64,000 nt of DNA from Desulfovibrio sp. (GTDB lineage: Bacteria; Desulfobacterota; Desulfovibrionia; Desulfovibrionales; Desulfovibrionaceae): NCBI GenBank assembly GCA_016208105.1, contig JACQYS010000005.1, positions 1-64,000 of the forward strand, written 5' to 3'. Within the stretch, counting starts at the first letter, position 1; each line of letters begins with the position of its first letter. Below the pieces are notes generated by a model, which was given only the letters and a program-made list of their open reading frames with translations, was not told the origin of the DNA and did no database searches. The translations under genes were made by a program, and so were the position numbers. Below are positions 1-64,000 of this stretch, piece after piece.

Positions 1-67
1 AGGCCTTTTCGGTTCCGAACCGGCGCTGGAATGTAATCAGGTCCATATCGTGGTAAGGTTTGGCCAT
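1..67 (-). mobile_element. IS1595-type transposase, N-terminal end (partial)
   Basis: A minus-strand reading frame begins with ATG at 67, behind a strong GAGGAGG ribosome-binding site at about 73-80, and runs off the left edge. The visible residues (MAKPYHDMDLITFQRRFGTE, then KA) resemble the start of IS1595-family transposases, where a FQ-RFGTEEAC-like segment precedes the zinc ribbon. Only 22 codons are visible, so the DDE-type catalytic core cannot be checked. The inverted repeat of the element should lie between 68 and about 133, but I could not recognise it. Confidence 0.55.
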
Positions 68-151
68 GGCGAGCCTCCTCAACAGTCTAGATTCTTTCTA
101 TAAAGTATGGAAATTGCGGAGCGAAGGCAATAGCCACGAAGTCTTAATAAT

Positions 152-1003
152 TTGACGTACTGCCCCATGCCGGGAGTAGGAATCACCGCCACTCGAAACG
201 ACAGTCTCGGATCCTTCAAATATGTTCTTGAGAACGAAACCGGCGAGAAGTCGCTGAATTTCTTCGTCAACCTCCAGTATTTGAACAGCGGCAAAGAGAG
301 CCTTCTTGGGCTCTACTACAGCTTTGACGACGAACCGCGAGTTCCCCTGGCCGGGACGATCGGTCCCGACCCCAAGCATCAGCTTCAGGCCATGTTCACC
401 CGCGACAAGCCCTTCAAGCGGCTTACCTTCACGGTTGAGCTCAACTGCCGGGACCTCACCGCCCAGTACCACGGCGGCAATCTGGAGACCCTCGCTTTCA
501 GGAAGCTGGAAGTGTTCGCCTGCGCAGTGCCTGAATCCAAGTCCTGCCAGGCGGTGTGGGAGCGGCGCAACATGGAGAGCATGCGCCTCAACTACACGTC
601 GGAATCCTTTATGGCCAAAGGGGGCGTACGCCAACGACCCCTATGGGAAAGCGCCACGAACTTGCGTGACGATCCGGCCTCGGAGGCGAAAGGGTGGCGA
701 GTGCTTACGCCTAAGTCAGCCGATTCCGAGGGGACGCTTATTGTGGAGTTGACTCCAGGCAAGGATATGGTTTTTTATCCCCGCCTCTCAGGCTCCGCGA
801 ATTCGGTGCAGGTGTTCGAGATAATGCCCGATGGCTCAAGCCGTCCGGTGTTTCTCATGGCAGGGGTTCCGGAAGAGTGGACCCCCATAAGCGCCCAGTA
901 TCCTCTCGTTCTTCCTGACGGGCCCGCGAGCCGGACTTTGAGGATAGAACTGCGGGGCCGCTTTTGCCAGCTCTGGTACAAGGACGGGGAAATATTCTTT
1001 TAA
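152..1003 (+). CDS. Hypothetical protein, probably 5'-truncated next to an IS
   Basis: The frame can begin at TTG 152 or ATG 167. No ribosome-binding site precedes either, and an in-frame stop lies at 131-133. The 283-residue product has no signal peptide or membrane segment. It looks like a beta-rich soluble or extracytoplasmic domain, with alternating hydrophobic strands and a C-terminal portion ending in LWYKDGEIFF. I do not recognise the family. The missing translation start and the transposase start only 85 bp away suggest that this is the 3' part of a longer gene whose beginning was lost by insertion. It ends 10 bp before the SpoU methyltransferase and probably shared an operon with it. 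It could still be an intact gene with a weak start. Confidence 0.55.
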   Translation: MTYCPMPGVGITATRNDSLGSFKYVLENETGEKSLNFFVNLQYLNSGKESLLGLYYSFDDEPRVPLAGTIGPDPKHQLQAMFTRDKPFKRLTFTVELNCRDLTAQYHGGNLETLAFRKLEVFACAVPESKSCQAVWERRNMESMRLNYTSESFMAKGGVRQRPLWESATNLRDDPASEAKGWRVLTPKSADSEGTLIVELTPGKDMVFYPRLSGSANSVQVFEIMPDGSSRPVFLMAGVPEEWTPISAQYPLVLPDGPASRTLRIELRGRFCQLWYKDGEIFF

Positions 1004-1013
1004 AGGCCGTGAC

Positions 1014-1601
1014 ATGAGGGAACGTACAGACAACCGCAAACAGCGCATCCTGGATGTCCTGGCCAGAAGGCAGAAGGACCTGACAGTGGTGCTGAACAAC
1101 ATTCACGATCCGCACAACGTCTCTGCCGTGCTCAGGAGCTGCGACGCTTTCGGAGTGGGTGAGGCGCACCTTTTGTATACCGACACCGCCTTCCCGCAGC
1201 TGGGGCATAAAAGCTCGGCATCGGCCAAGAAATGGGTGGAACTCAAGCGCCACAAGTCCGCCCGTGAACTGGTGGAAGGGCTTCGGGCGAACGGACATCA
1301 GGTGCTCTCCACGGGATTTGGCCCCGGGGCAAAACCCGTGGAAGACTGGGACATGACGACACCCACGGCGGTCATCCTTGGAAACGAGCATGACGGCGTG
1401 GCCGAGGAACTGCAAGGCCTTGTGACGGACCACATCTACATCCCCATGCAGGGCATGGTGCAGAGCCTGAACGTGTCCGTGGCCGCCGCCGTTATCCTCT
1501 ACGAGGCGTTCAGGCAGCGCATGGTCAAGGGAATGTACGATGAGCCTGGGCTGACGGCCGAGGAGATCCAGGCAAAGTACGAGGCCTGGATCAAGAAGTA
1601 G
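1014..1601 (+). CDS. SpoU/TrmH-family RNA 2'-O-methyltransferase
   Basis: The 195-aa product has the SPOUT knot motifs in order: LNNIHDPHNVSAVLRSCDAFG-like motif 1 near residue 25, ILGNEHDGVAEEL (motif 2) near 122, and IPMQGMVQSLNVSVAAAVIL (motif 3, the SAM knot) near 142. This is the pattern of TrmH-type enzymes, which methylate a ribose 2'-OH in tRNA (G18 for classical TrmH) using S-adenosylmethionine. The length fits the TrmH subgroup, which lacks the N-terminal RNA-binding extension of RlmB. Whether the substrate is tRNA G18 cannot be told from the sequence. The ATG at 1014 follows the upstream stop by 10 bp. Confidence 0.88.
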   Translation: MRERTDNRKQRILDVLARRQKDLTVVLNNIHDPHNVSAVLRSCDAFGVGEAHLLYTDTAFPQLGHKSSASAKKWVELKRHKSARELVEGLRANGHQVLSTGFGPGAKPVEDWDMTTPTAVILGNEHDGVAEELQGLVTDHIYIPMQGMVQSLNVSVAAAVILYEAFRQRMVKGMYDEPGLTAEEIQAKYEAWIKK

Positions 1602-1671
1602 GGCTGCTACCCCCAGTGAACTCCAAAGGCCGGTGAAGAGCAAGGAAGGCAAGGGGGATGCCCTCTCGCAT

Positions 1672-3309
1672 TCAACTCAACTCCGCCTGCTTCTGAAGCA
1701 GGTCCCGCCAAACCATCTCGAAGTTCTTCGCTATCATCATATCCAGTGCGGTATTGTCGTACTTGGCTTCCAGCTTGATCTTGTTGCCCAGAATGTGGGC
1801 CACCTGGGCCGGTGAGGACGCCTGGCGCAGGCTGGACCGCTGCACGTGGTCGATGGCCAGGCGTCCGGCGTACAGGCAGGGCTTTCCCGCCAGGAAACAG
1901 CGGATGTCGCGGTCGAGATCGTCGAACTGGGTGGGAGTGAAACGCACATCGAATGTCCCGACAGAATCCAGAAGAGTCAGGTCCAGCAGATGGCAGCATC
2001 CGGAAACCGACAGACAGGGGCGTTCATAGGCGAAAAGCCCGGCGTCCAGGGCCCCGGTGCAATTGTTGAAAACACGCAGCCGTTCGCCGGGTTCGTCTCC
2101 GGCTTCTCCGGGAAGGCGGTGGAGCAGGTGGTAATCCGCTGATTGCAGGCCATGCGGATGTTCATGATCGCGGATGGTGCACCCGACGACCCCGCATTCC
2201 GGATGACGCGCCGCGGCCTTAAGGAGCGTGGCCAGCCAATGCCTAGGCAGGATCACGTCGTCGTCCAGGAAGGCGGCGTAGCGGCAGGCGCGGACCTCTG
2301 GCAACGAGAGCAGCCAGTTTCTGGCCGCGGGCGCGCCCACGTTCACCGGCAGGGTGACCACGGTCAGCCGATCCTTCCCGAAACGGTCCATGGCGGCCTG
2401 AAGCGCTTGAGGGGTTTCGTCCGTGGAGCCGTTGTCCAGGACGAATACCGGGTTGTCCCCGATATCGGAGGCAAAAACGCTTTCCAGGGTCTGCGAGATC
2501 AGTTCCGCCTTGTTCCAGGAGTAGGCCAGAATGGCTGCTCTCTCTCGCGGAAGTTCGTCGGAGGAGGGAATCCGGACCGCGTCGTGGAGCAGCAGGGTCA
2601 GGTTCACGTTCCAGGGCATGGCCGTGTGCAGAGAACGCCAGCAGGCTGCGGCGTGCGCGAAGTCGCCCGACAGGGCGGCCAGGCGGCCAGCCATATACCC
2701 CGCCCAGGGGGCGAACGGGGTGGAATCGAACTGAGTGTCGAAATCGAGGCCGTGGTGGTAGTCGAGCTCGGCCAGAAGCCGGGTCGATAGAAGATCATCT
2801 CCAGCGCCGATGCGGATGATATTTGCGGCCTTGTCCCTGTCAGATAAACGGACTATCTCATCCCAGGCTTCGCCGATCCAGGCCGTGCCGTTCTGTCCTT
2901 GCACCGCCTGTTCCAGGAATTGCGGAAGCTCATCGCTGTTTCCCGAGGTTTTTATGTCATCCCAGAGTTCATGGGGCGGCAGTGGGCGCAGGCGCTTTTT
3001 GAGTGCTTGTAGGTAGGAGCGGTTCTTTGGGGAAAGAAATTTCTGCTCGCCGTCCAGGGTGAGAAGCAGGGCGAGCGCAGGGGCGTATAGCGGGCGCTGC
3101 TGCCAGGACCAGGCAAGAAGGCCTGCGGCTGCTGACATAAGGACTTGATTGCCGGGGGCTCCGCGCACTATCCCTTCGGCCAGCCCCCACTGCTGCCAGG
3201 GGCTTTCCGTGGAGAGTCCCCATGTTGGCAGCGGCCCGGCCAGCCGGGCAAGATCCTCTGGATCGAAATCGGGAAAGAATCCCATGTTGTCTCGGGAGGG
3301 TTCGCTCAT
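1672..3309 (-). CDS. Family 2 glycosyltransferase with long N-terminal region
   Basis: A 545-aa protein. The C-terminal half, from about residue 260, is a GT-A fold. It contains AAILAYSWNKAELISQTLES, then the nucleotide-binding VFVLDNGSTDETP, then an acidic AAFLDDDVILPRHWL (the DxD-type metal/sugar-nucleotide site). It should transfer a sugar from a nucleotide donor to a surface polysaccharide or protein. The first 250 residues are helical, repeat-like and alanine/leucine rich, and not recognised. The start was put at 3309 (MSEPSRDNM), where an AGAGG precedes it. That codon overlaps the start of the divergent yrdC gene in a shared CATG. A further ATG at 3285 is possible. Acceptor and donor are unknown. 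Confidence 0.85.
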   Translation of the reverse strand: MSEPSRDNMGFFPDFDPEDLARLAGPLPTWGLSTESPWQQWGLAEGIVRGAPGNQVLMSAAAGLLAWSWQQRPLYAPALALLLTLDGEQKFLSPKNRSYLQALKKRLRPLPPHELWDDIKTSGNSDELPQFLEQAVQGQNGTAWIGEAWDEIVRLSDRDKAANIIRIGAGDDLLSTRLLAELDYHHGLDFDTQFDSTPFAPWAGYMAGRLAALSGDFAHAAACWRSLHTAMPWNVNLTLLLHDAVRIPSSDELPRERAAILAYSWNKAELISQTLESVFASDIGDNPVFVLDNGSTDETPQALQAAMDRFGKDRLTVVTLPVNVGAPAARNWLLSLPEVRACRYAAFLDDDVILPRHWLATLLKAAARHPECGVVGCTIRDHEHPHGLQSADYHLLHRLPGEAGDEPGERLRVFNNCTGALDAGLFAYERPCLSVSGCCHLLDLTLLDSVGTFDVRFTPTQFDDLDRDIRCFLAGKPCLYAGRLAIDHVQRSSLRQASSPAQVAHILGNKIKLEAKYDNTALDMMIAKNFEMVWRDLLQKQAELS

Positions 3310-3973
3310 GGCCTCTGAAATTGTTTCGGGTTCCCCTGATCCACAACTCGATCGGGCAGCAAAAGCTGTCGCAGGGGGCGGGTGCATCGTCTACCCCACG
3401 GAAACCTTCTACGCTTTGGGAGCCCGCGTGGGAAGCGCCCAGGCCCTGGAGAGGGTGAATGCCATCAAGGGCAGGCCGAGGTCAAAGCCCCTGCCGGTCA
3501 TCATCGGCGCCATGGAACAGCTGGGACAGGTTCTTTCCGAAGACGCGCCGGATTGGCCCGGATACGGGTTGGCCAGGGAACTCATGGAGCAGTTTTGGCC
3601 AGGCTCACTCTCCATCATCGTGCCTGCCCGAGCTGGCTTGGCCTCCCAGCTTCTGGACGGGCGAGGCTTCGTATCCGTTCGCCTCACCCCGCACCCGCAG
3701 GCTCGCGAGCTGTGCCTGCTCGCAGGCTCCCCCCTGGCAGCCACCAGCGCCAACGTCAGCGGCGATCCTGCCGTGAGCGACATTGGGAAGCTGAGCCCGG
3801 CGGTCTGCCTGGGAGCGGAGTATGTTCTTGCAGGTAATCCTCAGCCCGCCGGGGGGCTTCCCTCAACGGTGCTGCGGCCCACGGACGGCAGGTCAGCAGT
3901 CCTGTACCGGCTTGGGGCTGTGGGTGAAGAGGCGCTTATGAGCCTGGGCATCACCCTGACCAGCGACGGGTAA
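3308..3973 (+). CDS. YrdC/Sua5-type threonylcarbamoyl-AMP synthase
   Basis: A 221-aa, single-domain YrdC protein. It has the YPTETFYALGARV segment near residue 30 and the nucleotide-binding KGRPRSKPLPVII basic cluster near 52. It also has FWPGSLSIIVPA and the SVRLTPHP...PLAATSANVSGDPA signature. TsaC/Sua5 enzymes make L-threonylcarbamoyladenylate from threonine, bicarbonate and ATP for the t6A37 modification of ANN-reading tRNAs. The Sua5 C-terminal domain is absent, so it is TsaC-like in size, or a YciO relative. ATG 3308 has GGGAGG at 3294-3299 and overlaps the divergent glycosyltransferase start. Its stop codon lies inside the first upstream box of small-RNA unit 1, and decayed copies of its 3' end recur downstream. 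Confidence 0.88.
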   Translation: MASEIVSGSPDPQLDRAAKAVAGGGCIVYPTETFYALGARVGSAQALERVNAIKGRPRSKPLPVIIGAMEQLGQVLSEDAPDWPGYGLARELMEQFWPGSLSIIVPARAGLASQLLDGRGFVSVRLTPHPQARELCLLAGSPLAATSANVSGDPAVSDIGKLSPAVCLGAEYVLAGNPQPAGGLPSTVLRPTDGRSAVLYRLGAVGEEALMSLGITLTSDG

Positions 3974-4038
3974 AAGTTTTTTTACGCCACGTGGCGGGCT
4001 GGGTGGAAAAGCTCAAGCGTTGTTCAAGAAACTTTACG
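3969..4038 (+). promoter_or_regulatory. Upstream boxes (UAS1, UAS2) of small-RNA unit 1
   Basis: UAS1 (3969-3988) carries GTAAAAGTTTTTTTAC, an inverted repeat with GTAAAA/TTTTAC arms, and overlaps the yrdC stop codon. UAS2 (4022-4038) is GTTCAAGAAACTTTACG, with an AAG-AAA-CTT core. Both recur at the same distances before the sigma-54 promoters of units 2 and 3, which is what enhancer sites for a bacterial enhancer-binding protein should look like. Confidence 0.65.
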
Positions 4039-4125
4039 CCCGCAGGCTGACGCCCTGGATGGTCTTGTTGTGTAATGCTCATTTATAACAGTATGTTAAC
4101 TTGATTTTCGAGGCGTGTTTGGCCC

Positions 4126-4141
4126 TGGCACGCTCGTTGCT
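4126..4141 (+). promoter_or_regulatory. Sigma-54 (-24/-12) promoter of small-RNA unit 1
   Basis: TGGCACGCTCGTTGCT matches the consensus TGGCACG-N4-TTGCW at every position, with GG and GC ten bases apart. The predicted transcription start is about 4152. Confidence 0.85.
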
Positions 4142-4151
4142 TTATCCCATG

Positions 4152-4217
4152 CATCCTTCCTCCTTTTGTTAAAACCGGCTTTCAAGGAAACCAGGGCCTT
4201 GAAAGCCGGTTTTATTT
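4152..4217 (+). ncRNA. Predicted sigma-54-dependent small RNA, copy 1
   Basis: The predicted RNA is about 65 nt long. A short unpaired 5' part contains CCTTCCTCCTTTTG. It is followed by a perfect 17-bp stem (4171-4187 with 4197-4213) closing the loop AAACCAGGG, and then a T-rich tract. The loop and the inner CTTTCAAGG/CCTTGAAAG stem are conserved in three copies. The outer stem differs by paired changes (GGC/GCC here, GCC/GGC in copy 2, GTC/GAC in copy 3). The CCTCCTTTT segment could pair with Shine-Dalgarno sequences. No start codon with a ribosome-binding site lies within it. The hairpin also serves as terminator. Confidence 0.7.
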
Positions 4218-4250
4218 CGTTCGATCACCAGCCAGAATTTCTGTGTGATA
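4169..4250 (-). pseudogene. Decayed 3' fragment of the GT9 gene (unit 1)
   Basis: On the minus strand, the frame through the hairpin reads VIERNKTGFQGP. It resembles the C-terminal AIKQNEKVFQGPGIP of the intact GT9 gene at 5469-6440, which also ends inside its hairpin. Similarity is short and fades beyond about 4250, so the assignment rests mainly on the clearer copy in unit 2. Confidence 0.4.
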
Positions 4251-4480
4251 CCATGCTGCGTCCTCTTACCCCAGGGCATGGCAAGTATGCCGTATCCTCC
4301 CAGATACAGGTGCCTGAAGCGATGGCAAGCAGCCAGGTTCGTCCCGGTGGATATTCTCCGCTTGCCCTTTTGGGGTTTTCGATCGCTCCTTGGCTGAGAT
4401 ACCGGCTTAGTCGCACCCCATCTTTCGGAACGTGGTTCTTGCCTCGATGGTGCGCTGAGCAAGGACATGCTTTGCTTGAC

Positions 4481-4561
4481 CTTCGATGGAGGGCAGCGGA
4501 CCATAATGCCGCAATACTTGGCTGGGTCGAGGGAGAGCCTGAGGGTATACTTGAAATATGA
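4481..4561 (+). pseudogene. Decayed 3' fragment of yrdC (before unit 2)
   Basis: The plus frame ending at the TGA of 4559-4561 reads NAAILGWVEGEPEGILEI. It aligns loosely with the C-terminus of the intact YrdC protein (SAVLYRLGAVGEEALMSLGI). It sits just upstream of UAS1 of unit 2, exactly where the yrdC 3' end sits before unit 1. The open frame running into it from 4115 crosses the small-RNA hairpin and is not a real gene. Confidence 0.4.
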
Positions 4562-4582
4562 GCCTCCTTAGGTGGCTCATAG

Positions 4583-4653
4583 GAGTAAAAGTTTTTTTAC
4601 CTCAAACAGGGGCCCGGGTAGGGAGAGGGGGGGACGGTTCAAGATTCTTTACG
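4583..4653 (+). promoter_or_regulatory. Upstream boxes (UAS1, UAS2) of small-RNA unit 2
   Basis: UAS1 (4583-4602) again holds GTAAAAGTTTTTTTAC. UAS2 (4637-4653) is GTTCAAGATTCTTTACG. They lie 159 and 105 bp before the promoter, against 157 and 104 in unit 1, although the intervening sequence has diverged. Confidence 0.65.
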
Positions 4654-4741
4654 AATTCAAGGCGGAGTTCAATAAGAAGCCTCTTGAAAGAGGTCAATAA
4701 TTATAATGTTTTAACATGCACTTTGAGTGTTGTGCCGAGTG

Positions 4742-4757
4742 TGGCACGCTCATTGCT
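4742..4757 (+). promoter_or_regulatory. Sigma-54 (-24/-12) promoter of small-RNA unit 2
   Basis: TGGCACGCTCATTGCT is a full match to the -24/-12 consensus. The predicted start is about 4768. Confidence 0.85.
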
Positions 4758-4767
4758 AGATTAGATT

Positions 4768-4846
4768 CATCATTTCCTCCTTTTGCAACAATTTTACTAA
4801 AACCGCCTTTCAAGGAAACCAGGGCCTTGAAAGGCGGTTTTGCTTT
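4768..4846 (+). ncRNA. Predicted sigma-54-dependent small RNA, copy 2
   Basis: About 78 nt. The 5' tail reads CATCATTTCCTCCTTTTG and is followed by an AT-rich linker. Then comes a perfect 17-bp stem (4799-4815 with 4825-4841) closing the same AAACCAGGG loop. The outer stem is CCGCC/GGCGG instead of CCGGC/GCCGG, so base-pairing is preserved by compensatory changes. The tract after the stem is TTTTGCTTT. Confidence 0.7.
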
Positions 4847-4928
4847 GGCCGGTCGTCAACGAACGTTTATTTCTGACCACCTCGGGCGGCAGGGCGCCCG
4901 AGCAGCGTGGATTCTCGCAAATCAAGTC
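4797..4928 (-). pseudogene. Decayed 3' fragment of the GT9 gene (unit 2)
   Basis: The minus frame reads DLICENPRCSGALPPEVV and then SKTAFQGPGF. This matches the intact GT9 C-terminus, DLSCGNARCLGELPPALV followed by EKVFQGPGIP, with both cysteines kept. The rest of the gene is absent. This is the clearest sign that the repeated unit includes the end of the convergent glycosyltransferase gene. Confidence 0.6.
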
Positions 4929-5160
4929 CAAAATGCGCTGATGCCGGTAAGCTATGAGGCTTCTGGAATACTTCGAAGTCCGGATGGCCAACAGGATTCC
5001 TGTGGACGCTCGTCTGTGGGGTATCGCTTCAGATGGACCATGTTCCTAGCGGACGTCGATGCTGGAAACCGTTTCTGGGCGCCTGTTCGCTCATCTCTTT
5101 GCAGCGCTTCAGCGGTAATACTCATCAGTGTGTGAAACCAAGAGGAATATGAGCTTAAGC

Positions 5161-5246
5161 CAGAAGAGTGTGGTCCTCTATCAAATATGACAGCCGAGAA
5201 GAGGAGAGCTTGGAGGTCTGGGCATCGCCCTGCGAGCGATGGGTAT
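5161..5246 (+). pseudogene. Decayed 3' fragment of yrdC (before unit 3)
   Basis: The frame reads QKSVVLYQI, a stop, then QPRRGELGGLGIALRAMGI. The intact YrdC C-terminus reads GRSAVLYRLGAVGEEALMSL and continues GITL. DNA similarity is obvious over about 50 bp up to UAS1 (for example CTGGGCATCGCCCTG against CTGGGCATCACCCTG). An in-frame stop and a small deletion make it non-functional. Confidence 0.6.
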
Positions 5247-5312
5247 AAGTTCTTATACCGGGAATGGGGGCCTGGGTGGCGAAAGCGAATTGCGGTACAA
5301 GATTCTTTACGG
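5242..5312 (+). promoter_or_regulatory. Upstream boxes (UAS1, UAS2) of small-RNA unit 3
   Basis: UAS1 (5242-5259) is GGTATAAGTTCTTATACC, a perfect 8-bp inverted repeat around TT, and the best copy of the site. UAS2 (5295-5310) is GTACAAGATTCTTTAC. They lie 158 and 105 bp before the promoter. The two centres are about 53 bp apart, close to five helical turns. Confidence 0.68.
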
Positions 5313-5399
5313 TTTCAAAGGAGATTTCAAAACGAGCCTGAAGAGTAAAAACAAGTTATTACTGCCTGTTAGTATGCTTTTACGTGGTGTTTTGAGTTT

Positions 5400-5415
5400 T
5401 GGCACGCCCATTGCT
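5400..5415 (+). promoter_or_regulatory. Sigma-54 (-24/-12) promoter of small-RNA unit 3
   Basis: TGGCACGCCCATTGCT is a full match to the -24/-12 consensus. The predicted start is about 5426. Confidence 0.85.
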
Positions 5416-5425
5416 AGATACATTT

Positions 5426-5503
5426 CATCATTTCCTCCTTTTGTTAAAATTTTAAATGAACAAGTCTTTCAAGGAATACCAGGGCCTTGAAAGACTTTTT
5501 CAT
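5426..5503 (+). ncRNA. Predicted sigma-54-dependent small RNA, copy 3
   Basis: About 77 nt. The 5' tail reads CATCATTTCCTCCTTTTG, with an AT-rich linker and a 13-bp stem (5462-5474 with 5485-5497) closing AATACCAGGG. The stem pair GTC/GAC replaces GGC/GCC of copy 1. On the minus strand the same hairpin encodes the last codons and stop of the convergent GT9 gene, so it probably terminates transcription in both directions. Confidence 0.7.
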
Positions 5504-6440
5504 TTTGTTTGATCGCCATCGCAAGTTCCTCCATGACCAGCGCTGGAGGTAATTCACCCAAGCAGCGCGCATTCCCGCAACTCAGGTCCGCGCAGGTGGC
5601 GGTGCAGGGTGAGCAGGGAAGAGCAAGGCTCACCTCGCGCATGCCCACCGGGCTCCATTGGGCGAAGCTGGTGGGCCCGAAAAGGGACACTCCTGGCACT
5701 CCGAGCATGCCTGCAAGGTGCATGGGGCCGGTATCGCCTCCCACCACGGCGCGGGCGGTCAGAATCAGCTCTTCCAGTTCCTCCAGGCTGCCAGGGGCGG
5801 CCACGCTCATTCCCTGAAGATCCATCCCGCGTTCGAGTTCCGCCGGACCAACCACGCAAACAGGTTCGAAGCCCGCCTGGCGCAGCATCCCGGCCAGTTG
5901 AAAATATTGAACCAGGGGCCACTGCTTGGTCGGATGTCCGGCTCCCGGAAACAAGAGCACCGTGTTCCCCGGTTTTAAGCCGGATGCGAAATATCGCCTG
6001 AAGTCCTTGAGCCAGCCCTCCGGAGTCGGTATGCCATAAGAGGACAGATTCGAAGCGTAACACTCCCGGACGTGGGCTGCTGGCCGACAGTCGGAACCGC
6101 CGCCAATCGCCTTCACGAACCAGCACCTGCTGTCCGGAGCGATGTTCGGAGCCTTGTCGATCACGAACCAGAACGCGAGCCAGTCCTCGAGTTCGTCGGT
6201 CCAGAGCGCCGCACCGTGCAAGCGGTCCAGAGCGCGTCTTATTTCGGGTGGGCAGGGTGAGAATCCGAGAGGCTCGAGCCAGCGCAACCTGTCGCCGCAT
6301 CCGGCCCAGCAGAGACGTGCCGTGGGCAGAGCCTTGCGCATGGCCCAGGCCGATGGCCACACGTTCAGGAAATCGCCGATGGCTCCGTTATGAATGAGAA
6401 TCACCTTGTCAGACACAGGTGTTGTAGGTATAGATTTCAT
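5469..6440 (-). CDS. Family 9 glycosyltransferase (heptosyltransferase-like)
   Basis: A 323-aa protein with the GT9/ADP-heptose:LPS transferase layout. The N-terminal Rossmann half begins VILIHNGAIGDFLNVWPSAW. The C-terminal half has VLLFPGAGHPTKQWPL, the donor-site AVVGGDTGPMHLAGMLGVP, and VSLFGPTSFAQWSP. A cysteine-rich tail (CSPCTATCADLSCGNARC) precedes the end, as in many delta-proteobacterial members. It probably adds a sugar to the LPS core or a flagellar/surface glycan; donor and acceptor are unknown. ATG 6440 was chosen because the conserved domain begins about ten residues later; the upstream extension overlaps the Nudix side and is unconserved in character. The stop codon lies within the hairpin of small-RNA copy 3. 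Confidence 0.86.
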   Translation of the reverse strand: MKSIPTTPVSDKVILIHNGAIGDFLNVWPSAWAMRKALPTARLCWAGCGDRLRWLEPLGFSPCPPEIRRALDRLHGAALWTDELEDWLAFWFVIDKAPNIAPDSRCWFVKAIGGGSDCRPAAHVRECYASNLSSYGIPTPEGWLKDFRRYFASGLKPGNTVLLFPGAGHPTKQWPLVQYFQLAGMLRQAGFEPVCVVGPAELERGMDLQGMSVAAPGSLEELEELILTARAVVGGDTGPMHLAGMLGVPGVSLFGPTSFAQWSPVGMREVSLALPCSPCTATCADLSCGNARCLGELPPALVMEELAMAIKQNEKVFQGPGIP

Positions 6441-6522
6441 CCTGACGCCTTTTTGCACCGCGCCGGCCAAGGGTGTAAACCCCTTCCCCTTATCCGGTGG
6501 ACCATGCGAGCTCTTGGGGTAT

Positions 6523-7005
6523 ATGCGTCGTGCGGGAATGGACACACAGGAAACATCGTTCTGCGAACTCTGCGGCCGGTCTTTGCCGGTCTACAGCAAT
6601 CCGACACCAACGGTGGATATCATCATTGCCTGCCCCGGGCGCAAGGTTGTACTTATTGAACGCAAGAACACGCCGTTTGGTTGGGCCTTGCCCGGCGGTT
6701 TCGTGGATTACGGAGAGACAGTGGAGCACGCAGCGATTCGAGAGGCGCTGGAGGAAACCGGGCTTGAAGTGGAACTGACCGGCCTCTTTGGAGTGTACTC
6801 CGATCCAAAACGCGATGCGCGCAAGCACACCTTGAGCGTGGTGTTCACCGCCCAGCCCCTGGACGTGTCGAAACTGGGTGCAGGGGATGATGCGGCCAGG
6901 GCGGGAATATTTCCCTTGGACGACCTGCCTGGGCCTCTTGTTTTCGATCACGAGACGATTTTGTCGGATTACGTGCACTCGTTCAGACGTTTGAACGGTG
7001 CGTGA
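6523..7005 (+). CDS. Nudix hydrolase with N-terminal zinc ribbon
   Basis: About 160 aa. A CELCG knuckle near the N-terminus is followed by a Nudix domain with an intact box, GGFVDYGETVEHAAIREALE followed by ETGL. It matches GX5EX7REUXEEXGU, the Mg-binding motif of enzymes that hydrolyse nucleoside diphosphates linked to another moiety. The combination resembles ADP-ribose or NADH pyrophosphatase relatives, but the substrate cannot be fixed. The start is uncertain: ATG 6523 has TTGGGG just upstream, and ATG 6538 is also possible. Codons upstream of 6523 overlap the divergent glycosyltransferase. It ends 86 bp before glgA. Confidence 0.83.
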   Translation: MRRAGMDTQETSFCELCGRSLPVYSNPTPTVDIIIACPGRKVVLIERKNTPFGWALPGGFVDYGETVEHAAIREALEETGLEVELTGLFGVYSDPKRDARKHTLSVVFTAQPLDVSKLGAGDDAARAGIFPLDDLPGPLVFDHETILSDYVHSFRRLNGA

Positions 7006-7091
7006 AGGATAGTAAAGGGCATTTCACCGGATCGTAACGCCGCCGGGCGTATCTCGTGGTAGGTGCTGCGAACAGCCGGATGGGGAGTCGG

Positions 7092-8549
7092 ATGCCATTT
7101 CATCACAAGATAGTTTTCATCGCCTCGGAAATATATCCGTTCTCGAAGACGGGCGGCCTGGGGGACGTGCTGGGGGCCCTGCCGTTGACGCTTCGCAAGA
7201 TGGGTGTGGATGTCGCTGTCATCACCCCCTTCTACGGGCGATTGAGCACCGGCGAATTCAAGCTTCGCCTCCTCTCGTCCCGCTGCCCGGTGGGGTACCC
7301 CTGGGCGCCTATCACCGCGGAAATCTACGTCGCCGACTACAGCGGCCTCCCCGTATACTTCATCCAGCGCGGCGAATACTTCGACCGCCGTTTCTACTAC
7401 AACACCCACGAAGGCGACTATTTCGACAACTGCGAACGCTTCATATTCTTCTGTCGGGCCTGCCTGGAATGGGCCCGGCGCATGGATGTCGCGCCGCAGC
7501 TCATCCACGTGCACGACTGGCAGGCAGGTCTGGTGCCGGCCTTCATGCACTTCTGGAGGCGCATCGACCCGTTCTGGCGCGACACCAAGACCATGCTCAC
7601 CATCCACAACCTGGCTTTCCAGGGGCGTTTCGCTTCAAGGCTCTTCGCGGATTGCGGCCTGCCCACTGAAGCCTGGAACATGGACGGAGTGGAATTCTGG
7701 GGCGACTTCAATCTTCTCAAGGCCGGCATCGCCTACTCCGACCTGGTCTCCACGGTGAGCCCCACCTACGCACGGGAGATTCTCACTCCGGAGTTCGGCT
7801 GCGGCCTGGAAGGGATTCTAGGCAAACGCAAGGCCTTTTTGCGAGGCATTTTAAACGGCGCGGACTACAACGTGTGGGATCCGAGCAATGACCGCTATCT
7901 GCCCTGCACATACGGGGCTGAGGATTTCTCCAACAAGGACAACTGCAAAGAGAGCCTGCTGGACGAGATGGACTTAGACCCCCGCCTTGGAGACAGGCCA
8001 GTTCTGGGCTTCATCGGTCGGCTGCGCCGCCAGAAGGGCATCGACCTGCTTATCGATATTCTGCCCCAGCTCATGAAAATGGATGTGGGCGTGGTGGTGC
8101 TGGGCGAGGGCAACCTCGAGTTCGAAGCGCGGCTTATGGAACTCATGGAAGACTACCCCGGCAGGCTGGCGGTGCGAATCGGCTACACCGAAGACCTGGC
8201 CCACCGAATCCAGGCTGCATCGGACATCTTCCTTATGCCCTCGCGCTACGAGCCCTGCGGCCTGACCCAGATTTACGCGCTCCGGTTCGGCACCCCTCCC
8301 GTTGCTACCAATCTGGGCGGCCTGACCGACACCATCGTTCCGTATCCCAACCCGAAGTGCACGGGGTTCACCTTTCCCGAGGCCACTGCGGAAGCCTTTC
8401 TCGCAAGCATCCGCCAGGCCGTGGACGTGTTCGAGCGTCCGGACGAATGGGACAAGATCAAAGAGCGGGCCATGCTCGCGGATTTTTCCTGGGAGCGCTC
8501 GGCTGCACGTTATCTGGAGGTGTACAGAGAGCTCGGTATCGACGTCTAA
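7092..8549 (+). CDS. glgA: Glycogen synthase (ADP-glucose type)
   Basis: A 485-aa GT5 enzyme that extends alpha-1,4-glucan chains from ADP-glucose. The [13 protein letters not shown] motif (ADP-glucose binding, residues 19-31), [14 protein letters not shown], and the C-terminal [20 protein letters not shown] with its catalytic glutamate are all intact. The length is typical. ATG 7092 follows GGGGAGTCGG, and the ATGs at 7056 and 7080 are less well placed. It heads a tight cluster with a SAP-like small protein, glgB and pdxA, and so makes the linear chains that the adjacent GlgB branches. Glycogen-type polyglucose is a known reserve in Desulfovibrio. No GlgC is present in the window. Confidence 0.95.
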
Positions 8550-8566
8550 CCATTGGGAGGTCCGCC

Positions 8567-8767
8567 ATGAACATGCAGGACATCCGTCGGATGGCCAAGG
8601 ACAAGGGCGCCAGGATCAGCAACATGAACAAGGTCGACGCCATCCGCATGATCCAATTGACCGAGGGCAACTTCGACTGTTTCGCCAGGGCTGATTCCGG
8701 GCATTGCGACCAAGGCGACTGCCTTTTTATGGAGGACTGCATCAAGATCTCCATGAAAAGCAATTGA
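8567..8767 (+). CDS. Small SAP-like cysteine-containing protein
   Basis: 66 aa, with GGGAGG about 8 bp before ATG 8567. The N-terminal half (IRRMAKDKGARISNMNKVDA, then IRMIQ) looks like a SAP / Rho-N-type helix-extended-loop-helix, usually nucleic-acid binding. The C-terminal half holds four cysteines (CFARADSGHCDQGDCLFMED, then C) that could bind a metal. Proteins of this type are widespread in proteobacteria, but I know of no defined function. It lies 17 bp after glgA and 13 bp before glgB, so it is co-transcribed with glycogen genes. Whether it regulates them is unknown. Confidence 0.8.
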   Translation: MNMQDIRRMAKDKGARISNMNKVDAIRMIQLTEGNFDCFARADSGHCDQGDCLFMEDCIKISMKSN

Positions 8768-8780
8768 GAGTCACCGGAGG

Positions 8781-10685
8781 TTGTCCCTGAGCTCCCCCAT
8801 CGACATCCCCTCTTTCGACCTCTACCTCTTCGGGCGGGGCGAACACTGGGACATCTATCGGATTCTTGGCGCCCATCCACATGAGCTGGCCGGGGAAGGG
8901 GGCTTCAGGTTTGCGGTTTGGGCTCCCAACGCTGACGCTGTCTGTGTGATCGGCGAGTGGAACGGGTGGGAGTTCGGCCGGGATTATCTGCATCCCGTGG
9001 GAGCCTCGGGCATCTGGGCCGGATTCATCGGCGGGGTAGCGCGGGGACAGCTCTACAAATTCGCCATCCGCGACAAGGCCGGACATGTCCACGTCCGCAC
9101 CGACCCCTACGCTTTCTATGCCGAGATGCGTCCCGGCAACGCCGCAGTTGCCTGGGGCCTGGGCGGCCACCAGTGGCAGGACGATGAATGGATGCGCAGC
9201 CGGGCGACCGCCGGTCTCCCCTTGGACAAACCCGTCAGCATCTACGAGGTCCACCTGGGCTCCTGGCGCTGGAAGGGGCCATACTACGGGGATTTCTTAA
9301 GCTACCGCGAACTGGCTGACCAACTGATCGCCTATGTGAGTGAACTGGGCTTCACCCACATCCAGCTCATGCCGGTGGCCGAACATCCCCTCGACGAATC
9401 CTGGGGATACCAGACCGGCCACTATTTCGCCCCCACCTCCAGGTTCGGCTCGCCGGAAGACTTCAAGTATTTCGTGGACCGCTGCCATCAGGCCGGTTTG
9501 TCCGTGCTTCTGGACTGGGTTCCCGGGCACTTTCCCAAGGACGTCTGGGGGCTTGGCCGGTTCGACGGCACACCTGTGTACGAGCATGCGGACCCCCGCC
9601 AGGGCGAGCATCCGGACTGGGGCACCTTCGTATTCAACTACTCGCGCCACGAGGTCCGCAATTTCCTTCTGGCCAACGCCCTCTACTGGCTGGAGGAATT
9701 CCATCTGGACGGGCTTCGCATCGACGCCGTGGCCAGCATGCTCTACCTGGATTACTCCAGGAAGGACGGCCAGTGGGTGCCCAATGTGCACGGCGGCAAG
9801 GAGAATCTGGAGGCCATCGCCTTTTTGCGGGATCTGAACACGGTGGTGCACAAGCGCTATCCGGGCGCGGTCATGGCGGCCGAGGAATCCACTGCCTGGC
9901 CCGGTGTTTCCCGGCCGGTCTATGCCGGAGGGCTCGGGTTCACGTTCAAGTGGAACATGGGCTGGATGAACGACACCCTGGGTTATTTTTCCAAGGACCC
10001 CGTGTTTCGGGCCTACCACCAGAACAACCTGACCTTCTCCATGCTCTACGCCTTCCACGAGAACTTCATTCTTCCCATGTCCCACGACGAAGTCGTTCAC
10101 GGAAAAGGGGCACTGCTTTCCAAGATGCCCGGGGACGACTGGCAGAAGTTCGCCAACATGCGCTGTTTTTTAAGCTACATGTGGTCGCATCCTGGAAAGA
10201 AACTCCTGTTCATGGGCGGAGAGTTCGGGCAGTGGCGGGAATGGTCCAGCCGCGAACCCCTGGATTGGGCGTTGATGAATTTTCCGAACCATCAGGGTCT
10301 GGCCCGGACAGTCAAGGACCTGAACACGCTCTACCGGAGCGAACCGGCCTTCCACCAGCTGGACAACGAATGGAGCGGCTTCGAGTGGATCGATCTTTCG
10401 GATTACCAATCTTCGGTGATCAGCTTCCTTCGCAAGGACAGGGACGGCTCCCAGGTGATGTGCGTGTTCAACTTCACCCCGGTGGTGCGCACACACTATT
10501 CGCTCGGTTCCAGGCATGACGGGTACTGGCGTGAGGTTTTCAACTCGGACGCCACCGAGTACGGAGGGTCCGGTGCGGGCAACGCCGGCGGTGTGCACGC
10601 CCAGAAGGCCGAAATCGGCTTGTGGCCGTTTTTCGTGTCTCTTACCCTGCCGCCGCTAGGGGCGGTGTTCCTCAAGGCTGAATAA
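8781..10685 (+). CDS. glgB: 1,4-alpha-glucan branching enzyme
   Basis: 634 aa: an N-terminal CBM48 (residues about 20-110, with FAVWAPNADAVCVIGEWNGW), a GH13 barrel and a C-terminal beta domain. Catalytic motifs are present: GLRIDAV (nucleophile Asp near 314), AAEEST (acid/base Glu near 367) and MSHDEV (Asp near 435). It cuts alpha-1,4 chains and rejoins them through alpha-1,6 links. The first N-terminal domain of long GlgBs is missing, so this is the shorter class. The start is odd: TTG 8781 directly abuts GGAGG, whereas CTG 8787 would have normal spacing. No ATG lies nearby. Confidence 0.94.
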   Translation: MSLSSPIDIPSFDLYLFGRGEHWDIYRILGAHPHELAGEGGFRFAVWAPNADAVCVIGEWNGWEFGRDYLHPVGASGIWAGFIGGVARGQLYKFAIRDKAGHVHVRTDPYAFYAEMRPGNAAVAWGLGGHQWQDDEWMRSRATAGLPLDKPVSIYEVHLGSWRWKGPYYGDFLSYRELADQLIAYVSELGFTHIQLMPVAEHPLDESWGYQTGHYFAPTSRFGSPEDFKYFVDRCHQAGLSVLLDWVPGHFPKDVWGLGRFDGTPVYEHADPRQGEHPDWGTFVFNYSRHEVRNFLLANALYWLEEFHLDGLRIDAVASMLYLDYSRKDGQWVPNVHGGKENLEAIAFLRDLNTVVHKRYPGAVMAAEESTAWPGVSRPVYAGGLGFTFKWNMGWMNDTLGYFSKDPVFRAYHQNNLTFSMLYAFHENFILPMSHDEVVHGKGALLSKMPGDDWQKFANMRCFLSYMWSHPGKKLLFMGGEFGQWREWSSREPLDWALMNFPNHQGLARTVKDLNTLYRSEPAFHQLDNEWSGFEWIDLSDYQSSVISFLRKDRDGSQVMCVFNFTPVVRTHYSLGSRHDGYWREVFNSDATEYGGSGAGNAGGVHAQKAEIGLWPFFVSLTLPPLGAVFLKAE

Positions 10686-10691
10686 TCCACT

Positions 10692-11684
10692 ATGATCCGT
10701 ACAATACTGCTGACTCTGGGCGATCCCAACGGGCTCGGCCCGGAGCTTGTCTGCCGCTGGCTGGCCACCATCCCGGAACTTCACGAGCGCGTGGTCCTCA
10801 TCGGTCCTGAGGCGGCACTCGCCTATCACGCGAAACGGCTTGGGATAGGCACCCTCTGGAAACGAACAGGGGACGGTCCGGGACTTCTGGAGCGCCAAGC
10901 TCCGGGCGTATGTCTCCTGGAGCCGGAGGACCTTGAATCCTTCACCCCCGAACCCGGCATGCTCTCGGCCGCGGGCGGGCGGTGCGCCGGTCTCTCCCTA
11001 TCAAAAGCCTGCGACATCCTGATGCGCGGGGACGCCCAGGCAGTGGTCACCTGTCCGCTCAACAAGGCGGGGCTGCAGGAGGCCGGCTTCGATTTCCCGG
11101 GGCATACGGAATTTCTTGCGGAAAGGGCCGGAGTGGGCCGCGACGGTGTGTGCATGCACCTGTGCGGGCCAAGGCTCAGGGTGAGCCTGGTGACCACCCA
11201 TCCCCCCCTGCGCCAGGTTCCTCAACTGGTGACCGAGGAAAAGGTTCTCAACTGCCTGGAGCTGACCTCTCAGCATGTGCGGCGCCTTGGACTGCCCGGG
11301 CCCGTGGCCGTGTGCGGGCTGAACCCTCATGCCGGGGAATCCGGCAAGATAGGGGACGAGGAGGCCAGGGTTATTGTTCCAGCAATGGAGCGGGCCCGGG
11401 CCAAGGGGCTTGACGTTGCCGGGCCTTTCCCGGCGGACACGGTTTTCCGCCGCGCCTACAACGGCGAATTCCCGGCCGTTCTGGCCATGTACCACGACCA
11501 GGGCCTAGCTCCCCTGAAGCTGGTGCACTTTGGGGAGGCGGTGAACGTCACCCTTGGGCTGCCCTTTGTGCGTACGTCCGTGGACCATGGAACCGGCTAC
11601 GATCTTGTGGGGAGCGACTGCGCGGATATGGGGAGCTTTCTGGCCGCGGTGGAGTTGGCGAGAGAGCTTGCTGGAGCGCGCTGA
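10692..11684 (+). CDS. pdxA: 4-hydroxythreonine-4-phosphate dehydrogenase
   Basis: A 330-aa PdxA. It oxidises 4-phosphohydroxy-L-threonine with NAD in DXP-dependent vitamin B6 synthesis. Diagnostic segments are LTLGDPNGLGPEL at the N-terminus, TCPLNKAGLQEAGFDFPGHT, NPHAGESGKIGDEE and AMYHDQGLAPLK; the histidines of the last three are the metal ligands. ATG 10692 lies 6 bp after the glgB stop, so it sits in the glycogen cluster without an obvious pathway link. It is convergent with the flavoprotein gene at 11694, only 9 bp away, and no terminator is visible between them. Confidence 0.95.
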   Translation: MIRTILLTLGDPNGLGPELVCRWLATIPELHERVVLIGPEAALAYHAKRLGIGTLWKRTGDGPGLLERQAPGVCLLEPEDLESFTPEPGMLSAAGGRCAGLSLSKACDILMRGDAQAVVTCPLNKAGLQEAGFDFPGHTEFLAERAGVGRDGVCMHLCGPRLRVSLVTTHPPLRQVPQLVTEEKVLNCLELTSQHVRRLGLPGPVAVCGLNPHAGESGKIGDEEARVIVPAMERARAKGLDVAGPFPADTVFRRAYNGEFPAVLAMYHDQGLAPLKLVHFGEAVNVTLGLPFVRTSVDHGTGYDLVGSDCADMGSFLAAVELARELAGAR

Positions 11685-11693
11685 GGCGTAGGC

Positions 11694-13079
11694 TCAACAA
11701 GGCAGGCTTGTGGCGATCCCCAGCCCCGTTTCCAGGCTGAGTGAAAGCCGCCAATCGCGAGCTTTGGCGAGCCGTTGACGAAGTTCAGCCGCGAATGCCT
11801 CGTGTCCGGGGCGGCCGCCCAGGACCGCATATCGGGATAGCCCCTGAGCCAGCCAGGTCAGACCGTCCTCTCTCTCAACCTCGTCAGTATGCATTTTCCC
11901 ATCATGATCCGCTGAGGGTATGCTAGTGTTTTGCGCTATCCACGCCACGCGTTCCCCGGCCCGGTGCCCGAAAACCTGGGTAGCCAGCACCATGGCTCCG
12001 CCTATACGGTTGGAACCGTGCATGCCCGTGGCGCATTCACCGCAGGCAAGGATCCCTGGGATGCTGGTCTCACCATTCGCGTCGATTACTGCCCCGCCGT
12101 TGCTGGCATGGGCCATGGGCGCCACCCGTATCTCGCCGTTTCCCGGCGGGGCGAGTGCAACCGTTGCCTCCTGGCCCAGCCCTTGGGCCAGGAAAAGGTC
12201 CAGCGCGGAGTCGTCAAGCCCGTACCCGTAGGGGCAATGTCCTGAGCGCTGGGCGCAGAGATCGGCAAAGTCCGCGATGTGGTCTTCAGGCCGTATCGTC
12301 CGGCCATCCGGGTTGACGATTCCGTAGCCACCGCCAGCCATTGCCGCCGGCTGCCAGAAGCTTTTTCCCGGCACCGTCCCCCACATGTATTGCAGGAAGC
12401 CCAGGTTCTTCATCTCCGCGCCTGCCCTGGCCAGCAGGCCATGGCCATATCCCGGTACACCTGGCCCCGCCATTGAATGTTTAAAAAGCCTGGCAGGGCC
12501 TCCCAAGGCTACCACAACGGCCTTGGCAGAGACAGTCGTGGGCTCTCCGCCAACTGCGGGTACGAAAAGTGCCCCATTCACGGGGTTGCCAAGAATTGCG
12601 GCAGGAAGCCAGTGGTGGGCGAAACGGCAGCCGAGGGAGTTGAGCTTGGTGATGAAGCAGTCGTAGGCTTTTGAGAGAGGGCTGAAAATGTAGGCTCTCC
12701 TGCTTTCAGGGGAGAAGCACGAGGAGCGGGGAGACAGGGCTCCGGAAGAATCATTGGCAAAGGGCATCCCCAGGGCGATCAGGTCTTGCAGGCGGGCTTC
12801 CGATTCTTCCGCCTGAAGAGTGAGCAGCGGGAGAGAAAGCCATGCCCCCCGGTTCAGGGAGAGAACCTCGCGCGCGTACGCTTCGCGCTCGCGGTCATTT
12901 AAGCACGCGTGGATTCCCAGGGCGTCATTTTGGTTTGCGAAGGAGGACCCGCTAGGGCCTGGCAAGAGGCTTACGACCGTGACGGTCAAGCCTGGAGCGG
13001 ATTGAAGGCAGGAAAGGGCGGCGCGCAGACCCGCCAGCCCGGCGCCCAGAACCAGAACGTCTGTCGACGCGGGGAGCAT
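11694..13079 (-). CDS. FAD-dependent oxidoreductase, L-aspartate oxidase-like
   Basis: A 461-aa member of the FrdA/SdhA/NadB flavoprotein family. It has an N-terminal dinucleotide site (VLVLGAGLAGLRAAL), the SGSSFANQNDALG segment matching the SSxAQGG region of the family, and a C-terminal FAD-contacting GECATGMHGSNRIGGAM. It differs from typical NadB in being shorter. It also carries NLGFLQYMWG where NadB has a QFHPT motif, and lacks the family PRDVVARA-like arginine segment. NadB activity (aspartate to iminoaspartate) is therefore doubtful. It precedes nothing else of NAD synthesis here. It lies 3 bp downstream of the TPR gene, so the two are probably co-transcribed with carA. Confidence 0.8.
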   Translation of the reverse strand: MLPASTDVLVLGAGLAGLRAALSCLQSAPGLTVTVVSLLPGPSGSSFANQNDALGIHACLNDREREAYAREVLSLNRGAWLSLPLLTLQAEESEARLQDLIALGMPFANDSSGALSPRSSCFSPESRRAYIFSPLSKAYDCFITKLNSLGCRFAHHWLPAAILGNPVNGALFVPAVGGEPTTVSAKAVVVALGGPARLFKHSMAGPGVPGYGHGLLARAGAEMKNLGFLQYMWGTVPGKSFWQPAAMAGGGYGIVNPDGRTIRPEDHIADFADLCAQRSGHCPYGYGLDDSALDLFLAQGLGQEATVALAPPGNGEIRVAPMAHASNGGAVIDANGETSIPGILACGECATGMHGSNRIGGAMVLATQVFGHRAGERVAWIAQNTSIPSADHDGKMHTDEVEREDGLTWLAQGLSRYAVLGGRPGHEAFAAELRQRLAKARDWRLSLSLETGLGIATSLPC

Positions 13080-13082
13080 GGG

Positions 13083-13892
13083 CTAGGGTTGTTTCCCCTG
13101 TTTCTTGAGCGCGAAGACATACATCTTGTGTGCTTCCTGGAAATTGGGGTTGAGCTTGAGCGCGATCTTGGCGGCCTTTTCGACCTTGTCGTATTTTTCC
13201 CAGTCGATGTAGAGCCGTCCCAGGTTGAAGTAGAGATTCGGGTCGTCCTTGGCGTAGTTCACGGCCCGCATGAAGTATTTTTCACCCACATCGAACTTGC
13301 CGAGTTTTCTTAAGACGATTCCGATGCGGTTGTAGAGATGCAGCTGGTCAGGGGAGAGTGTGAGGGCTTCATCCAGGTACTTGAACGCGTCTTCGAAGAG
13401 TTCCGCCTGGATGAACATTTCAGCGATTTCGCCGCGAAGAGGGCCGTCGTTGGGAAATTCCCGCGCCAGGGATGCCAGGACCTTGCGCGCTTCGTCGTGA
13501 TCTCCGCTTTCGAGAAGGGCCTTGCCGGTAGCGAGGCCTTCGGCGCGGCGCTTGAGGCGGCCCTCCATCTGGTCCTTGGCCTGGTCCACGGTGTTGGCCT
13601 GGAGGATGTGCAAAAGCTCCCGGATGCTCTCGAGCAGGTTTTTTTCTTCGCCGGGGGTATAGTTGATGACCAGAGGATTTAACTGCCTGAGCTCCTTGTT
13701 GTTGTTGAGCTGATAGACAGCCTGAACGATGAGTTTTGAGAACTCGTCGCGCTCGGCCTTCATGAGCTGGGCCTTCAACATGGCCAGGACGGCCTCGTAC
13801 ACGGCGTTCACCGCTGGCAGCGGTTTGCCCTGCTTGAGGTACGTGTTCACCTGGGTGATCTGCTTCCTGGCCTTGGTGAGTTCGGCGGACAT
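13083..13892 (-). CDS. Tetratricopeptide-repeat protein
   Basis: A 269-aa soluble, helical protein. The first 100 residues are charged and coiled-coil-like. From about residue 125 there are four or five TPR units, for example PNLYFNLGRLYIDWEKYDKV and NFQEAHKMYVFALKKQ. TPRs mediate protein-protein contacts; the partner is not evident. There is no signal peptide. It lies between carA (21 bp upstream) and the flavoprotein, with the same orientation and spacing as an operon. No enzyme motif is present. Confidence 0.85.
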   Translation of the reverse strand: MSAELTKARKQITQVNTYLKQGKPLPAVNAVYEAVLAMLKAQLMKAERDEFSKLIVQAVYQLNNNKELRQLNPLVINYTPGEEKNLLESIRELLHILQANTVDQAKDQMEGRLKRRAEGLATGKALLESGDHDEARKVLASLAREFPNDGPLRGEIAEMFIQAELFEDAFKYLDEALTLSPDQLHLYNRIGIVLRKLGKFDVGEKYFMRAVNYAKDDPNLYFNLGRLYIDWEKYDKVEKAAKIALKLNPNFQEAHKMYVFALKKQGKQP

Positions 13893-13913
13893 CCATCACC
13901 TCTTGTATGAAGG

Positions 13914-15044
13914 TTACCGGCCAAGTTCTTTACGCAGCATCTCTCTATATCGTTTGAAGAAGGAACGGCTGTCGTGGGGTCCGGGCCCGGCTTCGGGGTG
14001 ATACTGGATGGCGATAATCGGCTTCTTGGTGTGGGCGAAGCCTTCCAGGGTGTTGTCGTTTAAGTTGACGTGAGTGAGCTCAACATCGTCAAGGGTCTTC
14101 AAGTCCACGCAGAATCCGTGATTTTGCGAGGAAATCTCGATGTGCCCCGTGGAGAGTTCCTTGACGGGATGATTGAGGCCATGGTGGCCGAACTTGAGCT
14201 TGTAGGTCTTGCCGCCAAGGGCCAGGCCGAGGAGCTGATGTCCGAGGCAGATGCCGGCGGTGGGGTAGTCGTTCACCAAAAGGCTCGTGGCATGGACCAT
14301 GTCCGTCAGGGCCGCCGGGTCGCCGGGGCCGCTGGAGAGGAAAATGGACTCGGGATTCAATTTTTTCACCTGCTCGGCGGTGAAAAAGGCCGGGACCACC
14401 AGCAGATCGATTCCTTCGGCCACCAGAAGGCGCAGGATGTTCCACTTGACGCCGCAGTCGAAGGCCACCACGCGCGGGCCGGTTCCGGGCCAGGCGTAGG
14501 AGCCGTCCGGGGCCAGGGTGACCTTTTTCGGGGCTTTTCCGTCCCAGATGTAGGGTTCCTTTGGCGTGACCATGTCCGCAAGGCCCAGTCCTTCCATTGT
14601 TGGGAGGCCGCGAGCTTGTTTGACAAGATCAGCCGGGTCCTTGCATTCGGTGGATATGATGCCGCGCTGCGCGCCGTGCAGGCGCAGGTGGCGGGTGAGC
14701 GCACGGGTGTCGATCCCTTCGATGCCCACCACGTTGTGGCGGGTGAGATAGTCGGGAAGGGTCTCCTTGGCGCGCCAGTTGGAAGGGACTTTGCAGCACT
14801 CCTTGACGATGAAGGCTTCCACGCGGATGCGGTCGGATTCAACGTCGTCCAAGTTGACGCCGTAGTTTCCGATGTGGGGATATGTCATGCACACCATCTG
14901 GCCGACGTAGGAAGGGTCCGTGAGGACTTCCTGATAGCCGGTCATGCCGGTGTTGAAGATCACCTCTCCTCCGGCGCGGCCGGAACCGGTGAACGACGCG
15001 CCTTCGAACCAGGTGCCGTCTTCAAGGGCAAGAAACGCTTTCAT
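13914..15044 (-). CDS. carA: Carbamoyl-phosphate synthase small subunit
   Basis: A 376-aa glutaminase subunit that supplies ammonia to CarB for carbamoyl phosphate, used in arginine and pyrimidine synthesis. The CarA-specific N-terminal domain ([13 protein letters not shown] ... [19 protein letters not shown]) is followed by a class I amidotransferase. The nucleophile Cys is in [15 protein letters not shown] and the His/Glu pair in [13 protein letters not shown]. Length is normal. carB is not adjacent. The approximately 180-bp leader contains a possible -10 box (15178-15183) and a palindrome (15136-15155). Confidence 0.96.
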
Positions 15045-15135
15045 TGATGCTCCAGACGCCGCATGCTGCGGCCGTGAAATGGCGGGGCACAGGGCCGGTT
15101 CGGCTCTGTATAATGCCCAAGCCCGGTTCGTCCAG

Positions 15136-15183
15136 TGCGTAATGCCCCTTACGCATTCTGAAAAAACGGACTTTGTAATTATA
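15136..15183 (-). promoter_or_regulatory. Possible carA promoter and leader palindrome
   Basis: On the minus strand, TATAAT (15183-15178) sits in an AT-rich patch, with a poor -35. About 15 bp after the predicted start is GCGTAA-N6-TTACGC (15138-15153), extended by outer T/A bases. It could be an operator or a leader hairpin. No attenuator-like T tract follows directly. Confidence 0.35.
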
Positions 15184-15222
15184 TAAATGTTTCAGTGGTT
15201 TATTCATGGCGCTTGGGTGAGC

Positions 15223-16128
15223 TTACGCCCTGCCGGGTAAGCCCAATTCAATGAGCCTGGTCATGAGTGCGGGAAAGTCGAGCCCTGCCGCCGCTGCCGC
15301 CTTTGGAAGCAGGCTGGTGGCCGTCATGCCGGGCAGAGTGTTCACTTCAAGCAGAACGGGTTCGTTGCCTGTCAGGATGAAGTCGGACCGGCTGTAGCCT
15401 GAAAGGCCGAGCAGTCCGTGAGCCCGCATGGCCGCCTGGCGGACCGCGTCCAGAATCGGTTCGGGCAGCGGAGCCGGGCAGATTTCCTCGGCCGCGTCCT
15501 GTACGTACTTGCTTTGGTAGTCGAAGAAGACCCCGGCTTTGGGCTTGATAAGAATCGGCGGCAAGGCTTCCTGGCCCAGAACGGCACAGGTGACTTCCAG
15601 TCCGTCCAGGGCGGGCTCCACCAATACCTCCCGGCCTTCGGCAAAGGCCGAATCCAGAGCGGCCGGCAATTCGGAATCGGTGCGCACCAGGCTCATGCCC
15701 AGGCTCGACCCGCCGGTGTTGGGCTTGAAGAATGCCGGGAGGCCGAACCGCGGACGCCAGGTTGGTCCGGGTTTCGACACCAAAAGCTCCCAATCGGCCG
15801 TGATAAGGCCGCCATCCCTGAACACCTGTTTTGACGCGGCCTTGTTGAGCGCGAGAAAGGACGCTTCAGGGCCGCTCCCCTGGTAGGGGCAGCCGGCGGT
15901 GTTCAGCATCGCCTGGATCAGGCCGTCTTCGCCCGGGGAGCCATGGAGGTTGAGAAATGCGAAGTCGTGGCGGCGGGCGGTTTCCAGAAGGGAGTCGAAC
16001 TCGGCAAGGGGGTCGAAGAAGGTTACCGCATGGCCGAGGCTTTCAAGAGCCGCCTGTATCTGTTTCGCTCCGGAGAGGGAAACATCACGTTCGTTAGACC
16101 AACCGCCCGCAATCAAAAGAATATTCAT
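15223..16128 (-). CDS. ddl: D-alanine--D-alanine ligase
   Basis: A 301-aa ATP-grasp enzyme that makes the D-Ala-D-Ala dipeptide for peptidoglycan in the cytoplasm. The ATP-grasp signatures are visible: [20 protein letters not shown] (substrate loop), [15 protein letters not shown], and the metal-binding [23 protein letters not shown] 16128 starts [20 protein letters not shown], matching the family N-terminus. An in-frame extension further upstream merely overlaps the HD gene. The start lies inside the last 35 bp of the HD-domain gene, suggesting translational coupling. Confidence 0.94.
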
Positions 16129-16732
16129 GAAGGTCCATCCCGAGAGTTTGGCAAAGCGCGGTTTCGATGGATTCAGACTGGTGCTTGGATTCAGCAAGCC
16201 TGTCGCGAATGTACGCCGTAGTGCCGTAGCGGGAGTAGAGGTCATCGAAACGTTCGTCAAGCGTGACCACCGTATCGTGGCGGACGCGCTTGTCTCCGTA
16301 GATGATGGCCATGGGAAGGAAGTAGGCGCGGGCATCCACGGCCCATGGCCAGTGCACGTGGTGCACGATGCCCATGGCCAGCAAGGGGTTGCCGGTAAGC
16401 TCCTGCATCCAGGCTCCGCCTAACTGGCTGTGGTTGCCGCCGTGACGGATGGTGTATGTTTTGGCGATGTCGTGCAGCAGGGCCGAGGCGCGAACAAGCT
16501 GCACATCCACATCCAATCCGGCAGCGGCGGCGGCCAGGGCCAGCCTTGTTGCCACGCATGCCACCGCCAGGCTGTGCTCGCGTATGTGGGGGAGCATTTC
16601 ATAGTCCTCCCACCAGGTGAAACACTGCTGGTCGGAAGGGGCGGGCGGCAAGTCTTTTGGGCTTGGGAGCCTTGGGGGGGGCAACTTCAAGAGCGGCTGC
16701 CAGGGCGGGGCGGGAGTCTTTTGATCAGCCAT
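16094..16732 (-). CDS. HD-domain phosphohydrolase
   Basis: A 212-aa protein. A proline-rich N-terminal 35 residues precedes an HD domain: [15 protein letters not shown], then the metal-binding [10 protein letters not shown], and later [11 protein letters not shown] proteins of this size hydrolyse nucleotides or phosphoesters; the substrate is unknown. It overlaps ddl by 35 bp. GGATG-like spacing around ATG 16732 is weak, so the start is only probable. It is divergent from the chemoreceptor across an AT-rich gap. Confidence 0.82.
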
Positions 16733-17426
16733 GGGGTTTGATCGCGGTTCTGCCTAGTCGTTAACGTGCCCCCTGTTGAGCCTGTTTGTGGGAATGGCTG
16801 GCTCAGGGGAATGCAGGTGATATCGAAATTTAATGATATCTTAAACGGTTCACGTGATTTTTCAAGCTGTTTGTTCGCTCGTGTTACGATCATGGTTTAC
16901 AGCCAGAGGTTGTTTATGTCCTGTCACCAGAATGTAATACGTGGTAAATGTTTAATGAAAAATATTTTATAAAACGAGAACGCTTGATGTGGTGGCTTGA
17001 TAGAATGTGCATACAGTAGAGTTGTTTTGTGTGCTGAGAATAATAAAAATATGGTGTTAGTAGTCAGTAGTGAAATGTTCTGATAATTGTTTGGCATTGA
17101 ATTGTAAATTTTTTATTTCAATGGTGCATCTACCCGCGAATCATGTTGTACATTTATGAATTTGTGTGTTCCTGGGGAAGTAAATGGTTAACTTGTGCAT
17201 GATGTTATTAGATATGAAGTTGCTGATAGCAAGGCTTGAGAAGTTGTGATGAAGGCCTGTTCTTGAAACAAATACATATTTGACGTATTGATGGCTCACG
17301 TTGTGATTTTATGTTGATTTCCGAGCGCGTTTTGCTGGGTGGGCGAACGGTCATTCGCCGACACGCAGGATGCCTTTGTTGAAAACCCAAGCCGGAGGCT
17401 TGCCTCCGCCTTTTACGAGATTCGCC
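16733..17426. other. AT-rich intergenic region with few signals
   Basis: Between the divergent HD and chemoreceptor genes, about 690 bp are clearly AT-richer than the surroundings (most of 16800-17340). I found no convincing open frame, tRNA or repeat. Near the right end are two hairpins: GGCGAA-N6-TTCGCC (about 17341-17359), and CGGAGG-CTTG-CCTCCG (17393-17408) followed by CCTTTT. The second resembles a weak terminator or a leader structure before the chemoreceptor. Confidence 0.5.
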
Positions 17427-19034
17427 ATGACAATTAAAACGCGTCTTTTTTCCGCCGTGCTCTGCATGGCGATCGTCGCCCTGGCGATATTCGGATATAC
17501 GTGGATGCTCAGCCACGGTCAGGAGGGAAACAGCCTGGCAGCGAATCTGGCCCTCTTCCAGTTACTGGGAGCCGGTGTGATTGTTTGCCTGACGGTTTTC
17601 ATCTTGTACGGAGTGAGCCGTAGCGTTCTAAAACCGTTGAAAGACATCCATGATTTCGCCGTGGCCCAGGCGGGCGGTAATATTGCCAGCACGCTGAAAG
17701 TCGATTGCAAGGCGGAGCTGGGAGAAACCGCAAATGCCATTATAACCATGACGGAGAAGATGCTCGACGCCTTGGGTTATTCCAAGGGCGTTCTGGCTGG
17801 TATCCGTACGCCGTTCATCGTGGTCGATGCCAAGAGCGACATCACCTTGACCAACCAGTCCCTCATGGATCTCTTGCAGTACGATTGCAAGCCGGAGGAG
17901 AGCTACGGCCAGAACGCCGCCCATTTCTTCTATGGCGACGCAACCCGGAAGACGGTTCTATCCGAGGCCATCGAAACCAACTCCTCCATCATCAAGGAAG
18001 TGGTGACCACCGGAAAGAAGGGAGCCAAGCGCAACATCCTCATCGCCGCATCGCCGCTCTTCAATGGCGTGACGGGTAAACTCATGGGCGCGCTTTGCCT
18101 CTACACCGACCTGACCGAACTCCGCACACGCGAAGAGGAAATCAGGAACCGCAACGAAATGCTGGCCAAGGCGGCTCATGAGGCTGAACTCATATCCGAC
18201 GAGGTTGTGCACAACACCGAAACGCTCTTGGACCGCTTTGAAAAGGCCGAGCGTGGTGCTTCCCAGCAGCGTGAACGCCTAGAGAATACATCCACGGCCA
18301 TAACGGAAATAGATGCTTCGGTGGGGCATGTGGCCCAGACCTCGGGTCAGGTGGCCGCCGGGGCCGAGGATGCCGGTGCCAAGGCCGTGGAAGGCGAACG
18401 CATGGTTGCCGGGCTTGTACAAGCCATGGAACGGGTGCAGGAAAAGGCCAACGGGCTCAGGGATTCCATGGGCGGGCTCGGCAAGCAGGCCGAGGATATC
18501 GGGCGCGTGCTCACGGTCATAACCGATATCGCGGACCAGACCAATCTCCTGGCCTTGAACGCGGCCATCGAGGCGGCCCGCGCCGGAGAGGCCGGTCGTG
18601 GTTTTGCCGTTGTTGCGGACGAGGTGCGCAAACTTGCGGAAAAGACCATGTCCGCCACCAAGGAAGTGGGGGAGGCCATTACCGCCATACAGGCCGGCGC
18701 GGGCAACAGTGTTTCCCAGGTGGACGGCGCTGTGGAGGCGATCACCGAAACCACGGCCATGGCTAAGGGGTCCGGACAGGCCCTGCAGGACATCGTCCGC
18801 CTGGTGTCCGGCACCACCCAGCAGGTGCGTTCCATTGCTCTCGGCGCTGAGGAGCAGGCTGCGGCCGTGCGAGAGGTCACAGAGGCGGTGAACGACATAA
18901 GCCATGTGGCGGCCCAGACCTCCCAGGGCATGGAGGAGGCGGCACATGCCGTGCAGGGCCTGATGGGGCTCACCGAGCGGCTGCGCGGGCTTATAGACTC
19001 CATGGCCAAGGACCAGCCGCCGGCCTTGACTTAG
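17427..19034 (+). CDS. Methyl-accepting chemotaxis protein with cytoplasmic PAS
   Basis: 535 aa from ATG 17427 ([13 protein letters not shown]). Two membrane helices (about 7-27 and 43-63) are separated by only about 15 residues, so there is almost no periplasmic domain. A HAMP-like stretch, a PAS domain (about 120-230, [20 protein letters not shown]) and the signalling domain follow, with the hairpin tip [20 protein letters not shown]. It probably senses an internal cue, such as redox or energy state, and feeds CheA/CheW. The upstream ATG 17370 is less likely because the first helix should be near the N-terminus. It is not linked to other che genes here. Confidence 0.92.
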
Positions 19035-19066
19035 ACCCTGTTAGCCACCATATTCCCACAATCCTT

Positions 19067-19099
19067 CCGCGGCGGATATCATACCGCCGCGGTCTATTT
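19067..19099 (+). terminator. Hairpin after the PAS chemoreceptor gene
   Basis: CCGCGGCGG and CCGCCGCGG form a perfect 9-bp stem with an 8-nt loop, followed by TCTATTT. It lies between the chemoreceptor and hypC. Confidence 0.6.
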
Positions 19100-19113
19100 G
19101 GGAGGGACCCCGC

Positions 19114-19341
19114 ATGTGCCTTGCCGTTCCCATGGAAGTTAAACACATCGACGGTGACGTGGCCGACGTCGAAATCGGCGGCGTTCGCAAGCAGATCCGC
19201 CTGGACCTGATCGCGGACAGACCGCAGGTCGGCGAGTACGTCATCATCCACGCCGGGTTCGCCATCCGCACCCTCAATAAAGAGGAAGCCATGGAAACCA
19301 TCAAGATTTTCCAGGAAGGATGGAACCTTGAGCTCATTTGA
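19114..19341 (+). CDS. hypC: Hydrogenase maturation chaperone HypC
   Basis: A 75-aa HypC/HupF protein with the essential N-terminal MCLAVPM (Cys2). It carries the Fe(CN)2CO moiety between HypD and the hydrogenase large subunit. GGGAGG precedes ATG 19114. It overlaps the hypD start by 14 bp, consistent with obligate partnership. It serves the assembly of [NiFe] hydrogenases, which sulfate reducers use for H2 cycling. hypA, hypB and hypF are not in the window. Confidence 0.96.
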   Translation: MCLAVPMEVKHIDGDVADVEIGGVRKQIRLDLIADRPQVGEYVIIHAGFAIRTLNKEEAMETIKIFQEGWNLELI

Positions 19342-20434
19342 TTCCCTGCGCGACCCGGACAAGTGCAAGGCCGTCCTCAAACTGATCGAGGAGGCCATGC
19401 AGGGACAGACCCTGCGCTTCATGGAAGTATGCGGAACGCACACCGTGGCGCTGTTTCGCAGCGGCGTTCATTCGCTGCTTCCGAAATCAGTTGTGCACCT
19501 GACCGGCCCCGGCTGTCCCGTGTGCGTCACCCACGACTCCGAGGTGGCCGCCTACCTGGAATTGGCTAAGCGAGACGATGTGATCATCGCCACCTTCGGG
19601 GACCTCATGCGGGTGCCCGGCCCCGGCGGGGGGAGCCTCAAGAAAGCCCAGGCCGAGGGGGCCCGCATCGAAGTGGTCTATTCTCCCTTTGACGCCTTGG
19701 CCGTGGCCAAGAACAATCCCGGAGACAAGATCGTGTTTCTGGGAATCGGCTTCGAGACCACCGCCCCAACCGTGGCTGCCACGGTACGCCTGGCCAAGGA
19801 GCAGGGGCTTTCCAACTTTTTCGTCATGCCCTTCCACAAGCTTGTGCCTCCAGCCCTGGACGCGCTCCTCTCCGATCCGGCCATGGCCATCGAGGGCTTC
19901 ATGCTGCCTGGCCACGTGTCGGCCATCATCGGACTAGAGCCGTACCGGCCATTGGCCGAGAAATACGGCATTCCGGCGGTGGTGGCCGGGTTTGAACCCT
20001 TGGACCTTCTGCAGGCGATTCTGCTGATGGCCGAAATGAAGCGCCAGGGCAAACCCAGGGTCATAAACAACTACAAGCGGGTGGTGGCCGACGAGGGCAA
20101 TCCCAAGGCCAGGGCCATTCTCTACGAAGTCTACAAGCCCGGCGACGCGCTGTGGCGGGGCATCGGAACCATACCCGGCAGCGGCCTGGTGATGAGCGAT
20201 GCCTACAAGCCGTTTGACGCCTTCGACGCTCTGGGCGTGGAACTGAAGGAGTGCAAGCCCTTGCCTGGCTGCCGTTGCGGCGAGGTGCTCAAGGGCATCA
20301 TGCCTCCCAACCAGTGCCCGCTCTTTGCCAAGGCCTGCACCCCGGCCACCCCCATAGGACCGTGCATGGTGTCCACCGAGGGCAGTTGCGCCGCCTACCA
20401 CAAGTATCAGCTCGACCTTTCACCCGGAAAGTAG
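19328..20434 (+). CDS. hypD: Hydrogenase maturation factor HypD
   Basis: A 368-aa Fe-S scaffold on which the Fe(CN)2CO group is assembled with HypC and HypE. Conserved cysteine motifs include MEVCGTHTVALFRSG, GPGCPVCVT and a C-terminal [4Fe-4S]/thiol region, GCRCGEVLKGIMPPNQCPLF then ACTPATPIGPCMVSTEGSC. The start is TTG 19328 behind AGGAAGGATGG and inside the hypC end. Length is typical. Confidence 0.96.
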   Translation: MSSFDSLRDPDKCKAVLKLIEEAMQGQTLRFMEVCGTHTVALFRSGVHSLLPKSVVHLTGPGCPVCVTHDSEVAAYLELAKRDDVIIATFGDLMRVPGPGGGSLKKAQAEGARIEVVYSPFDALAVAKNNPGDKIVFLGIGFETTAPTVAATVRLAKEQGLSNFFVMPFHKLVPPALDALLSDPAMAIEGFMLPGHVSAIIGLEPYRPLAEKYGIPAVVAGFEPLDLLQAILLMAEMKRQGKPRVINNYKRVVADEGNPKARAILYEVYKPGDALWRGIGTIPGSGLVMSDAYKPFDAFDALGVELKECKPLPGCRCGEVLKGIMPPNQCPLFAKACTPATPIGPCMVSTEGSCAAYHKYQLDLSPGK

Positions 20435-20442
20435 GGACCGAC

Positions 20443-21447
20443 ATGGGCAAGAAGCTCCTCCTGGACCAGGGCAGCGGCGGTCTGGCCTCACATCGCCTGG
20501 TGGCTGATGTGTTCGTCCGCCATCTCGGCAACCCGATTCTCGCCCGCATGGACGACGCGGCCCTCATCCGCCCCAAGGGTCCCCTGGCGGTAAGTACCGA
20601 CAGTTTCACCGTGGATCCCATTTTTTTCCCAGGCGGGGACATAGGCTCTCTGGCCGTGCACGGTACGGTCAATGACGTGGCCATGCTCGGGGCCAGGCCT
20701 TTGTACCTCACCTGCGGGTTCATCCTTGAAGAGGGCTTTGAGCTGGATGACCTTGATCGCATTGTTGCCTCCATGGGCCAGGCAGCCAGAAAGGCCAAAG
20801 TGAAGGTGATCGCGGGAGACACCAAGGTGGTGCCGCGTGGAGCTGCGGACAAGATTTTCATCAACACCACCGGGATCGGCGAAATAGTGGTGTCCCCGGC
20901 ACCCAGCGGCCACAGGGCCAGGCCCGGCGATGTGGTCATCGTGTCCGGGAGCCTCGGCGACCACGGACTCACGGTGCTTTCCCACCGCCAGGGACTTTCC
21001 TTTGAAGCGCCGGTGCAGAGCGACTGCGCATCGCTCAACCACCTGACGCTCAAGCTGGTCAAAGGGTTGCCGGTGGTGCATGTGCTGCGCGATCCCACCC
21101 GGGGGGGGCTGGCCACCACCATCAATGAAATCGCCCAGCAGTCGAATGTGGGCGTGGTTCTGGAAGAGCAGGCAATTCCGGTGAAGCCTGTGGTGGCCTC
21201 GGGATGTGAAATCCTAGGCCTCGATCCGCTCTACCTCGCCAACGAGGGGAAAATCATCTGCGTTCTTCCGGAAAAGCACGCGGCCAAGGCCATTTCGATC
21301 ATGCGCCGCGACCCCCTGGGGCGGGACGCGCGGGTGATTGGCCGGATTGTCTCGGACAACCCCGGCAAGGTCGTGCTCCGAACCGGCCTTGGGGGGCACC
21401 GTTTGCTCGGCATGCTCGAAGGTGAGCAACTGCCCCGCATCTGCTGA
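20443..21447 (+). CDS. hypE: Hydrogenase maturation factor HypE
   Basis: A 334-aa PurM-like ATPase that dehydrates the S-carboxamide on its C-terminal cysteine to a thiocyanate, the cyanide donor for the hydrogenase iron. The terminal PRIC is intact. The N-terminal GSGGLASHRLVADVF and VPRGAADKIFINTTGIG segments are typical. ATG 20443 lies 8 bp after hypD; a longer frame extending into hypD has no merit. The operon ends with a strong terminator. Confidence 0.96.
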   Translation: MGKKLLLDQGSGGLASHRLVADVFVRHLGNPILARMDDAALIRPKGPLAVSTDSFTVDPIFFPGGDIGSLAVHGTVNDVAMLGARPLYLTCGFILEEGFELDDLDRIVASMGQAARKAKVKVIAGDTKVVPRGAADKIFINTTGIGEIVVSPAPSGHRARPGDVVIVSGSLGDHGLTVLSHRQGLSFEAPVQSDCASLNHLTLKLVKGLPVVHVLRDPTRGGLATTINEIAQQSNVGVVLEEQAIPVKPVVASGCEILGLDPLYLANEGKIICVLPEKHAAKAISIMRRDPLGRDARVIGRIVSDNPGKVVLRTGLGGHRLLGMLEGEQLPRIC

Positions 21448-21479
21448 CGTCTCGACCTCTCTTCTCTGTCAAACTGCCA

Positions 21480-21516
21480 AAAGCCCGGCGGCGCATTCGC
21501 GCCCCGGGCTTTTTTG
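21480..21516 (+). terminator. Terminator of the hypCDE operon
   Basis: AGCCCGG-c-GGCGC, loop ATTC, then GCGCC-CCGGGCT, followed by a run of six T. A one-base bulge is the only imperfection. Confidence 0.85.
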
Positions 21517-21586
21517 ACGCTCCTGGTCGTAACCTGAGAATGCCAAAAAGCATCTAACATCCATGGATCGTTATATATGTGCCAAG

Positions 21587-21602
21587 TGGCAAGGAGCTTG
21601 CT
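21587..21602 (+). promoter_or_regulatory. Sigma-54 (-24/-12) promoter before the YbjQ-like gene
   Basis: TGGCAAGGAGCTTGCT keeps GG and GC ten bases apart and matches TGGCAnG-N4-TTGCT with one change. The predicted start is about 21613, 49 bp before the ATG. No duplicated enhancer box of the small-RNA type was seen upstream. Confidence 0.65.
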
Positions 21603-21661
21603 AGGTTGGGGCAGCAACCCAAGCAATCATGCCGGCCCGGCCGGATTCCCAAGGAGGAGCC

Positions 21662-22036
21662 ATGCTTTCATTGTTTACCGGAGCCCAGCGTCAGACCAAG
21701 GATCCCAATGAGGAGCTCAAGCGTGGGCAGCGCCTCCAGCACGCCAAGGACATGTTCTATTCCGGCAAGTTTCCAGTGGTCACCACGCCGGCCATGAAGG
21801 GCAGACGCATCAAAAAGGTTCTCGGCCTGGTACACGGTCGAGGCTACGAAGCAGAAATCGCATTGCTTTCCCTTGCCGCCTCCGCCATGGAAATAGGCGG
21901 GGAGGCCATTGTGGGATACCGCGAGACAGTGGCTTTTCATCCGGACGGCTCCAAGTTCTTTTCCTGCTACGGCACGGCCGTAATCCTGGAAAAACCGAGT
22001 CTTTCCAAAACAGGCAGGCGCTCCATAACGCATTAA
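21662..22036 (+). CDS. Small YbjQ/UPF0145-like protein
   Basis: A 124-aa protein; ATG 21662 follows AAGGAGGAGCC. The core (RRIKKVLGLVHGRGYEAEIA ... AMEIGGEAIVGYRETVAF ... CYGTAVIL) has the order of the YbjQ/UPF0145 heavy-metal-binding-like fold. There, a GEAIVG-type strand and a final GTAV strand are typical. The resemblance is weak, and no metal-binding motif or known activity can be claimed. It stands alone between a sigma-54 promoter and a terminator, so it is a separately regulated monocistronic gene. Confidence 0.65.
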   Translation: MLSLFTGAQRQTKDPNEELKRGQRLQHAKDMFYSGKFPVVTTPAMKGRRIKKVLGLVHGRGYEAEIALLSLAASAMEIGGEAIVGYRETVAFHPDGSKFFSCYGTAVILEKPSLSKTGRRSITH

Positions 22037-22112
22037 GTCTTGAGACGGTTTCACCGTCAACATCCTGGCATTGCGGAGCGCAATCTGCACAATGCGCAAA
22101 CCGTTCTCACCT

Positions 22113-22143
22113 CGGGCCGGACAACAATCCGGCCCGTTTTCTT
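22113..22143 (+). terminator. Terminator after the YbjQ-like gene
   Basis: CGGGCCGGA and TCCGGCCCG form a 9-bp stem with a CAACAA loop, followed by TTTTCTTT. Confidence 0.85.
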
Positions 22144-22250
22144 TGTGGAACATTCTCTTGAAAAACCTTGGCCTATACGAAAAAATTAGGTAAAACCAAA
22201 AGTACGCCTTGTTTTGGGTGTGTGTTTCAACTTCAAACGGTTCGCGGCAT

Positions 22251-22631
22251 ATGCGGAAAGACCAGACAGAAATCCTCGTGGTCGATGACGAAACTCCAGT
22301 AAGATTGAGCTTGGCAGCCTATCTGGAGGACGAGGGCTTTAGCGTGAGCACCGCTGAATCCGCGGAGCATGCACTTGAGGCCGCCAAGCAAAAAACACCC
22401 CATCTTGCAGTGGTGGACTTGCGCCTTCCCGGCATGGACGGTGCTGCGCTCATCCTTGAATTGGCCAAGCGCCATCCCGGCATGAAGTTCCTTATTCACA
22501 CCGGATCCACAAAATTCAGTCTCCCCGAAGACCTGAAGCTGGCGGGGCTCGACGACAGCCAGGTTTTTTTCAAACCCGTACTGGACATGGGGGACATGGC
22601 GTCCAAAATCCTCCACGTGTTAGAAGGATGA
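22251..22631 (+). CDS. Single-domain response regulator
   Basis: A 126-aa receiver domain without an output domain. The acidic pocket (LVVDDE), phospho-acceptor Asp in AVVDLRLPGMDG, switch Thr in LIHTGS and Lys in VFFKPV are all present, so it should be phosphorylatable. It is followed after 7 bp by a REC-PAS-GGDEF-EAL gene. The two may act in one phosphorelay or share a kinase. The start at ATG 22251 is chosen because the receiver begins about seven residues later. Confidence 0.88.
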   Translation: MRKDQTEILVVDDETPVRLSLAAYLEDEGFSVSTAESAEHALEAAKQKTPHLAVVDLRLPGMDGAALILELAKRHPGMKFLIHTGSTKFSLPEDLKLAGLDDSQVFFKPVLDMGDMASKILHVLEG

Positions 22632-22638
22632 CGCCAAC

Positions 22639-24846
22639 ATGAGCATGGAGCCTGTGGCCACAGTCCTCACCATCGATGACGAGGAAGTCATCCGCCGGTC
22701 TTTTCAAGCCTACCTGGAAGACAGCGGTTTCGAGGTGCTCCAGGCCAACAACGGCAGAGTGGGGCTCGAAGTCTACCGCGAACGTCACCCTGATATCATA
22801 TTGGTTGATTTGCGCATGCCCGAGGTGGACGGGCTGGAAGTGCTGGCCAATGTGGTGCGGGAAACTCCTGATCTGCCCATTGTAGTCGTTTCCGGTACTG
22901 GCATGATCCAGGACGCCATCGAGGCCTTGCGGCTTGGCGCCTGGGACTATGTGCTAAAGCCCGTGGAGGATCTCGGAATACTGGAGCATGCTGTGCGCCG
23001 GGCACTTGAGCGCGCCAGGCTCATCAAGGAGAACAAGGCATACCGGGAAAACCTGGAAAACCTTGTCCGCCGCCGCACCGCCGAACTTCACGACCGAACC
23101 CTGCAGCTGGAAGACGCAAACCAGCGTCTGCAGAACGAAATCGACGAACGCATAATCGCTGAAACAAAATACCGCTCCATTTTCGAGAACGCCATCGAGG
23201 GCATTTTTCAGGTAAACCCCGAGGGCAAAGTGGTCAGCGCCAACCCGGCCATGGCCAGGATTCTGGGCTACAAGACTCCCCAGGAGCTCATGGACGGGGT
23301 GGACAACTTCTGTTCACAGCTCTGCGAAGACGCCAGCAAAAGGGAAAAGTTCTTTCGCGTTCTCGAAGACCATGGCTCGGTCCAGGCTTTCGAGGTGCAG
23401 ACCTCGCGCCAGGATGGGCAGGCTCTCTGGGCCTCCGTCAACGCCCATTTGGTCACGGGCAAGACGGCTGAGAACGTTCATTTCGAGGGGACGCTCGAGG
23501 ACATAAGCGACCACAAGCGCTTCGAGGAACAGCTTCTTCACCAGTCCCTGCACGACGCCCTTACCGGCCTGCCCAACCGGGCCCTGTTCTCGGACCGGCT
23601 CTCCCAGGCTATTTCGCGCACCTCCAGGAACAACAGTTTTTTCGCCCTGCTGTACCTGGATGTGGACCGCTTCAAGGTAATAAACGACAGCCTCGGCCAT
23701 GCGGCTGGCGACCAGTTCCTGCTGAAACTGGCGGAGCGCCTCCGGGGATGCACCCGGGAGGCCGATACCCTGGCCAGGCTTGGCGGGGATGAGTTCGCGG
23801 TCATTTCCGAGCAGGTTCGCACCCTTTCCGGAGCAACCATGGTGGCGGAGCGCATTCTGGATGAAATGCGCAAACCTTTCACCATCGACGGCCGGGAAAT
23901 CTACAGTACGGTATCCATCGGCATAATCTGCTGCGGCGGTTTCTGTGGCACGGCCGAGGAAGTCCTGCGCGACGCGGACCTGACCATGTACCGGGCCAAG
24001 AGCAACGGAAAGGCGCGCTACGAGGTGTTCGACAACGCCCTGCACGAGCAGACCATCCAGCTGCTCACCATGGAGACCGAACTCCGCAGCGCCTTGACCC
24101 GCAACGAGTTCGAACTGCACTATCAACCGATTGTTGACGTAATTTCCGGGGAGGTCGTCAGCTTGGAGGCTCTGCTGCGCTGGAAGCATCCGGAGCGTGG
24201 CTACATTCCCCCCCTCGAATTCATCCCCATGGCCGAGGAAAACGGCCTCATCATTCCCCTGGGGTGGTGGGTGCTCGAAGAGGCCTGCCGTCAATTGGCG
24301 GCCTTGCAAGCCCGTTTTCCCAGGCCAAATCCCCTTTCCATGAGCGTGAACATCTCGGCCAAACAGTTTTCCCAGGCCGACTTGAGCCAGAAGCTGCAAA
24401 CGCTGCTCTCCCAATCCAAGATCATACCGGGCACGCTCGAGTTGGAGATCACCGAGAGCGTCATTATGGAGCGGGGGGAAGCGGCCACGGATAAGCTCGA
24501 GGAATTCAAGGCCTTGGGACTCAAGCTTTTCATTGACGATTTCGGGACGGGATACTCCTCCCTGTCCTATCTCCACCGTTTCCCTATCGACATGCTAAAA
24601 ATCGACCGGTCATTCATCAGTGAAATAGATGCCACAGGCGGTCACGTCGAAATCGTACGCGCCATTGTGGGTCTTGGCCTGAACCTGGGCATGGGGCTCA
24701 TAGCGGAAGGAGTGGAAACCGAAGCGCAGCTGGCGGTGATACGGACCTTGGGATGCCAGCTCGCCCAGGGGTATTTCTTTTCGAAACCGTGCTCGGCTGC
24801 GGATATTGAAGCTTACATTGCCAAACAGACGGGAGCATCCGCCTAG
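22639..24846 (+). CDS. Response regulator with PAS, GGDEF and EAL domains
   Basis: 735 aa: receiver (1-120, DIILVDLRMPEVDG with the acceptor Asp), a coiled coil (about 125-175), PAS (about 180-295), GGDEF (about 300-465) and EAL (about 480-730). The cyclase site RLGGDEF is intact. The phosphodiesterase residues are also intact: EALLRW, the E of LEITESVIM, IDDFGTGYSSL, LKIDRSFI and AEGVETE. It could both make and degrade cyclic di-GMP, with phosphorylation and the PAS ligand setting the balance. The partner kinase is not in the immediate neighbourhood. It ends in a bidirectional terminator facing the Cache chemoreceptor. Confidence 0.93.
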   Translation: MSMEPVATVLTIDDEEVIRRSFQAYLEDSGFEVLQANNGRVGLEVYRERHPDIILVDLRMPEVDGLEVLANVVRETPDLPIVVVSGTGMIQDAIEALRLGAWDYVLKPVEDLGILEHAVRRALERARLIKENKAYRENLENLVRRRTAELHDRTLQLEDANQRLQNEIDERIIAETKYRSIFENAIEGIFQVNPEGKVVSANPAMARILGYKTPQELMDGVDNFCSQLCEDASKREKFFRVLEDHGSVQAFEVQTSRQDGQALWASVNAHLVTGKTAENVHFEGTLEDISDHKRFEEQLLHQSLHDALTGLPNRALFSDRLSQAISRTSRNNSFFALLYLDVDRFKVINDSLGHAAGDQFLLKLAERLRGCTREADTLARLGGDEFAVISEQVRTLSGATMVAERILDEMRKPFTIDGREIYSTVSIGIICCGGFCGTAEEVLRDADLTMYRAKSNGKARYEVFDNALHEQTIQLLTMETELRSALTRNEFELHYQPIVDVISGEVVSLEALLRWKHPERGYIPPLEFIPMAEENGLIIPLGWWVLEEACRQLAALQARFPRPNPLSMSVNISAKQFSQADLSQKLQTLLSQSKIIPGTLELEITESVIMERGEAATDKLEEFKALGLKLFIDDFGTGYSSLSYLHRFPIDMLKIDRSFISEIDATGGHVEIVRAIVGLGLNLGMGLIAEGVETEAQLAVIRTLGCQLAQGYFFSKPCSAADIEAYIAKQTGASA

Positions 24847-24873
24847 TACTCCCGGATGGCTCGGTCTCTCGAT

Positions 24874-24912
24874 GCAGAAGCCCCCGGACACTCCGTGTCC
24901 GGGGGCTTCTGC
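24874..24912. terminator. Bidirectional terminator between convergent genes
   Basis: A perfect 18-bp inverted repeat with a TCC loop (GCAGAAGCCCCCGGACAC and its complement). It lies between the GGDEF/EAL gene (plus) and the chemoreceptor (minus). Confidence 0.82.
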
Positions 24913-24982
24913 TTTGGGCTTTCAGATTGAGCGAAAACCGGTACTCCTGGGTGTCCCCTTGCTTTGCGGTTTCCCGGGAGCC

Positions 24983-26857
24983 CTAGCGGCCTAGGGCGGG
25001 AAGGTTGCAGCCTGCCTCGGTTTTCAGTTCGTCGATGATGCGGCGCAGTTCGTTGGCCTGCCCGAGAAGTCCCCTGATGGCATCGGTGGCGTTTTCCACG
25101 CTGCTGAGCGTCCTCTGGGTCAGCTCGCTCACGGATTCAAGGGAATTGTTGATCTCTTCGGACGCAGCAGACTGCTCTTCGGCCGCGGCCGCGATGGTCT
25201 GGACCTGCTCGGCCGAGGTCTGCGCACCAGAGACCAGCTCGGTAAGCACAGCGCCGGACTGGTCGGCAAGCTTCCCGGCAAGTTCGATGGTTTCCAGGGC
25301 CTTGTCGGTATTGGCGATGCTGTCCTGGGCGGAGGATTGAATCGCGGTGATGCTGGCGGTGACCTCCTGGGTGGCGGTCATGGTTTTTTCCGCCAGCTTG
25401 CGGACCTCGTCCGCGACCACGGCGAAGCCGCGCCCGGCTTCCCCGGCCCGGGCGGCCTCGATGGCGGCGTTCAACGCCAGCAGGTTGGTCTGGTCGGCGA
25501 TGTCCGAAATCACGGTCAGGATGCGGTTGATGTCCTGGGAGCGTTTACCCAGGTCGTCCATGTTGGTTTTGAGCGCTCTGGCCTGGCCGCCGACCTGGCG
25601 CATGGCGTTTATGGATTCGTCCACTACCTTGCGGCCTTCCAGAGCGGTGTTCCTGGCCTGCTCGGCCTGGGTGGAGGCGGCGGAAGCGTTGCGGGCCACA
25701 TCCATCACCGCGGCGGACATCTGGTCCATGCTGGTGGCCGTCACCCTGATTCGTTCGCTCTGTTCTTCGGAACGGCTGTGGATATCATCAGACTGCTGGG
25801 AGATGGCTTCCGTGGCTGTGCCGATATGCCCGACCACGGTTTCGAGCCGGTTAGCAGCCATGGCCATGCCGTCGCAACGGGCCTGTTCGGCCTTGTCCAT
25901 GGCTTCTTCGGCCATCTTGCGTGCTTCGTCTGCTGCCCGGGCTTTGTCTTCGGCATCCTTGGTCTTGGCTTCGATATCCTGGATGTTGCTGCGCAGAGTC
26001 TCCACCATGGTGTTGAGGGCGGCCTGCATACGGGCCGCTTCGTCGTTGCCCTGAGCATCAAGCTTGATATCCAGGTCGCCCTTGGCGCAGCGTATGGCGG
26101 CGTCGGTGGCTTCCCGGATGGGGCCGGAGATGGTCGTGATGATGAGGGCGCTTAGGAAAATAAGAAGCACGAGGCTGATGCCGATTCCGGTGAAAATTTG
26201 TGTGAGAATGGTGCGGATGCGCTCTTCACTTTCAGTACGAATCTTGGCCTTTTCCTTGTCGATGTTGTCAATGTAGACCCCGGTGCCGATCCACATGTTC
26301 GTTCCCGGAATCATTTTGGAATAGGCAAGTTTGGGCTGGTCCCCCTGGTTGGGTTTCGGGAAAATGTATTCCACGAAGCCACCGCCAGCCTTGGCCCTGT
26401 TCATCAGTTCGCGTACGAAGAAGACTCCGTTCTTGTCCTTGGTTTCGGCCAGGTCCTTGCCCTGGCTCTCCTTGCGGATGGGCAGGGCCACGTTGGTGGT
26501 GTTCTCGTAGACGAAATAATAGCCGGACTTGTCGTCCTCGAACCTGATAGGGTCGACCATCTTTCTGATCAGGTCTATTTTTTTCGCCGTGTCGGTTTCG
26601 TCCTTGATGGCTTCGGCTATGGAGAAGGCCAGAGAGTCCGAGGCAATGGCCAGCTTTTCTTTCTGGCCGGCCAGCATGATGTTCTGAGCTGCCTGGACGT
26701 TGTGGTCGAGAACCTGCTTGAGTCCGAGATAAAAGACGGTGACCACGCCTCCCACGAATACGGAAAAGAGGATGAGCAGCAGCGCGAATCTCCAGGAAAT
26801 GGAGAAACGCCGGAAAAAGAGGGTGAAGACATTGGAACGTGTGGCAGTGGCGGACAT
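24983..26857 (-). CDS. Methyl-accepting chemotaxis protein with Cache sensor
   Basis: 624 aa. Membrane helices lie at about 21-43 and 190-215 and enclose an sCache-type periplasmic domain ([17 protein letters not shown] ... [20 protein letters not shown]). HAMP, a long helical region and the MCP tip ([20 protein letters not shown]) follow. Small organic acids are common ligands of such domains. It sits directly downstream of the lactate permease gene, separated by a terminator and with its own AGGAGG, so lactate or a related acid is an attractive but unproven ligand. No CheR-binding pentapeptide is seen at the C-terminus. Confidence 0.92.
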
Positions 26858-26932
26858 GGACAGGCCCTCCTGGATGCAGAGTGTAATGGAGGTACGACTT
26901 TCTCTATCTGAAATAAACCCGGACGAAAGGCA

Positions 26933-26963
26933 AGATCAAAGAAGGGGGGCCGAATGGCCCCCC
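26933..26963 (-). terminator. Terminator of the lactate operon
   Basis: GGGGGGCC-GAAT-GGCCCCCC is an 8-bp perfect stem. On the minus strand it is followed by TTCTTTGATCTT. It separates the permease from the chemoreceptor. Confidence 0.75.
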
Positions 26964-26990
26964 TAGACAATACAGGTAACGGACTGCTCT

Positions 26991-28625
26991 CTAGATAGGC
27001 AGCATCCACTTGAGCGGATAGGCCATGAGCATGGTCATGACGGAGATGAAGAGCAGCATGGCCACGGAGTGCCACAGGGTGAAGCGGAAGATGTCGCCGT
27101 CCTTTCCGACCAGGCCGGTAGCGGCCACGGCCACGGAGATGGACTGGGGCGAGATCATCTTGCCGGTAACACCGCCGGAGGTGTTGGCCGCGGCGCACAG
27201 CTCGGGGCTGACGCCAATGGCCTGGGCGGTGGTCTTCTGCAGGTTGCCGAAGAGCAGGTTGGAGGAGGTGTCCGAACCGGTCAGGAACACGCCCAACCAG
27301 CCCAGGATCGGGGCGAAGAACGGGAACAGGACGCCGGTGCCGGCCAGGGCAAGACCCATGGAGGTGGACATGCCGTTGGCGTTCATGATGAAGGCCAGGC
27401 CGACGATGTTGCCGATGGACACGATGGGCCAGCGCAGCTGGACGATGGTCCTGCCGAAGCAGCCGATGGATTTGCCAACGCCGTAGTTGGGCATGATGAA
27501 CAGGGCCAGGATGCCGGACAGCAGAATGGCGGTACCGGCGGCGGCCAGGGGCTGGAACTTGTAGACCACGGCCTGGGCCACGGCCTTGTCGCCGACCATC
27601 TTGGCAACCATGTTGTGGTACATGGGCCAGGGGATGTCGATGCTGACAGCCTTGGCCAGGTTGGGCTTAATGGAGGGCCAGCCCTGGATCAGAACCAGCA
27701 CGGCCAGGATGATGTAGGGCATCCAGGCGCGGATGATCTCGCCAGCCGAGTAGTTGCAGGAGACCACGCCGGTGGACGGGGGCTCGTCGGGGAAGTGGAA
27801 CACGGTCTTGGGCTTCCACACACGCAGGAATCCCCACAGGGCCACGATGGTCACGATGGCGGAGAGGATGTCGGGCAGGGTGGGGCCGTGGAAGTTGGAC
27901 ATCAGGAACTGGGTGCCGGCGAAAGCCACACCAGCCACCAGCAGGGCGGGCAGGACTTCCAGGGAGCGCTTGAAGCCGCACATGGTGACAGACAGCCAGA
28001 TGGGCACGATCACTGCCAGGAAGGGCAGCTGGCGGCCGACGATCTGGGAGATCTGCATCTCGTTCAGCTTGGTGGCGCCGGCCAGGGCGGTGATGGGGAT
28101 ACCAACCGCGCCGAAGGCCACGGGAGCCGTGTTGGCTATGAGGCAGATGCCCGCGGCGTACAGGGGGTTGAAGCCAAGGCCCACCAGCATGGCGGCGGTG
28201 ATGGCCACCGGGGTGCCGAAGCCGGCGGTGCCTTCGATGAAGGAGCCGAAGGCGAAGCCGATGAACACGGCCTGGAGGCGGCGGTCGTCGGTGATGCTGG
28301 CCAGGGAGCTCTTGATGATCTCGAACTCGCCGGATTCAACGGTCATGTTGTAGACCCAGATGGCCGTGATGACGATCCACACGATGGGGAACAGGCCGTA
28401 GACAAAGCCGTAGGTGTAGGAGCCGATGGCGGTGGACGTGGGAATGCCCCAGAACACGATGCCCAACACCAGGGCCGCCAAGCTGGCGACGGCGCCGGCC
28501 ACGTGGCCCTTGGCGCGTTGGATGGCGAGCATGTAGAACAAAATGTAAATGGGAATGCCCGCCACGAGAGCCGAAAGCAAAATGCTTTGGCTTATGGGGT
28601 CATAGATTTGGGTCCAGGCGCTCAT
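26991..28625 (-). CDS. L-lactate permease family transporter
   Basis: 544 aa, hydrophobic throughout, with about 12-14 predicted membrane helices. LctP/LldP signatures include AFGSFIEGTAGFGTPVAIT near residue 115 and FLTGSDTSSNLLFGNLQ near 450. It imports lactate (or glycolate) with protons across the inner membrane. It is the last gene of a three-gene operon with the dehydrogenase and its Fe-S partner, so it brings in the carbon and electron source they oxidise. Two adjacent ATGs (28628 and 28625) follow GAGGAGG; the second has the better spacing. Confidence 0.94.
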   Translation of the reverse strand: MSAWTQIYDPISQSILLSALVAGIPIYILFYMLAIQRAKGHVAGAVASLAALVLGIVFWGIPTSTAIGSYTYGFVYGLFPIVWIVITAIWVYNMTVESGEFEIIKSSLASITDDRRLQAVFIGFAFGSFIEGTAGFGTPVAITAAMLVGLGFNPLYAAGICLIANTAPVAFGAVGIPITALAGATKLNEMQISQIVGRQLPFLAVIVPIWLSVTMCGFKRSLEVLPALLVAGVAFAGTQFLMSNFHGPTLPDILSAIVTIVALWGFLRVWKPKTVFHFPDEPPSTGVVSCNYSAGEIIRAWMPYIILAVLVLIQGWPSIKPNLAKAVSIDIPWPMYHNMVAKMVGDKAVAQAVVYKFQPLAAAGTAILLSGILALFIMPNYGVGKSIGCFGRTIVQLRWPIVSIGNIVGLAFIMNANGMSTSMGLALAGTGVLFPFFAPILGWLGVFLTGSDTSSNLLFGNLQKTTAQAIGVSPELCAAANTSGGVTGKMISPQSISVAVAATGLVGKDGDIFRFTLWHSVAMLLFISVMTMLMAYPLKWMLPI

Positions 28626-28657
28626 CATTGCCTCCTCTTCAAAGGGTTGGTTGAATT

Positions 28658-29947
28658 CTACCCAAGGGTCTGGGCATACAGCTCCACAGGGTGCTTGATA
28701 GCGACGCGGTCTCCGGCCTGGGACATCATGTCCGCAATCTGCATCATGCAGGCCGGGCAGCCCGCGGCGACGATGTCCGCCCCCGTGGCCGCGATGCTGT
28801 CGCGCTTCTTCTTCCCGATCTTGGTGGAGACGGAGTAGTGCTGCAGGTTGAACGATCCGCCGCAGCCGCAGCAGACGTCCGACCCGCTCATCTCAACCAC
28901 GTTCAGGTTAGGATTGGCCTTCAGTACGGTCCTCACCTGCCCGGACACCCCCAAGCTTTTCTTGAGGTGGCAGGGATCATGGATCGTAACCTTCTTGGCG
29001 CCGGCCGCCGGTTCAACCACGGAAACGCCCAATATATCCACGATAAAGGCGTTTATGTCCATGGCCTTTCCGGCGAGCATCTCGATCTGGTCGCGCTCCG
29101 CCTGGGAGAGCCCCGTGCCCATGAGCGGCCACACGTGGTGGAAAGCCGACGTGCAGGTGCCGCAAGGGGTGATGATGTAGTCGAAATCACCCTTTCCGAA
29201 GAGCTTGAGGTTCATCCGTACCAGGTCCTCGAAGCTTTTCATGTCGCCCGAGGCCAGGGAGGGAACGCCGCAACAGACCTGGTCGATGGGCATGTAGACG
29301 CCCACGCCGTGATGCTTGAACACCTTGAGAATGGCCTCGCCCACGCCGGTGAACATCTTGTCCACCACGCAGCCGTAGAAGAAGGCCACCTTCAGGCCGC
29401 TCTTGCCCGGAGCGGTGTTCAAATTGCCGATGCTCCGAAGAGGCTTATCCGCCAGGGAGAGCAGGTGCCTGTCTCCCAGAAGCGGCGACAACAGCTTGGA
29501 ACAGGAAGAGCCGATGATGTCGTTCACCGGCGAAGTGAAGAACCCCTGGAACTTGGTGCCAAGGGCCAGGAGATTGTTGAAGAGGGCCGGTTTGGTGAGC
29601 ATGCCCCTGAAGATAGCCTTCTTCACGGGGGAAAGCCCGATGTACGCGGTGATGATGGCCCTGGCCTTCAAGAAGATGTCCACAACTTTCACGCCCGAAG
29701 GGCAGGCCGCGGCGCAGGAGCCGCACAGCAGGCACTTGTCCAGGCGGTCTTTGACGGCCTTGGCGTCCTTTAGCATCTCGTGGCTCAAGAACTCCAAAAG
29801 CGCGATTTTGCCGCGGGCCACGTCCGATTCGCGGCCAGTCTCCGCGAACAGGGGGCATACACTCTGGCACATGCCGCAGCGCATGCAGTTGACGAGCTGG
29901 TCGTCAAGCTCCCCCAGCATCTTGAGCATCTGGTTTAAGTCGGCCAT
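28658..29947 (-). CDS. Lactate/glycolate dehydrogenase Fe-S subunit (CCG domains)
   Basis: A 429-aa GlcF-like protein. Two [4Fe-4S] ferredoxin clusters lie near the N-terminus (CMRCGMCQSVCP and CLLCGSCAAACP). Two CCG domains follow, with QVCCGVPS and DVCCGCGGSFNLQH, as in GlcF, HdrB and LutA. It accepts electrons from the flavoprotein encoded just upstream (4 bp gap) and passes them to the menaquinone pool or another membrane carrier. Length and motif set are normal. In Desulfovibrio such pairs serve D-lactate oxidation. Confidence 0.92.
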   Translation of the reverse strand: MADLNQMLKMLGELDDQLVNCMRCGMCQSVCPLFAETGRESDVARGKIALLEFLSHEMLKDAKAVKDRLDKCLLCGSCAAACPSGVKVVDIFLKARAIITAYIGLSPVKKAIFRGMLTKPALFNNLLALGTKFQGFFTSPVNDIIGSSCSKLLSPLLGDRHLLSLADKPLRSIGNLNTAPGKSGLKVAFFYGCVVDKMFTGVGEAILKVFKHHGVGVYMPIDQVCCGVPSLASGDMKSFEDLVRMNLKLFGKGDFDYIITPCGTCTSAFHHVWPLMGTGLSQAERDQIEMLAGKAMDINAFIVDILGVSVVEPAAGAKKVTIHDPCHLKKSLGVSGQVRTVLKANPNLNVVEMSGSDVCCGCGGSFNLQHYSVSTKIGKKKRDSIAATGADIVAAGCPACMMQIADMMSQAGDRVAIKHPVELYAQTLG

Positions 29948-29951
29948 GGTT

Positions 29952-31334
29952 CTAGTCCCCCAGGATCTTGCCAGGATTGAGGATGTTGTTGGGGTCCAGG
30001 GCCTTCTTTAAGCGCTTGGAGAAGAGGACGCTGGCCTTGTTGGTCTCAAGCTCCATGTACTTGGACTTGGCCAGGCCAATGCCGTGCTCGCCGGAAAGGG
30101 TGCCGCCCAGCTCAAGCGCGGCCGCGAAGATGGCGTCCACGCCCTTCTCGACGCGGTGGAACTCTTCCGTGTCGCGGCGGTCGCACAGGATGGTGGGGTG
30201 CAGGTTGCCGTCGCCAGCATGGCCGAAGGTGCCGATGGTGAGCTTGTACTCCTTGGCGATCTTGTCCAGGGCTTCCATCATGGCAGGAATCTTGGAGCGG
30301 GGCACGGTGGCGTCTTCCAGAACGGTGGTGGGGCGAAGGCGCGCGAGCGAAGACAAGGCTGCGCGGCGGGCTTCCCACACCTTGTTGCGTTCCACGGCGT
30401 CCTTGGCCACCTGCAGGCGGGTGCAGCCGTTCTCCTGGCAGATCTTCTCCACCTTTTCGGCTTCCTCGGCCACCTGGCCGGGATGTCCGTCCACCTCGAT
30501 GAGCAGAAGAGACCCGGCGTCCGTGGGCAGGCCGACCTTGGCGAAGCCTTCAACCGCGCCGATGGTGAAGTTGTCCATGAATTCCAGGGTGCACGGCACC
30601 ACCTTGTTGGCGATGATGGCGGACACGCTGCGCGAAGCTGTCATGATGTCGGGGAAGATGGCCATCATGGCTTTGGAGGCCTGCGGCGGGGGCACAAGCT
30701 TCAGGATGAATTCGCTCATCACGGCCAGGGTGCCCTCGGAGCCCACCATGAGCTGGGGGATGTTGAGCCCGGTGACGCACTTGACCGTCTTCGAGCCGGA
30801 CTTGCAGTAGTTGCCGTCGACGTCGAAGAAGTTGACGCCCATGACGTAGTCCTTGGTGACGCCGTACTTCAGGCCGCGCAGGCCACCGGCGTTCTCGGCC
30901 ACGTTGCCGCCCAGGGTGGAAGCGGCCTGGCTGCCCGGGTCGGGGGGGTAGAAGAGGCCCTTAGCGGCCACGGCGTTGGCGAACTTTGCGGTGATGACGC
31001 CGGTCTGGACCACGGCGTACATGTCTTCTTCGTTGATTTCGATGATCTGATCCAGGGCGTTGGTCAAAAGGACTATGCCGCCCTTGGAGGGAATGGTTCC
31101 GCCAGAGAGATTGGTGCCGGCGCCTCGAACGGTGATGGGCAGACCGTTATCGTTGCACAGCTTCACAACTTTGCCCACGGCTTCCATGGTGGTGGGGCGC
31201 ACCACCAGGGAAGGAAGCACGGGGTCGAGCACGGCGGCGTCGTACGAATACGAATGCTTGTCTGCCTCTGCGTCCATGACGTTGTCGTTGCCGACCACGC
31301 TCGCGAAGGCCTGTTTAATGGACTGGCTGACCAT
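29952..31334 (-). CDS. FAD-linked D-lactate/glycolate dehydrogenase (GlcD-like)
   Basis: 460 aa from ATG 31334 (MVSQSIKQAF). The PCMH-type FAD site (LPSLVVRPTT ... ITVRGAGTNLSGG ... GLFYPPDPGSQAASTLGGNV) is followed by the FAD-oxidase C domain with GTFGHAGDGNLHPTI, whose histidine is a typical ligand. It oxidises D-lactate or glycolate and is coupled to the Fe-S subunit next to it. GGGAG precedes the chosen start. It is the first gene of the operon, with a sigma-54-type promoter about 75 bp upstream and two palindromic sites further up. Confidence 0.92.
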   Translation of the reverse strand: MVSQSIKQAFASVVGNDNVMDAEADKHSYSYDAAVLDPVLPSLVVRPTTMEAVGKVVKLCNDNGLPITVRGAGTNLSGGTIPSKGGIVLLTNALDQIIEINEEDMYAVVQTGVITAKFANAVAAKGLFYPPDPGSQAASTLGGNVAENAGGLRGLKYGVTKDYVMGVNFFDVDGNYCKSGSKTVKCVTGLNIPQLMVGSEGTLAVMSEFILKLVPPPQASKAMMAIFPDIMTASRSVSAIIANKVVPCTLEFMDNFTIGAVEGFAKVGLPTDAGSLLLIEVDGHPGQVAEEAEKVEKICQENGCTRLQVAKDAVERNKVWEARRAALSSLARLRPTTVLEDATVPRSKIPAMMEALDKIAKEYKLTIGTFGHAGDGNLHPTILCDRRDTEEFHRVEKGVDAIFAAALELGGTLSGEHGIGLAKSKYMELETNKASVLFSKRLKKALDPNNILNPGKILGD

Positions 31335-31409
31335 TCTTTTTTTCTCCCAGTAAATTTGAAAGTTTGTGTAATCCTCCCCGGTCAAGGAGGAATGCGGTCG
31401 CTAACCCTA

Positions 31410-31425
31410 AACAACAATCGTGCCA
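31410..31425 (-). promoter_or_regulatory. Sigma-54-like promoter of the lactate operon
   Basis: Read on the minus strand: TGGCACGATTGTTGTT. The -24 half and TTG of the -12 half are perfect. The expected GC is GT, so activity may be reduced. The predicted start is about 31399, 65 bp before the ATG. Confidence 0.6.
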
Positions 31426-31580
31426 AGAAACGTCACGAAGTTATTTTCAATCATTTCAGTGGACTGGGCTGGTGAGGGGGACTTAGACTTGGAAACGTCC
31501 AAAAACCCGGAAATGAACGCATGCCCTGTTAAAACAGTGGTATGGCGACGTTTTTGTAGCTTTTTGGTGGCAGAGACGCC

Positions 31581-31625
31581 TGTCCGGAATTCCGGATGGA
31601 AAAGGATTGTCCGGGTTTTCGGACG
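31581..31625. promoter_or_regulatory. Two palindromic enhancer sites of the lactate operon
   Basis: TGTCCGGAATTCCGGATG (31581-31598, containing a perfect 14-bp palindrome) and TGTCCGGGTTTTCGGACG (31608-31625). Their centres are 27 bp apart and about 190-220 bp upstream of the predicted start. They lie between the operon and the sigma-54 regulator gene, and are the probable binding sites of that regulator. Confidence 0.7.
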
Positions 31626-31770
31626 CAAAGGAACCGAAGATGCCGGATCAGGAACGGCACGATGAGAGGGCGGAGCATGATGCCATGCAATTCCGCCATA
31701 CCGCTGGAACGGACAGGATCTGGAAAACAGGTGGGGGAGCTACCTCAATGGAGGAGGTGACATTTTCGAT

Positions 31771-33177
31771 TTACAGCGTCATCTCATGCTTTTTCAGCAA
31801 CGCGTACAGATGCGACCTCGACAATCCCGACGTCTCCAGCATCACCAGCAGGTCGCCCCCGGTATCGGCCAAAAGCGCATCAAGATATTCACGCTCCTTG
31901 GCCTCCTTGAAGGCCTTGAGCGTAGGCAGCGCGCCCGGAAGCAGCGCCTGGACTGGTGGGTCCGCCAAGGGAGCCGGTTTGTCGTCCCTGCGGCCGCGCT
32001 CGATGTTGGCCTTCATCACTTCAAGGCGCACTTCCGGGGGCAGGTGCTTGGCATAGAGGGTGGGCTCCATCCCGGCGGCGGCCAGGGCCCTCTCCAGCAC
32101 GCCGAAGAGCTGCCGGACGTTGCCAGGCCAGGAATAGGCCATGAGCATGTCCGAGAAGTCCGTGCCCACGCCCTTGGTGGGCAGGCCGAAACGCTGGCAC
32201 AGGGCGTCCAGCTGGCTTAGAGTGAGAAGCTTGATGTCCTCGCGCCGCTCTCGCAGAGGAGGCAAATCGATGACAAAGGTTTTCAGCCGAAAGAGCAGGT
32301 CCTGACGGAATTCGCCCCGGGCGGCCATGTCCTCCAGATCGCGGTTGGTGGCGGCGATCAGTCGGAAGTCGCTCTGCACCTCGATGCTCGCCCCCACTGG
32401 GCGGAAGCGTTTCTCCTGGAGAACGCGCAAAAAAGCCTTCTGAATGCCCATGGGCATCTCGCCCACTTCGTCCAGGAACAGGGTGCCTCCGTCGGCCAGC
32501 TTCACCAGGCCCGGGCGATCCTGGTCCGCGCCGGTGAAGGAGCCCTTGCGGTGCCCGAAAAGGGTGCTCTCCAGCAGGGTTTCCGTGAGCGAGGCGCAGT
32601 CCACGGCCACGAATTCGCCCAAAGACCTGGGTGAATTCAGGTGGATGGTGCGGGCCATGAGCTCCTTGCCGGTTCCGGTCTCGCCGGAGATGAGCACCGG
32701 TCCGGTAAGGCGTGAAGCCTGGGCCACCAGGTCCAGGCAGGCCTCCATCTTGGGGCTGCTTCCGATGATGGATTCGCGCCTCAAGGCCACGGTGGAAACT
32801 TCCTGGGCTTTTTCCTTGTGGTACTTGAGCGCCCTGTTGAGCGAGAGCATGGTCTGCTTGATGGGTGCGGGCTTGACCAGGTAGTCCCAGGCGCCTCCGG
32901 AGATGGCCATTTCAGCGCCGTCCGGATCGCCCAGGCCGGTCAGGATGATCACCTCGGGAGGATTGTCGCCGCGCCGAATGTCCGCAAGGGCGTCGAGCCC
33001 GTTGCCGTCGGGCAGGCGAATGTCCAAAAGCACCACATCCACTTCTTCCGAGCGGACCAGGCCGAGGCCTTCCGCCAGGGTGCCGGCTCCAAGAAAATTG
33101 AAGCGCATGCGCCGGGAAAGGCTTTGAAAGGTGTCGCGGATTTCCTGGTCGTCATCGATTACGAGAATTGTCGCCAT
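31771..33177 (-). CDS. Sigma-54-dependent response regulator (NtrC family)
   Basis: 468 aa: receiver (Asp in VVLLDIRLPDG), AAA+ domain with GETGTGKE (Walker A), GTLFLDEVGEM (Walker B) and FRQDLLFRL (arginine-finger region), and a C-terminal Fis-type helix-turn-helix (SGLSRSHLYALLKKH). The sigma-54-contact loop reads GSFTGA instead of GAFTGA. It should activate sigma-54 promoters when phosphorylated by the kinase encoded 2 bp upstream. It probably controls the lactate operon that starts about 400 bp downstream, as known sigma-54 regulators do for lactate utilisation in Desulfovibrio. Confidence 0.93.
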   Translation of the reverse strand: MATILVIDDDQEIRDTFQSLSRRMRFNFLGAGTLAEGLGLVRSEEVDVVLLDIRLPDGNGLDALADIRRGDNPPEVIILTGLGDPDGAEMAISGGAWDYLVKPAPIKQTMLSLNRALKYHKEKAQEVSTVALRRESIIGSSPKMEACLDLVAQASRLTGPVLISGETGTGKELMARTIHLNSPRSLGEFVAVDCASLTETLLESTLFGHRKGSFTGADQDRPGLVKLADGGTLFLDEVGEMPMGIQKAFLRVLQEKRFRPVGASIEVQSDFRLIAATNRDLEDMAARGEFRQDLLFRLKTFVIDLPPLRERREDIKLLTLSQLDALCQRFGLPTKGVGTDFSDMLMAYSWPGNVRQLFGVLERALAAAGMEPTLYAKHLPPEVRLEVMKANIERGRRDDKPAPLADPPVQALLPGALPTLKAFKEAKEREYLDALLADTGGDLLVMLETSGLSRSHLYALLKKHEMTL

Positions 33178-33179
33178 TC

Positions 33180-36100
33180 TTACTGTCCGGTGTCCAGAAC
33201 CTGGCCGATGGCCCTGGCCAGGTCGTCGCCGTTGTAGGGTTTGAGCACAACAGTCCTGATGTTGCCCGCCAGTTCGGCCGCAGTCAAGGCGCTACGCCGC
33301 CCGGAAACCAGTATGACAGGCAGGCTGGGGGCCAGCCGGTTCAAGCGTTCGGCCAGTTCCACTCCGGACAGGCCGGGCATGTCATAATCCGTGACCACGA
33401 TTTCAACGAGCCCCGGGCTTTTCGCCAGGTATTCAAGGGCGTCCGCCGCTCCGTTCACGGCCGTCACCGTATAGCCCATAAGCTGAAGGACCCTGGGGAT
33501 GACCTTGAGCTGGTCCTCGTCGTCCTCCACGAAGAGAACGTGTTCGTGCCCCTGGCGTACGGGGCCGGCTGCCGGGACGGCCTTGGGGGAATCCGAGTCG
33601 AAGTCAGCCAGCTTGGGGAGATAAATCTCGAAACTGGTGCGTTGACCCGGCTGGCTCACCACCCGGAGTCCCCCCCTGTGGGATTTCACGATGCCGTGCA
33701 CCACGGCCAAGCCAAGGCCCGTGCCTTCTCCCTTGGACTTGGTGGTGAAGAACGGGTCGAAAATGCGGTCCATGATGTCAGGCGGGATGCCCGGGCCTGA
33801 GTCGGTAACGGAAAGCTTGAGGTAACGGCCGATGGGGACGTTGATCATGTCCGCCTGATTCTCGTCCAGGTCAACTTCGGTCAGTTCCAGGGACATGTGC
33901 CCGCCTTTGTCCCGCATGGCCTGGTAGGCGTTGGCGCAGAGGTTCATGACGATCTGGTGGACCTGGGTGGGGTCGGCGAAGGCAATGGCCGGATGGGCGT
34001 CAATGCGTTCGCTCAAGGTGATGTTGCGCGGCAGGGTGGCTGCGAAGATGGCCAGGGCCTCATGGGCCACCTCGGCCATGTCCGTGGGAGCGAAGCCTTC
34101 CTGGGAGGGACGGCTGAAGGCCAGAATCTGCTGCACCAGGCGCGAGCCCCGCCGCGCGGCCTTCAAAGTGCGTTCAAGGTCGAGGGCGGTGTCGGAATCC
34201 TCGGGCAGGTCCATGAGGGCCAGCTCGGTGGAATTAATGATGGACGTGAGGATGTTGTTGAAATCGTGGGCGATGCCGCCGGCAAGGGCACCGATGGCCT
34301 CCATCTTTTGCGATTGGAGAAGCTGGCGCTCCAGGCTCATCTTGACGGTCACGTCTTCGGCCGTGCCCAGAACGCCGACGATCTCTCCGGCGTCGTCATG
34401 CAGGGGCACGATGGTCATCTCCAGGCTGACGGGGTCGCGCTCCGGAAGGTTCAGGGTCCATTCGCGCCTGTGCACCGAATGACCCGAAGTGAGCACGCGG
34501 CGGTTCACCGCCTCGGCGGACGAAGTTTCCGCCGCTGGCAGGAGGGCGGAAACGCCTTGCCCGACGATCTGTTCCGGACTTTCGAGCCCAAAGAAATCCA
34601 AAAAGGACTTGTTTACGCCAAGGTAGTTGAGGTCTTTGTCCTTCCAGTAAACAAGCTGGGGAATGTTGTTGAGAACGGTCTGAAGCATTGCCTGGGAACG
34701 CCTGAGCGCCTTCTCGGCCTCGCGGCGCAGGGTGATGTCCTGGAGGGCTTCCACCACGCCAGCGGTTTCACCCTTGGCGTCCTTGTACGTGGCCTTGCTC
34801 ACGATGACGCCGTGGGTGTTTCCCATTGAATCGAGCATGTCCGTTTCAAAGCTCAACACCCCTGGAGTGGCCAGAAGGTGCCGTTCCGCCGCGTCGAAAC
34901 GTTTGGCAAGGGGATGGCTGGGATTGTCCAGCAGGTCCTCCCGGTTGACTCCGAACCATTTTTCGAAGGCCAGGTTGCATCCCAGAAAGCGCCCGTCCGT
35001 GCTCTTGTAGGAGAGCGGAAGGGGGATCGTGTCCATAAGGATGGAGAGAAAGGACAACTGGTTTTTTATCTGCATCTCAACAGAGCGTTTCTGGACGATG
35101 GACGTGGCCAGGAGCACCAGCACGAAAACCAGCAGGAAGAAACCGGACAGGCTGATCCAAACGATCTGCTTGTTGATTGTGTAAAAGGAGAGGGGCTCGT
35201 TGATGAGCGTCGAGCCCATGGGCAATTTGTCTTCAGAGATGCCGAAGCGCTTGAGCACGACATAGTCGAAGAGATAGGGGTCGTCGAATTTGTCCACGAC
35301 CGGAATTTGCGAAATCGACTCCCCGGACATCACCCGCAGGGCCATCTTGGCCGCCAGGGCGCCTTCCCCCTGGCCCGAGTGGAGCTTGCCGCCCACGATG
35401 CCGTAGCCGAGCATGAACCTCCATGCACTGTAAATGGGCACCGGCAGCCGTTTTGAAAGTATTTCACACACTTCCTCCACGGAGTAGACCTGCTTTTCCG
35501 TCCCGAGGTAGATGGGAATAAGAAAGATGATGTCTTTTTCAGTAAGGTTGCTGGTTTTCTCGAAGAGTTCAGGAAGAGTTTTGACATCCCAGTACTCAAA
35601 CGTGACCTGGTTGCGGAATTTGGCCGCAGCTTTGCGCACCTGTTTGCGGATGGCCAGTCCTGTCAGGGAGTAATCGGCTATGACCACCATCCGGGTGGCT
35701 TCGGGAGAAAGCAAAAGCGACAGGCGGATGTTCGTCTCGAAGTCGGGGACCTCCACCACGCCGGTCATGTTCTTGTGGCCAGAGAGCATGGCGGGGTCGA
35801 AGTCGTTGACGCCGCAGAAGATCACCGGGGTGTCCGGGAAGAGCGACTTTTGGTATTTCAGGATGAACTGGAAGGCGAAATCGTCGGAAACGATGATGGC
35901 ATCAAAGCTGGGGTTGCGGTATTTTTCCTTGAAGAGCCTCTCAAGGACGGCATCCATGTTCGGTTCCGCGAACCGCTTGGAATCCATGTATTCTATCTGC
36001 AGATCATAGGGCAGCGTGGACTTGTCCAGGGCTGAGCGCATGCCTTCGAGAATCTGGTCGGACCACGCGTATCCGTTGTGGTAGGAACTCAGATAGAGGA

Positions 36101-36185
36101 TTTTCTTCTTCACTTCCACCTGGCCGTGGGCAAGGCTTGCGATGAGAAGAAGAACCGTGAAGGCGGCAGTGGAGAAAAATTTCAT
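33180..36185 (-). CDS. Hybrid histidine kinase with ABC-type periplasmic sensor
   Basis: 1001 aa from ATG 36185, which opens a good signal peptide ([20 protein letters not shown]). Order: a periplasmic ABC-substrate-binding-like domain (about 27-310), a membrane helix (about 340-365), two PAS domains (about 385-490 and 505-625), HisKA with [12 protein letters not shown], HATPase with [12 protein letters not shown] and DSGPGIP/GTGLGL, and a receiver (VVTDYDMPG). It should sense a small molecule outside the inner membrane and phosphorylate the adjacent sigma-54 regulator. The extra receiver may act as a sink or relay. The ligand is unknown; lactate or pyruvate would fit the neighbours. Confidence 0.92.
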
Positions 36186-36231
36186 GGTTTGTATCGCCGT
36201 GGTTCTTGGTAGACCAAGGCGAGCCAAGATA

Positions 36232-37140
36232 TCAAGCTCCGGCGGACTGGCCCTGGAGTGGTTTCCCGCTCAGGGAAGAGCCCGCCTCGCACCCGGGAAC
36301 GAATTCGTCCAGGAACTCCATGACCAGCCTGACGGTGGGCAGGTGGTAGAGCATGCTGATGTGGCTTATAGGCGCTGTTTGTGCCTGGATCCAGCCCTCC
36401 TCTGGAACCTCCAGGGAGGAAGTGGGCAGAACCATGTTGTCCAGCGGTGAAAAAAGATTGAGCTTGGGCATGGTCTTCGGGGACGAAAGGGAATTGATGC
36501 GCTGGACAAGGGCTCCGTTGTGGTGAATGCTCCGCCCGAGTTTTCCGGCGGCCAGGGCCGCCAGCTTGCTGCCTTGGTTGGGCGTGCCAAGGAGTATGGT
36601 TGCCCGAACGAGCTCGGCGGTTTGCGGGTCGGCAATGGCCGCGCGGGCCAGCAGCCCCCCAAGGCTGTGTCCCATGAGGATGATGGGTTCCTTGCCGCAT
36701 AAATCAGCCGCTTCCCGGACAACATCTTTGAGTTGCTCGGTCAGCTGCCAGAAGTCGTATTTGAGGGTGTTGTAGCTTAGGCAGAATACTTTTTCATAGC
36801 CTGAGCGTCTGAGCCACCATTTGTAGAGATACCAGGCCGAGGCATTGTGGTAGAGCCCATGCACCAGGAGCACCGGCGGACGGACGCAGCTTGGCGACGG
36901 GGAGGGCTTCCAGAGCCGTTTGGCGAATCCGATAGGGTAGGTCACATAGACCATGAGCTGGCTGGAAACGCTCGACAAGAACCCTACCATGACGCACCAG
37001 AAGAGCCCGCGAGGTCCTTGGCACGTTGTGCTGTGGGATGGATGCGGGTTGCAGGCCGCTTCATACCAATAGAACGCGTAGGTCAGCCCGGAAATGAATA
37101 CTCCTGTGCCAAGCAGTATTGTAAGAACGATGAGAAGCAT
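36232..37140 (-). CDS. Membrane-anchored alpha/beta-hydrolase (lipase-like)
   Basis: 302 aa from ATG 37140. Two N-terminal membrane helices (about 2-22 and 47-65) lead to an alpha/beta-hydrolase domain with the oxyanion HGLYHNASAWYLYKWW near 95 and the nucleophile elbow MGHSLGGLLARA near 155. A late His (ISHISM) may complete the triad. This fits PGAP1-like or triacylglycerol-lipase-type esterases; the substrate is unknown. It precedes the kinase by 46 bp and may be co-transcribed with it. Confidence 0.82.
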   Translation of the reverse strand: MLLIVLTILLGTGVFISGLTYAFYWYEAACNPHPSHSTTCQGPRGLFWCVMVGFLSSVSSQLMVYVTYPIGFAKRLWKPSPSPSCVRPPVLLVHGLYHNASAWYLYKWWLRRSGYEKVFCLSYNTLKYDFWQLTEQLKDVVREAADLCGKEPIILMGHSLGGLLARAAIADPQTAELVRATILLGTPNQGSKLAALAAGKLGRSIHHNGALVQRINSLSSPKTMPKLNLFSPLDNMVLPTSSLEVPEEGWIQAQTAPISHISMLYHLPTVRLVMEFLDEFVPGCEAGSSLSGKPLQGQSAGA

Positions 37141-37316
37141 GGAGGTCTCCAGGTAACCAGCCGGTTGAATCCGGCACAGACGACGCATCTATACAACAAG
37201 CATCTTTCTGTGGCAATGCGGAGTCAATTGTTACAATTGTTACAGTCTCAAAATCATCATTTTGGCTGTACTAGTCCGATAGGCGTTGAACATTCCAAAT
37301 CGCAAAGGAGTCCCGG

Positions 37317-37748
37317 ATGGTAGTGTTGTTTCGGGAATTGAGCGTCTGCTTTGCCGCCGGCATCGTCGGCGGTCTGGCGAACAGTATTTTCCTTTGGGGA
37401 GCTGGGTATTTGGGCTTGAGTGCTGCCATGGGGGTGAATATCGCCCCTGCATGGTCGCCGCCATGGCTGTATCAACGCTTGGTGTGGGGCGGCATATGGG
37501 GGCTTTTGTTTCTTCTCCCGATTTTTGGGCGTTCCATCATTTTCAGGGGGATTCTTTTCGGAATGGCGCCAAGCCTGGTGCAGTTGTTGTGGGTTTTCCC
37601 GGAGATGCTTGGCAAGGGCATGTTCGGCCTGTCCCTTGGGGCCATGACCCCAGTGTATGTGCTCATCGCCAATTCGGTATGGGGAGTAACCGCGGCCTGG
37701 TGGGAATCGATCAACCACGACAGGCCCAAGTTCAGCGGGCGTTATTAG
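37317..37748 (+). CDS. Small integral membrane protein, unknown
   Basis: A 143-aa protein with four probable membrane helices (about 8-30, 55-72, 78-96 and 105-125) and a short charged C-terminus. AAAGGAG lies 8-9 bp before ATG 37317. I do not recognise the family, and no catalytic residue stands out. It is monocistronic, divergent from the lipase and followed by the tRNA promoter. Confidence 0.75.
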   Translation: MVVLFRELSVCFAAGIVGGLANSIFLWGAGYLGLSAAMGVNIAPAWSPPWLYQRLVWGGIWGLLFLLPIFGRSIIFRGILFGMAPSLVQLLWVFPEMLGKGMFGLSLGAMTPVYVLIANSVWGVTAAWWESINHDRPKFSGRY

Positions 37749-37766
37749 AAGATACGGAAAAAAAGG

Positions 37767-37793
37767 TTGACCTTTTTTTCGCTCAATTATAGA
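37767..37793 (+). promoter_or_regulatory. Promoter of tRNA-Val/tRNA-Asp
   Basis: TTGACC (37767-37772) and TATAGA (37788-37793) are separated by 15 bp. The same arrangement, TTGACCTTT then TATARACG, precedes the second tRNA-Asp. Confidence 0.55.
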
Positions 37794-37813
37794 CGTCTGT
37801 TCCTCGTGAGGGC

Positions 37814-37889
37814 GGGCGGGTAGCTCAGTTGGAAGAGCACCGGCCTTACAAGCCGGGGGTCACAGGTTCGAGCCCTGTTCCGCCTACCA
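37814..37889 (+). tRNA. tRNA-Val (anticodon TAC)
   Basis: A 76-nt cloverleaf. The acceptor GGGCGGG pairs with TCCGCCT (two G-U pairs). The D-arm is TAGCTCAGTTGG and the anticodon stem CCGGC/GCCGG encloses CTTACAA. The T-arm is AGGTTCGAGCCCT-like, and CCA is encoded. Confidence 0.95.
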
Positions 37890-37896
37890 CGTATGC

Positions 37897-37973
<77 letters not shown>

Positions 37974-37983
37974 CTGCTCGCCC

Positions 37984-38013
37984 GAGCCCGGATACTCTCC
38001 GGGCTCTTTTTTT
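37984..38013 (+). terminator. Terminator of the tRNA-Val/Asp operon
   Basis: GAGCCCGGA-TACTC-TCCGGGCTC with a run of seven T. Confidence 0.9.
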
Positions 38014-38194
38014 ATTCTCCACATACCATGTGTGTTGTCCGGAATGGTCTGACTCCTTCAGCCTGGTCTCCCTGTTCGCATTCAAGATGGACCGAGTTGT
38101 GCTCAATGGCACCGCAGGGCGCATACTTCAGGATGTGCCCGACAATGACTCGTCACGAGAATTCCGTCTTTTCCGCAAAACGGCACGAGCCCCC

Positions 38195-38221
38195 TTGACC
38201 TTTCCCGTGGGCGCGTATAAA
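38195..38221 (+). promoter_or_regulatory. Promoter of the second tRNA-Asp
   Basis: TTGACC (38195-38200) and TATAAA (38216-38221), 15 bp apart and followed by a GC-rich discriminator. The 270 bp before it (38014-38194) hold nothing else that I can support. Confidence 0.55.
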
Positions 38222-38279
38222 CGACGCTTCCCCGTGACGGTGTTCCGGTCTTTTGGGCCAGGCAGCGTCTCGGGCATGC

Positions 38280-38356
<77 letters not shown>

Positions 38357-38384
38357 CTGAGAACAAGGGGAATACCCCATCACG

Positions 38385-38422
38385 AACCGGTCAGGAGCAC
38401 ACACCTGGCCGGTTTTGCTTTT
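38385..38422 (+). terminator. Terminator after the second tRNA-Asp
   Basis: AACCGGTCAGG and CCTGGCCGGTT (one G-U pair) with an 8-nt loop, followed by TTGCTTTT. Confidence 0.8.
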
Positions 38423-38485
38423 ATCGCCTTGTACGGGGTCTCTCAGTCTCTTGACGGGAAAGCCCGTTCCCGTAACCTTGCCGCC

Positions 38486-38881
38486 ATGAGCAAGGAGCAT
38501 TTCTTTTTCTACGGCACCCTGCGCCCGGGCCAGCACAACTATTTCGCGCTTCTTCACGACGCGAAGGGCGTTACTCATGTGGGCCTTGGACGGACGGTGG
38601 AACGTTACACCATGCTGGCTTCCGGATATCCCTTCGTTCTTCGCTGTCCGGCTTCGACGCGCATCCGGGGCGACGTGTTTGCGATACGTTCCCGCGAGGT
38701 CGTCGCGGCAGTGGACGAACTTGAGGGGCATACCGGACGGGCGCGCGGCTACCGGCGCGAGCCTGTGGACATCGAGCTGGACGCGGGAGGGCGGATAGTC
38801 TGCTGGATGTACCTTTACTACGGCACCCCCCTGGCCGAGGAAGTCCCGGACGGAGACTGGCTCGCCCTGTCCGCCCGGTGA
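38486..38881 (+). CDS. Gamma-glutamylcyclotransferase-fold protein (AIG2-like)
   Basis: A 131-aa protein. The hallmark FFYGTLRPGQ near the N-terminus and the acidic AVDELEGH near residue 70 (the probable catalytic Glu) identify the GGCT/AIG2 superfamily. Members cyclise gamma-glutamyl amines or glutathione to 5-oxoproline; the exact substrate here is not known. ATG 38486 is chosen because the YGTL strand starts eight residues later. It is monocistronic, between the tRNA terminator and icd. Confidence 0.85.
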   Translation: MSKEHFFFYGTLRPGQHNYFALLHDAKGVTHVGLGRTVERYTMLASGYPFVLRCPASTRIRGDVFAIRSREVVAAVDELEGHTGRARGYRREPVDIELDAGGRIVCWMYLYYGTPLAEEVPDGDWLALSAR

Positions 38882-39004
38882 TCCCGGCCATTCTGTCTTA
38901 ACCGACTTCCTGATCATGATCCGGCATACCCATCCGCGCGGTTGACAGCACCTCCCCGGAGCCCGTAAGCGCTTTCTCTCCCACACATATCCCAGGAGCG
39001 CAGA

Positions 39005-40153
<1,149 letters not shown>

Positions 40154-40182
40154 CAGAGCCACAGCGAGCCGTTCGCGTATTG

Positions 40183-40219
40183 GCCGGGAGGATGTAAGTC
40201 CTCCCGGCTTTTCATTTTT
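40183..40219 (+). terminator. Terminator of icd
   Basis: GCCGGGAGGA-TGTAAG-TCCTCCCGGC, a 10-bp perfect stem, then TTTTCATTTTT. Confidence 0.92.
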
Positions 40220-40316
40220 CCTGAGGGATTGTAGAAAAACGAACGCCCGGAAGAAGCCGCCCCGTTCAGGAAGGGGGCTTCTTCGAACATGTACCCGCCC
40301 TTGAGAAGGAGTCGGC

Positions 40317-40910
40317 ATGTTTCATGATCTTGCCCCGGCAATGGTTGAGCGGATGCGCGTGCTCGAGGCCCGGGACGCGGCGGACCGCACCGACGGCACC
40401 CCCCATGCGCAGCGTCTGCGCCAGATCCCGCCGGACACCGGAAAGTTCCTGGCCATAATGGCCGGGTCGGCACCAGACGGCGAGTGGGTGGAGGTGGGCT
40501 CCGGAGCCGGGTATTCGGCCATGTGGATTTCGCTTGCCTGTAGAGCCAGAGGGCGAAAGCTGACCACATTCGAGCTTTCGGAGGAAAAAGCGGCCATGGC
40601 CCGCGAAACCTTGCGTCTGGCCGGGATTGAATCCCTGGTGGAGCTCAAGAAGGCGGACGCTCTGGCCGAACTGAAAAAGCGCAATACGATCGCCTTCGCC
40701 TTTCTGGACGCGGAGCGTTCCATCCTGGAGGCCTGCTACGAGCTCATCCTGGAACGCATGGTCCCCGGCAGCATCCTCTGCGCGGACAATGTCATAAGCC
40801 ACAAGCACCAGATCGAGGATTTTTTGGCCAAGATCCCCCACGACACCCGCATGGACAGCGTTATCGTGCCCATAGGGTCGGGGGTGCTGGTCTGCCGCAA
40901 GCCTAGCTGA
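40317..40910 (+). CDS. SAM-dependent O-methyltransferase-like protein
   Basis: A 197-aa class I methyltransferase. The SAM site is GEWVEVGSGAGYSAMWISLA near residue 60, with the motif II acidic residue in LTTFELSEEKAAMARETL. AFAFLDAERS and GSILCADNVI resemble the metal-binding segments of the COMT-like (family 3) O-methyltransferases. The acceptor is unknown. GAAGGAG precedes ATG 40317. It ends before a shared bidirectional terminator. Confidence 0.84.
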   Translation: MFHDLAPAMVERMRVLEARDAADRTDGTPHAQRLRQIPPDTGKFLAIMAGSAPDGEWVEVGSGAGYSAMWISLACRARGRKLTTFELSEEKAAMARETLRLAGIESLVELKKADALAELKKRNTIAFAFLDAERSILEACYELILERMVPGSILCADNVISHKHQIEDFLAKIPHDTRMDSVIVPIGSGVLVCRKPS

Positions 40911-40961
40911 TCCTGCGAGACGAGTTCATTAAGCCCTCACCAAAAGGGCGATTCAACGATG

Positions 40962-40986
40962 AAAACCCGGCCCGCGCCGGGTTTTT
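40962..40986. terminator. Bidirectional terminator between methyltransferase and P-type ATPase
   Basis: AAAACCCGGC-CCGC-GCCGGGTTTT. A-tract and T-tract flanks allow function for both convergent genes. Confidence 0.82.
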
Positions 40987-41021
40987 GCATTCCAACGGGT
41001 GTTCCTTCCTGGCGGGTGACG

Positions 41022-43220
41022 TTATTTCCGTATGCGCAGCAGGCGAAGGCCGTTGAAGATGACGGCCAAGGAGGCCCCCATGTCGGCGGCGATGGCGGCC
41101 CAGAGCGTGGCGACCTGGAAAAAGGCAAGAATGAGGAAGACGGCCTTCAAGCCCAGGGCGAAGCCGATGTTCTGTTTAATTATCCCCACGGTCCTCCTGG
41201 AATGCCTGATCAGCCAGGGGAGCTTGGAGAGGTCGTCGGACATCAGGGCCACGTCGGCCGTCTCTATGGCCGCGCCGGTACCGATGCCCCCCATGGCGAT
41301 GCCCAGGCTCGAGGCGGCCAGGGCGGGGGCATCGTTCACTCCGTCTCCCACCATGGCCACACGAGTGCCGCGCGCCACCATATCCGTCACGATAGCGGTC
41401 TTGTCTTCGGGCAGGAGATTGGCCCGGTAGCCGGTCACCCCTGCCTGTCGGGCGATGAGACTCGCGGTCTGCTCGTTGTCGCCGGAGAGCATCACCATTT
41501 CCGCCATGCCGAGCTGTCTGAGCGATTCGACAGCCCCTTGCGCTTCCGGCCTCACAGTGTCCTTGAGTGTGAGCGTGCCGAGAACTTTCGACCCGTTCCA
41601 GACGGCGACCACGGTGGACGCTTCGGCATGGGCACCCAGAAAACGCTCCCGCAGTTCCTGGGTCAAAAGCGCCGGTGCCTGCTCGCCAAGCAAACGTTCG
41701 TTGCCGACGAAGAACAATTTTCCTTCGATGCGCCCCTGGGCGCCCCGTCCCGGATGCTCCAGAACGTCTTCCACTGTTGGGAGGTGAAGGCCTGCCGCCT
41801 GGGCATGGTCGAGTATGGCCCGGGCCACGGGATGGCTGCTGCGCGATTCGAGCGACGCGGCCGTTGCGAGAAGCTCTACAGTTGCTGTGCCGGCGCAGAC
41901 GTCGATCTGGGTGACTGCGGGCTTGCCCTTTGTAAGTGTTCCGGTTTTGTCCAGAGCGACAGCCGTAATGGATGCGGCGGCCTCCAGATACGCTCCACCC
42001 TTGATGAGAACGCCGTTGCGGGCGGCCGAGGCCAACCCGGCCACCACACTCACTGGAGTGGAGATCACCAGGGCGCACGGGCAGGATATCACCAGCACCA
42101 CCAAGGCCTGGTAGAACCATTGGGTCCATTCCCCGCCCGCGAAAAGCGGAGGCGCCAAGGCCACCAGGATGGAGAGGCCCATCATCGCCGGCGTGTAAAC
42201 GGTCGCGAACTTGTCCACCCATTGCACGGCCTTGGCCCGTTTGGACTGGGCCTCCTCCACCATGTGCATGATCCTGGAAAGGGCCGAGTCCGAGGCTGCC
42301 GCTGTGGTTCTGATCTCCATCGCCCCTTCGGCGTTAATGGTCCCGGCGTACACGGTGTCACCAGCGGCTTTGGGCACGGGCATGGACTCACCGGTGATGG
42401 GAGACTGGTCCACGGAGGAACTGCCGGCCACAACGAGCCCGTCCAGAGGAATGCTGTCGCCAGGGCGTACCAGAATCCTGGAGCCGGCCGGAACCTTTTC
42501 AACCGGAGTGGGGTGCGGCGCGAGCGCGCCGGGTTTTAGAACCAGCGCTGTGGTCGGGGTGATGTCCATGAGCGCCTGGATGGCCTTCCTGGCCCTTCCC
42601 ATGCTCCATGATTCAAGCTGGTTGGCCAGGGAGAACAAAAAGGCCACGGACGCCCCCTCGGAATAGTCCCCTATGGCCATGGCGCCGGTGGCGGCGAGCA
42701 CCATGAGCAGGTTCATGTCCGGGCGCAAAGTCCTGGCGGAGATGAGAGCCCTTGGCAGCACATGCCACATTCCGGCCGCCGCGCCGAAAATCCAAAAGGC
42801 CACGGCGGCAAGTGGCACGGATGCATCATGGCTGAAAGCGCCTGAAAACGTTCCATGTTCCCCTATGGCCGTTGCCAGGCCCATAAGCCAGGCCGTGCCG
42901 CTTGTGGCGCATAAAAGGGCACGCCCATGGCGTTTAAGAAATGACTCCGAAGCATTGTTGGAAGAACAGGACCCTCCACAGCAGGAGCATCCGTCGAGGG
43001 GGGCAGTGTGCACGGTGGCTTCCATTCCTGTGTGAGCCACGGCTGTGATGATATCTATTGCCCCGATCGTAAGGCCGGTGGTGTTCACAGTGAGTTTTCT
43101 GGAAATGAGGTCGAAGGCGAGCCGCTTTTCATCGTGCACCAACGGCAGAAGGGCGCTTTTAAGCGTGGCGATCTCCTCCTGGCAATCCATCTGGGAGATG
43201 AGGAAGGCTATCTGTGGCAT
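41022..43220 (-). CDS. Heavy-metal P1B-type ATPase (zinc/cadmium type)
   Basis: A 732-aa membrane exporter. It has a degenerate N-terminal metal-binding domain (MDCQEEIATLKSAL, without the usual CxxC), a Cys-rich GCSCCGGSCSS linker near residue 77, and eight expected helices. Phosphatase motif SPITGES, the ion-site SCPCALV, phosphorylation DKTGTLTKG, the HP locus SSHPVAR and hinge MVGDGVNDAPAL are all present. The last helix, ADMGASLAVIFNGLRLL, has the Asp typical of P1B-2 (Zn/Cd/Pb) pumps rather than copper pumps. It is monocistronic; a possible metal-responsive operator lies about 125-155 bp upstream. Confidence 0.92.
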   Translation of the reverse strand: MPQIAFLISQMDCQEEIATLKSALLPLVHDEKRLAFDLISRKLTVNTTGLTIGAIDIITAVAHTGMEATVHTAPLDGCSCCGGSCSSNNASESFLKRHGRALLCATSGTAWLMGLATAIGEHGTFSGAFSHDASVPLAAVAFWIFGAAAGMWHVLPRALISARTLRPDMNLLMVLAATGAMAIGDYSEGASVAFLFSLANQLESWSMGRARKAIQALMDITPTTALVLKPGALAPHPTPVEKVPAGSRILVRPGDSIPLDGLVVAGSSSVDQSPITGESMPVPKAAGDTVYAGTINAEGAMEIRTTAAASDSALSRIMHMVEEAQSKRAKAVQWVDKFATVYTPAMMGLSILVALAPPLFAGGEWTQWFYQALVVLVISCPCALVISTPVSVVAGLASAARNGVLIKGGAYLEAAASITAVALDKTGTLTKGKPAVTQIDVCAGTATVELLATAASLESRSSHPVARAILDHAQAAGLHLPTVEDVLEHPGRGAQGRIEGKLFFVGNERLLGEQAPALLTQELRERFLGAHAEASTVVAVWNGSKVLGTLTLKDTVRPEAQGAVESLRQLGMAEMVMLSGDNEQTASLIARQAGVTGYRANLLPEDKTAIVTDMVARGTRVAMVGDGVNDAPALAASSLGIAMGGIGTGAAIETADVALMSDDLSKLPWLIRHSRRTVGIIKQNIGFALGLKAVFLILAFFQVATLWAAIAADMGASLAVIFNGLRLLRIRK

Positions 43221-43343
43221 GGAGAGTGTCCCTTAAGTCAAACCGAAAAGGCTCTGTGGGGCCCGGAAGAGCAGGGCGATGCGCATCCTGGTGCCGCTGA
43301 TGCCGGGTCAAATGCGGTACAGGGTATAGGGAGGATGTTAATT

Positions 43344-43377
43344 TTGAAATTCATTATCATTTGCCTGGAAAGCAAAT
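43344..43377. promoter_or_regulatory. Possible metalloregulator site upstream of the ATPase gene
   Basis: TGAAATTCATTATCATTTGC resembles three Fur-box hexamers. It overlaps a second inverted repeat, ATTTGC-N7-GCAAAT (43359-43377). A Fur/Zur-family or MerR-like protein could bind here. The match is by eye only. Confidence 0.4.
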
Positions 43378-43507
43378 AGGCCCGGCGTGGGGCGCTGTCA
43401 AGCAACGGAGCTACGCTTGGCGGTCTTGCCTGGTTTCAGTGGCGGTGTGCCAAAAAAAGAAGCCCGCATGGCAGGCTTTCCGTCACAATCATGTGGTTGG
43501 AAAAACT

Positions 43508-43789
43508 TCAGCGAAGGCCGTCTGTGCCTGCCCCGCGCATGCAGGAGCGAAGCATGAGCTCCTGTAGAATAATGCGTTCGTATTCCAACGGGGTAGTTGG
43601 AGCTGGAGTGTTTTCTTCGGAAAATGGCCTGTCCAAAAGTTGCGCTTCTTCCCAAAAGTCGAGCAACTCGTCGTCGGCGAGGGTCTTTACCTGCTCTTCC
43701 AGGGGGTACTGATCGCTTTCAGGAAAATACTGTCCCATAATTTCTCGAATGCCTCCGTCGGACGTGACCGACACCTTATCATTAAACAA
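43508..43789 (-). CDS. Hypothetical acidic small protein
   Basis: 93 aa, rich in Asp and Glu (YFPESDQYPLEEQVKTLADD), without membrane segments or known motifs. ATG 43789 has no clear ribosome-binding site. ATG 43738 (MGQYFPESD) has GGAGG 13 bp upstream, which is rather distant. I do not recognise the family. It lies alone between the ATPase promoter region and cheW, on the opposite strand from cheW. It has the codon usage of the surroundings and an ordinary composition, so it is probably real. Confidence 0.6.
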   Translation of the reverse strand: MFNDKVSVTSDGGIREIMGQYFPESDQYPLEEQVKTLADDELLDFWEEAQLLDRPFSEENTPAPTTPLEYERIILQELMLRSCMRGAGTDGLR

Positions 43790-43948
43790 CCATGGATTTT
43801 TTTCAAGTGTCTGATATCAACGTTGCTATGGGGCGCTTGGCGCCAAATGGTGGTTGCCAGTTAGCTGGAATACTGTTAGAAAATAAATCTTAAAGGGTCC
43901 CGTTATTTTTTGGCTGCCTGTAACAACCCAGTCCGGGAGGAACCCAGG

Positions 43949-44425
43949 ATGGACGAGGCTCAAAAAAAGCAAGACGCTGAACTCATGCAGCTGGTGACTT
44001 TCAGCATCGGCGAGGAAGAATTCGGTGTCGATATTCTCAAGGTGCAGGAGATCATCCGCATGATGGAGATCACCAAGGTGCCGCGCGCTCCCGAGTTTGT
44101 CGAGGGGGTCATCAATCTGCGCGGCAAGGTAATCCCCATCATCGATCTGCGTCGGCGCTTCGGCCTTTCAGCGCGCGGACACGATAAGCACACGCGAATC
44201 ATCGTGATTGAGATCAATAATATGATTGTCGGCTTTGTTGTGGATTCGGTCTCAGAAGTGCTGAGAATTCCGTCGAGCACGGTGGAGCCGCCTCCGCCGG
44301 TCGTTTCCGGAATGGAGTCCGAATACATCAGCGGCGTGGGCAAACTGGAGGACAGGCTGCTTATACTCTTAGACCTGGATAGGCTCCTTTCCCGAGAAGA
44401 AACGGTATCTCTCACCAACGTATAG
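43949..44425 (+). CDS. cheW: Chemotaxis coupling protein CheW
   Basis: A 158-aa CheW that links chemoreceptors to CheA. The core reads LMQLVTFSIGEEEFGVDILK, VPRAPEFVEGVINLRGKVIP, IDLRRRFGL, and VDSVSEVLRIP, all characteristic. ATG 43949 follows GGGAGG; the in-frame start at 43910 is unlikely. It is isolated from other che genes but shares the window with two chemoreceptors. Several cheW paralogues are usual in Desulfovibrio. Confidence 0.94.
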   Translation: MDEAQKKQDAELMQLVTFSIGEEEFGVDILKVQEIIRMMEITKVPRAPEFVEGVINLRGKVIPIIDLRRRFGLSARGHDKHTRIIVIEINNMIVGFVVDSVSEVLRIPSSTVEPPPPVVSGMESEYISGVGKLEDRLLILLDLDRLLSREETVSLTNV

Positions 44426-44450
44426 AAAACCAGTACAGCACGAAACCTAC

Positions 44451-44482
44451 GCCGCCGGGTCCCAATGGCCCGGCGGCTTTTC
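44451..44482 (+). terminator. Terminator of cheW
   Basis: GCCGCCGGG-N9-CCCGGCGGC, then TTTT. It contains the ATG at 44465, which argues against that codon as the mfd start. Confidence 0.85.
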
Positions 44483-44494
44483 GCCGTTAGGCCC

Positions 44495-47400
44495 ATGGCT
44501 ACCCCTACACCCCCATTCCATGATCTTCTTGCTGGCAAGGCCCAGTCCGTAAGCCTCTATAAGAGCGGCCCGGGTAGTCTGGTCACCTTATGCCGCGACC
44601 TTGTGGCCAAGGGCCGGACCGTGGTGCTCATCGCGCCTGGTGCCGCCGATCTTTCGCAGATAACGGCGCTTCTGCACCTCTTTTTCCCCGCTCCGGACGA
44701 TCCGGCCGCGCAAAAAAGCTGGGCCGCCCTGCCGTCCTACCCCCCCGGTCTGCCGAGCCAGGCGACCTGGGCCAAGCGTTGGGCTTTCCTGCAGGCGTGC
44801 GCCAACACGCAAAAGCCCAAGGTCCTGTGTCTCTCCGTGGACAATCTGCTCCCCAAATGGCCCCCCATGGAGGCCTTGGAACACAATTTTCTTGAGATCA
44901 AGGTCGGCGAGGACCTCCTTCCGGAAATGATCCTGGAGCAGGCATCCGCCTGGGGATACCGGCGGGTGGGCATGGTGGTTCAGCCTGGCGACCTGGCCCT
45001 GCGCGGAGATCTGCTCGACCTCTTCCCTCCGGGATACGACCACCCTGTTCGCCTTGAATTCTACGGGGACACCCTGGAGAACATCCGGCTCTTCGACGTG
45101 AACTCCCAGCGCTCCCTGGCGGAGGTGCGCGAGGTCTCCATCCTGCCTGTGGCACCGGCCATCCTGACGGAACCCTATCTTACCCGTTCCAGGGCGCTTT
45201 GGGCCAAGCTTGCGCTGACAGGCGAAATCAACCGCGCCACCCAGGCCTATCTGGAGGACATGCTCATAAAGGGGGACGGAACCATCTGGCCGGGCCTCTA
45301 CTACGATTCTCCGGTGTCCCTGGAGGAATGGCTGCCCAGGGACGCGGTTTTTGTTCTGGCCCAGTCTTCAAGCCTTCGCCCGCGGCTTGAAGAGCAGGAG
45401 TTCGGCTGGGTGAAAGAGCTCGAAAAGCTTTCCGCAACACAGGCCACGGTCTGGCCCCGGCATCAGGTCATCTGGCCGGAAGCCATGGCCAGGCGCGCAT
45501 GGCAGGGCAAGCCCCAGCTCGTGTTCGAGGATCTTGTCATCGGCCAGGAGAAGCACGGGGTCGATCTGGTGGAGCGCAAGATCGAGAATTTTCAGGATCT
45601 GTTCTGGCGCCCAGACGAGATCCGCCGCCCGTGGAGCACCTTGGTGGCGGCCATGAGGCAGTGGGAAGAAGAACATCGCCAGGTCCTCTTGTCTTTCCAT
45701 TCCCAGCAGTCCAGACGCAAGTTCTTGAAGCTTGCCGAGCACGAGGGGCTGGCGCTCCTCCAGGAACCGGCCACCGGCAAGCCTGGCCTGCATGCCCTAG
45801 TTTCACCGCTCAGGCGCGGCATGGAGCTCGCCTGGAACAACTGCCTGATCCTGCCCGAGGACGTGCTTCAGCCAGGCACTGAAAAGAGCGTCAGGCCGCG
45901 CCCGGAGAAGGGCTTCAAGGGGCTTGCCGCTTTTGACGACGTGAATCCGGGAGATCTGCTGGTCCACCGCGATTACGGTCTGGCCCGTTTCGAGGGGCTT
46001 TCACGGCTTTCGGTGGACCAGGCGGCCAACGACTACCTGCTGCTTCTCTTTGACGGCGGCGACAAGCTCTATCTCCCCGTGGACCGCTTGAGCCTGGTGC
46101 AACGGTACAAAGGCCCTGAAGGATCCGAACCTTCGCTCGACCGTCTCGGCGGCTCCCGCTGGAAAACCAGCCGGGAGAAGGCCAAGAAGGCCATAGAACG
46201 AATCGCCCAGGATCTGGTGGAGATGTACGCCTACAGGCGGGTGGCCAAGGGATATGCTTACGGCCCGGTCAATGAGCTCTACTGGGAGTTCGAGGCCACC
46301 TTCGGTTTCGAGGAAACCCCGGACCAGGACCGCGCCATCTCCGAAGTGCTCGAAGACATGGAACGTCCGGAGCCCATGGACCGCCTTGTCTGCGGCGACG
46401 TAGGCTTCGGCAAGACCGAGGTGGCCATGCGGGCCGCCTTCCGGGCGGTGCTGGACGGCAAGCAGGTGGCCCTCCTGTGCCCGACGACGGTCCTGGCCGA
46501 ACAGCACTACCAGAATTTCCTGAAGCGGCTGGAGGGCTTTCCCGTTCATGTGGGCATGCTTTCGCGCTTCGTCAGCGCCAAGCGGGCCAAGATGGTCACG
46601 GAATCCGCTGCCAAGGGAGAGCTGGACATCCTCATAGGGACCCACCGCCTGCTATCCAAGGACGTGAGCTTTCCAAGGCTCGGGCTCATCATCCTGGACG
46701 AAGAGCAGCGCTTCGGCGTGAAGCACAAGGAAAAGCTCAAGACTCTCAAGAAAAACGTGGACGCGCTGACTCTTACGGCCACTCCCATACCGCGCACCCT
46801 GCAGCTGTCGCTCTCGGGAATCAGGGGCCTGTCCGTCATGGAAACTCCCCCTGTTGACCGCAAGGCGGTGGACACGGCCCTTATCGACAGAGACGAGCGC
46901 ATGCTGGCCAACATCGTGGCCCGGGAGCTCGAGCGGCAAGGCCAGGTGTTCTGGGTGCACAACAGGGTGCAGAACCTAGCCGCGGTGGCCGACTTCGTCA
47001 GAAAGCTGGCCCCGGGCGCCCGCATCGGCATGGCGCACGGCCAGATGGGGGAGAAGGACCTGGAAGAGTCCATGCACAAGTTCTGGCACGGCGAGATAGA
47101 CGTGCTGGTGTGCACGGCCATCATCGAGTCCGGCCTGGATTTCCCCAGGGCGAACACGCTCATAGTGGACAATGCCCAGATGTTCGGCCTGGGCCAGCTC
47201 TACCAGCTGCGCGGCCGGGTGGGGCGGTCGGAGCGCCAGGCCTACGCGTACTTCGTGGTGCCCTCCATCGACCACGTGCCCGAACTGGCCCGCAAGCGCC
47301 TCCGGGTCATCCTGGACATGGACTATCTCGGGGCGGGCTTCCAGATCGCCATGGAAGACCTGCGCCTGCGCGGTGCGGGCAACATCCTGGGCGAAGCCCA

Positions 47401-47938
47401 GTCCGGGCACATCGCCAAAATCGGGCTGGACTTGTTCCTGGAAATGCTCGACGAGGAAGTCCGGCGGGTCAAGGGCGAGCCGCCCAGGGAAGAGGTGGAG
47501 ACCGAGCTCAACCTGAGCGTTCCCGCACGCATTCCCGAGCAGTACGTGCCGGATTCCAAGGAACGCCTGCGCTTGTACAAGAATCTCACGGCCGCCCAGA
47601 CGGAGACCGGGCTTATAGAGGCCATGGCGGACATCAAGGACCGTTTCGGTCATGCGCCTGAGGAAGTCGAGAACTTCGCGGCGGTGCTCGGGCTCAAGCG
47701 TGTTTTGACCAAACTCGGGGTTCGCCGCGCCGATGTGCATCAATCCAAGATCGTGCTCACCTGGGATGAAACGGCCCAGTCCCTTACCCCGGAGGCCCTT
47801 ATCACCTGGATTACTCCACGCCAGAAAGTCGCCAAGCTTCTCCCCCCTGCCAAACTGGAACTCAAGCTGGCGGTGGACGCCCCCCTTCGCCAGACTCTTG
47901 GCGAAGCAGCGGCTGAGCTGGCAAAACTGATTGCATGA
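44495..47938 (+). CDS. mfd: Transcription-repair coupling factor
   Basis: A 1147-aa Mfd, which removes stalled RNA polymerase and recruits UvrA. It has UvrB-homology domains at the N-terminus, the RNA-polymerase-interacting domain (DLLVHRDYGLARFEGL near 485) and a RecG-like translocase. The translocase shows Walker A CGDVGFGKTEVAMRAA, LDEEQRFGVKHKEKL and ATPIPRTLQLSLSGIRGLSV. QLRGRVGRSERQAYAYF is motif VI. Length is normal. The start at 44495 is chosen because 44465 lies in the cheW terminator. It heads a plus-strand run through rpsT and overlaps the next gene by 4 bp. Confidence 0.95.
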   Translation: MATPTPPFHDLLAGKAQSVSLYKSGPGSLVTLCRDLVAKGRTVVLIAPGAADLSQITALLHLFFPAPDDPAAQKSWAALPSYPPGLPSQATWAKRWAFLQACANTQKPKVLCLSVDNLLPKWPPMEALEHNFLEIKVGEDLLPEMILEQASAWGYRRVGMVVQPGDLALRGDLLDLFPPGYDHPVRLEFYGDTLENIRLFDVNSQRSLAEVREVSILPVAPAILTEPYLTRSRALWAKLALTGEINRATQAYLEDMLIKGDGTIWPGLYYDSPVSLEEWLPRDAVFVLAQSSSLRPRLEEQEFGWVKELEKLSATQATVWPRHQVIWPEAMARRAWQGKPQLVFEDLVIGQEKHGVDLVERKIENFQDLFWRPDEIRRPWSTLVAAMRQWEEEHRQVLLSFHSQQSRRKFLKLAEHEGLALLQEPATGKPGLHALVSPLRRGMELAWNNCLILPEDVLQPGTEKSVRPRPEKGFKGLAAFDDVNPGDLLVHRDYGLARFEGLSRLSVDQAANDYLLLLFDGGDKLYLPVDRLSLVQRYKGPEGSEPSLDRLGGSRWKTSREKAKKAIERIAQDLVEMYAYRRVAKGYAYGPVNELYWEFEATFGFEETPDQDRAISEVLEDMERPEPMDRLVCGDVGFGKTEVAMRAAFRAVLDGKQVALLCPTTVLAEQHYQNFLKRLEGFPVHVGMLSRFVSAKRAKMVTESAAKGELDILIGTHRLLSKDVSFPRLGLIILDEEQRFGVKHKEKLKTLKKNVDALTLTATPIPRTLQLSLSGIRGLSVMETPPVDRKAVDTALIDRDERMLANIVARELERQGQVFWVHNRVQNLAAVADFVRKLAPGARIGMAHGQMGEKDLEESMHKFWHGEIDVLVCTAIIESGLDFPRANTLIVDNAQMFGLGQLYQLRGRVGRSERQAYAYFVVPSIDHVPELARKRLRVILDMDYLGAGFQIAMEDLRLRGAGNILGEAQSGHIAKIGLDLFLEMLDEEVRRVKGEPPREEVETELNLSVPARIPEQYVPDSKERLRLYKNLTAAQTETGLIEAMADIKDRFGHAPEEVENFAAVLGLKRVLTKLGVRRADVHQSKIVLTWDETAQSLTPEALITWITPRQKVAKLLPPAKLELKLAVDAPLRQTLGEAAAELAKLIA

Positions 47939-48858
47939 AACATCTTCTTCCCATTCTTCTCCTGCTCTTTTTGCCCGCGTGCCAGCCGGAACAGCTGGAG
48001 CAAGGCCTGGCGGGCAAGGTCAACGGCCGTCCCATACCGCTCAAGACCCTGGAGTTCGCTCAGGGTCTCAAACTTTCCGCGCCCACGTCCACAGCCCACG
48101 ACGAGGTTCTGGCCAAACTTCGGGCGGACTACGGGGAAACCATGGCCGATCTGATCGTCGAGGAGCTTGTGGCCCAGGAGCTGGCCAAGCGTAACGCCGA
48201 GGTCACCGAGGCCGAGCTCAAGTATGCCGAAACCTCCGCCCGGGATGGGTATCAGGGAAAGGCCTTCGAGGAGATGCTTTCAGAGGAAGGCATAGACCTT
48301 GGTGTCTGGCGGGAGCGCCTGCGAGCCAAGATCGCAATGACCAAGTTCGCCTCACTGGTGCTCCGGCCACGGGTGAGCATAGCCTCGTGGGAGGTGCAGC
48401 AATACTACCGGAGCCATGCCGCGGAATTTACCCAGCCAGCCAAGGTGAAATACCTGAAAGTGGAATCGAAGAACGCAGATGCTCTGCGAAAGGCGCTGGA
48501 CGCCGCGAAAAAAGCCCGGGCCCCGGCTGATCTGCTCACAGTTTTCGACGACGTGTCCATGCAGACCCTGGCCCAGCCTGAGGAAAGCCTGCAGGGAAAA
48601 CTTCGCGACACGCTAAAAGCCCTGCAACCCGGGCAGGTCAGCCCTGTGGTTCAGAGAGAGTCCGGCTTTCAGGCTTTTATCCTTCTGGAGCGCTCCGAAG
48701 CCAAAGTTGAAGGGATGGTGCAGGTCTATCCCATTGTGGAGAAACGTCTTGCCGAGACCAAGATCGCCCAGGAATTCACCCTGTGGCTGATCCAGACCCT
48801 CAATACGTCGATTATTGAAATCAGCCCCGGCCTGTTGCTCGAAAAAGGCAAGCACTAG
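47935..48858 (+). CDS. SurA/PrsA-type lipoprotein chaperone
   Basis: 307 aa. It begins with a lipoprotein signal ending in LFLPAC (Cys at about 16), so it is a membrane-anchored periplasmic protein. A SurA-N-like helical chaperone region (VNGRPIPLKTLEFAQGL ... LRAKIAMTKFASLVLRPRVS) is followed by a divergent parvulin-like segment. It probably helps outer-membrane or exported protein folding. It overlaps mfd (ATGA) and precedes a second SurA-type gene, a common pairing in this group. Catalytic PPIase residues are not clearly conserved. Confidence 0.83.
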   Translation: MKHLLPILLLLFLPACQPEQLEQGLAGKVNGRPIPLKTLEFAQGLKLSAPTSTAHDEVLAKLRADYGETMADLIVEELVAQELAKRNAEVTEAELKYAETSARDGYQGKAFEEMLSEEGIDLGVWRERLRAKIAMTKFASLVLRPRVSIASWEVQQYYRSHAAEFTQPAKVKYLKVESKNADALRKALDAAKKARAPADLLTVFDDVSMQTLAQPEESLQGKLRDTLKALQPGQVSPVVQRESGFQAFILLERSEAKVEGMVQVYPIVEKRLAETKIAQEFTLWLIQTLNTSIIEISPGLLLEKGKH

Positions 48859-48957
48859 TCCTTAGCGTTTCATTGCAACGTTTTGAAAAACCGAATACAA
48901 GGGGCTCGCCGCAAGGCCGGGCGACAAGCCCTCAACCCGCCTGCGTGGAGGATGCCA

Positions 48958-49917
48958 TTGTCCGCCGTTTTCCGATCAATCATTGTTGCCGCAGTATTGC
49001 TTTCAGTGGTCCCCACATCGTTTGCCGCCCAACAGGTGGTGGATAAAATCGTAGCCCAGGTCAACGGCGAGATGATCACGCTGTTTGAATTGAACGAACG
49101 CGTTCGCGGCTATGTCACCCAGGTTGAGAAGAAGGCCTACAATCCTTCGGATCCGGCCTTCAAGGAAATGCAGGACCGCATCTTGCGGACCATGATCGAA
49201 GACATCCTGCTCAAGCAGGAGGCTGCCAGACTCAAGGTCAACGTCTCCGATACGGAAGTGGAATCGCGTATCCGCGAAATCCGCGAAAAAGGCGGTATGA
49301 ACGAAGAGCGTTTCGTGCAGCAGCTGAGGCTTGAGGGGCTTACCCGCAAGCAGTTTGCCGAAAGCATCAAGAAGGACATCTTAAAGAAGCAGCTCCTGGG
49401 CTTTATGGTCCAGCGCAAGGTCGTGGTGAGCGAAGAGGACATCAAGAGCTACTACGACAGCCACAAAGGCAACATCCGGGTTGAATCCGGGCAGCACATC
49501 GGCCTCATCATGGTGGGCAAGATGGACGAGGCCAAGGCTCTCAGGCAGCGCATCACCAGTGGCCAGATAGGTTTCGCGGAAGCGGCCAGGAAGTTCTCCA
49601 TAGGGCCCGGCGCCGAGCAGGGAGGGGATTTGGGCAAGGTTGAGCTCAAGGACCTCGCTCCGGAACTCCGCCAGGCTCTGCAAGGCGTGTCGCCCGGCGG
49701 CGTGAGCGAGCCCGTGCTGCTCGACGGTAAGCCGGTCCTTTTGACCATCGGCGCCGATTCGCCCGCTCAGAAGGCTCAGGCCCCGGGCGGAGCACCGCCT
49801 TACGAAAGCGTCAGAGACGCGATATACGAGCGGCTCTACCGGGAAAAGCTCGAGAAACAATTCACCGACTACATGGATAAGCTTCGAACCAAGTCGGTCA
49901 TCAAGGTCAACCTCTGA
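48958..49917 (+). CDS. SurA-like peptidyl-prolyl isomerase
   Basis: 319 aa. It starts at TTG 48958, seven bases after GGAGG. ATG 48952 abuts the GGAGG and is too close. A signal peptide (VFRSIIVAAVLLSVVPTSFA) directs it to the periplasm. The SurA N-domain (VDKIVAQVNGEMITLFELNE) is followed by one parvulin domain (about 165-255, GQHIGLIMVGKMDEAKALRQ ... FAEAARKFSIGPGAEQGGDL). It should chaperone outer-membrane proteins. One parvulin domain, rather than two as in E. coli SurA, is normal for delta-proteobacteria. Confidence 0.88.
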   Translation: MSAVFRSIIVAAVLLSVVPTSFAAQQVVDKIVAQVNGEMITLFELNERVRGYVTQVEKKAYNPSDPAFKEMQDRILRTMIEDILLKQEAARLKVNVSDTEVESRIREIREKGGMNEERFVQQLRLEGLTRKQFAESIKKDILKKQLLGFMVQRKVVVSEEDIKSYYDSHKGNIRVESGQHIGLIMVGKMDEAKALRQRITSGQIGFAEAARKFSIGPGAEQGGDLGKVELKDLAPELRQALQGVSPGGVSEPVLLDGKPVLLTIGADSPAQKAQAPGGAPPYESVRDAIYERLYREKLEKQFTDYMDKLRTKSVIKVNL

Positions 49918-49943
49918 TTCGTCTTTTATTCGGAAGGTAAAAA

Positions 49944-50951
49944 ATGACCCTCGAGGAAATGGGCGCGCTCTTACGTCATGAGCGGGAACGCCAAGGCATA
50001 AGCCTGGAGAAGGCCGCCATAGAGATAAAGATCAGCAAGAAATACCTGATCGCTCTTGAGGAAGGCTATACCAAGGATTTGCCGCACCCCGTGTATGCCA
50101 AGGGGTTTGTGAAGAATTACGCCCGTCTTCTCGGCCTTGATCCTGAGGAAATCGGCGCGGTATTGTCCACCTACTACGCCGTTGACGACGATCACCTGCG
50201 CGAATCGCCCCGGTACGAGGTGCGAGACTCCCTTTCTTCCACCAAGGAACGCAAGGTGTCCTTCGCGTCCTCCCAGACCCCCTCGACCTTCAGGCCCTCT
50301 CTGTGGCTCGGGCTCCCCCTGGTGCTGGGATTCGCCGCCCTGGCCTGGTATTTCTTCTCGGGCCCTGGTTTCAGCTTCAACATGGACACCGTTTTCGATC
50401 TATTCAAATCCAAGATAGAGACCCAGGCCCCGGGGGTTCCGCAGCCCGCCAAGCCTGCGCAGCAGGGCCAGCCAGTGAAGCCCGAAGCCAAATCCGCTCC
50501 CGTGCCCCAGACACAGCCTTCAAAGCCCGAAGCCAAGGTTGAAGCCAAGTCCGATCCCGCCCCAGAGGCAGCACAGGAAGCGGCGGCTCCCATGGTCCCC
50601 CGCGACTTGTTGGCCACCGGATCGAGCGGCACCAAGCCTGCCCCGGCGCCCCAGCCCGCCTCGGAACAGGACATCACGCCGGAAAAGCTGGCCGCGGAGG
50701 CCCAGTTCGCTGCCAATGGCCGCCAGATGGTGGAGATAAACGCCAACCAGCCTGCTTCGCTTGAAGTGACCACCGAGGACGGACAGAAACGGTCCCTCAC
50801 CCTGGTCAGGGGGCAGCGCCTGTCGCTTCGTTTCAACGACAAGGTGGTTGTCCGTTTCCAGCAGGCTCCGTCCGTGGCGATAAAGCTGAACGGCAAGGAC
50901 TTTCCGCTCGAGGGCGGCAAGGCGGACGGCAAAAGCATTCAGTTCCCGTAA
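49944..50951 (+). CDS. RodZ-like helix-turn-helix membrane protein
   Basis: 335 aa: an N-terminal cytoplasmic HTH (residues 1-70, GALLRHERERQGISLEKAAI ... YAKGFVKNYARLLGLDPEE), one membrane helix (about 118-136), a Pro/Ala/Lys-rich linker, and a C-terminal periplasmic DUF4115-like domain ending ...LNGKDFPLEG. This is the RodZ architecture, which ties MreB to the wall-synthesis machinery and sets rod shape. The symbol is withheld because function is inferred from architecture only. GGAAGG precedes ATG 49944. Confidence 0.86.
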   Translation: MTLEEMGALLRHERERQGISLEKAAIEIKISKKYLIALEEGYTKDLPHPVYAKGFVKNYARLLGLDPEEIGAVLSTYYAVDDDHLRESPRYEVRDSLSSTKERKVSFASSQTPSTFRPSLWLGLPLVLGFAALAWYFFSGPGFSFNMDTVFDLFKSKIETQAPGVPQPAKPAQQGQPVKPEAKSAPVPQTQPSKPEAKVEAKSDPAPEAAQEAAAPMVPRDLLATGSSGTKPAPAPQPASEQDITPEKLAAEAQFAANGRQMVEINANQPASLEVTTEDGQKRSLTLVRGQRLSLRFNDKVVVRFQQAPSVAIKLNGKDFPLEGGKADGKSIQFP

Positions 50952-51057
50952 GGTGAATGGTTCGGGCAACCGCCCGTTTTCCAGCAAGAACGAACTCGTT
51001 GGTCAGATGGCCTTTCGTACCGCTTGATTGACCGTCTGAAAAACACCCGAAGCTGCC

Positions 51058-51807
51058 ATGGAGTCCACCGAAAAAGCCCTGGTGCTCAAGGTCGGACGCT
51101 TTCGCGAAGTGGACGCCTGGGTACGCCTGTTCTCTCCCCGCAAAGGCATCTTCAATGCATTCGCCTTCGGCGGCTCGGTGAGCCGCCGCCGTTTTCTCGG
51201 CTGCCTTGATCCGTTCAATCTGGTCATGTTTAAGATTAAAACCCAAGGGGGCAGCGGCTATACCTATCTGCTCGAGGGGTCGCTCGTAAGCTCGCATCCC
51301 CGGCTGCGCCAGGACGCCGATCGCCTGGGCATGGCCGTCAACTGCCTCAAGTTCCTGGAAGCCTCGCACCAGGGGCCGTACGGTTCGGAATCCGCTTACG
51401 ATTTGCTGCTGGAAACCCTGGCGGCCATGGAAGCATGCGAGAGCCCGTCCAAAATGCTGCCCCTCTACTTCCGGGCCCGCATGGCCTTTGACCAGGGGTT
51501 CAGGCCCGAGCTTTCAACCTGCGCCCGGTGCGGGGCGGACCTCAAGTCCACGGCCTCTACCCAGTTGCTGGTGGAGCAGGGCAAGCTTCACTGCGGCAAC
51601 TGCCGCCAGTGGATCAAGGGTGCCAGCGTTCACCTTGGCGGCGAAGCCCTGGACGTGCTTCGGATCGTGTGCGCGGGCTCGCCAAGCCAGTGGGCGAACA
51701 TGCCGGTGAGCGCTCAGGCCCGCATGGAAAGCGGCCGCGCCCTGGACCTTTTCGTGGAATACCACCTGGGCTTGACCTGGGCCCACGGCTCGTTTAGGCG
51801 CATCTGA
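51058..51807 (+). CDS. recO: DNA repair protein RecO
   Basis: A 249-aa RecO. It helps load RecA at gaps with RecR. An N-terminal OB fold ([20 protein letters not shown]) is followed by a helical domain and a zinc finger, CARCGADL ... LHCGNC. Length and order are typical. It is in the mfd-rpsT run, just before glyQ, an arrangement often seen in Desulfovibrio. Confidence 0.93.
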
Positions 51808-51832
51808 CGCCTTTTACTCCAGAGGAGTTTTC

Positions 51833-52702
51833 ATGCACTTTCAAGATGTCATCCTCACCTTGCAGAGCTATTGGGCCAAGCAGGGATGCCTGATCGTACA
51901 ACCATACGACCTGGAAGTCGGCGCGGGAACGTTCAACCCGTCCACCTTCTTCCGGGTGATAGGGCCAGAGCCCTGGCGCGTGGCCTATGTGGAACCCTCG
52001 CGCCGTCCCACCGACGGACGCTACGGCGAGAACCCCAACCGCCTGCAGCACTATTATCAGTTTCAGGTGATCTTAAAGCCGTCCCCGGACAACGTTCAGG
52101 CCCTTTATCTGGAAAGTCTGCGCGCCCTGGGTGTTCCTCCGGAAGCCCACGACATCCGCTTCGTGGAAGACGACTGGGAATCCCCCACCCTCGGGGCCTC
52201 CGGGCTTGGCTGGGAAGTGTGGCTCAACGGCATGGAGGTCACGCAGTTCACGTACTTCCAGCAGATCGGGGGCATCGAGCTCTCCCCGGTCTCGGTAGAG
52301 ATCACCTACGGCCTTGAACGCATTTCCATGTACCTCCAGGAAAAGGAATCCGTGTACGACCTTTCCTGGAACGACCGGGTGACCTACGGTCAGGTGCACC
52401 ACCAGGGCGAAGTGGAGCATTCCAAGTACAACTTCGAACTCTCCGACCCGGACATGCTCCTTACCTTCTTCAATGCCTGCGAGGCCGAATGCAAGCGGCT
52501 GTGCGAGGAGGGGCTTCCCTGGCCCGCCTACGACTATTGCCTGCGCTGCTCGCACACATTCAACATGCTCCAGGCCCGGGGGGCCATATCCATCACCGAG
52601 CGCACGGGCTACATCGCCCGCGTGCGCGCCCTGGCCTCGTCCCTGGCAAGGCTTTACGCTGCCCAGCGCCGGGACATGGAATATCCCCTCCTGCAAAGCT
52701 AA
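51833..52702 (+). CDS. glyQ: Glycyl-tRNA synthetase alpha subunit
   Basis: A 289-aa catalytic subunit of the alpha2-beta2 bacterial GlyRS. Family segments [40 protein letters not shown] and [14 protein letters not shown] are intact. It activates glycine and, with GlyS, charges tRNA-Gly. GAGGAG precedes ATG 51833. glyS follows after 12 bp. Confidence 0.97.
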
Positions 52703-52714
52703 AGGACGTCATTC

Positions 52715-54799
52715 ATGCCAGCCTTTCTCTTGGAAATCGGCTTCGAGGAGATGCCCTCGCGCTTCCTGGCCGCTCTCACCGAGGAGCTCCGCCAGACACT
52801 CTCGGGGCTTTTGGAGCAGAACAAGCTTGGGTTCGAAACCGTTAAGACCTGGGCCACCCCGCGCCGTTTGACCGTGCTCGTCCAAGGTCTGGACGAAAAG
52901 CAGCGCAGCGAGGAGGAAGTGGTCACCGGGCCGCCCGTGAAGGCCGCCTACGATGCTTCCGGCAATCCCACGGCGGCCGCCATGGGGTTCGCCAAGGGCC
53001 AGGGCGCGGACATGTCCCAGGTGTTCACCGTGGACACCCCCAAGGGGCAGTATCTCGCCCTGCGCAAGGCCACCGGAGGGGGCAAGGCGATCGATCTGCT
53101 TCCGGACGTCTGCGTGGCGGCGGTAAAGGCGCTCACGTTTCCCAAGAAGATGCACTGGGGCAGCCTGGACTATACCTTCGGCCGCCCAATCCGCTGGATC
53201 GTGGCCCTTCTAGACGATACGGTCGTTCCCTTCGAAGTGGCCACCGTCCCCTCCGGCCGGGCGACCTTTGGCCATCGGGTCATGGGTGCCGGTCCCTGGG
53301 CTCTGGACAAGGTGGAGGACTATTTCCCCGTGCTCGCCCAGAAGGGCAAGGTGATGCTTGATCCCGCCGAACGCCGGGCGGCCATCGTCGAACAGTGCGA
53401 AAAGGCCGCGGCCACGGCCGGAGGCAGGCCCGTGGTCAGCGAGCGCCTTCTGGAAGAAGTCTGCGGGCTGGTCGAGTATCCTCTGGTGATCCTGGGCAAT
53501 TTCGACAAACGCTACCTGGAGCTCCCCAGGCAGGTGCTGCTCACCAGCATGGAGAGTCACCAGAAGAGCTTTGGCGTGGAAGACGCCAAGGGCAAGCTGC
53601 TGCCCCATTTTTTGACCACGGCCGGGCTTGAGCCCACCGACGTCGCCCTGGTGCGCAAGGGATGGGAACGCGTGCTCAAAGCCAGGCTCGAGGATGCCCG
53701 CTTCTTCTGGGAGACCGATCTGGCTTCGAGTTTCGACACATGGCTCGCCAAGCTCGATTCGGTCACCTTCCTGGCGCCGCTCGGTTCCATGGGCAACAAG
53801 ACCCGGCGCATCGAAAGCCTGTGTGTGAAACTTGCCGAGCAGGCAAAACCGGAACTCATGATCGATCTTGCCCAGGCCGGCCGTCTCTCCAAGGCGGACC
53901 TGGTGTCCGAGATGGTGGGCGAATTCGCCGACCTCCAGGGCGTCATGGGCGGCGTGTACGCGCGAAAGATGGGTGAGAATGAGCAGGTGGCCCAGGCCAT
54001 TTCGGAGCAGTACCTGCCGCTCGGCCCCGACAGCCAGGCACCGCAAAGCCTGGCAGGCGCGCTCCTGGCCATTGCCGACAAGATGGACACCCTGGCCGGC
54101 TGCTTCGGCCTGGAGATGATCCCCACCGGCGCGGCCGACCCTTACGCCCTGCGCCGCCAGGTGCTGGGCATCTGCCGCATCATCATCGAGCAGGGCTTGC
54201 GTCTGAACCTGGAAACATTGATTGACGCCGCTTTTTCCGGGTATACCGGGGTAGCGTGGAAACTTGAGCCAGGCGCGGCCAAGGCCAAGCTGCTTGAGTT
54301 CTTCGGTTCGCGCCTGAAGGCATGGTACCTGGGCAAAGGAGTTCGGTCCCAGGTGGTGGACGCAGCCATTGGGGCCGGGTTTGCCGACGTCTGGGCTTTG
54401 GACGCCCGCATGGCCGCCCTGACCAGGTTCAGCGAAAGCGAAGGCTTCGACCAGGCCGTGCTGGCCTTCAAGCGCGCGGCCAACATCATCCGCAAGCAGG
54501 CCTCACAGATGAGCCTTTCCGGGGCATTTGACCGCACGAAGCTCAAGGAGCCCTCGGAACTGGCCCTGGCGGACACGTTGGCCGCCACGGCCGCCCGGTT
54601 CGAAGAGCTTTTGGGCGCCGATGATTACGACGCGCTGTTCGGCCTTCTTGGGGAATTGCGCCCCAGCGTGGACGCCTTCTTCGATAACGTCATGGTGATG
54701 TGCGAGGATGAGGGACTCAAGATTGAGCGCCTGAATCTGCTGAAATCGTTGGTTGACCGCCTGAGCCGATTGGCGGACTTCGCGGCGCTCCAGGTATAG
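52715..54799 (+). CDS. glyS: Glycyl-tRNA synthetase beta subunit
   Basis: A 694-aa tRNA-recognising subunit. FLLEIGFEEMPSRFLAALTE starts the protein. KKMHWGSLDYTFGRPIRWIV and the HD-like FLAPLGSMGNKTRRIESLC region are characteristic, and the C-terminus is the DALR-type anticodon domain. Length is normal. It must pair with GlyQ for activity. The gene ends just before a dispersed repeat and the rpsT promoter. Confidence 0.97.
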   Translation: MPAFLLEIGFEEMPSRFLAALTEELRQTLSGLLEQNKLGFETVKTWATPRRLTVLVQGLDEKQRSEEEVVTGPPVKAAYDASGNPTAAAMGFAKGQGADMSQVFTVDTPKGQYLALRKATGGGKAIDLLPDVCVAAVKALTFPKKMHWGSLDYTFGRPIRWIVALLDDTVVPFEVATVPSGRATFGHRVMGAGPWALDKVEDYFPVLAQKGKVMLDPAERRAAIVEQCEKAAATAGGRPVVSERLLEEVCGLVEYPLVILGNFDKRYLELPRQVLLTSMESHQKSFGVEDAKGKLLPHFLTTAGLEPTDVALVRKGWERVLKARLEDARFFWETDLASSFDTWLAKLDSVTFLAPLGSMGNKTRRIESLCVKLAEQAKPELMIDLAQAGRLSKADLVSEMVGEFADLQGVMGGVYARKMGENEQVAQAISEQYLPLGPDSQAPQSLAGALLAIADKMDTLAGCFGLEMIPTGAADPYALRRQVLGICRIIIEQGLRLNLETLIDAAFSGYTGVAWKLEPGAAKAKLLEFFGSRLKAWYLGKGVRSQVVDAAIGAGFADVWALDARMAALTRFSESEGFDQAVLAFKRAANIIRKQASQMSLSGAFDRTKLKEPSELALADTLAATAARFEELLGADDYDALFGLLGELRPSVDAFFDNVMVMCEDEGLKIERLNLLKSLVDRLSRLADFAALQV

Positions 54800-54819
54800 G
54801 GAATCGGGGGAACCGTCGG

Positions 54820-54865
54820 GAGGAAGCCTCCGGCGGCCAAAGGGCTATACGCCCTTTGGAATCCC
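54820..54865. repeat. Dispersed palindromic repeat, copy 1
   Basis: GCCTCCGGCGGCCAAAGGG, a short spacer, then CCCTTTGGAATCCC. The AAAGGG/CCCTTT arms can form a hairpin. A second copy with a longer interior lies at 55341-55459, on the other side of rpsT. Confidence 0.75.
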
Positions 54866-54928
54866 GTATTGGTTGTGGTAAAATTATCCTGGGCGTGAAC
54901 TTGATAGTCTCGTGAGATCGTTTGGCGC

Positions 54929-54957
54929 TTGACAAACCAGGCTGTCGCGCCTATCAA
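54929..54957 (+). promoter_or_regulatory. Sigma-70 promoter of rpsT
   Basis: TTGACA (54929-54934), 17-bp spacer, TATCAA (54952-54957). The predicted start is about 54964, 30 bp before the start codon. Confidence 0.8.
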
Positions 54958-54993
54958 GTCCGTCTTTGAACTTGCTGTGAGGAGGGAGATCCC

Positions 54994-55260
54994 TTGGCCA
55001 ATCATAAGTCCGCATTGAAAAGGCACCGTCAGAGCCTTGTTGCTCGTGCCCGCAACCGTTCCGCTAAAACCCAGGTGAAGAACGTCATCAAGGCCGTGCG
55101 CGCCGCCATCGAACAGAAGGATGCCGCCGCCGCTGCTGCCGCTCTGAAGGAAGCCACCGCCGTCCTGGACAGCGTCGCCTCCAAGAAGATCATTCACTGG
55201 AAGACCGCCGCACGCAAGGTTTCCCGGCTGAATCTGGCCGTCAACAAGATCGGCGCCTAG
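54994..55260 (+). CDS. rpsT: Ribosomal protein S20
   Basis: An 88-aa basic protein, [15 protein letters not shown]..., with the S20 helical pattern. It binds the 5' domain of 16S rRNA. The start is TTG 54994 behind GAGGAGGGAG. S20 genes often use non-ATG starts, linked to autoregulation in E. coli. It is flanked by its own promoter and terminator, so it is monocistronic. Confidence 0.96.
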
Positions 55261-55281
55261 CTGGTCTCATCGAGTATTTAC

Positions 55282-55320
55282 AAGCCCGCCGGCCTTTGGC
55301 CGCGCGGGCTTTTCGTTTTT
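55282..55320 (+). terminator. Terminator of rpsT
   Basis: AAGCCCGC ... GCGGGCTT with an inner GGCC-TTT-GGCC hairpin, followed by TTCGTTTTT. Confidence 0.88.
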
Positions 55321-55340
55321 GCTTCGAAGCGGGTGTGCCA

Positions 55341-55459
55341 GGGGAAGCCTCCGGCGGCCAAAGGGATGACTCGGGCCGTCCTGGCCCTCGCCCTGCGGGC
55401 GCTGCAAGCAGCGCCCAATTCCGCTGTCCTGCGGAATTGTTGCGCCCTTTGGAATCCCT
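55341..55459. repeat. Dispersed palindromic repeat, copy 2 (expanded)
   Basis: The same left end (GCCTCCGGCGGCCAAAGGG) and right end (CCCTTTGGAATCCC) as at 54820. Here about 90 bp of further small inverted repeats lie between them (GGGCGCTGCAAGCAGCGCCC; TTCCGC...GCGGAA). It fills most of the 55321-55509 gap. Confidence 0.7.
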
Positions 55460-55509
55460 TTCCGCTTCGCGGCTGTCTTCAGGAAAACCAGGCTGGAATG
55501 GAAATGAAC

Positions 55510-56133
55510 TCAGGCGGGAACCTGACGCAGGATTTCCGCCATCTGCTGTCTGAAGAGCGTACTCCCGCCCATTGAAGGATGGCGAACAGTGGAAAATTTC
55601 AATCCAGGGAACAGCGCATTCAGGGACTGCTCTGCCTTTCGCCCCACGGCCACCACCACTTCCGGCCGGAAAATCTCCAGAACGCTCACGAGATAAGTCT
55701 CCCCCAATTTGAGTTCCGCTTTTGTCGGGGTGCGGTTGGTGCGCGGCTTGCCAGGTTCGTGCGGGTGCAGCGGCAGGGCGTTCCAGAGAAGCGGCACTAT
55801 TCCATGGGCATCGGCCACGCCCCAGACGTATCTGCCGCTTGGTTCGAAGATGTCCCCCTGGCGGTGGAGGGTGCCTCTGTGCGCCGAGAAGAAGCTATTC
55901 TGGGAGTCGCGCAGGGTCTCGGGGCTGGTGAAGGCCATGCCGGTGAGAGCGCAGCCACGGTGCCCGGCCGCTTCACCGATCAAGGCCAGACGAACGGGGC
56001 TTGAGGCCAGAAAATGGAGGTACTGCGCTAGGTTGGAGGCAAGCTTCGGATCACTGAAGGGATTGAAGAGATTTTTGCTGGATGGGGCTTTTGCAAGCGA
56101 AGCGATAAGGGCGGTGATGGCGTTTTGGGGCAT
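55510..56133 (-). CDS. Uracil-DNA glycosylase-fold protein
   Basis: A 207-aa protein with UDG-superfamily features. It has an N-terminal VRLALIGEAAGHRGCALTGM, matching the GEAPG-type active-site loop of family 4/5-like enzymes. A later VVVAVGRKAEQSLN strand leads to a C-terminal RHPSMGG, like the HPS motif. It may remove uracil or another damaged base. The GE-A-G loop differs from the canonical GEAPG, so activity is not certain. ATG 56133 has GGA six bases upstream; a TTG at 56142 is the alternative. Confidence 0.75.
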   Translation of the reverse strand: MPQNAITALIASLAKAPSSKNLFNPFSDPKLASNLAQYLHFLASSPVRLALIGEAAGHRGCALTGMAFTSPETLRDSQNSFFSAHRGTLHRQGDIFEPSGRYVWGVADAHGIVPLLWNALPLHPHEPGKPRTNRTPTKAELKLGETYLVSVLEIFRPEVVVAVGRKAEQSLNALFPGLKFSTVRHPSMGGSTLFRQQMAEILRQVPA

Positions 56134-56177
56134 GATTTCCAAGCGGTCCGTTTTGGCAGGGTTTATTCCCCAAGGGC

Positions 56178-56213
56178 TAAAAAAAAGCCCCGGGGCGTAA
56201 ACCCCGGGGCTCT
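56178..56213 (-). terminator. Terminator of adk
   Basis: AGCCCCGGGG-CGTAAA-CCCCGGGGCT, followed on the minus strand by a run of eight T. Confidence 0.93.
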
Positions 56214-56230
56214 AAACGCAATGAAAGGAA

Positions 56231-56902
56231 CTAGTCCAGCTGGGAGAGCAGCTTGTCCTTGATCGAGGTGATGGACCCTTCGCCATTGAGCTCGATGTAC
56301 TTGCTCACGCCCTTGGCGGCCAGCTCCTTGAAGAAGTAGGCGGCGGCCAGGGTGCCGGTCTTGGTGTCGTAGTAGATGTCGTGGCGCTTGCCGATGGCGC
56401 CTTCGTCCTGGTCGTCGGCACGGGCGGAGAGCTCGCCGCCGCACACCCGGCACTTGTCGCCGTTGGGCTTGATGGCGTCGATGAAGATGTTGTTGGGGTG
56501 GTTGTTGTCGTTCTTGCAGAGGCGGCGGCCCATGATGCGGTTCTTGGCCACTTCGCGGGGCAGCAGGATCTCGATGACGTAGTCGAGCTTCACGTTTTCA
56601 GCCTGCAGGGCTTCCCAGAGCTTCTGGGCCTGCACGATGCTGCGGGGGAAGCCGTCGAGGAGCCAGCCGTTCTTGCCCTTGGATTTCAGGGTCTCGAGCA
56701 CCATGGGGATGGTGATGTCGTCGGGAACCAGGTCGCCGCGGTCGATGAATGCCTTGGCCTTCTTGCCCAACTCGGTGCCGCCCCCGATGTGTTCGCGGAA
56801 GATGCCGCCGGACTCGATGTGAGCCAAATTGTACTTGTCTTTGACCAGGGAACCCTGGGTTCCCTTGCCGCTGCCGTTGGGCCCGAAGATCAGGATATTC
56901 AC
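56231..56902 (-). CDS. adk: Adenylate kinase
   Basis: A 223-aa enzyme (ATP + AMP = 2 ADP). P-loop FGPNGSGKGTQ, AMP-site ESGGIFREHI, and GWLLDGFPRS are intact. The LID-like region contains CRVCGGEL, one pair of cysteines, so it resembles a zinc-type lid but lacks an obvious second CxxC. The start is GTG 56902 behind AGGAGG. It is monocistronic, with a strong terminator. Confidence 0.95.
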   Translation of the reverse strand: MNILIFGPNGSGKGTQGSLVKDKYNLAHIESGGIFREHIGGGTELGKKAKAFIDRGDLVPDDITIPMVLETLKSKGKNGWLLDGFPRSIVQAQKLWEALQAENVKLDYVIEILLPREVAKNRIMGRRLCKNDNNHPNNIFIDAIKPNGDKCRVCGGELSARADDQDEGAIGKRHDIYYDTKTGTLAAAYFFKELAAKGVSKYIELNGEGSITSIKDKLLSQLD

Positions 56903-56956
56903 GCGCCGCCTCCTTGTTTAAAAAATAACAATCGAGGGTTTCTATCCTCAGGGGCC

Positions 56957-58039
56957 TCAGGTGTCAACGCCGGTGGGCGATGCAGCTGGCAAGAAGACGA
57001 TTCCTTCGCGCTCAATCCGGGCCACTTTGTTGCCTGGAAATTGAAAAGTCTTTCCAATCGAACGCTTAGACCATGCCTCGTCGAGTCCGTGCAGCGTGGG
57101 GGCGAGGGGTTGGCCGGGGCCTATAGCTTCCACGCATCGCTTGTACATACGCAGTCTCAATGCTTGTGAGCACCCTTTCAGGGTATTGTTGGAGAGCACA
57201 TGAGTTTCCTGTGGTGAACCAGCTGCCGGATCGTGCGCCAACACTTCGTTATTCCAGTGTATTTCGTCAATGCGCGCCTGTTTCCACAGCTCGGCAGCCG
57301 CGCCGAGATAGTCCAAATTTTCACGAATGAACAAGGGGAGTATGTCCGAGCGCACCCGGTTGCGCATGAATGCCTGGTCCGTGTTGCTCTCATCTTCGCG
57401 CCAGGCGGTCCCGGTTTCTTCGAGCAGGCGTTGCAGATCGGCCTTGGGAGTCATGAGAAGAGGACGCAGGATGCGTCTGCCAGGGTCCCAGGCGGGCATT
57501 CCCCCCAGGGCGGGCCATCCTCCTCCCCGGGTAAGGCGCATGAGCTGGTCTTCGGCAAGATCGTTCAGGTGATGGGCGCAGAGCACGGCAAAGGCGCCCG
57601 AGCGCTCCCGTATCTCTTCCAACCAGGCATAGCGGGCCCGGCGCCCGGCGTCCTCGATCCCGGTTTTCCAGTCATTAGCCAGGGCCCGCACGTTTTGGAA
57701 ACCGCATTGGCAGGACAGATTGATGCGTTCGCAGAATGCGGCGCAAGCCGTGGCGTCCTTTCCGGACTCCGGGCGTAAGCCATGGTCTAAGTGGGCGGCG
57801 GTGAAGTCCGCTCCCAGTCTGGGGGTGAGAAGGCGCATGATAAGCGCCAGGGCGGTGGAGTCCAGCCCCCCCGACAGCGCCAGGACGAATGAGCGGCCTT
57901 CAAGGCCATCCGGGATCAGTTCCTTGAGGAATGCCTCCACCCTGAGGCACAAGTGCGCCCCCCAGGGGGAAAGGTCTTGAAGGCCCGCAGGAACGGGCAT
58001 GGGCTCAGATGATTCCTTTGGCCCGGAAGTATTCGGCAT
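56957..58039 (-). CDS. tilS: tRNA(Ile)-lysidine synthetase
   Basis: A 360-aa PP-loop ATPase that converts C34 of tRNA-Ile(CAU) to lysidine, so that it reads AUA. The PP-loop VLALSGGLDSTALAL near 52, AAHLDHGLRPESGKDA and CAHHLNDLAEDQLMRLTRGG are intact. The C-terminal domain is short. ATG 58039 would overlap the hemerythrin gene by 35 bp; ATG 58000 lies just after it and is an alternative. It is probably translated with the upstream genes. Confidence 0.9.
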   Translation of the reverse strand: MPNTSGPKESSEPMPVPAGLQDLSPWGAHLCLRVEAFLKELIPDGLEGRSFVLALSGGLDSTALALIMRLLTPRLGADFTAAHLDHGLRPESGKDATACAAFCERINLSCQCGFQNVRALANDWKTGIEDAGRRARYAWLEEIRERSGAFAVLCAHHLNDLAEDQLMRLTRGGGWPALGGMPAWDPGRRILRPLLMTPKADLQRLLEETGTAWREDESNTDQAFMRNRVRSDILPLFIRENLDYLGAAAELWKQARIDEIHWNNEVLAHDPAAGSPQETHVLSNNTLKGCSQALRLRMYKRCVEAIGPGQPLAPTLHGLDEAWSKRSIGKTFQFPGNKVARIEREGIVFLPAASPTGVDT

Positions 58040-58412
58040 AACGCTGGTCGTAACCGGTGACGTGTTCTTCTATCCAGCCCATGAGGTAATCGAGCAGTTC
58101 CGCGGAGAGTTCCGTCCTGTCGGCCAGGTAGTCGAGTTCCACGTGCAGGAGCTTCTCCACGAAGGCTTCGTGCTGGATCATGTGGTCACCGAGGCCGGGG
58201 AAGCCGTGGCGCTTCATCCAGCGCTCCTCGGCGGTGAAATGCTCCCGGACGTAGGTGTTTAATTCGCGTATCACCTTGCCCAGGATATCCTTGTCAGCGC
58301 CGATGGCCAGAGCCTTGTCCAGCTCGGCGATCAGGCCGATGAGATGGCGGTGCTGGAGGTCGATTTCTTGGATGTCGACGGAGAGTTTGTCGGTCCATTG
58401 AATATGGGACAT
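58005..58412 (-). CDS. Bacteriohemerythrin
   Basis: A 135-aa four-helix protein with the di-iron ligands in place: IDLQHRHLIGLI, REHFTAEERWMKRHGFPGLG then DHMIQHEAF, and WIEEHVTGYDQRY. It binds O2 and is thought to deliver, store or sense it; in anaerobes it may protect enzymes. It lies between a 111-aa protein (9 bp) and tilS (overlap), downstream of the heme genes. Confidence 0.95.
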   Translation of the reverse strand: MSHIQWTDKLSVDIQEIDLQHRHLIGLIAELDKALAIGADKDILGKVIRELNTYVREHFTAEERWMKRHGFPGLGDHMIQHEAFVEKLLHVELDYLADRTELSAELLDYLMGWIEEHVTGYDQRYAEYFRAKGII

Positions 58413-58421
58413 GGTGCACTC

Positions 58422-58757
58422 CTAGACGGCGATGTCCAACTCACGAATCAGGCTGTCCAGCATGTCCACCATATGCTCTCGCAGGGCTGGATTTGCATAA
58501 GCCACGCAGGAACAGCGCAGTATCTTGCGGGCCCGGACGAGAAGCTCAAGACGGACCCAGCCGTCTCCAGTTTCCAGGGGAAGGAAAAACGGCCCGCAGG
58601 ACTCCGTATGCTCTTTCTGGTCAGGCCCCAGATACTGCTCGGGGATAGGCACATAGTACATGCCTTTGATGGACCCGGTCCACCCTTTTTGCGTCAGGCG
58701 GTCTTCTATCTTGGCGACATCTTCGTCCGTGAGTTCGTCTATGGTGTAGGCGCGCAT
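58422..58757 (-). CDS. Hypothetical protein near hemA
   Basis: A 111-aa soluble protein starting MRAYTIDELTDEDVAKIEDR. It contains two Cys near CSCVAY and a WVRLELLVRARKILRC stretch. I do not recognise a family or motif. Its ATG directly follows the hemA stop, so it is co-translated with hemA. A role in hemA control or heme handling is only a guess from position. Confidence 0.8.
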   Translation of the reverse strand: MRAYTIDELTDEDVAKIEDRLTQKGWTGSIKGMYYVPIPEQYLGPDQKEHTESCGPFFLPLETGDGWVRLELLVRARKILRCSCVAYANPALREHMVDMLDSLIRELDIAV

Positions 58758-60080
58758 CTAGTCCTCTGTTCCGGGCTTGCGATCCAGGTGCGCCTCGGGG
58801 GGCACGGAGTCGAGATCGAGGTTGAACATGCGTCTGGCCAGGTCCAGGAAGCGTTCCCCACCTTCCTCGTGGGAGCGCCGTTTCAGAAAGACCAGAGGGT
58901 CGTGGTACAGTTTGCGCGAAAGCGTCAGGGCCAGGGTTTCCACGGCGTCTCGCACCTCGTCCGCGCAATCCGGTCCCAGGCGTTTGAGCGTTTTCCTAAG
59001 CTCCTTGCGGGCCAGAATCTCTCCGCGCGACAGGAGGTCAACGATGGTTGGCTGGAGGTCAAGCGAATCCAGCCACCTGCCGAATTTTACTGACTCGGCC
59101 GCGATGATCTCCCGGGCCTTTTCCGCCTCGGATTGCCGTTGGGCCTTGTTTTCCTCCACCACTTCCTTCAAATCGTCGATGTCGTAGAGGTAGACGTTGT
59201 CCAGGCTGTTGATGTCCGGATCGATGTCTCGCGGCACAGCGATGTCGATAAAGAACATGGGCTTGTATTTGCGCTTCTTGAGTACGTCCTTGATGTCGCG
59301 GGCCCGGATGATGGGTTCAGGTGAACCGGTGGAGGTGATGACGATGTCCACCTCGGGCAGACGCTCGATGAGCTCCGAAAAGGAATAGGCCTTGCCCTTG
59401 AACCGGGCCGCCAGCTCTTCGGCGCGGGCGAAAGTGCGGTTGACCACGCACAGCGAATTGACCCCGGAGCCCACCAGATGCGTTGCCGCCAGTTCGGCCA
59501 TTTCTCCGGCTCCGATGAGCATGGCCTTCTTGTCTCCCATCTCGCCGAAGATATGCTTGGCCAATTCCACCGCCGCGTAGCTGATGGACACGGCGCTGGT
59601 GCCGATGCCGGTCTCGGTGCGCACCCGCTTGGCCACGGAAAAGGCCTTGTGCAAAAGCCGGTTGACCACCACCCGGGCCTGGCCCTTGTCCACCGAGGCC
59701 TTGTACGCTTGCTTTAGCTGCCCCAGAATCTGCGGCTCGCCGAGCACCATGGAGTCAAGGCCCGAAGCCACCAGAAAGAGGTGCTCCACAGCCGCCAGGT
59801 CGCGGTGTTCGTAGACGTGCGGGGCCAGCTCAGGGGATTCCCGCCCGCTGGCGTTGGCCCAGCACTCGAGCACCTTGCCCGAGACGTTGGAACCGCGCGG
59901 GGCCACCACCAGTATTTCCACCCGGTTGCAGGTGGAGAGCACCATCACCTCGCTCACGGTGCGGCCGAGCGAGAGAACGCATTCCTCGAACCGCTCCTGG
60001 TCTTTGAGGGCGAAGCATTCCCGCACCTCCACTCCGGCGGTGCGGTGGTTCAGACCGAAAAGATGGATATCGTGCTGCAT
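58758..60080 (-). CDS. hemA: Glutamyl-tRNA reductase
   Basis: A 440-aa enzyme that reduces glutamyl-tRNA(Glu) to glutamate-1-semialdehyde, the first committed step of tetrapyrrole synthesis. The catalytic Cys is in MVLSTCNRVEILV near 50. GLNHRTAGVEVRE, LVASGLDSMVLGEPQILGQL and the NADPH site LIGAGEMAELAATHLVGSG follow, and the C-terminal dimerisation helices are present. ATG 60080 overlaps the stop of the HemX gene by one base. It feeds heme, siroheme and cobalamin synthesis. Confidence 0.97.
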   Translation of the reverse strand: MQHDIHLFGLNHRTAGVEVRECFALKDQERFEECVLSLGRTVSEVMVLSTCNRVEILVVAPRGSNVSGKVLECWANASGRESPELAPHVYEHRDLAAVEHLFLVASGLDSMVLGEPQILGQLKQAYKASVDKGQARVVVNRLLHKAFSVAKRVRTETGIGTSAVSISYAAVELAKHIFGEMGDKKAMLIGAGEMAELAATHLVGSGVNSLCVVNRTFARAEELAARFKGKAYSFSELIERLPEVDIVITSTGSPEPIIRARDIKDVLKKRKYKPMFFIDIAVPRDIDPDINSLDNVYLYDIDDLKEVVEENKAQRQSEAEKAREIIAAESVKFGRWLDSLDLQPTIVDLLSRGEILARKELRKTLKRLGPDCADEVRDAVETLALTLSRKLYHDPLVFLKRRSHEEGGERFLDLARRMFNLDLDSVPPEAHLDRKPGTED

Positions 60081-60904
60081 CAGGCGAAACTATGGTGTGT
60101 CTTGACGAAGAAGTTGATTCCAAGCATCGAGGCCAGGCTCAGGCCAAAGACCCAGATGGCCAGCCAGGCGGTCTTTCGCCCGCGCCAACCGAAGGCCAAG
60201 CGCTGGTGGAACAGATACGCGAACAAGAGCCAGATGAAGACCGCCGCCATTTCCTTGGGGTCCCAGGAGAAGAACCGCTGCCAGGTGAGTCCGGCCCATA
60301 TGAACCCGGACAACAGGCCAACGGTGTGCAGGGGAAATCCAACGGTCACCGCGATACGGTTGGCCGTGTCGAGCTTCTCCAGGGAGGGCAGGGAGGCCCA
60401 CACGCCAGTGAGCTTTTCCTTGGATTTGATGCGTTTTTCGAGCTTCAGATAGGCGGCTCCGGCGGCGCAGGCCATGGCCATGAGGCCCATGGAGGCGAAC
60501 AGGGTCCCGATGTGCAGCCCGAAGAAAAGTCCGGCCAGCGACGTCGGCAGGGGAACTCGGGCAGCCGTGACTGCCTGGGAGCTTAGGAGCAGCACCAGAG
60601 CCAGAGGAGTTGCGATGAGCCCCAGAAAAGAGAGCCTGAGCTTGATCCACAAAATAAAGAGCACCAGGAGCAGGCTCCAGGAGAAGAGGCTCAAGTAGAA
60701 TTCGCCGCTGGTCAGGGTCAGCGAGGGAGTTTGAAACAGCATGAGGCCAAGGCTCAGGCCGTGCAGGGCGAACCCCGCTCCGGAGATGGCCCCACCTATG
60801 AGTTTGGGACGCTCCTTGCGGGTGATGATGCCGCAGATGTGGCCGCCGCTGCCAATGAGGTACAGGGCCATTACCGCGTAGAGGGTCAGATCAGCTAAGC
60901 CCAT
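60080..60904 (-). CDS. HemX/CcsA-type cytochrome c assembly membrane protein
   Basis: 274 aa with about eight membrane helices. The conserved heme-handling segment FFSWDPKEMAAVFIWLLFAY near 215 matches the CcsA/CcmC/HemX family. In many bacteria a protein of this type lies directly before hemA, where it may control GluTR level; others handle heme for cytochrome c. Both fit here. ATG 60904 is inside the last 14 bp of the precorrin-2 dehydrogenase gene. Confidence 0.88.
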   Translation of the reverse strand: MGLADLTLYAVMALYLIGSGGHICGIITRKERPKLIGGAISGAGFALHGLSLGLMLFQTPSLTLTSGEFYLSLFSWSLLLVLFILWIKLRLSFLGLIATPLALVLLLSSQAVTAARVPLPTSLAGLFFGLHIGTLFASMGLMAMACAAGAAYLKLEKRIKSKEKLTGVWASLPSLEKLDTANRIAVTVGFPLHTVGLLSGFIWAGLTWQRFFSWDPKEMAAVFIWLLFAYLFHQRLAFGWRGRKTAWLAIWVFGLSLASMLGINFFVKTHHSFA

Positions 60905-61568
60905 CCAGTATCTCCGGAATGCGCGGGTGGAGTTCCGACGGAATATGTTCGGCCAACAGGGCCGAAGCCTGGGCCATGTCCCTTGCTTCCAGGGCCTCCA
61001 GCAGGCCCGAGTCCAGAAGTCCCCGGAAGATGGTGGCGTTTTTGGGCGAGCCGAGCCCAAGTTCCAGCACCAGGGGGCGCAGCCTGCTCATGAGCACCAG
61101 GACCGCGCCGTATTCCGAGCCCAAAAACTCTCCCAGGCCCTTGCGGATCTTGCGGGCCAGAGCAGGGGAGCCGCCGCCGGTGGAGATGGCCACGGTCAGG
61201 TCGCCCTGGGTGAAGAGCGCCGGAACGATGAAGCTGCACTTCTCTGGCTGGTCCACGATGTTGCAGAGTATGCCACGCGCCTCGCAGGCCCGGCTGATGC
61301 GCCAGTTGAGTTCCTCATTGGAGGTTGAGGCAATGACCAGAAAACGCCCGTCCAGGTCCTTATCCTCGAAGGAGCGCTGCTCGAAGGCCACGGCGGGCAG
61401 GGCCAGTGTTTCCGCAAGGTCCGCGTCTGGGGCGCGGGTATCCAGCACGAGGACTTCCTGGGCTCCGCAGGCGGCCAGGGTTCCTATCTTGCGGCGGCCC
61501 ACTTCGCCCGCGCCAACCACCAGGCAGCGCTTGCGGGTGAGGTCCGCGAATAGAGGGTAGTATCGCAT
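60891..61568 (-). CDS. Precorrin-2 dehydrogenase (CysG N-domain type)
   Basis: A 225-aa protein from ATG 61568 (MRYYPLFADL). It has an NAD site, CLVVGAGEVGRRKIGTLAAC, and FLVIASTSNEELNWRIS. The catalytic/siroheme segment is NIVDQPEKCSFIVPALFTQG then ISTGGGSPALARKIRKGL. It oxidises precorrin-2 to sirohydrochlorin and, as in Met8, may insert Fe. There is no methyltransferase domain. In sulfate reducers siroheme is both a sulfite-reductase cofactor and the intermediate of the alternative heme route, so grouping with hemA makes sense. Confidence 0.92.
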   Translation of the reverse strand: MRYYPLFADLTRKRCLVVGAGEVGRRKIGTLAACGAQEVLVLDTRAPDADLAETLALPAVAFEQRSFEDKDLDGRFLVIASTSNEELNWRISRACEARGILCNIVDQPEKCSFIVPALFTQGDLTVAISTGGGSPALARKIRKGLGEFLGSEYGAVLVLMSRLRPLVLELGLGSPKNATIFRGLLDSGLLEALEARDMAQASALLAEHIPSELHPRIPEILDGLS

Positions 61569-61647
61569 GGGCGGATACCATAACAAATCCGGCTGTTCCC
61601 GCAAAGCCACTTTCTTTCCCCCCGGCCTTGGGATAACCAAAAAGCCC

Positions 61648-62874
61648 ATGAAGCCCGTCCTGGTAATGCAGCTGGCCCGTTTTGGGGATCTTCTCCAGAC
61701 CAAACGGCTCATTCTCGGTCTTGCGGCTTCGGGGCGTCCTGTGCATCTTCTCGTGGATTCATCTCTTGGGAAGCTCGCTTCCCGGATTTATCCAGACGTG
61801 TCTGTCCACACCATTGATGCGCATTCCCCGCCCGATCCGTCCTCTTTGAAGGGCACCCTGGTTGATCTGGCCGGTCTCCGCTTTCACCGCGTGTATAATC
61901 TGAATTTCGCGGGCATGAGCCTGGCGGTCAGCTCCCTGTTTGATCCAGGCGTGGTGCGGGGCTACAGTCTCAACGAAGGCCAGCCCCTGCGCGATCCCTG
62001 GGCGGCAATGGCCTTCCGCTGGACCAAGAACCGCAGGCAGGCGGCGATGAATCTGGCCGATTTCTGGGCCGGATTTGCCCTGCCGATGTTTCCCGCCGGG
62101 CAAGTCAATCCGCCGGCTGTTCCCCGTGGGGGCGGCCTGGGGGTGGCCATGGCCGGTCGCCATGCCAGGCGCTCCCTGCCTCCGGACGTGCTGGCCGGAG
62201 TTGTGCAGGCCATGCTGCCGGTGCTGAACACTCCCAAGATATTTCTTCTGGGCACGGCAGGCGAGAAACCAGCGGCCAGGGAACTCATGTCCCTGCTTCC
62301 GGCCCGTGTGTCCGGCATGGTCGATGACCTGACAGGCCGGACAGGCCTTGATGAGCTGTGCGACAGGGTTTCCGGGCTGGACCGGGTGCTTACTCCGGAC
62401 ACCGGCGTCATGCACCTTGCCGCGCATCTCGGGGTTCCCGTTACAGCAGTGTTTCTTTCCTCCGCCTGGTGCCATGAGACCGGACCCTACGGCCAGGGAC
62501 ACACCGTATGGCAGGCGGTTCTCCCCTGTTCCCCCTGTCTGGAGTCGGCTTCCTGCCCCAATGAGCACGCCTGTTTGGAGCCGTTCAAACGCCGCGAGTT
62601 TCTGCGCCTGGTCGGCGGCAAAATCACCGGAGACCCGCCCCCGGGCCTGCTAGGGTTAGACACACGCTTCGACCCGCTGGGCGTGACCTACGTTTCCTTC
62701 GCGGGCAGCGACCGCACCCTGGCCGAGCGGACCCGGGTGCGGGCCTTCATAGCGCGCCATCTGGGCATCGAATGGGGGCAAGGCCTCCCTCCCGCCCCGG
62801 ACCTGGCTGACCGGCTCGTGGAAGACCCCGATTTCATGCTGAACAAACCTCAGGCCCTGTTTGAGGCATTATGA
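61648..62874 (+). CDS. Family 9 glycosyltransferase, second gene
   Basis: 408 aa from ATG 61648 (MKPVLVMQLARFGDLLQTKR). GT9 motifs include the N-terminal ARFGDLL and the donor-site TPDTGVMHLAAHLGVPVTAV then FLSSAWCHETGPYGQGH. A cysteine cluster, CSPCLESASCPNEHAC, resembles that of the GT9 at 5469. The C-terminal 100 residues are an extra region. It probably builds a surface glycan together with the CgeB-like gene that overlaps its stop (ATGA). The acceptor is unknown. Confidence 0.88.
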   Translation: MKPVLVMQLARFGDLLQTKRLILGLAASGRPVHLLVDSSLGKLASRIYPDVSVHTIDAHSPPDPSSLKGTLVDLAGLRFHRVYNLNFAGMSLAVSSLFDPGVVRGYSLNEGQPLRDPWAAMAFRWTKNRRQAAMNLADFWAGFALPMFPAGQVNPPAVPRGGGLGVAMAGRHARRSLPPDVLAGVVQAMLPVLNTPKIFLLGTAGEKPAARELMSLLPARVSGMVDDLTGRTGLDELCDRVSGLDRVLTPDTGVMHLAAHLGVPVTAVFLSSAWCHETGPYGQGHTVWQAVLPCSPCLESASCPNEHACLEPFKRREFLRLVGGKITGDPPPGLLGLDTRFDPLGVTYVSFAGSDRTLAERTRVRAFIARHLGIEWGQGLPPAPDLADRLVEDPDFMLNKPQALFEAL

Positions 62875-64000
62875 ACCGTCCCCTGCGAATTCTCGTTGTC
62901 CTGCCCCTCTACGGCGGCTCCCTTCCCATCGGGCGTTATTGCCGCAAGGCCCTGGCATCGCTTGGCCACACGGTCGAGACCTTCGAGGCTCCCGACTTTT
63001 ACGGCGCCTTCACAGCGCTCAAGGGCCTTCGCGTCACCACCGAACGCCTGGACTATCTCGAGCACGCCTTTCTGCAGGTGGTGGCCCAGGCCATCCTCTC
63101 CAAGGCCGAGACCTTCCAGCCCGATCTGGTGCTGGCCATGGCCCAGGCCCCTCTCACCAAGCAGGTGCTCAAACGCCTGCGCCAGGCGGAGATTCCCACG
63201 GCCATGTGGTTCATGGAGGATTTCAGGCTCTTCACCTACTGGGAGTCCTTCGCCCCCCACTACGACGCATTCGCGGTAATCCAAAAGGAGCCGCTCCTGG
63301 GCAAGCTTCAGGAGATCGGCCAGCCAAACGGCCTGTACCTGCCCCTGGCCGCCGACCCGGATTTCCACAAGCCCATGGAACTCTCCCCGGTGGAGAAGCG
63401 CATGTACGGGGCGGACGTCTCGTTTTTGGGCGCCGGGTATCCCAACCGCCGGGCCGCGTTCAAGGAACTCATGGGGCAGGGGCTCAAAATCTGGGGATCG
63501 GATTGGGAAGGGGACGAGATACTCGCCCAGCTGGTGCAGCGCGGCGGGGAGCGCATATCCTCCGAGGAGTCGGTGAAGATATTCAACGCCACGGCCGTGA
63601 ACCTGAACCTGCACTCCAGCGTGTCCGCCAAGGAACTGGTCTCCGGCGGGGACTTCGTGAACCCGCGCACCTTCGAGCTGGCCATGTGCGGGGCGTTTCA
63701 ATTGGTGGACCAGCGTACGCTTTTGCCCGAGCTTTTCGGGCCTGACGAGCTGGCCACGTTCACCTCCATGGACGAGCTCAAAGCCGGGGTGGCCAAGTTC
63801 CTGGCCGCGCCCCAAGAGCGCTGGGCCTATGCCGAAAGGGCCAGGGCGCGAGCCCTCAAGGACCACACCTATCAAGCCAGGATGCGGACTCTGCTCGCGT
63901 TTCTGGAGGAACGCCTGGAGGGCTGGCCCAAACAGCGCCAGGATGAAGGGGCGCTTTCAGCCCTGCCCGAAGAGTACCAGGGCGAGGCTCGCCAGCTCCT
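62871..64000 (+). CDS. CgeB-like glycosyltransferase (3' end outside window)
   Basis: 376 codons are visible without a stop. ATG 62871 overlaps the previous stop by four bases. The N-terminal MNRPLRILVVLPLYGGSLPI and QPDLVLAMAQAP belong to a Rossmann half. A GT-B C-terminal half follows, with DVSFLGAGYPNRRAAFKEL, LKIWGSDWEGD, FNATAVNLNLHSSV and NPRTFELAMCGAFQLVD. This matches the CgeB/spore-maturation-type glycosyltransferases often found in surface or flagellin glycosylation loci. Donor and acceptor are unknown. Confidence 0.86.
   Translation, partial: MNRPLRILVVLPLYGGSLPIGRYCRKALASLGHTVETFEAPDFYGAFTALKGLRVTTERLDYLEHAFLQVVAQAILSKAETFQPDLVLAMAQAPLTKQVLKRLRQAEIPTAMWFMEDFRLFTYWESFAPHYDAFAVIQKEPLLGKLQEIGQPNGLYLPLAADPDFHKPMELSPVEKRMYGADVSFLGAGYPNRRAAFKELMGQGLKIWGSDWEGDEILAQLVQRGGERISSEESVKIFNATAVNLNLHSSVSAKELVSGGDFVNPRTFELAMCGAFQLVDQRTLLPELFGPDELATFTSMDELKAGVAKFLAAPQERWAYAERARARALKDHTYQARMRTLLAFLEERLEGWPKQRQDEGALSALPEEYQGEARQL

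Follow-up and report, generated by a model that had tools for sequence, protein, structure and literature searches.

A tandem array of predicted sigma-54-dependent small-RNA genes in Desulfovibrionales and its suggested link to porin control

Three tandem units, flanked by yrdC on one side and a convergent GT9 gene on the other in the analyzed window (the whole stretch of 64,000 nucleotides of Desulfovibrio sp. DNA), are best read as genes for sigma-54-dependent small RNAs of a family that appears undescribed. This reading, already put forward in a preliminary description of the window, is supported at the sequence level by the GG-N10-GC elements of relatives, by negative Rfam searches and by a conserved locus. 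The data further suggest that the RNAs hold down outer-membrane porins under a regulator common to the porin genes; with moderate confidence, we interpret the units as tandem copies of one trans-acting sRNA that would repress DESULF_POR1 porins, with sRNA and porins under the same regulator.

Organization of the three units

The predicted features of the array are the following (coordinates in the window):

3308..3973, + strand: yrdC/sua5 gene, upstream neighbour (PF01300, 5.4e-40)
3970..3985, unstranded: unit 1 upstream site A, GTAAAAGTTTTTTTAC, overlapping the yrdC stop
4022..4037, unstranded: unit 1 upstream site B, GTTCAAGAAACTTTAC
4126..4141, + strand: unit 1 sigma-54 promoter (-24/-12)
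4152..4217, + strand: sRNA 1, predicted, ends approximate (model R3 match 4152-4220)
4152..4168, + strand: sRNA 1 5' seed, CAUCCUUCCUCCUUUUG, unpaired in the fold; core UUCCUCCUUU invariant in 14 genus units
4170..4214, + strand: sRNA 1 terminator-like hairpin (loop ACCAGGG 4190-4196)
4585..4600, unstranded: unit 2 upstream site A
4637..4652, unstranded: unit 2 upstream site B, GTTCAAGATTCTTTAC
4742..4757, + strand: unit 2 sigma-54 promoter
4768..4846, + strand: sRNA 2, predicted (seed 4768-4785, hairpin 4798-4841, loop ACCAGGG 4818-4824)
5243..5258, unstranded: unit 3 upstream site A, GTATAAGTTCTTATAC
5295..5310, unstranded: unit 3 upstream site B, GTACAAGATTCTTTAC
5400..5415, + strand: unit 3 sigma-54 promoter
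5426..5505, + strand: sRNA 3, predicted (seed 5426-5443, hairpin 5454-5505, loop ACCAGGG 5478-5484)
5469..6440, - strand: GT9 glycosyltransferase gene, convergent neighbour (PF01075, 1.1e-20)

The preliminary description had reported full sigma-54 promoters at 4126, 4742 and 5400, and these matched TGGCAC-N5-TTGCW without mismatch, as did no other site in the window. Allowing at most one mismatch, the pattern TGGCACGCYCRTTGCT had three matches in the whole 4.18-Mb genome, namely the three units, and the reversed control pattern had one. A looser promoter pattern with one mismatch allowed matched the window five times against 2.75 expected, and at least five matches occurred in 13 of 100 shuffles; the evidence for the promoters therefore rests on three exact copies with the same arrangement and not on their count. 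The copies repeat at 616 and 658 bp (about 615 and 660 in the first estimate), and a hairpin begins 18, 30 and 28 nt downstream of the respective predicted start. The hairpins had minimum free energies of -28.5, -28.1 and -23.5 kcal/mol, and in each of the three cases 0 of 200 shuffles folded as well. A simple terminator scan (loops of 3-8 nt) did not list them, because their loops have 9-10 nt and their T-runs are interrupted. In unit 3 the hairpin extends into the convergent GT9 gene, covering its final 12 codons with the stop counted.

No reading frame was common to the 14 genus units: an ATG was present only in RNA 3 of the window (18 codons, extending beyond the predicted end), and TTG-started frames varied from unit to unit. 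The DNA between units proved as unconserved as had been stated, with RNA identities of 90-100% in two sister pairs vs. 40% and 52% for the spacer (gaps scored as mismatches). Three features had been missed, one of them the overlap of the unit 3 hairpin with the GT9 gene. The strongest conservation of the unit was found in the unpaired 5' end UUCCUCCUUUUG together with the stem-loop core, and each unit carries two upstream palindromes (consensus GTTCAAAATTTTGAAC), 52 bp apart and ending approximately 115 bp before the RNA start. By sequence, the -24/-12 element and the paired upstream activator sites that generally characterize sigma-54 sRNAs are both present.

Paired upstream sites were found in 60 of 63 units, 54 of them with a spacing of 51-54 bp, using a matrix fitted to the same 63 units; random stretches contained paired sites in 15 of 1500 cases, none at that spacing. 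The array, which lies 4 kb from the start of the contig, has no activator gene next to it, and the nearest one found in the window (31786-33114) is 26 kb off. Among 40 distant loci, an activator-type gene was located about 3-5 kb away in four (L066, L090, L080 and L083) and in none of the other 36. The activators of L066 and L090, about 3 kb from the RNA, are mutual orthologues (55%), and the L080 and L083 activators, at a distance of about 4-5 kb, are different proteins. An activator adjoining a matching site in genome G166 (L097) was rejected as the general activator, hereafter X, because its best other matches were only about 38-47% identical, with no close orthologue in 17 other genomes. 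The operator motif itself offers a handle for finding X and the signal to which it responds.

Distribution, setting and structure of the RNA family

The family had been proposed to be undescribed, and no Rfam 15 sRNA family matched it: a search of the window returned only three tRNAs at the gathering threshold, and a search of five loci, four of them with family members, gave nothing over the sRNA units at E<=0.5. Based on model R3, on which the distribution counts rest and whose stem was checked, a covariance-model search of the order resulted in matches in 82 of 348 genomes and 30 of 59 genera; in the genus, all seven genomes matched. Absence from the orthologous locus had been set beforehand as the genomic outcome that would speak against the proposal; the RNA was found at the same locus in 7/7 Fundidesulfovibrio genomes, with two copies in Fundidesulfovibrio agrisoli SG106, and the yrdC / GT9-NUDIX-glgA setting was kept in 38/40 distant loci. 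There, yrdC lay upstream on the same strand in 35 loci, GT9 downstream and convergent in 19, and NUDIX downstream on the same strand in 31, with GlgA in 27. In a search reaching beyond the order, 395 genomes of the phylum yielded four matches, of which three belong to the family that the window comes from and the fourth is a weak candidate (G450, E 0.0015). In a scan of named genomes, a full-length model match was obtained in 23 of 80 stretches taken from at least 117 listed; no taxon outside Desulfovibrionales is named for any of these 23, some being titled just "Proteobacteria", "Pseudomonadota" or "Deltaproteobacteria".

A GG-N10-GC element was present upstream of 45 of 49 distant matches of an RNA-only model, weak ones included (E up to 0.054), vs. 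11% at random positions; four further matches of the 53 were omitted as opposite-strand readings of other matches' hairpins. Among the four matches without the element in the preset window, two (both in L080) carry it at -36, L074_5500 has none and the sole match in L094_6453, at -39, is unconvincing. The hairpin was 94.5% paired, with 11 double-changed cells vs. 3.1 in shuffles, two of five covariation measures being at or near the shuffle level (54/500 and 242/500). Stem CUUUCAAG and loop ACCAGG were invariant among 13 distinct genus sequences. Beyond the genus, loop and inner stem vary and the 5' tract is largely kept, and the tract is therefore probably the functional core of the family. 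Titration of CsrA through a GGA of the loop region is not favoured, as this trinucleotide is missing from that region in the G094 and G118 copies.

Operator sites, seed pairing and the proposed porin link

A matrix trained only on the genus sRNA sites detected sites of at least 12 bits in 11 of 50 porin upstreams, the other 39 having none, vs. 2 of 107 control upstreams, one of which is itself an sRNA site. In six genus genomes, the matches listed included 17 sites of at least 20 bits, 9 at sRNA and 8 at porin promoters. The loose operator pattern was not in excess in the six genomes (77 sites vs. 82 reversed), and only its high-scoring part is special. Strong sites preceded the porins of G016 (2/2, tandem in one), G186 (3/3, tandem in two) and G150 (1/2, tandem). 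These porins had no Pfam family; among five proteins given to NCBIfam, one porin each of G000, G016, G186 and G150 was assigned to NF033939 (DESULF_POR1), and the fifth protein, outer-membrane-like, from G204 (L102), was left out of the porin counts.

The seed was complementary to the porin ribosome-binding site in several species among nine genomes compared, a match to be read in light of its anti-Shine-Dalgarno content: as the ribosome-binding sites of porins are strong, good pairing would be expected of any anti-Shine-Dalgarno RNA. Across 50 porins the duplex energy had a median of -17.1, compared with -10.9 in 113 control ORFs (p=5.6e-10). The 12 core porins, which were picked after their leaders were seen, reached -20.3 vs. 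-13.1 for strong-Shine-Dalgarno controls (n=35), and porins outside this group paired only modestly better than the same controls (-15.3 vs. -13.1, p=0.017); related genes in these comparisons are not independent. In G016, seed and porin ribosome-binding site diverge together, its own seed giving -18.7 vs. -12.6 to -15.8 with the seeds of eight other genomes; in G075, G094 and G150 the own seed was not always the best for the own porins. For a 13-mer complementary to the seed there was no clear genome-wide excess: seven genomes contained 44 sites, of which 14 are the sRNA genes themselves, and the reversed control gave 39. The porin leader GCCTGGT was found only in G009 and G050, the sole genus genomes with an ACCAGGC-loop copy, and no loop pairing with porin leaders was seen outside the genus.

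In the proposed mechanism, the enhancer-binding protein X would bind the two palindromes and drive each sigma-54 promoter, as the sequence strongly supports, and the RNA, judging from conservation, would consist of a short 5' seed, left unpaired, and the terminator hairpin immediately after it. Complementarity points to a putative further step in which translation of DESULF_POR1 mRNAs, coding for outer-membrane homotrimeric porins, is blocked by seed pairing at the ribosome-binding site, some predicted duplexes covering the start codon as well; a second contact, between the loop ACCAGGG of the hairpin and CCCUGGU of the porin 5' leader, may form in Fundidesulfovibrio. The motif indicates that X may in addition bind one strong site copy upstream of a sigma-70-like porin promoter, where a further copy frequently lies 17 bp from the first. 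X sites at both sRNA and porin promoters would mean that porins are controlled at both levels by one regulator, through double repression or through activation with the RNA capping their output. A bolder version is conceivable but rather doubtful: a single sigma-54 activator X would be an order-wide porin switch, firing the multicopy sRNAs from paired sites and acting through tight sites at sigma-70-like porin promoters, and the sRNA would grip porin mRNA twice (loop-leader and seed-ribosome-binding site), RNA and leader co-evolving.

Alternatively, the sRNA could be genuine and sigma-54-driven but have a general role, silencing as an anti-Shine-Dalgarno RNA many mRNAs whose ribosome-binding sites are strong, with porins just the most visible case. 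We consider this unlikely, though the seed does contain CCUCC, leuC-like and rpsF-like genes (named by eye) also match it, the former at the ribosome-binding site in at least three genomes, -20 kcal/mol was reached by 3 of 113 control ORFs, and the advantage of non-core porins over strong-Shine-Dalgarno controls was modest. The excess of the core porins over those same controls argues for porin targeting, as do the joint change in G016, the common operator, which singles out porins, and the extension of the seed past the Shine-Dalgarno core (UUUUG, UUUUGC) into a part that core porin leaders match.

Two readings without porin targeting were also weighed. That the conserved hairpin titrates a protein or RNA as a sponge, with the 5' pyrimidine tract as a chaperone-binding or stability element, would suit the unchanged stem and loop within the genus, but outside it these differ while the tract largely persists, and we regard the idea as very improbable. 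About as hard to credit is a sigma-54-driven attenuated leader of the downstream NUDIX-glgA genes that does not act in trans: the same-strand NUDIX and GlgA genes of the distant loci would fit it, yet the convergent GT9 gene intervenes in the window and in 19/40 loci, all three tandem copies end in a stable hairpin, and seed and porin operator would be left unexplained.

Comparison with known regulatory RNAs

The Qrr sRNAs of Vibrio, controlled by LuxO and sigma-54, occur in several copies with their own sigma-54 promoters and activator sites, and act on the ribosome-binding sites of mRNAs. The array resembles them in its several short copies, each with a sigma-54 promoter as predicted, in its upstream activator sites and in the proposed action at ribosome-binding sites. 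Unlike Qrr, it matches no Rfam sRNA, its RNA is shorter with a single hairpin, its copies stand in tandem at one locus and its proposed targets are porins; LuxO-type upstream sites read TTGCA-N3-TGCAA, in contrast to the consensus found here. The porin-repressing RNAs MicA, RybB, MicF, OmrA/B and VrrA of Gammaproteobacteria are envelope-linked and use a short seed at porin ribosome-binding sites, as predicted here along with envelope-linked control, but they are driven by sigma-E, sigma-70 or OmpR instead of sigma-54, and no Rfam sRNA model matched the present units. The C/U-rich unpaired motif complementary to Shine-Dalgarno sequences is shared with the alphaproteobacterial anti-Shine-Dalgarno sRNAs NfeR1 and the CCUCCUCCC "cuckoo" RNAs, which differ in structure and lineage and for which, to our knowledge, no sigma-54 promoter is known.

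Within the same order, accessible portions of the literature on D. vulgaris Hildenborough describe ncRNAs under enhancer-binding proteins, tied to DVU0653, DVU0679, DVU1419 and DVU2359 (PMC4641369), as well as Dv_sRNA2 (PMC3333781). Sigma-54 promoters and activator sites are common to these ncRNAs and the array; three of the four adjoin their activator gene (PMC4641369, same portions), while the array lies between yrdC and GT9/NUDIX without one, a separation based on published descriptions. The RNA family and the porin link appear to be new, sigma-54 ncRNAs as such having already been published in D. vulgaris as far as those portions go (PMC4641369, PMC3333781); the earlier remark that none of this kind was known in Desulfovibrionaceae accordingly needs narrowing, and the family itself spans the order. 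Nothing on RNA control of such porins was found in the open-access literature, and within that literature as searched, a conserved RNA tied to porins by operator motif and pairing would give a sigma-54 sRNA of the group its first proposed function. The available sections of PMC5686591 and PMC8319347 make no mention of regulation by RNA for DVU0799, the major abundant porin of D. vulgaris, to which sulfate uptake under low-sulfate conditions is ascribed and which is from the same order and possibly from the family of the proposed targets. The porin link matters in that this major porin of the order is described, in those sections, as a sulfate-uptake route (PMC8319347).

The sRNA array and its distribution in Desulfovibrionales

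Three units were located between yrdC and a convergent GT9 gene. In each of them, site A (GTAAAAGTTTTTTTAC or GTATAAGTTCTTATAC) is followed at a distance of 52 bp by site B, then by the sigma-54 promoter TGGCACGCYCRTTGCT and by a sequence predicted to yield an RNA of approximately 66-80 nt, in which a 5' end with UUCCUCCUUUUG (the unpaired seed) is followed by a linker and a hairpin with the loop ACCAGGG.

3308-3973, yrdC, on one side of the three-unit array
5469-6440, GT9 gene, convergent, on the other side of the array

The promoter string occurred three times in the 4.18 Mb genome, always within this array, in agreement with the preliminary description of three sigma-54-dependent units at this position. 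No match to the units was found among Rfam sRNA families, and the output of a simple terminator scan did not include these hairpins, whose loops exceed its size limit. Three tRNA genes were also present in the window (37814-38353).

Within the genus Fundidesulfovibrio, an RNA-only model retrieved 14 units in 7/7 genomes, every one between the same neighbour genes, and the arrangement was found at each orthologous locus. Both upstream sites (16-27 bits) and, in sequences read by eye, the promoter signature GG-N10-GC were present in 14/14 units. The suggestion that promoter and hairpin are kept better than the DNA between units was borne out in two sister pairs, with identities of 90-100% for the RNA, 75-88% for the promoter and 66-91% for the upstream-site block, against 47-57% for the linker and 40-52% for the spacer. 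On a MAFFT alignment the hairpin stem was 94.5% paired, slid partners giving lower scores, and 11 stem cells had changes on both sides (3.1 in shuffles). Stem pairs with a double change were unremarkable (4 vs. 2.3 in shuffles, with 54/500 shuffles reaching 4), as were further pair types (matched by 242/500 shuffles); 9 of the 11 inner stem pairs never vary.

A covariance model of the sRNA (R3), trained on this one genus and run with strict filters, matched 82/348 genomes of the order, from 30/59 genera and six families, at E<=0.01, a threshold at which about three chance matches are expected over the 348 genomes. A phylum scan of 395 genomes gave one weak candidate match outside the family of the window. 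Forty of the matching loci from outside the genus, carrying 49 RNA matches, were fetched. At least one of YrdC, GT9, NUDIX and GlgA was encoded beside the RNA in 38/40 of them, and YrdC plus at least one of the other three in 34/40. Where present, YrdC was always upstream on the same strand (35 loci), GT9 always downstream and convergent (19 loci), and NUDIX always downstream on the same strand (31 loci); two loci (L081 and L086) held family members in a setting other than yrdC/GT9, with genes resembling dapF, HU and ParA/MinD (as judged by eye) nearby. GG-N10-GC was found 20-32 nt before the RNA start in 45/49 distant matches vs. 11% of random positions. At the level of sequence, there is very little doubt about the sRNA family, the architecture of its sigma-54 promoters or the conservation of its gene neighbourhood across the order. 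Locus L062 also contained a cobalamin riboswitch (3467-3661, minus strand), with an sRNA unit ca. 2.4 kb downstream of it.

Paired upstream palindromes and candidate activators

Two palindromes (consensus GTTCAAAATTTTGAAC), each above 8 bits on a matrix fitted to these same units, were detected in 60/63 units (49 distant and 14 from the genus), and their spacing was 51-54 bp, five helical turns, in 54/60 pairs. Among random stretches of the distant loci, 15/1500 had two such sites, none of them at that spacing. A lone extra site (GTATAAGTTCTTATAC; G094:C4:201475-201490, intergenic in locus L021) lies between the two sRNA units of genome G094, and may be what is left of a third one.

The window array has no activator gene next to it, and an activator-type gene was found ca. 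3-5 kb from the RNA in 4/40 distant loci. One gene of this type occurs in the window, with no evidence of control over the array:

31786-33114, minus strand, response-regulator gene of the sigma-54-activator type, at a distance of 26 kb

In locus L097 (ca. 1501; G166:C15:286812), the DNA downstream of a response-regulator gene holds a perfect site and, after it, a near match to a sigma-54 promoter (TGGCGCGCTCCTTGAT); this may be a local extra target.

Previously, 36 sigma-54 regulons including 4 ncRNAs were reported in D. vulgaris (PMC4641369), Dv_sRNA2 is a target of the regulator DVU0679 (PMC3333781), ncRNAs have been predicted in O. alaskensis G20, with known types such as STnc490 named (PMC11124144), and the porin DVU0799 has been described (PMC5686591, PMC8319347). 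No report linking an sRNA of a sulfate reducer to porins was recognised in searches of an open-access library.

Predicted seed pairing with porin mRNAs

The seed complement (CAAAAGGAGGAAG, up to one mismatch) showed no genome-wide excess, since the 7 genus genomes had 44 sites, a number that includes the 14 sRNA genes themselves, vs. 39 for the reversed control. In genome G106, an outer-membrane protein gene carries GACAAAAGGAGTAAGGA before its start, complementary to the sRNA of the same genome at 16/17 positions (by eye). Relatives of this protein numbered 4-9 per genus genome (50 matches in total); one from G000, together with homologues from G016, G186 and G150, belonged to the outer membrane homotrimeric porin family of NCBIfam (NF033939).

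Predicted seed-RBS duplexes were stronger for the 50 porins (median -17.1) than for 113 control ORFs (-10.9; p=5.6e-10). Twelve core porins, grouped only after their leaders had been seen, reached -20.3 vs. -13.1 for 35 strong-Shine-Dalgarno controls (p=1.5e-6), and the other 31 strong-Shine-Dalgarno porins reached -15.3 vs. the same 35 controls (p=0.017), all of these p-values being optimistic because the genes are related. In the window genome, the three RNAs formed duplexes of -15.1 to -22.3 with two porins, some including the start codon, and 13/1000 mononucleotide shuffles of seed 1 equalled the seed against one porin.

An all-versus-all comparison covered nine genomes, with porins chosen for operator or leader features. 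The G016 porin sites (GAAAGAAGGAAG and GCAAATAAAGGAAG, without GGAGG) paired at -18.7 with their own seed (UUCCUUUUUUUGC) and at -12.6 to -15.8 with those of the eight other genomes. Elsewhere, own seeds were good, not always best (G150: own -15.2, others up to -20.9). A complement of the loop ACCAGGG, CCCTGGT, stands in the leaders of six genus porins, 64-71 nt before the start. The variant GCCTGGT turned up in just two genus porins, one from G009 and one from G050, at a distance of 63-64 nt, and it is these two genomes that carry the loop ACCAGGC in their second sRNA copy. Either 7-mer was present in 8/50 porins vs. 4/108 controls; this co-variation has the look of a single evolutionary event and is no more than suggestive. 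Taken as a whole, porins are probably a main target of the sRNA. In three genus genomes (L261, L277 and L278), the RBS of a leuC-like gene (named by eye), AAAAAGGAGGAAG, is also complementary to the seed and sits within the end of the upstream frame.

A palindrome shared with porin promoters

With a matrix trained solely on genus sRNA sites, sites of at least 12 bits were found upstream of 11/50 porins vs. 2/107 control genes, and of these two control hits one was an sRNA site leaked into the control set; the remaining 39/50 porin upstream regions had no site at this threshold. Eight of the eleven scored 23.5-25.5 bits and lay 164-171 bp from the start. The loose site pattern was not itself in excess, since six genus genomes (all but G118) had 77 sites vs. 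82 for the reversed control. Among the 75 listed of these 77, scored with an order-wide matrix fitted on sRNA sites without porin sites, each of the 17 reaching at least 20 bits belonged to the promoter of an sRNA gene (9) or of a porin gene (8), and those of at least 18 bits comprised 12 sRNA, 8 porin, 3 within GT9, 1 in the G094 array and 0 other sites. The exact pattern yielded 20 distinct sites in 16 genomes of the order vs. 7 for the reversed control (6 sRNA, 4 porin, 1 other outer-membrane-like protein and 9 others).

A weaker second palindrome (4.8-13.6 bits) was found 17 bp away at 7/8 strong genus porin sites, and 4/6 site-bearing porins from G016, G186 and G150 had two good sites 17 bp apart. 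The porin sites precede a TTGCAC-N16-17-TAGAA-like promoter by ca. 27 bp (by eye), and lie roughly 60-95 bp before the presumed transcription start, a position that would fit activation no less well than repression, so that the regulator may either raise or lower porin transcription. It is somewhat likely that one regulator would act on both sRNA and porin genes. The whole scheme, in which an activator fires the sigma-54 promoters via the paired palindromes, the resulting seed-plus-terminator-hairpin RNA blocks the porin RBS, and, in one way or another, the activator also binds the palindrome at porin promoters, appears about as likely.

Palindromes of the same type (GTTGAAAATATTGAAC and the like, 19-20 bits) also occur within the GT9 coding region in 3/6 genus genomes, and may be a further operator or merely a conserved protein motif:

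window 5897-5912, GT9-internal palindrome
G075:C30:3224, GT9-internal palindrome
G106:C7:121456, GT9-internal palindrome
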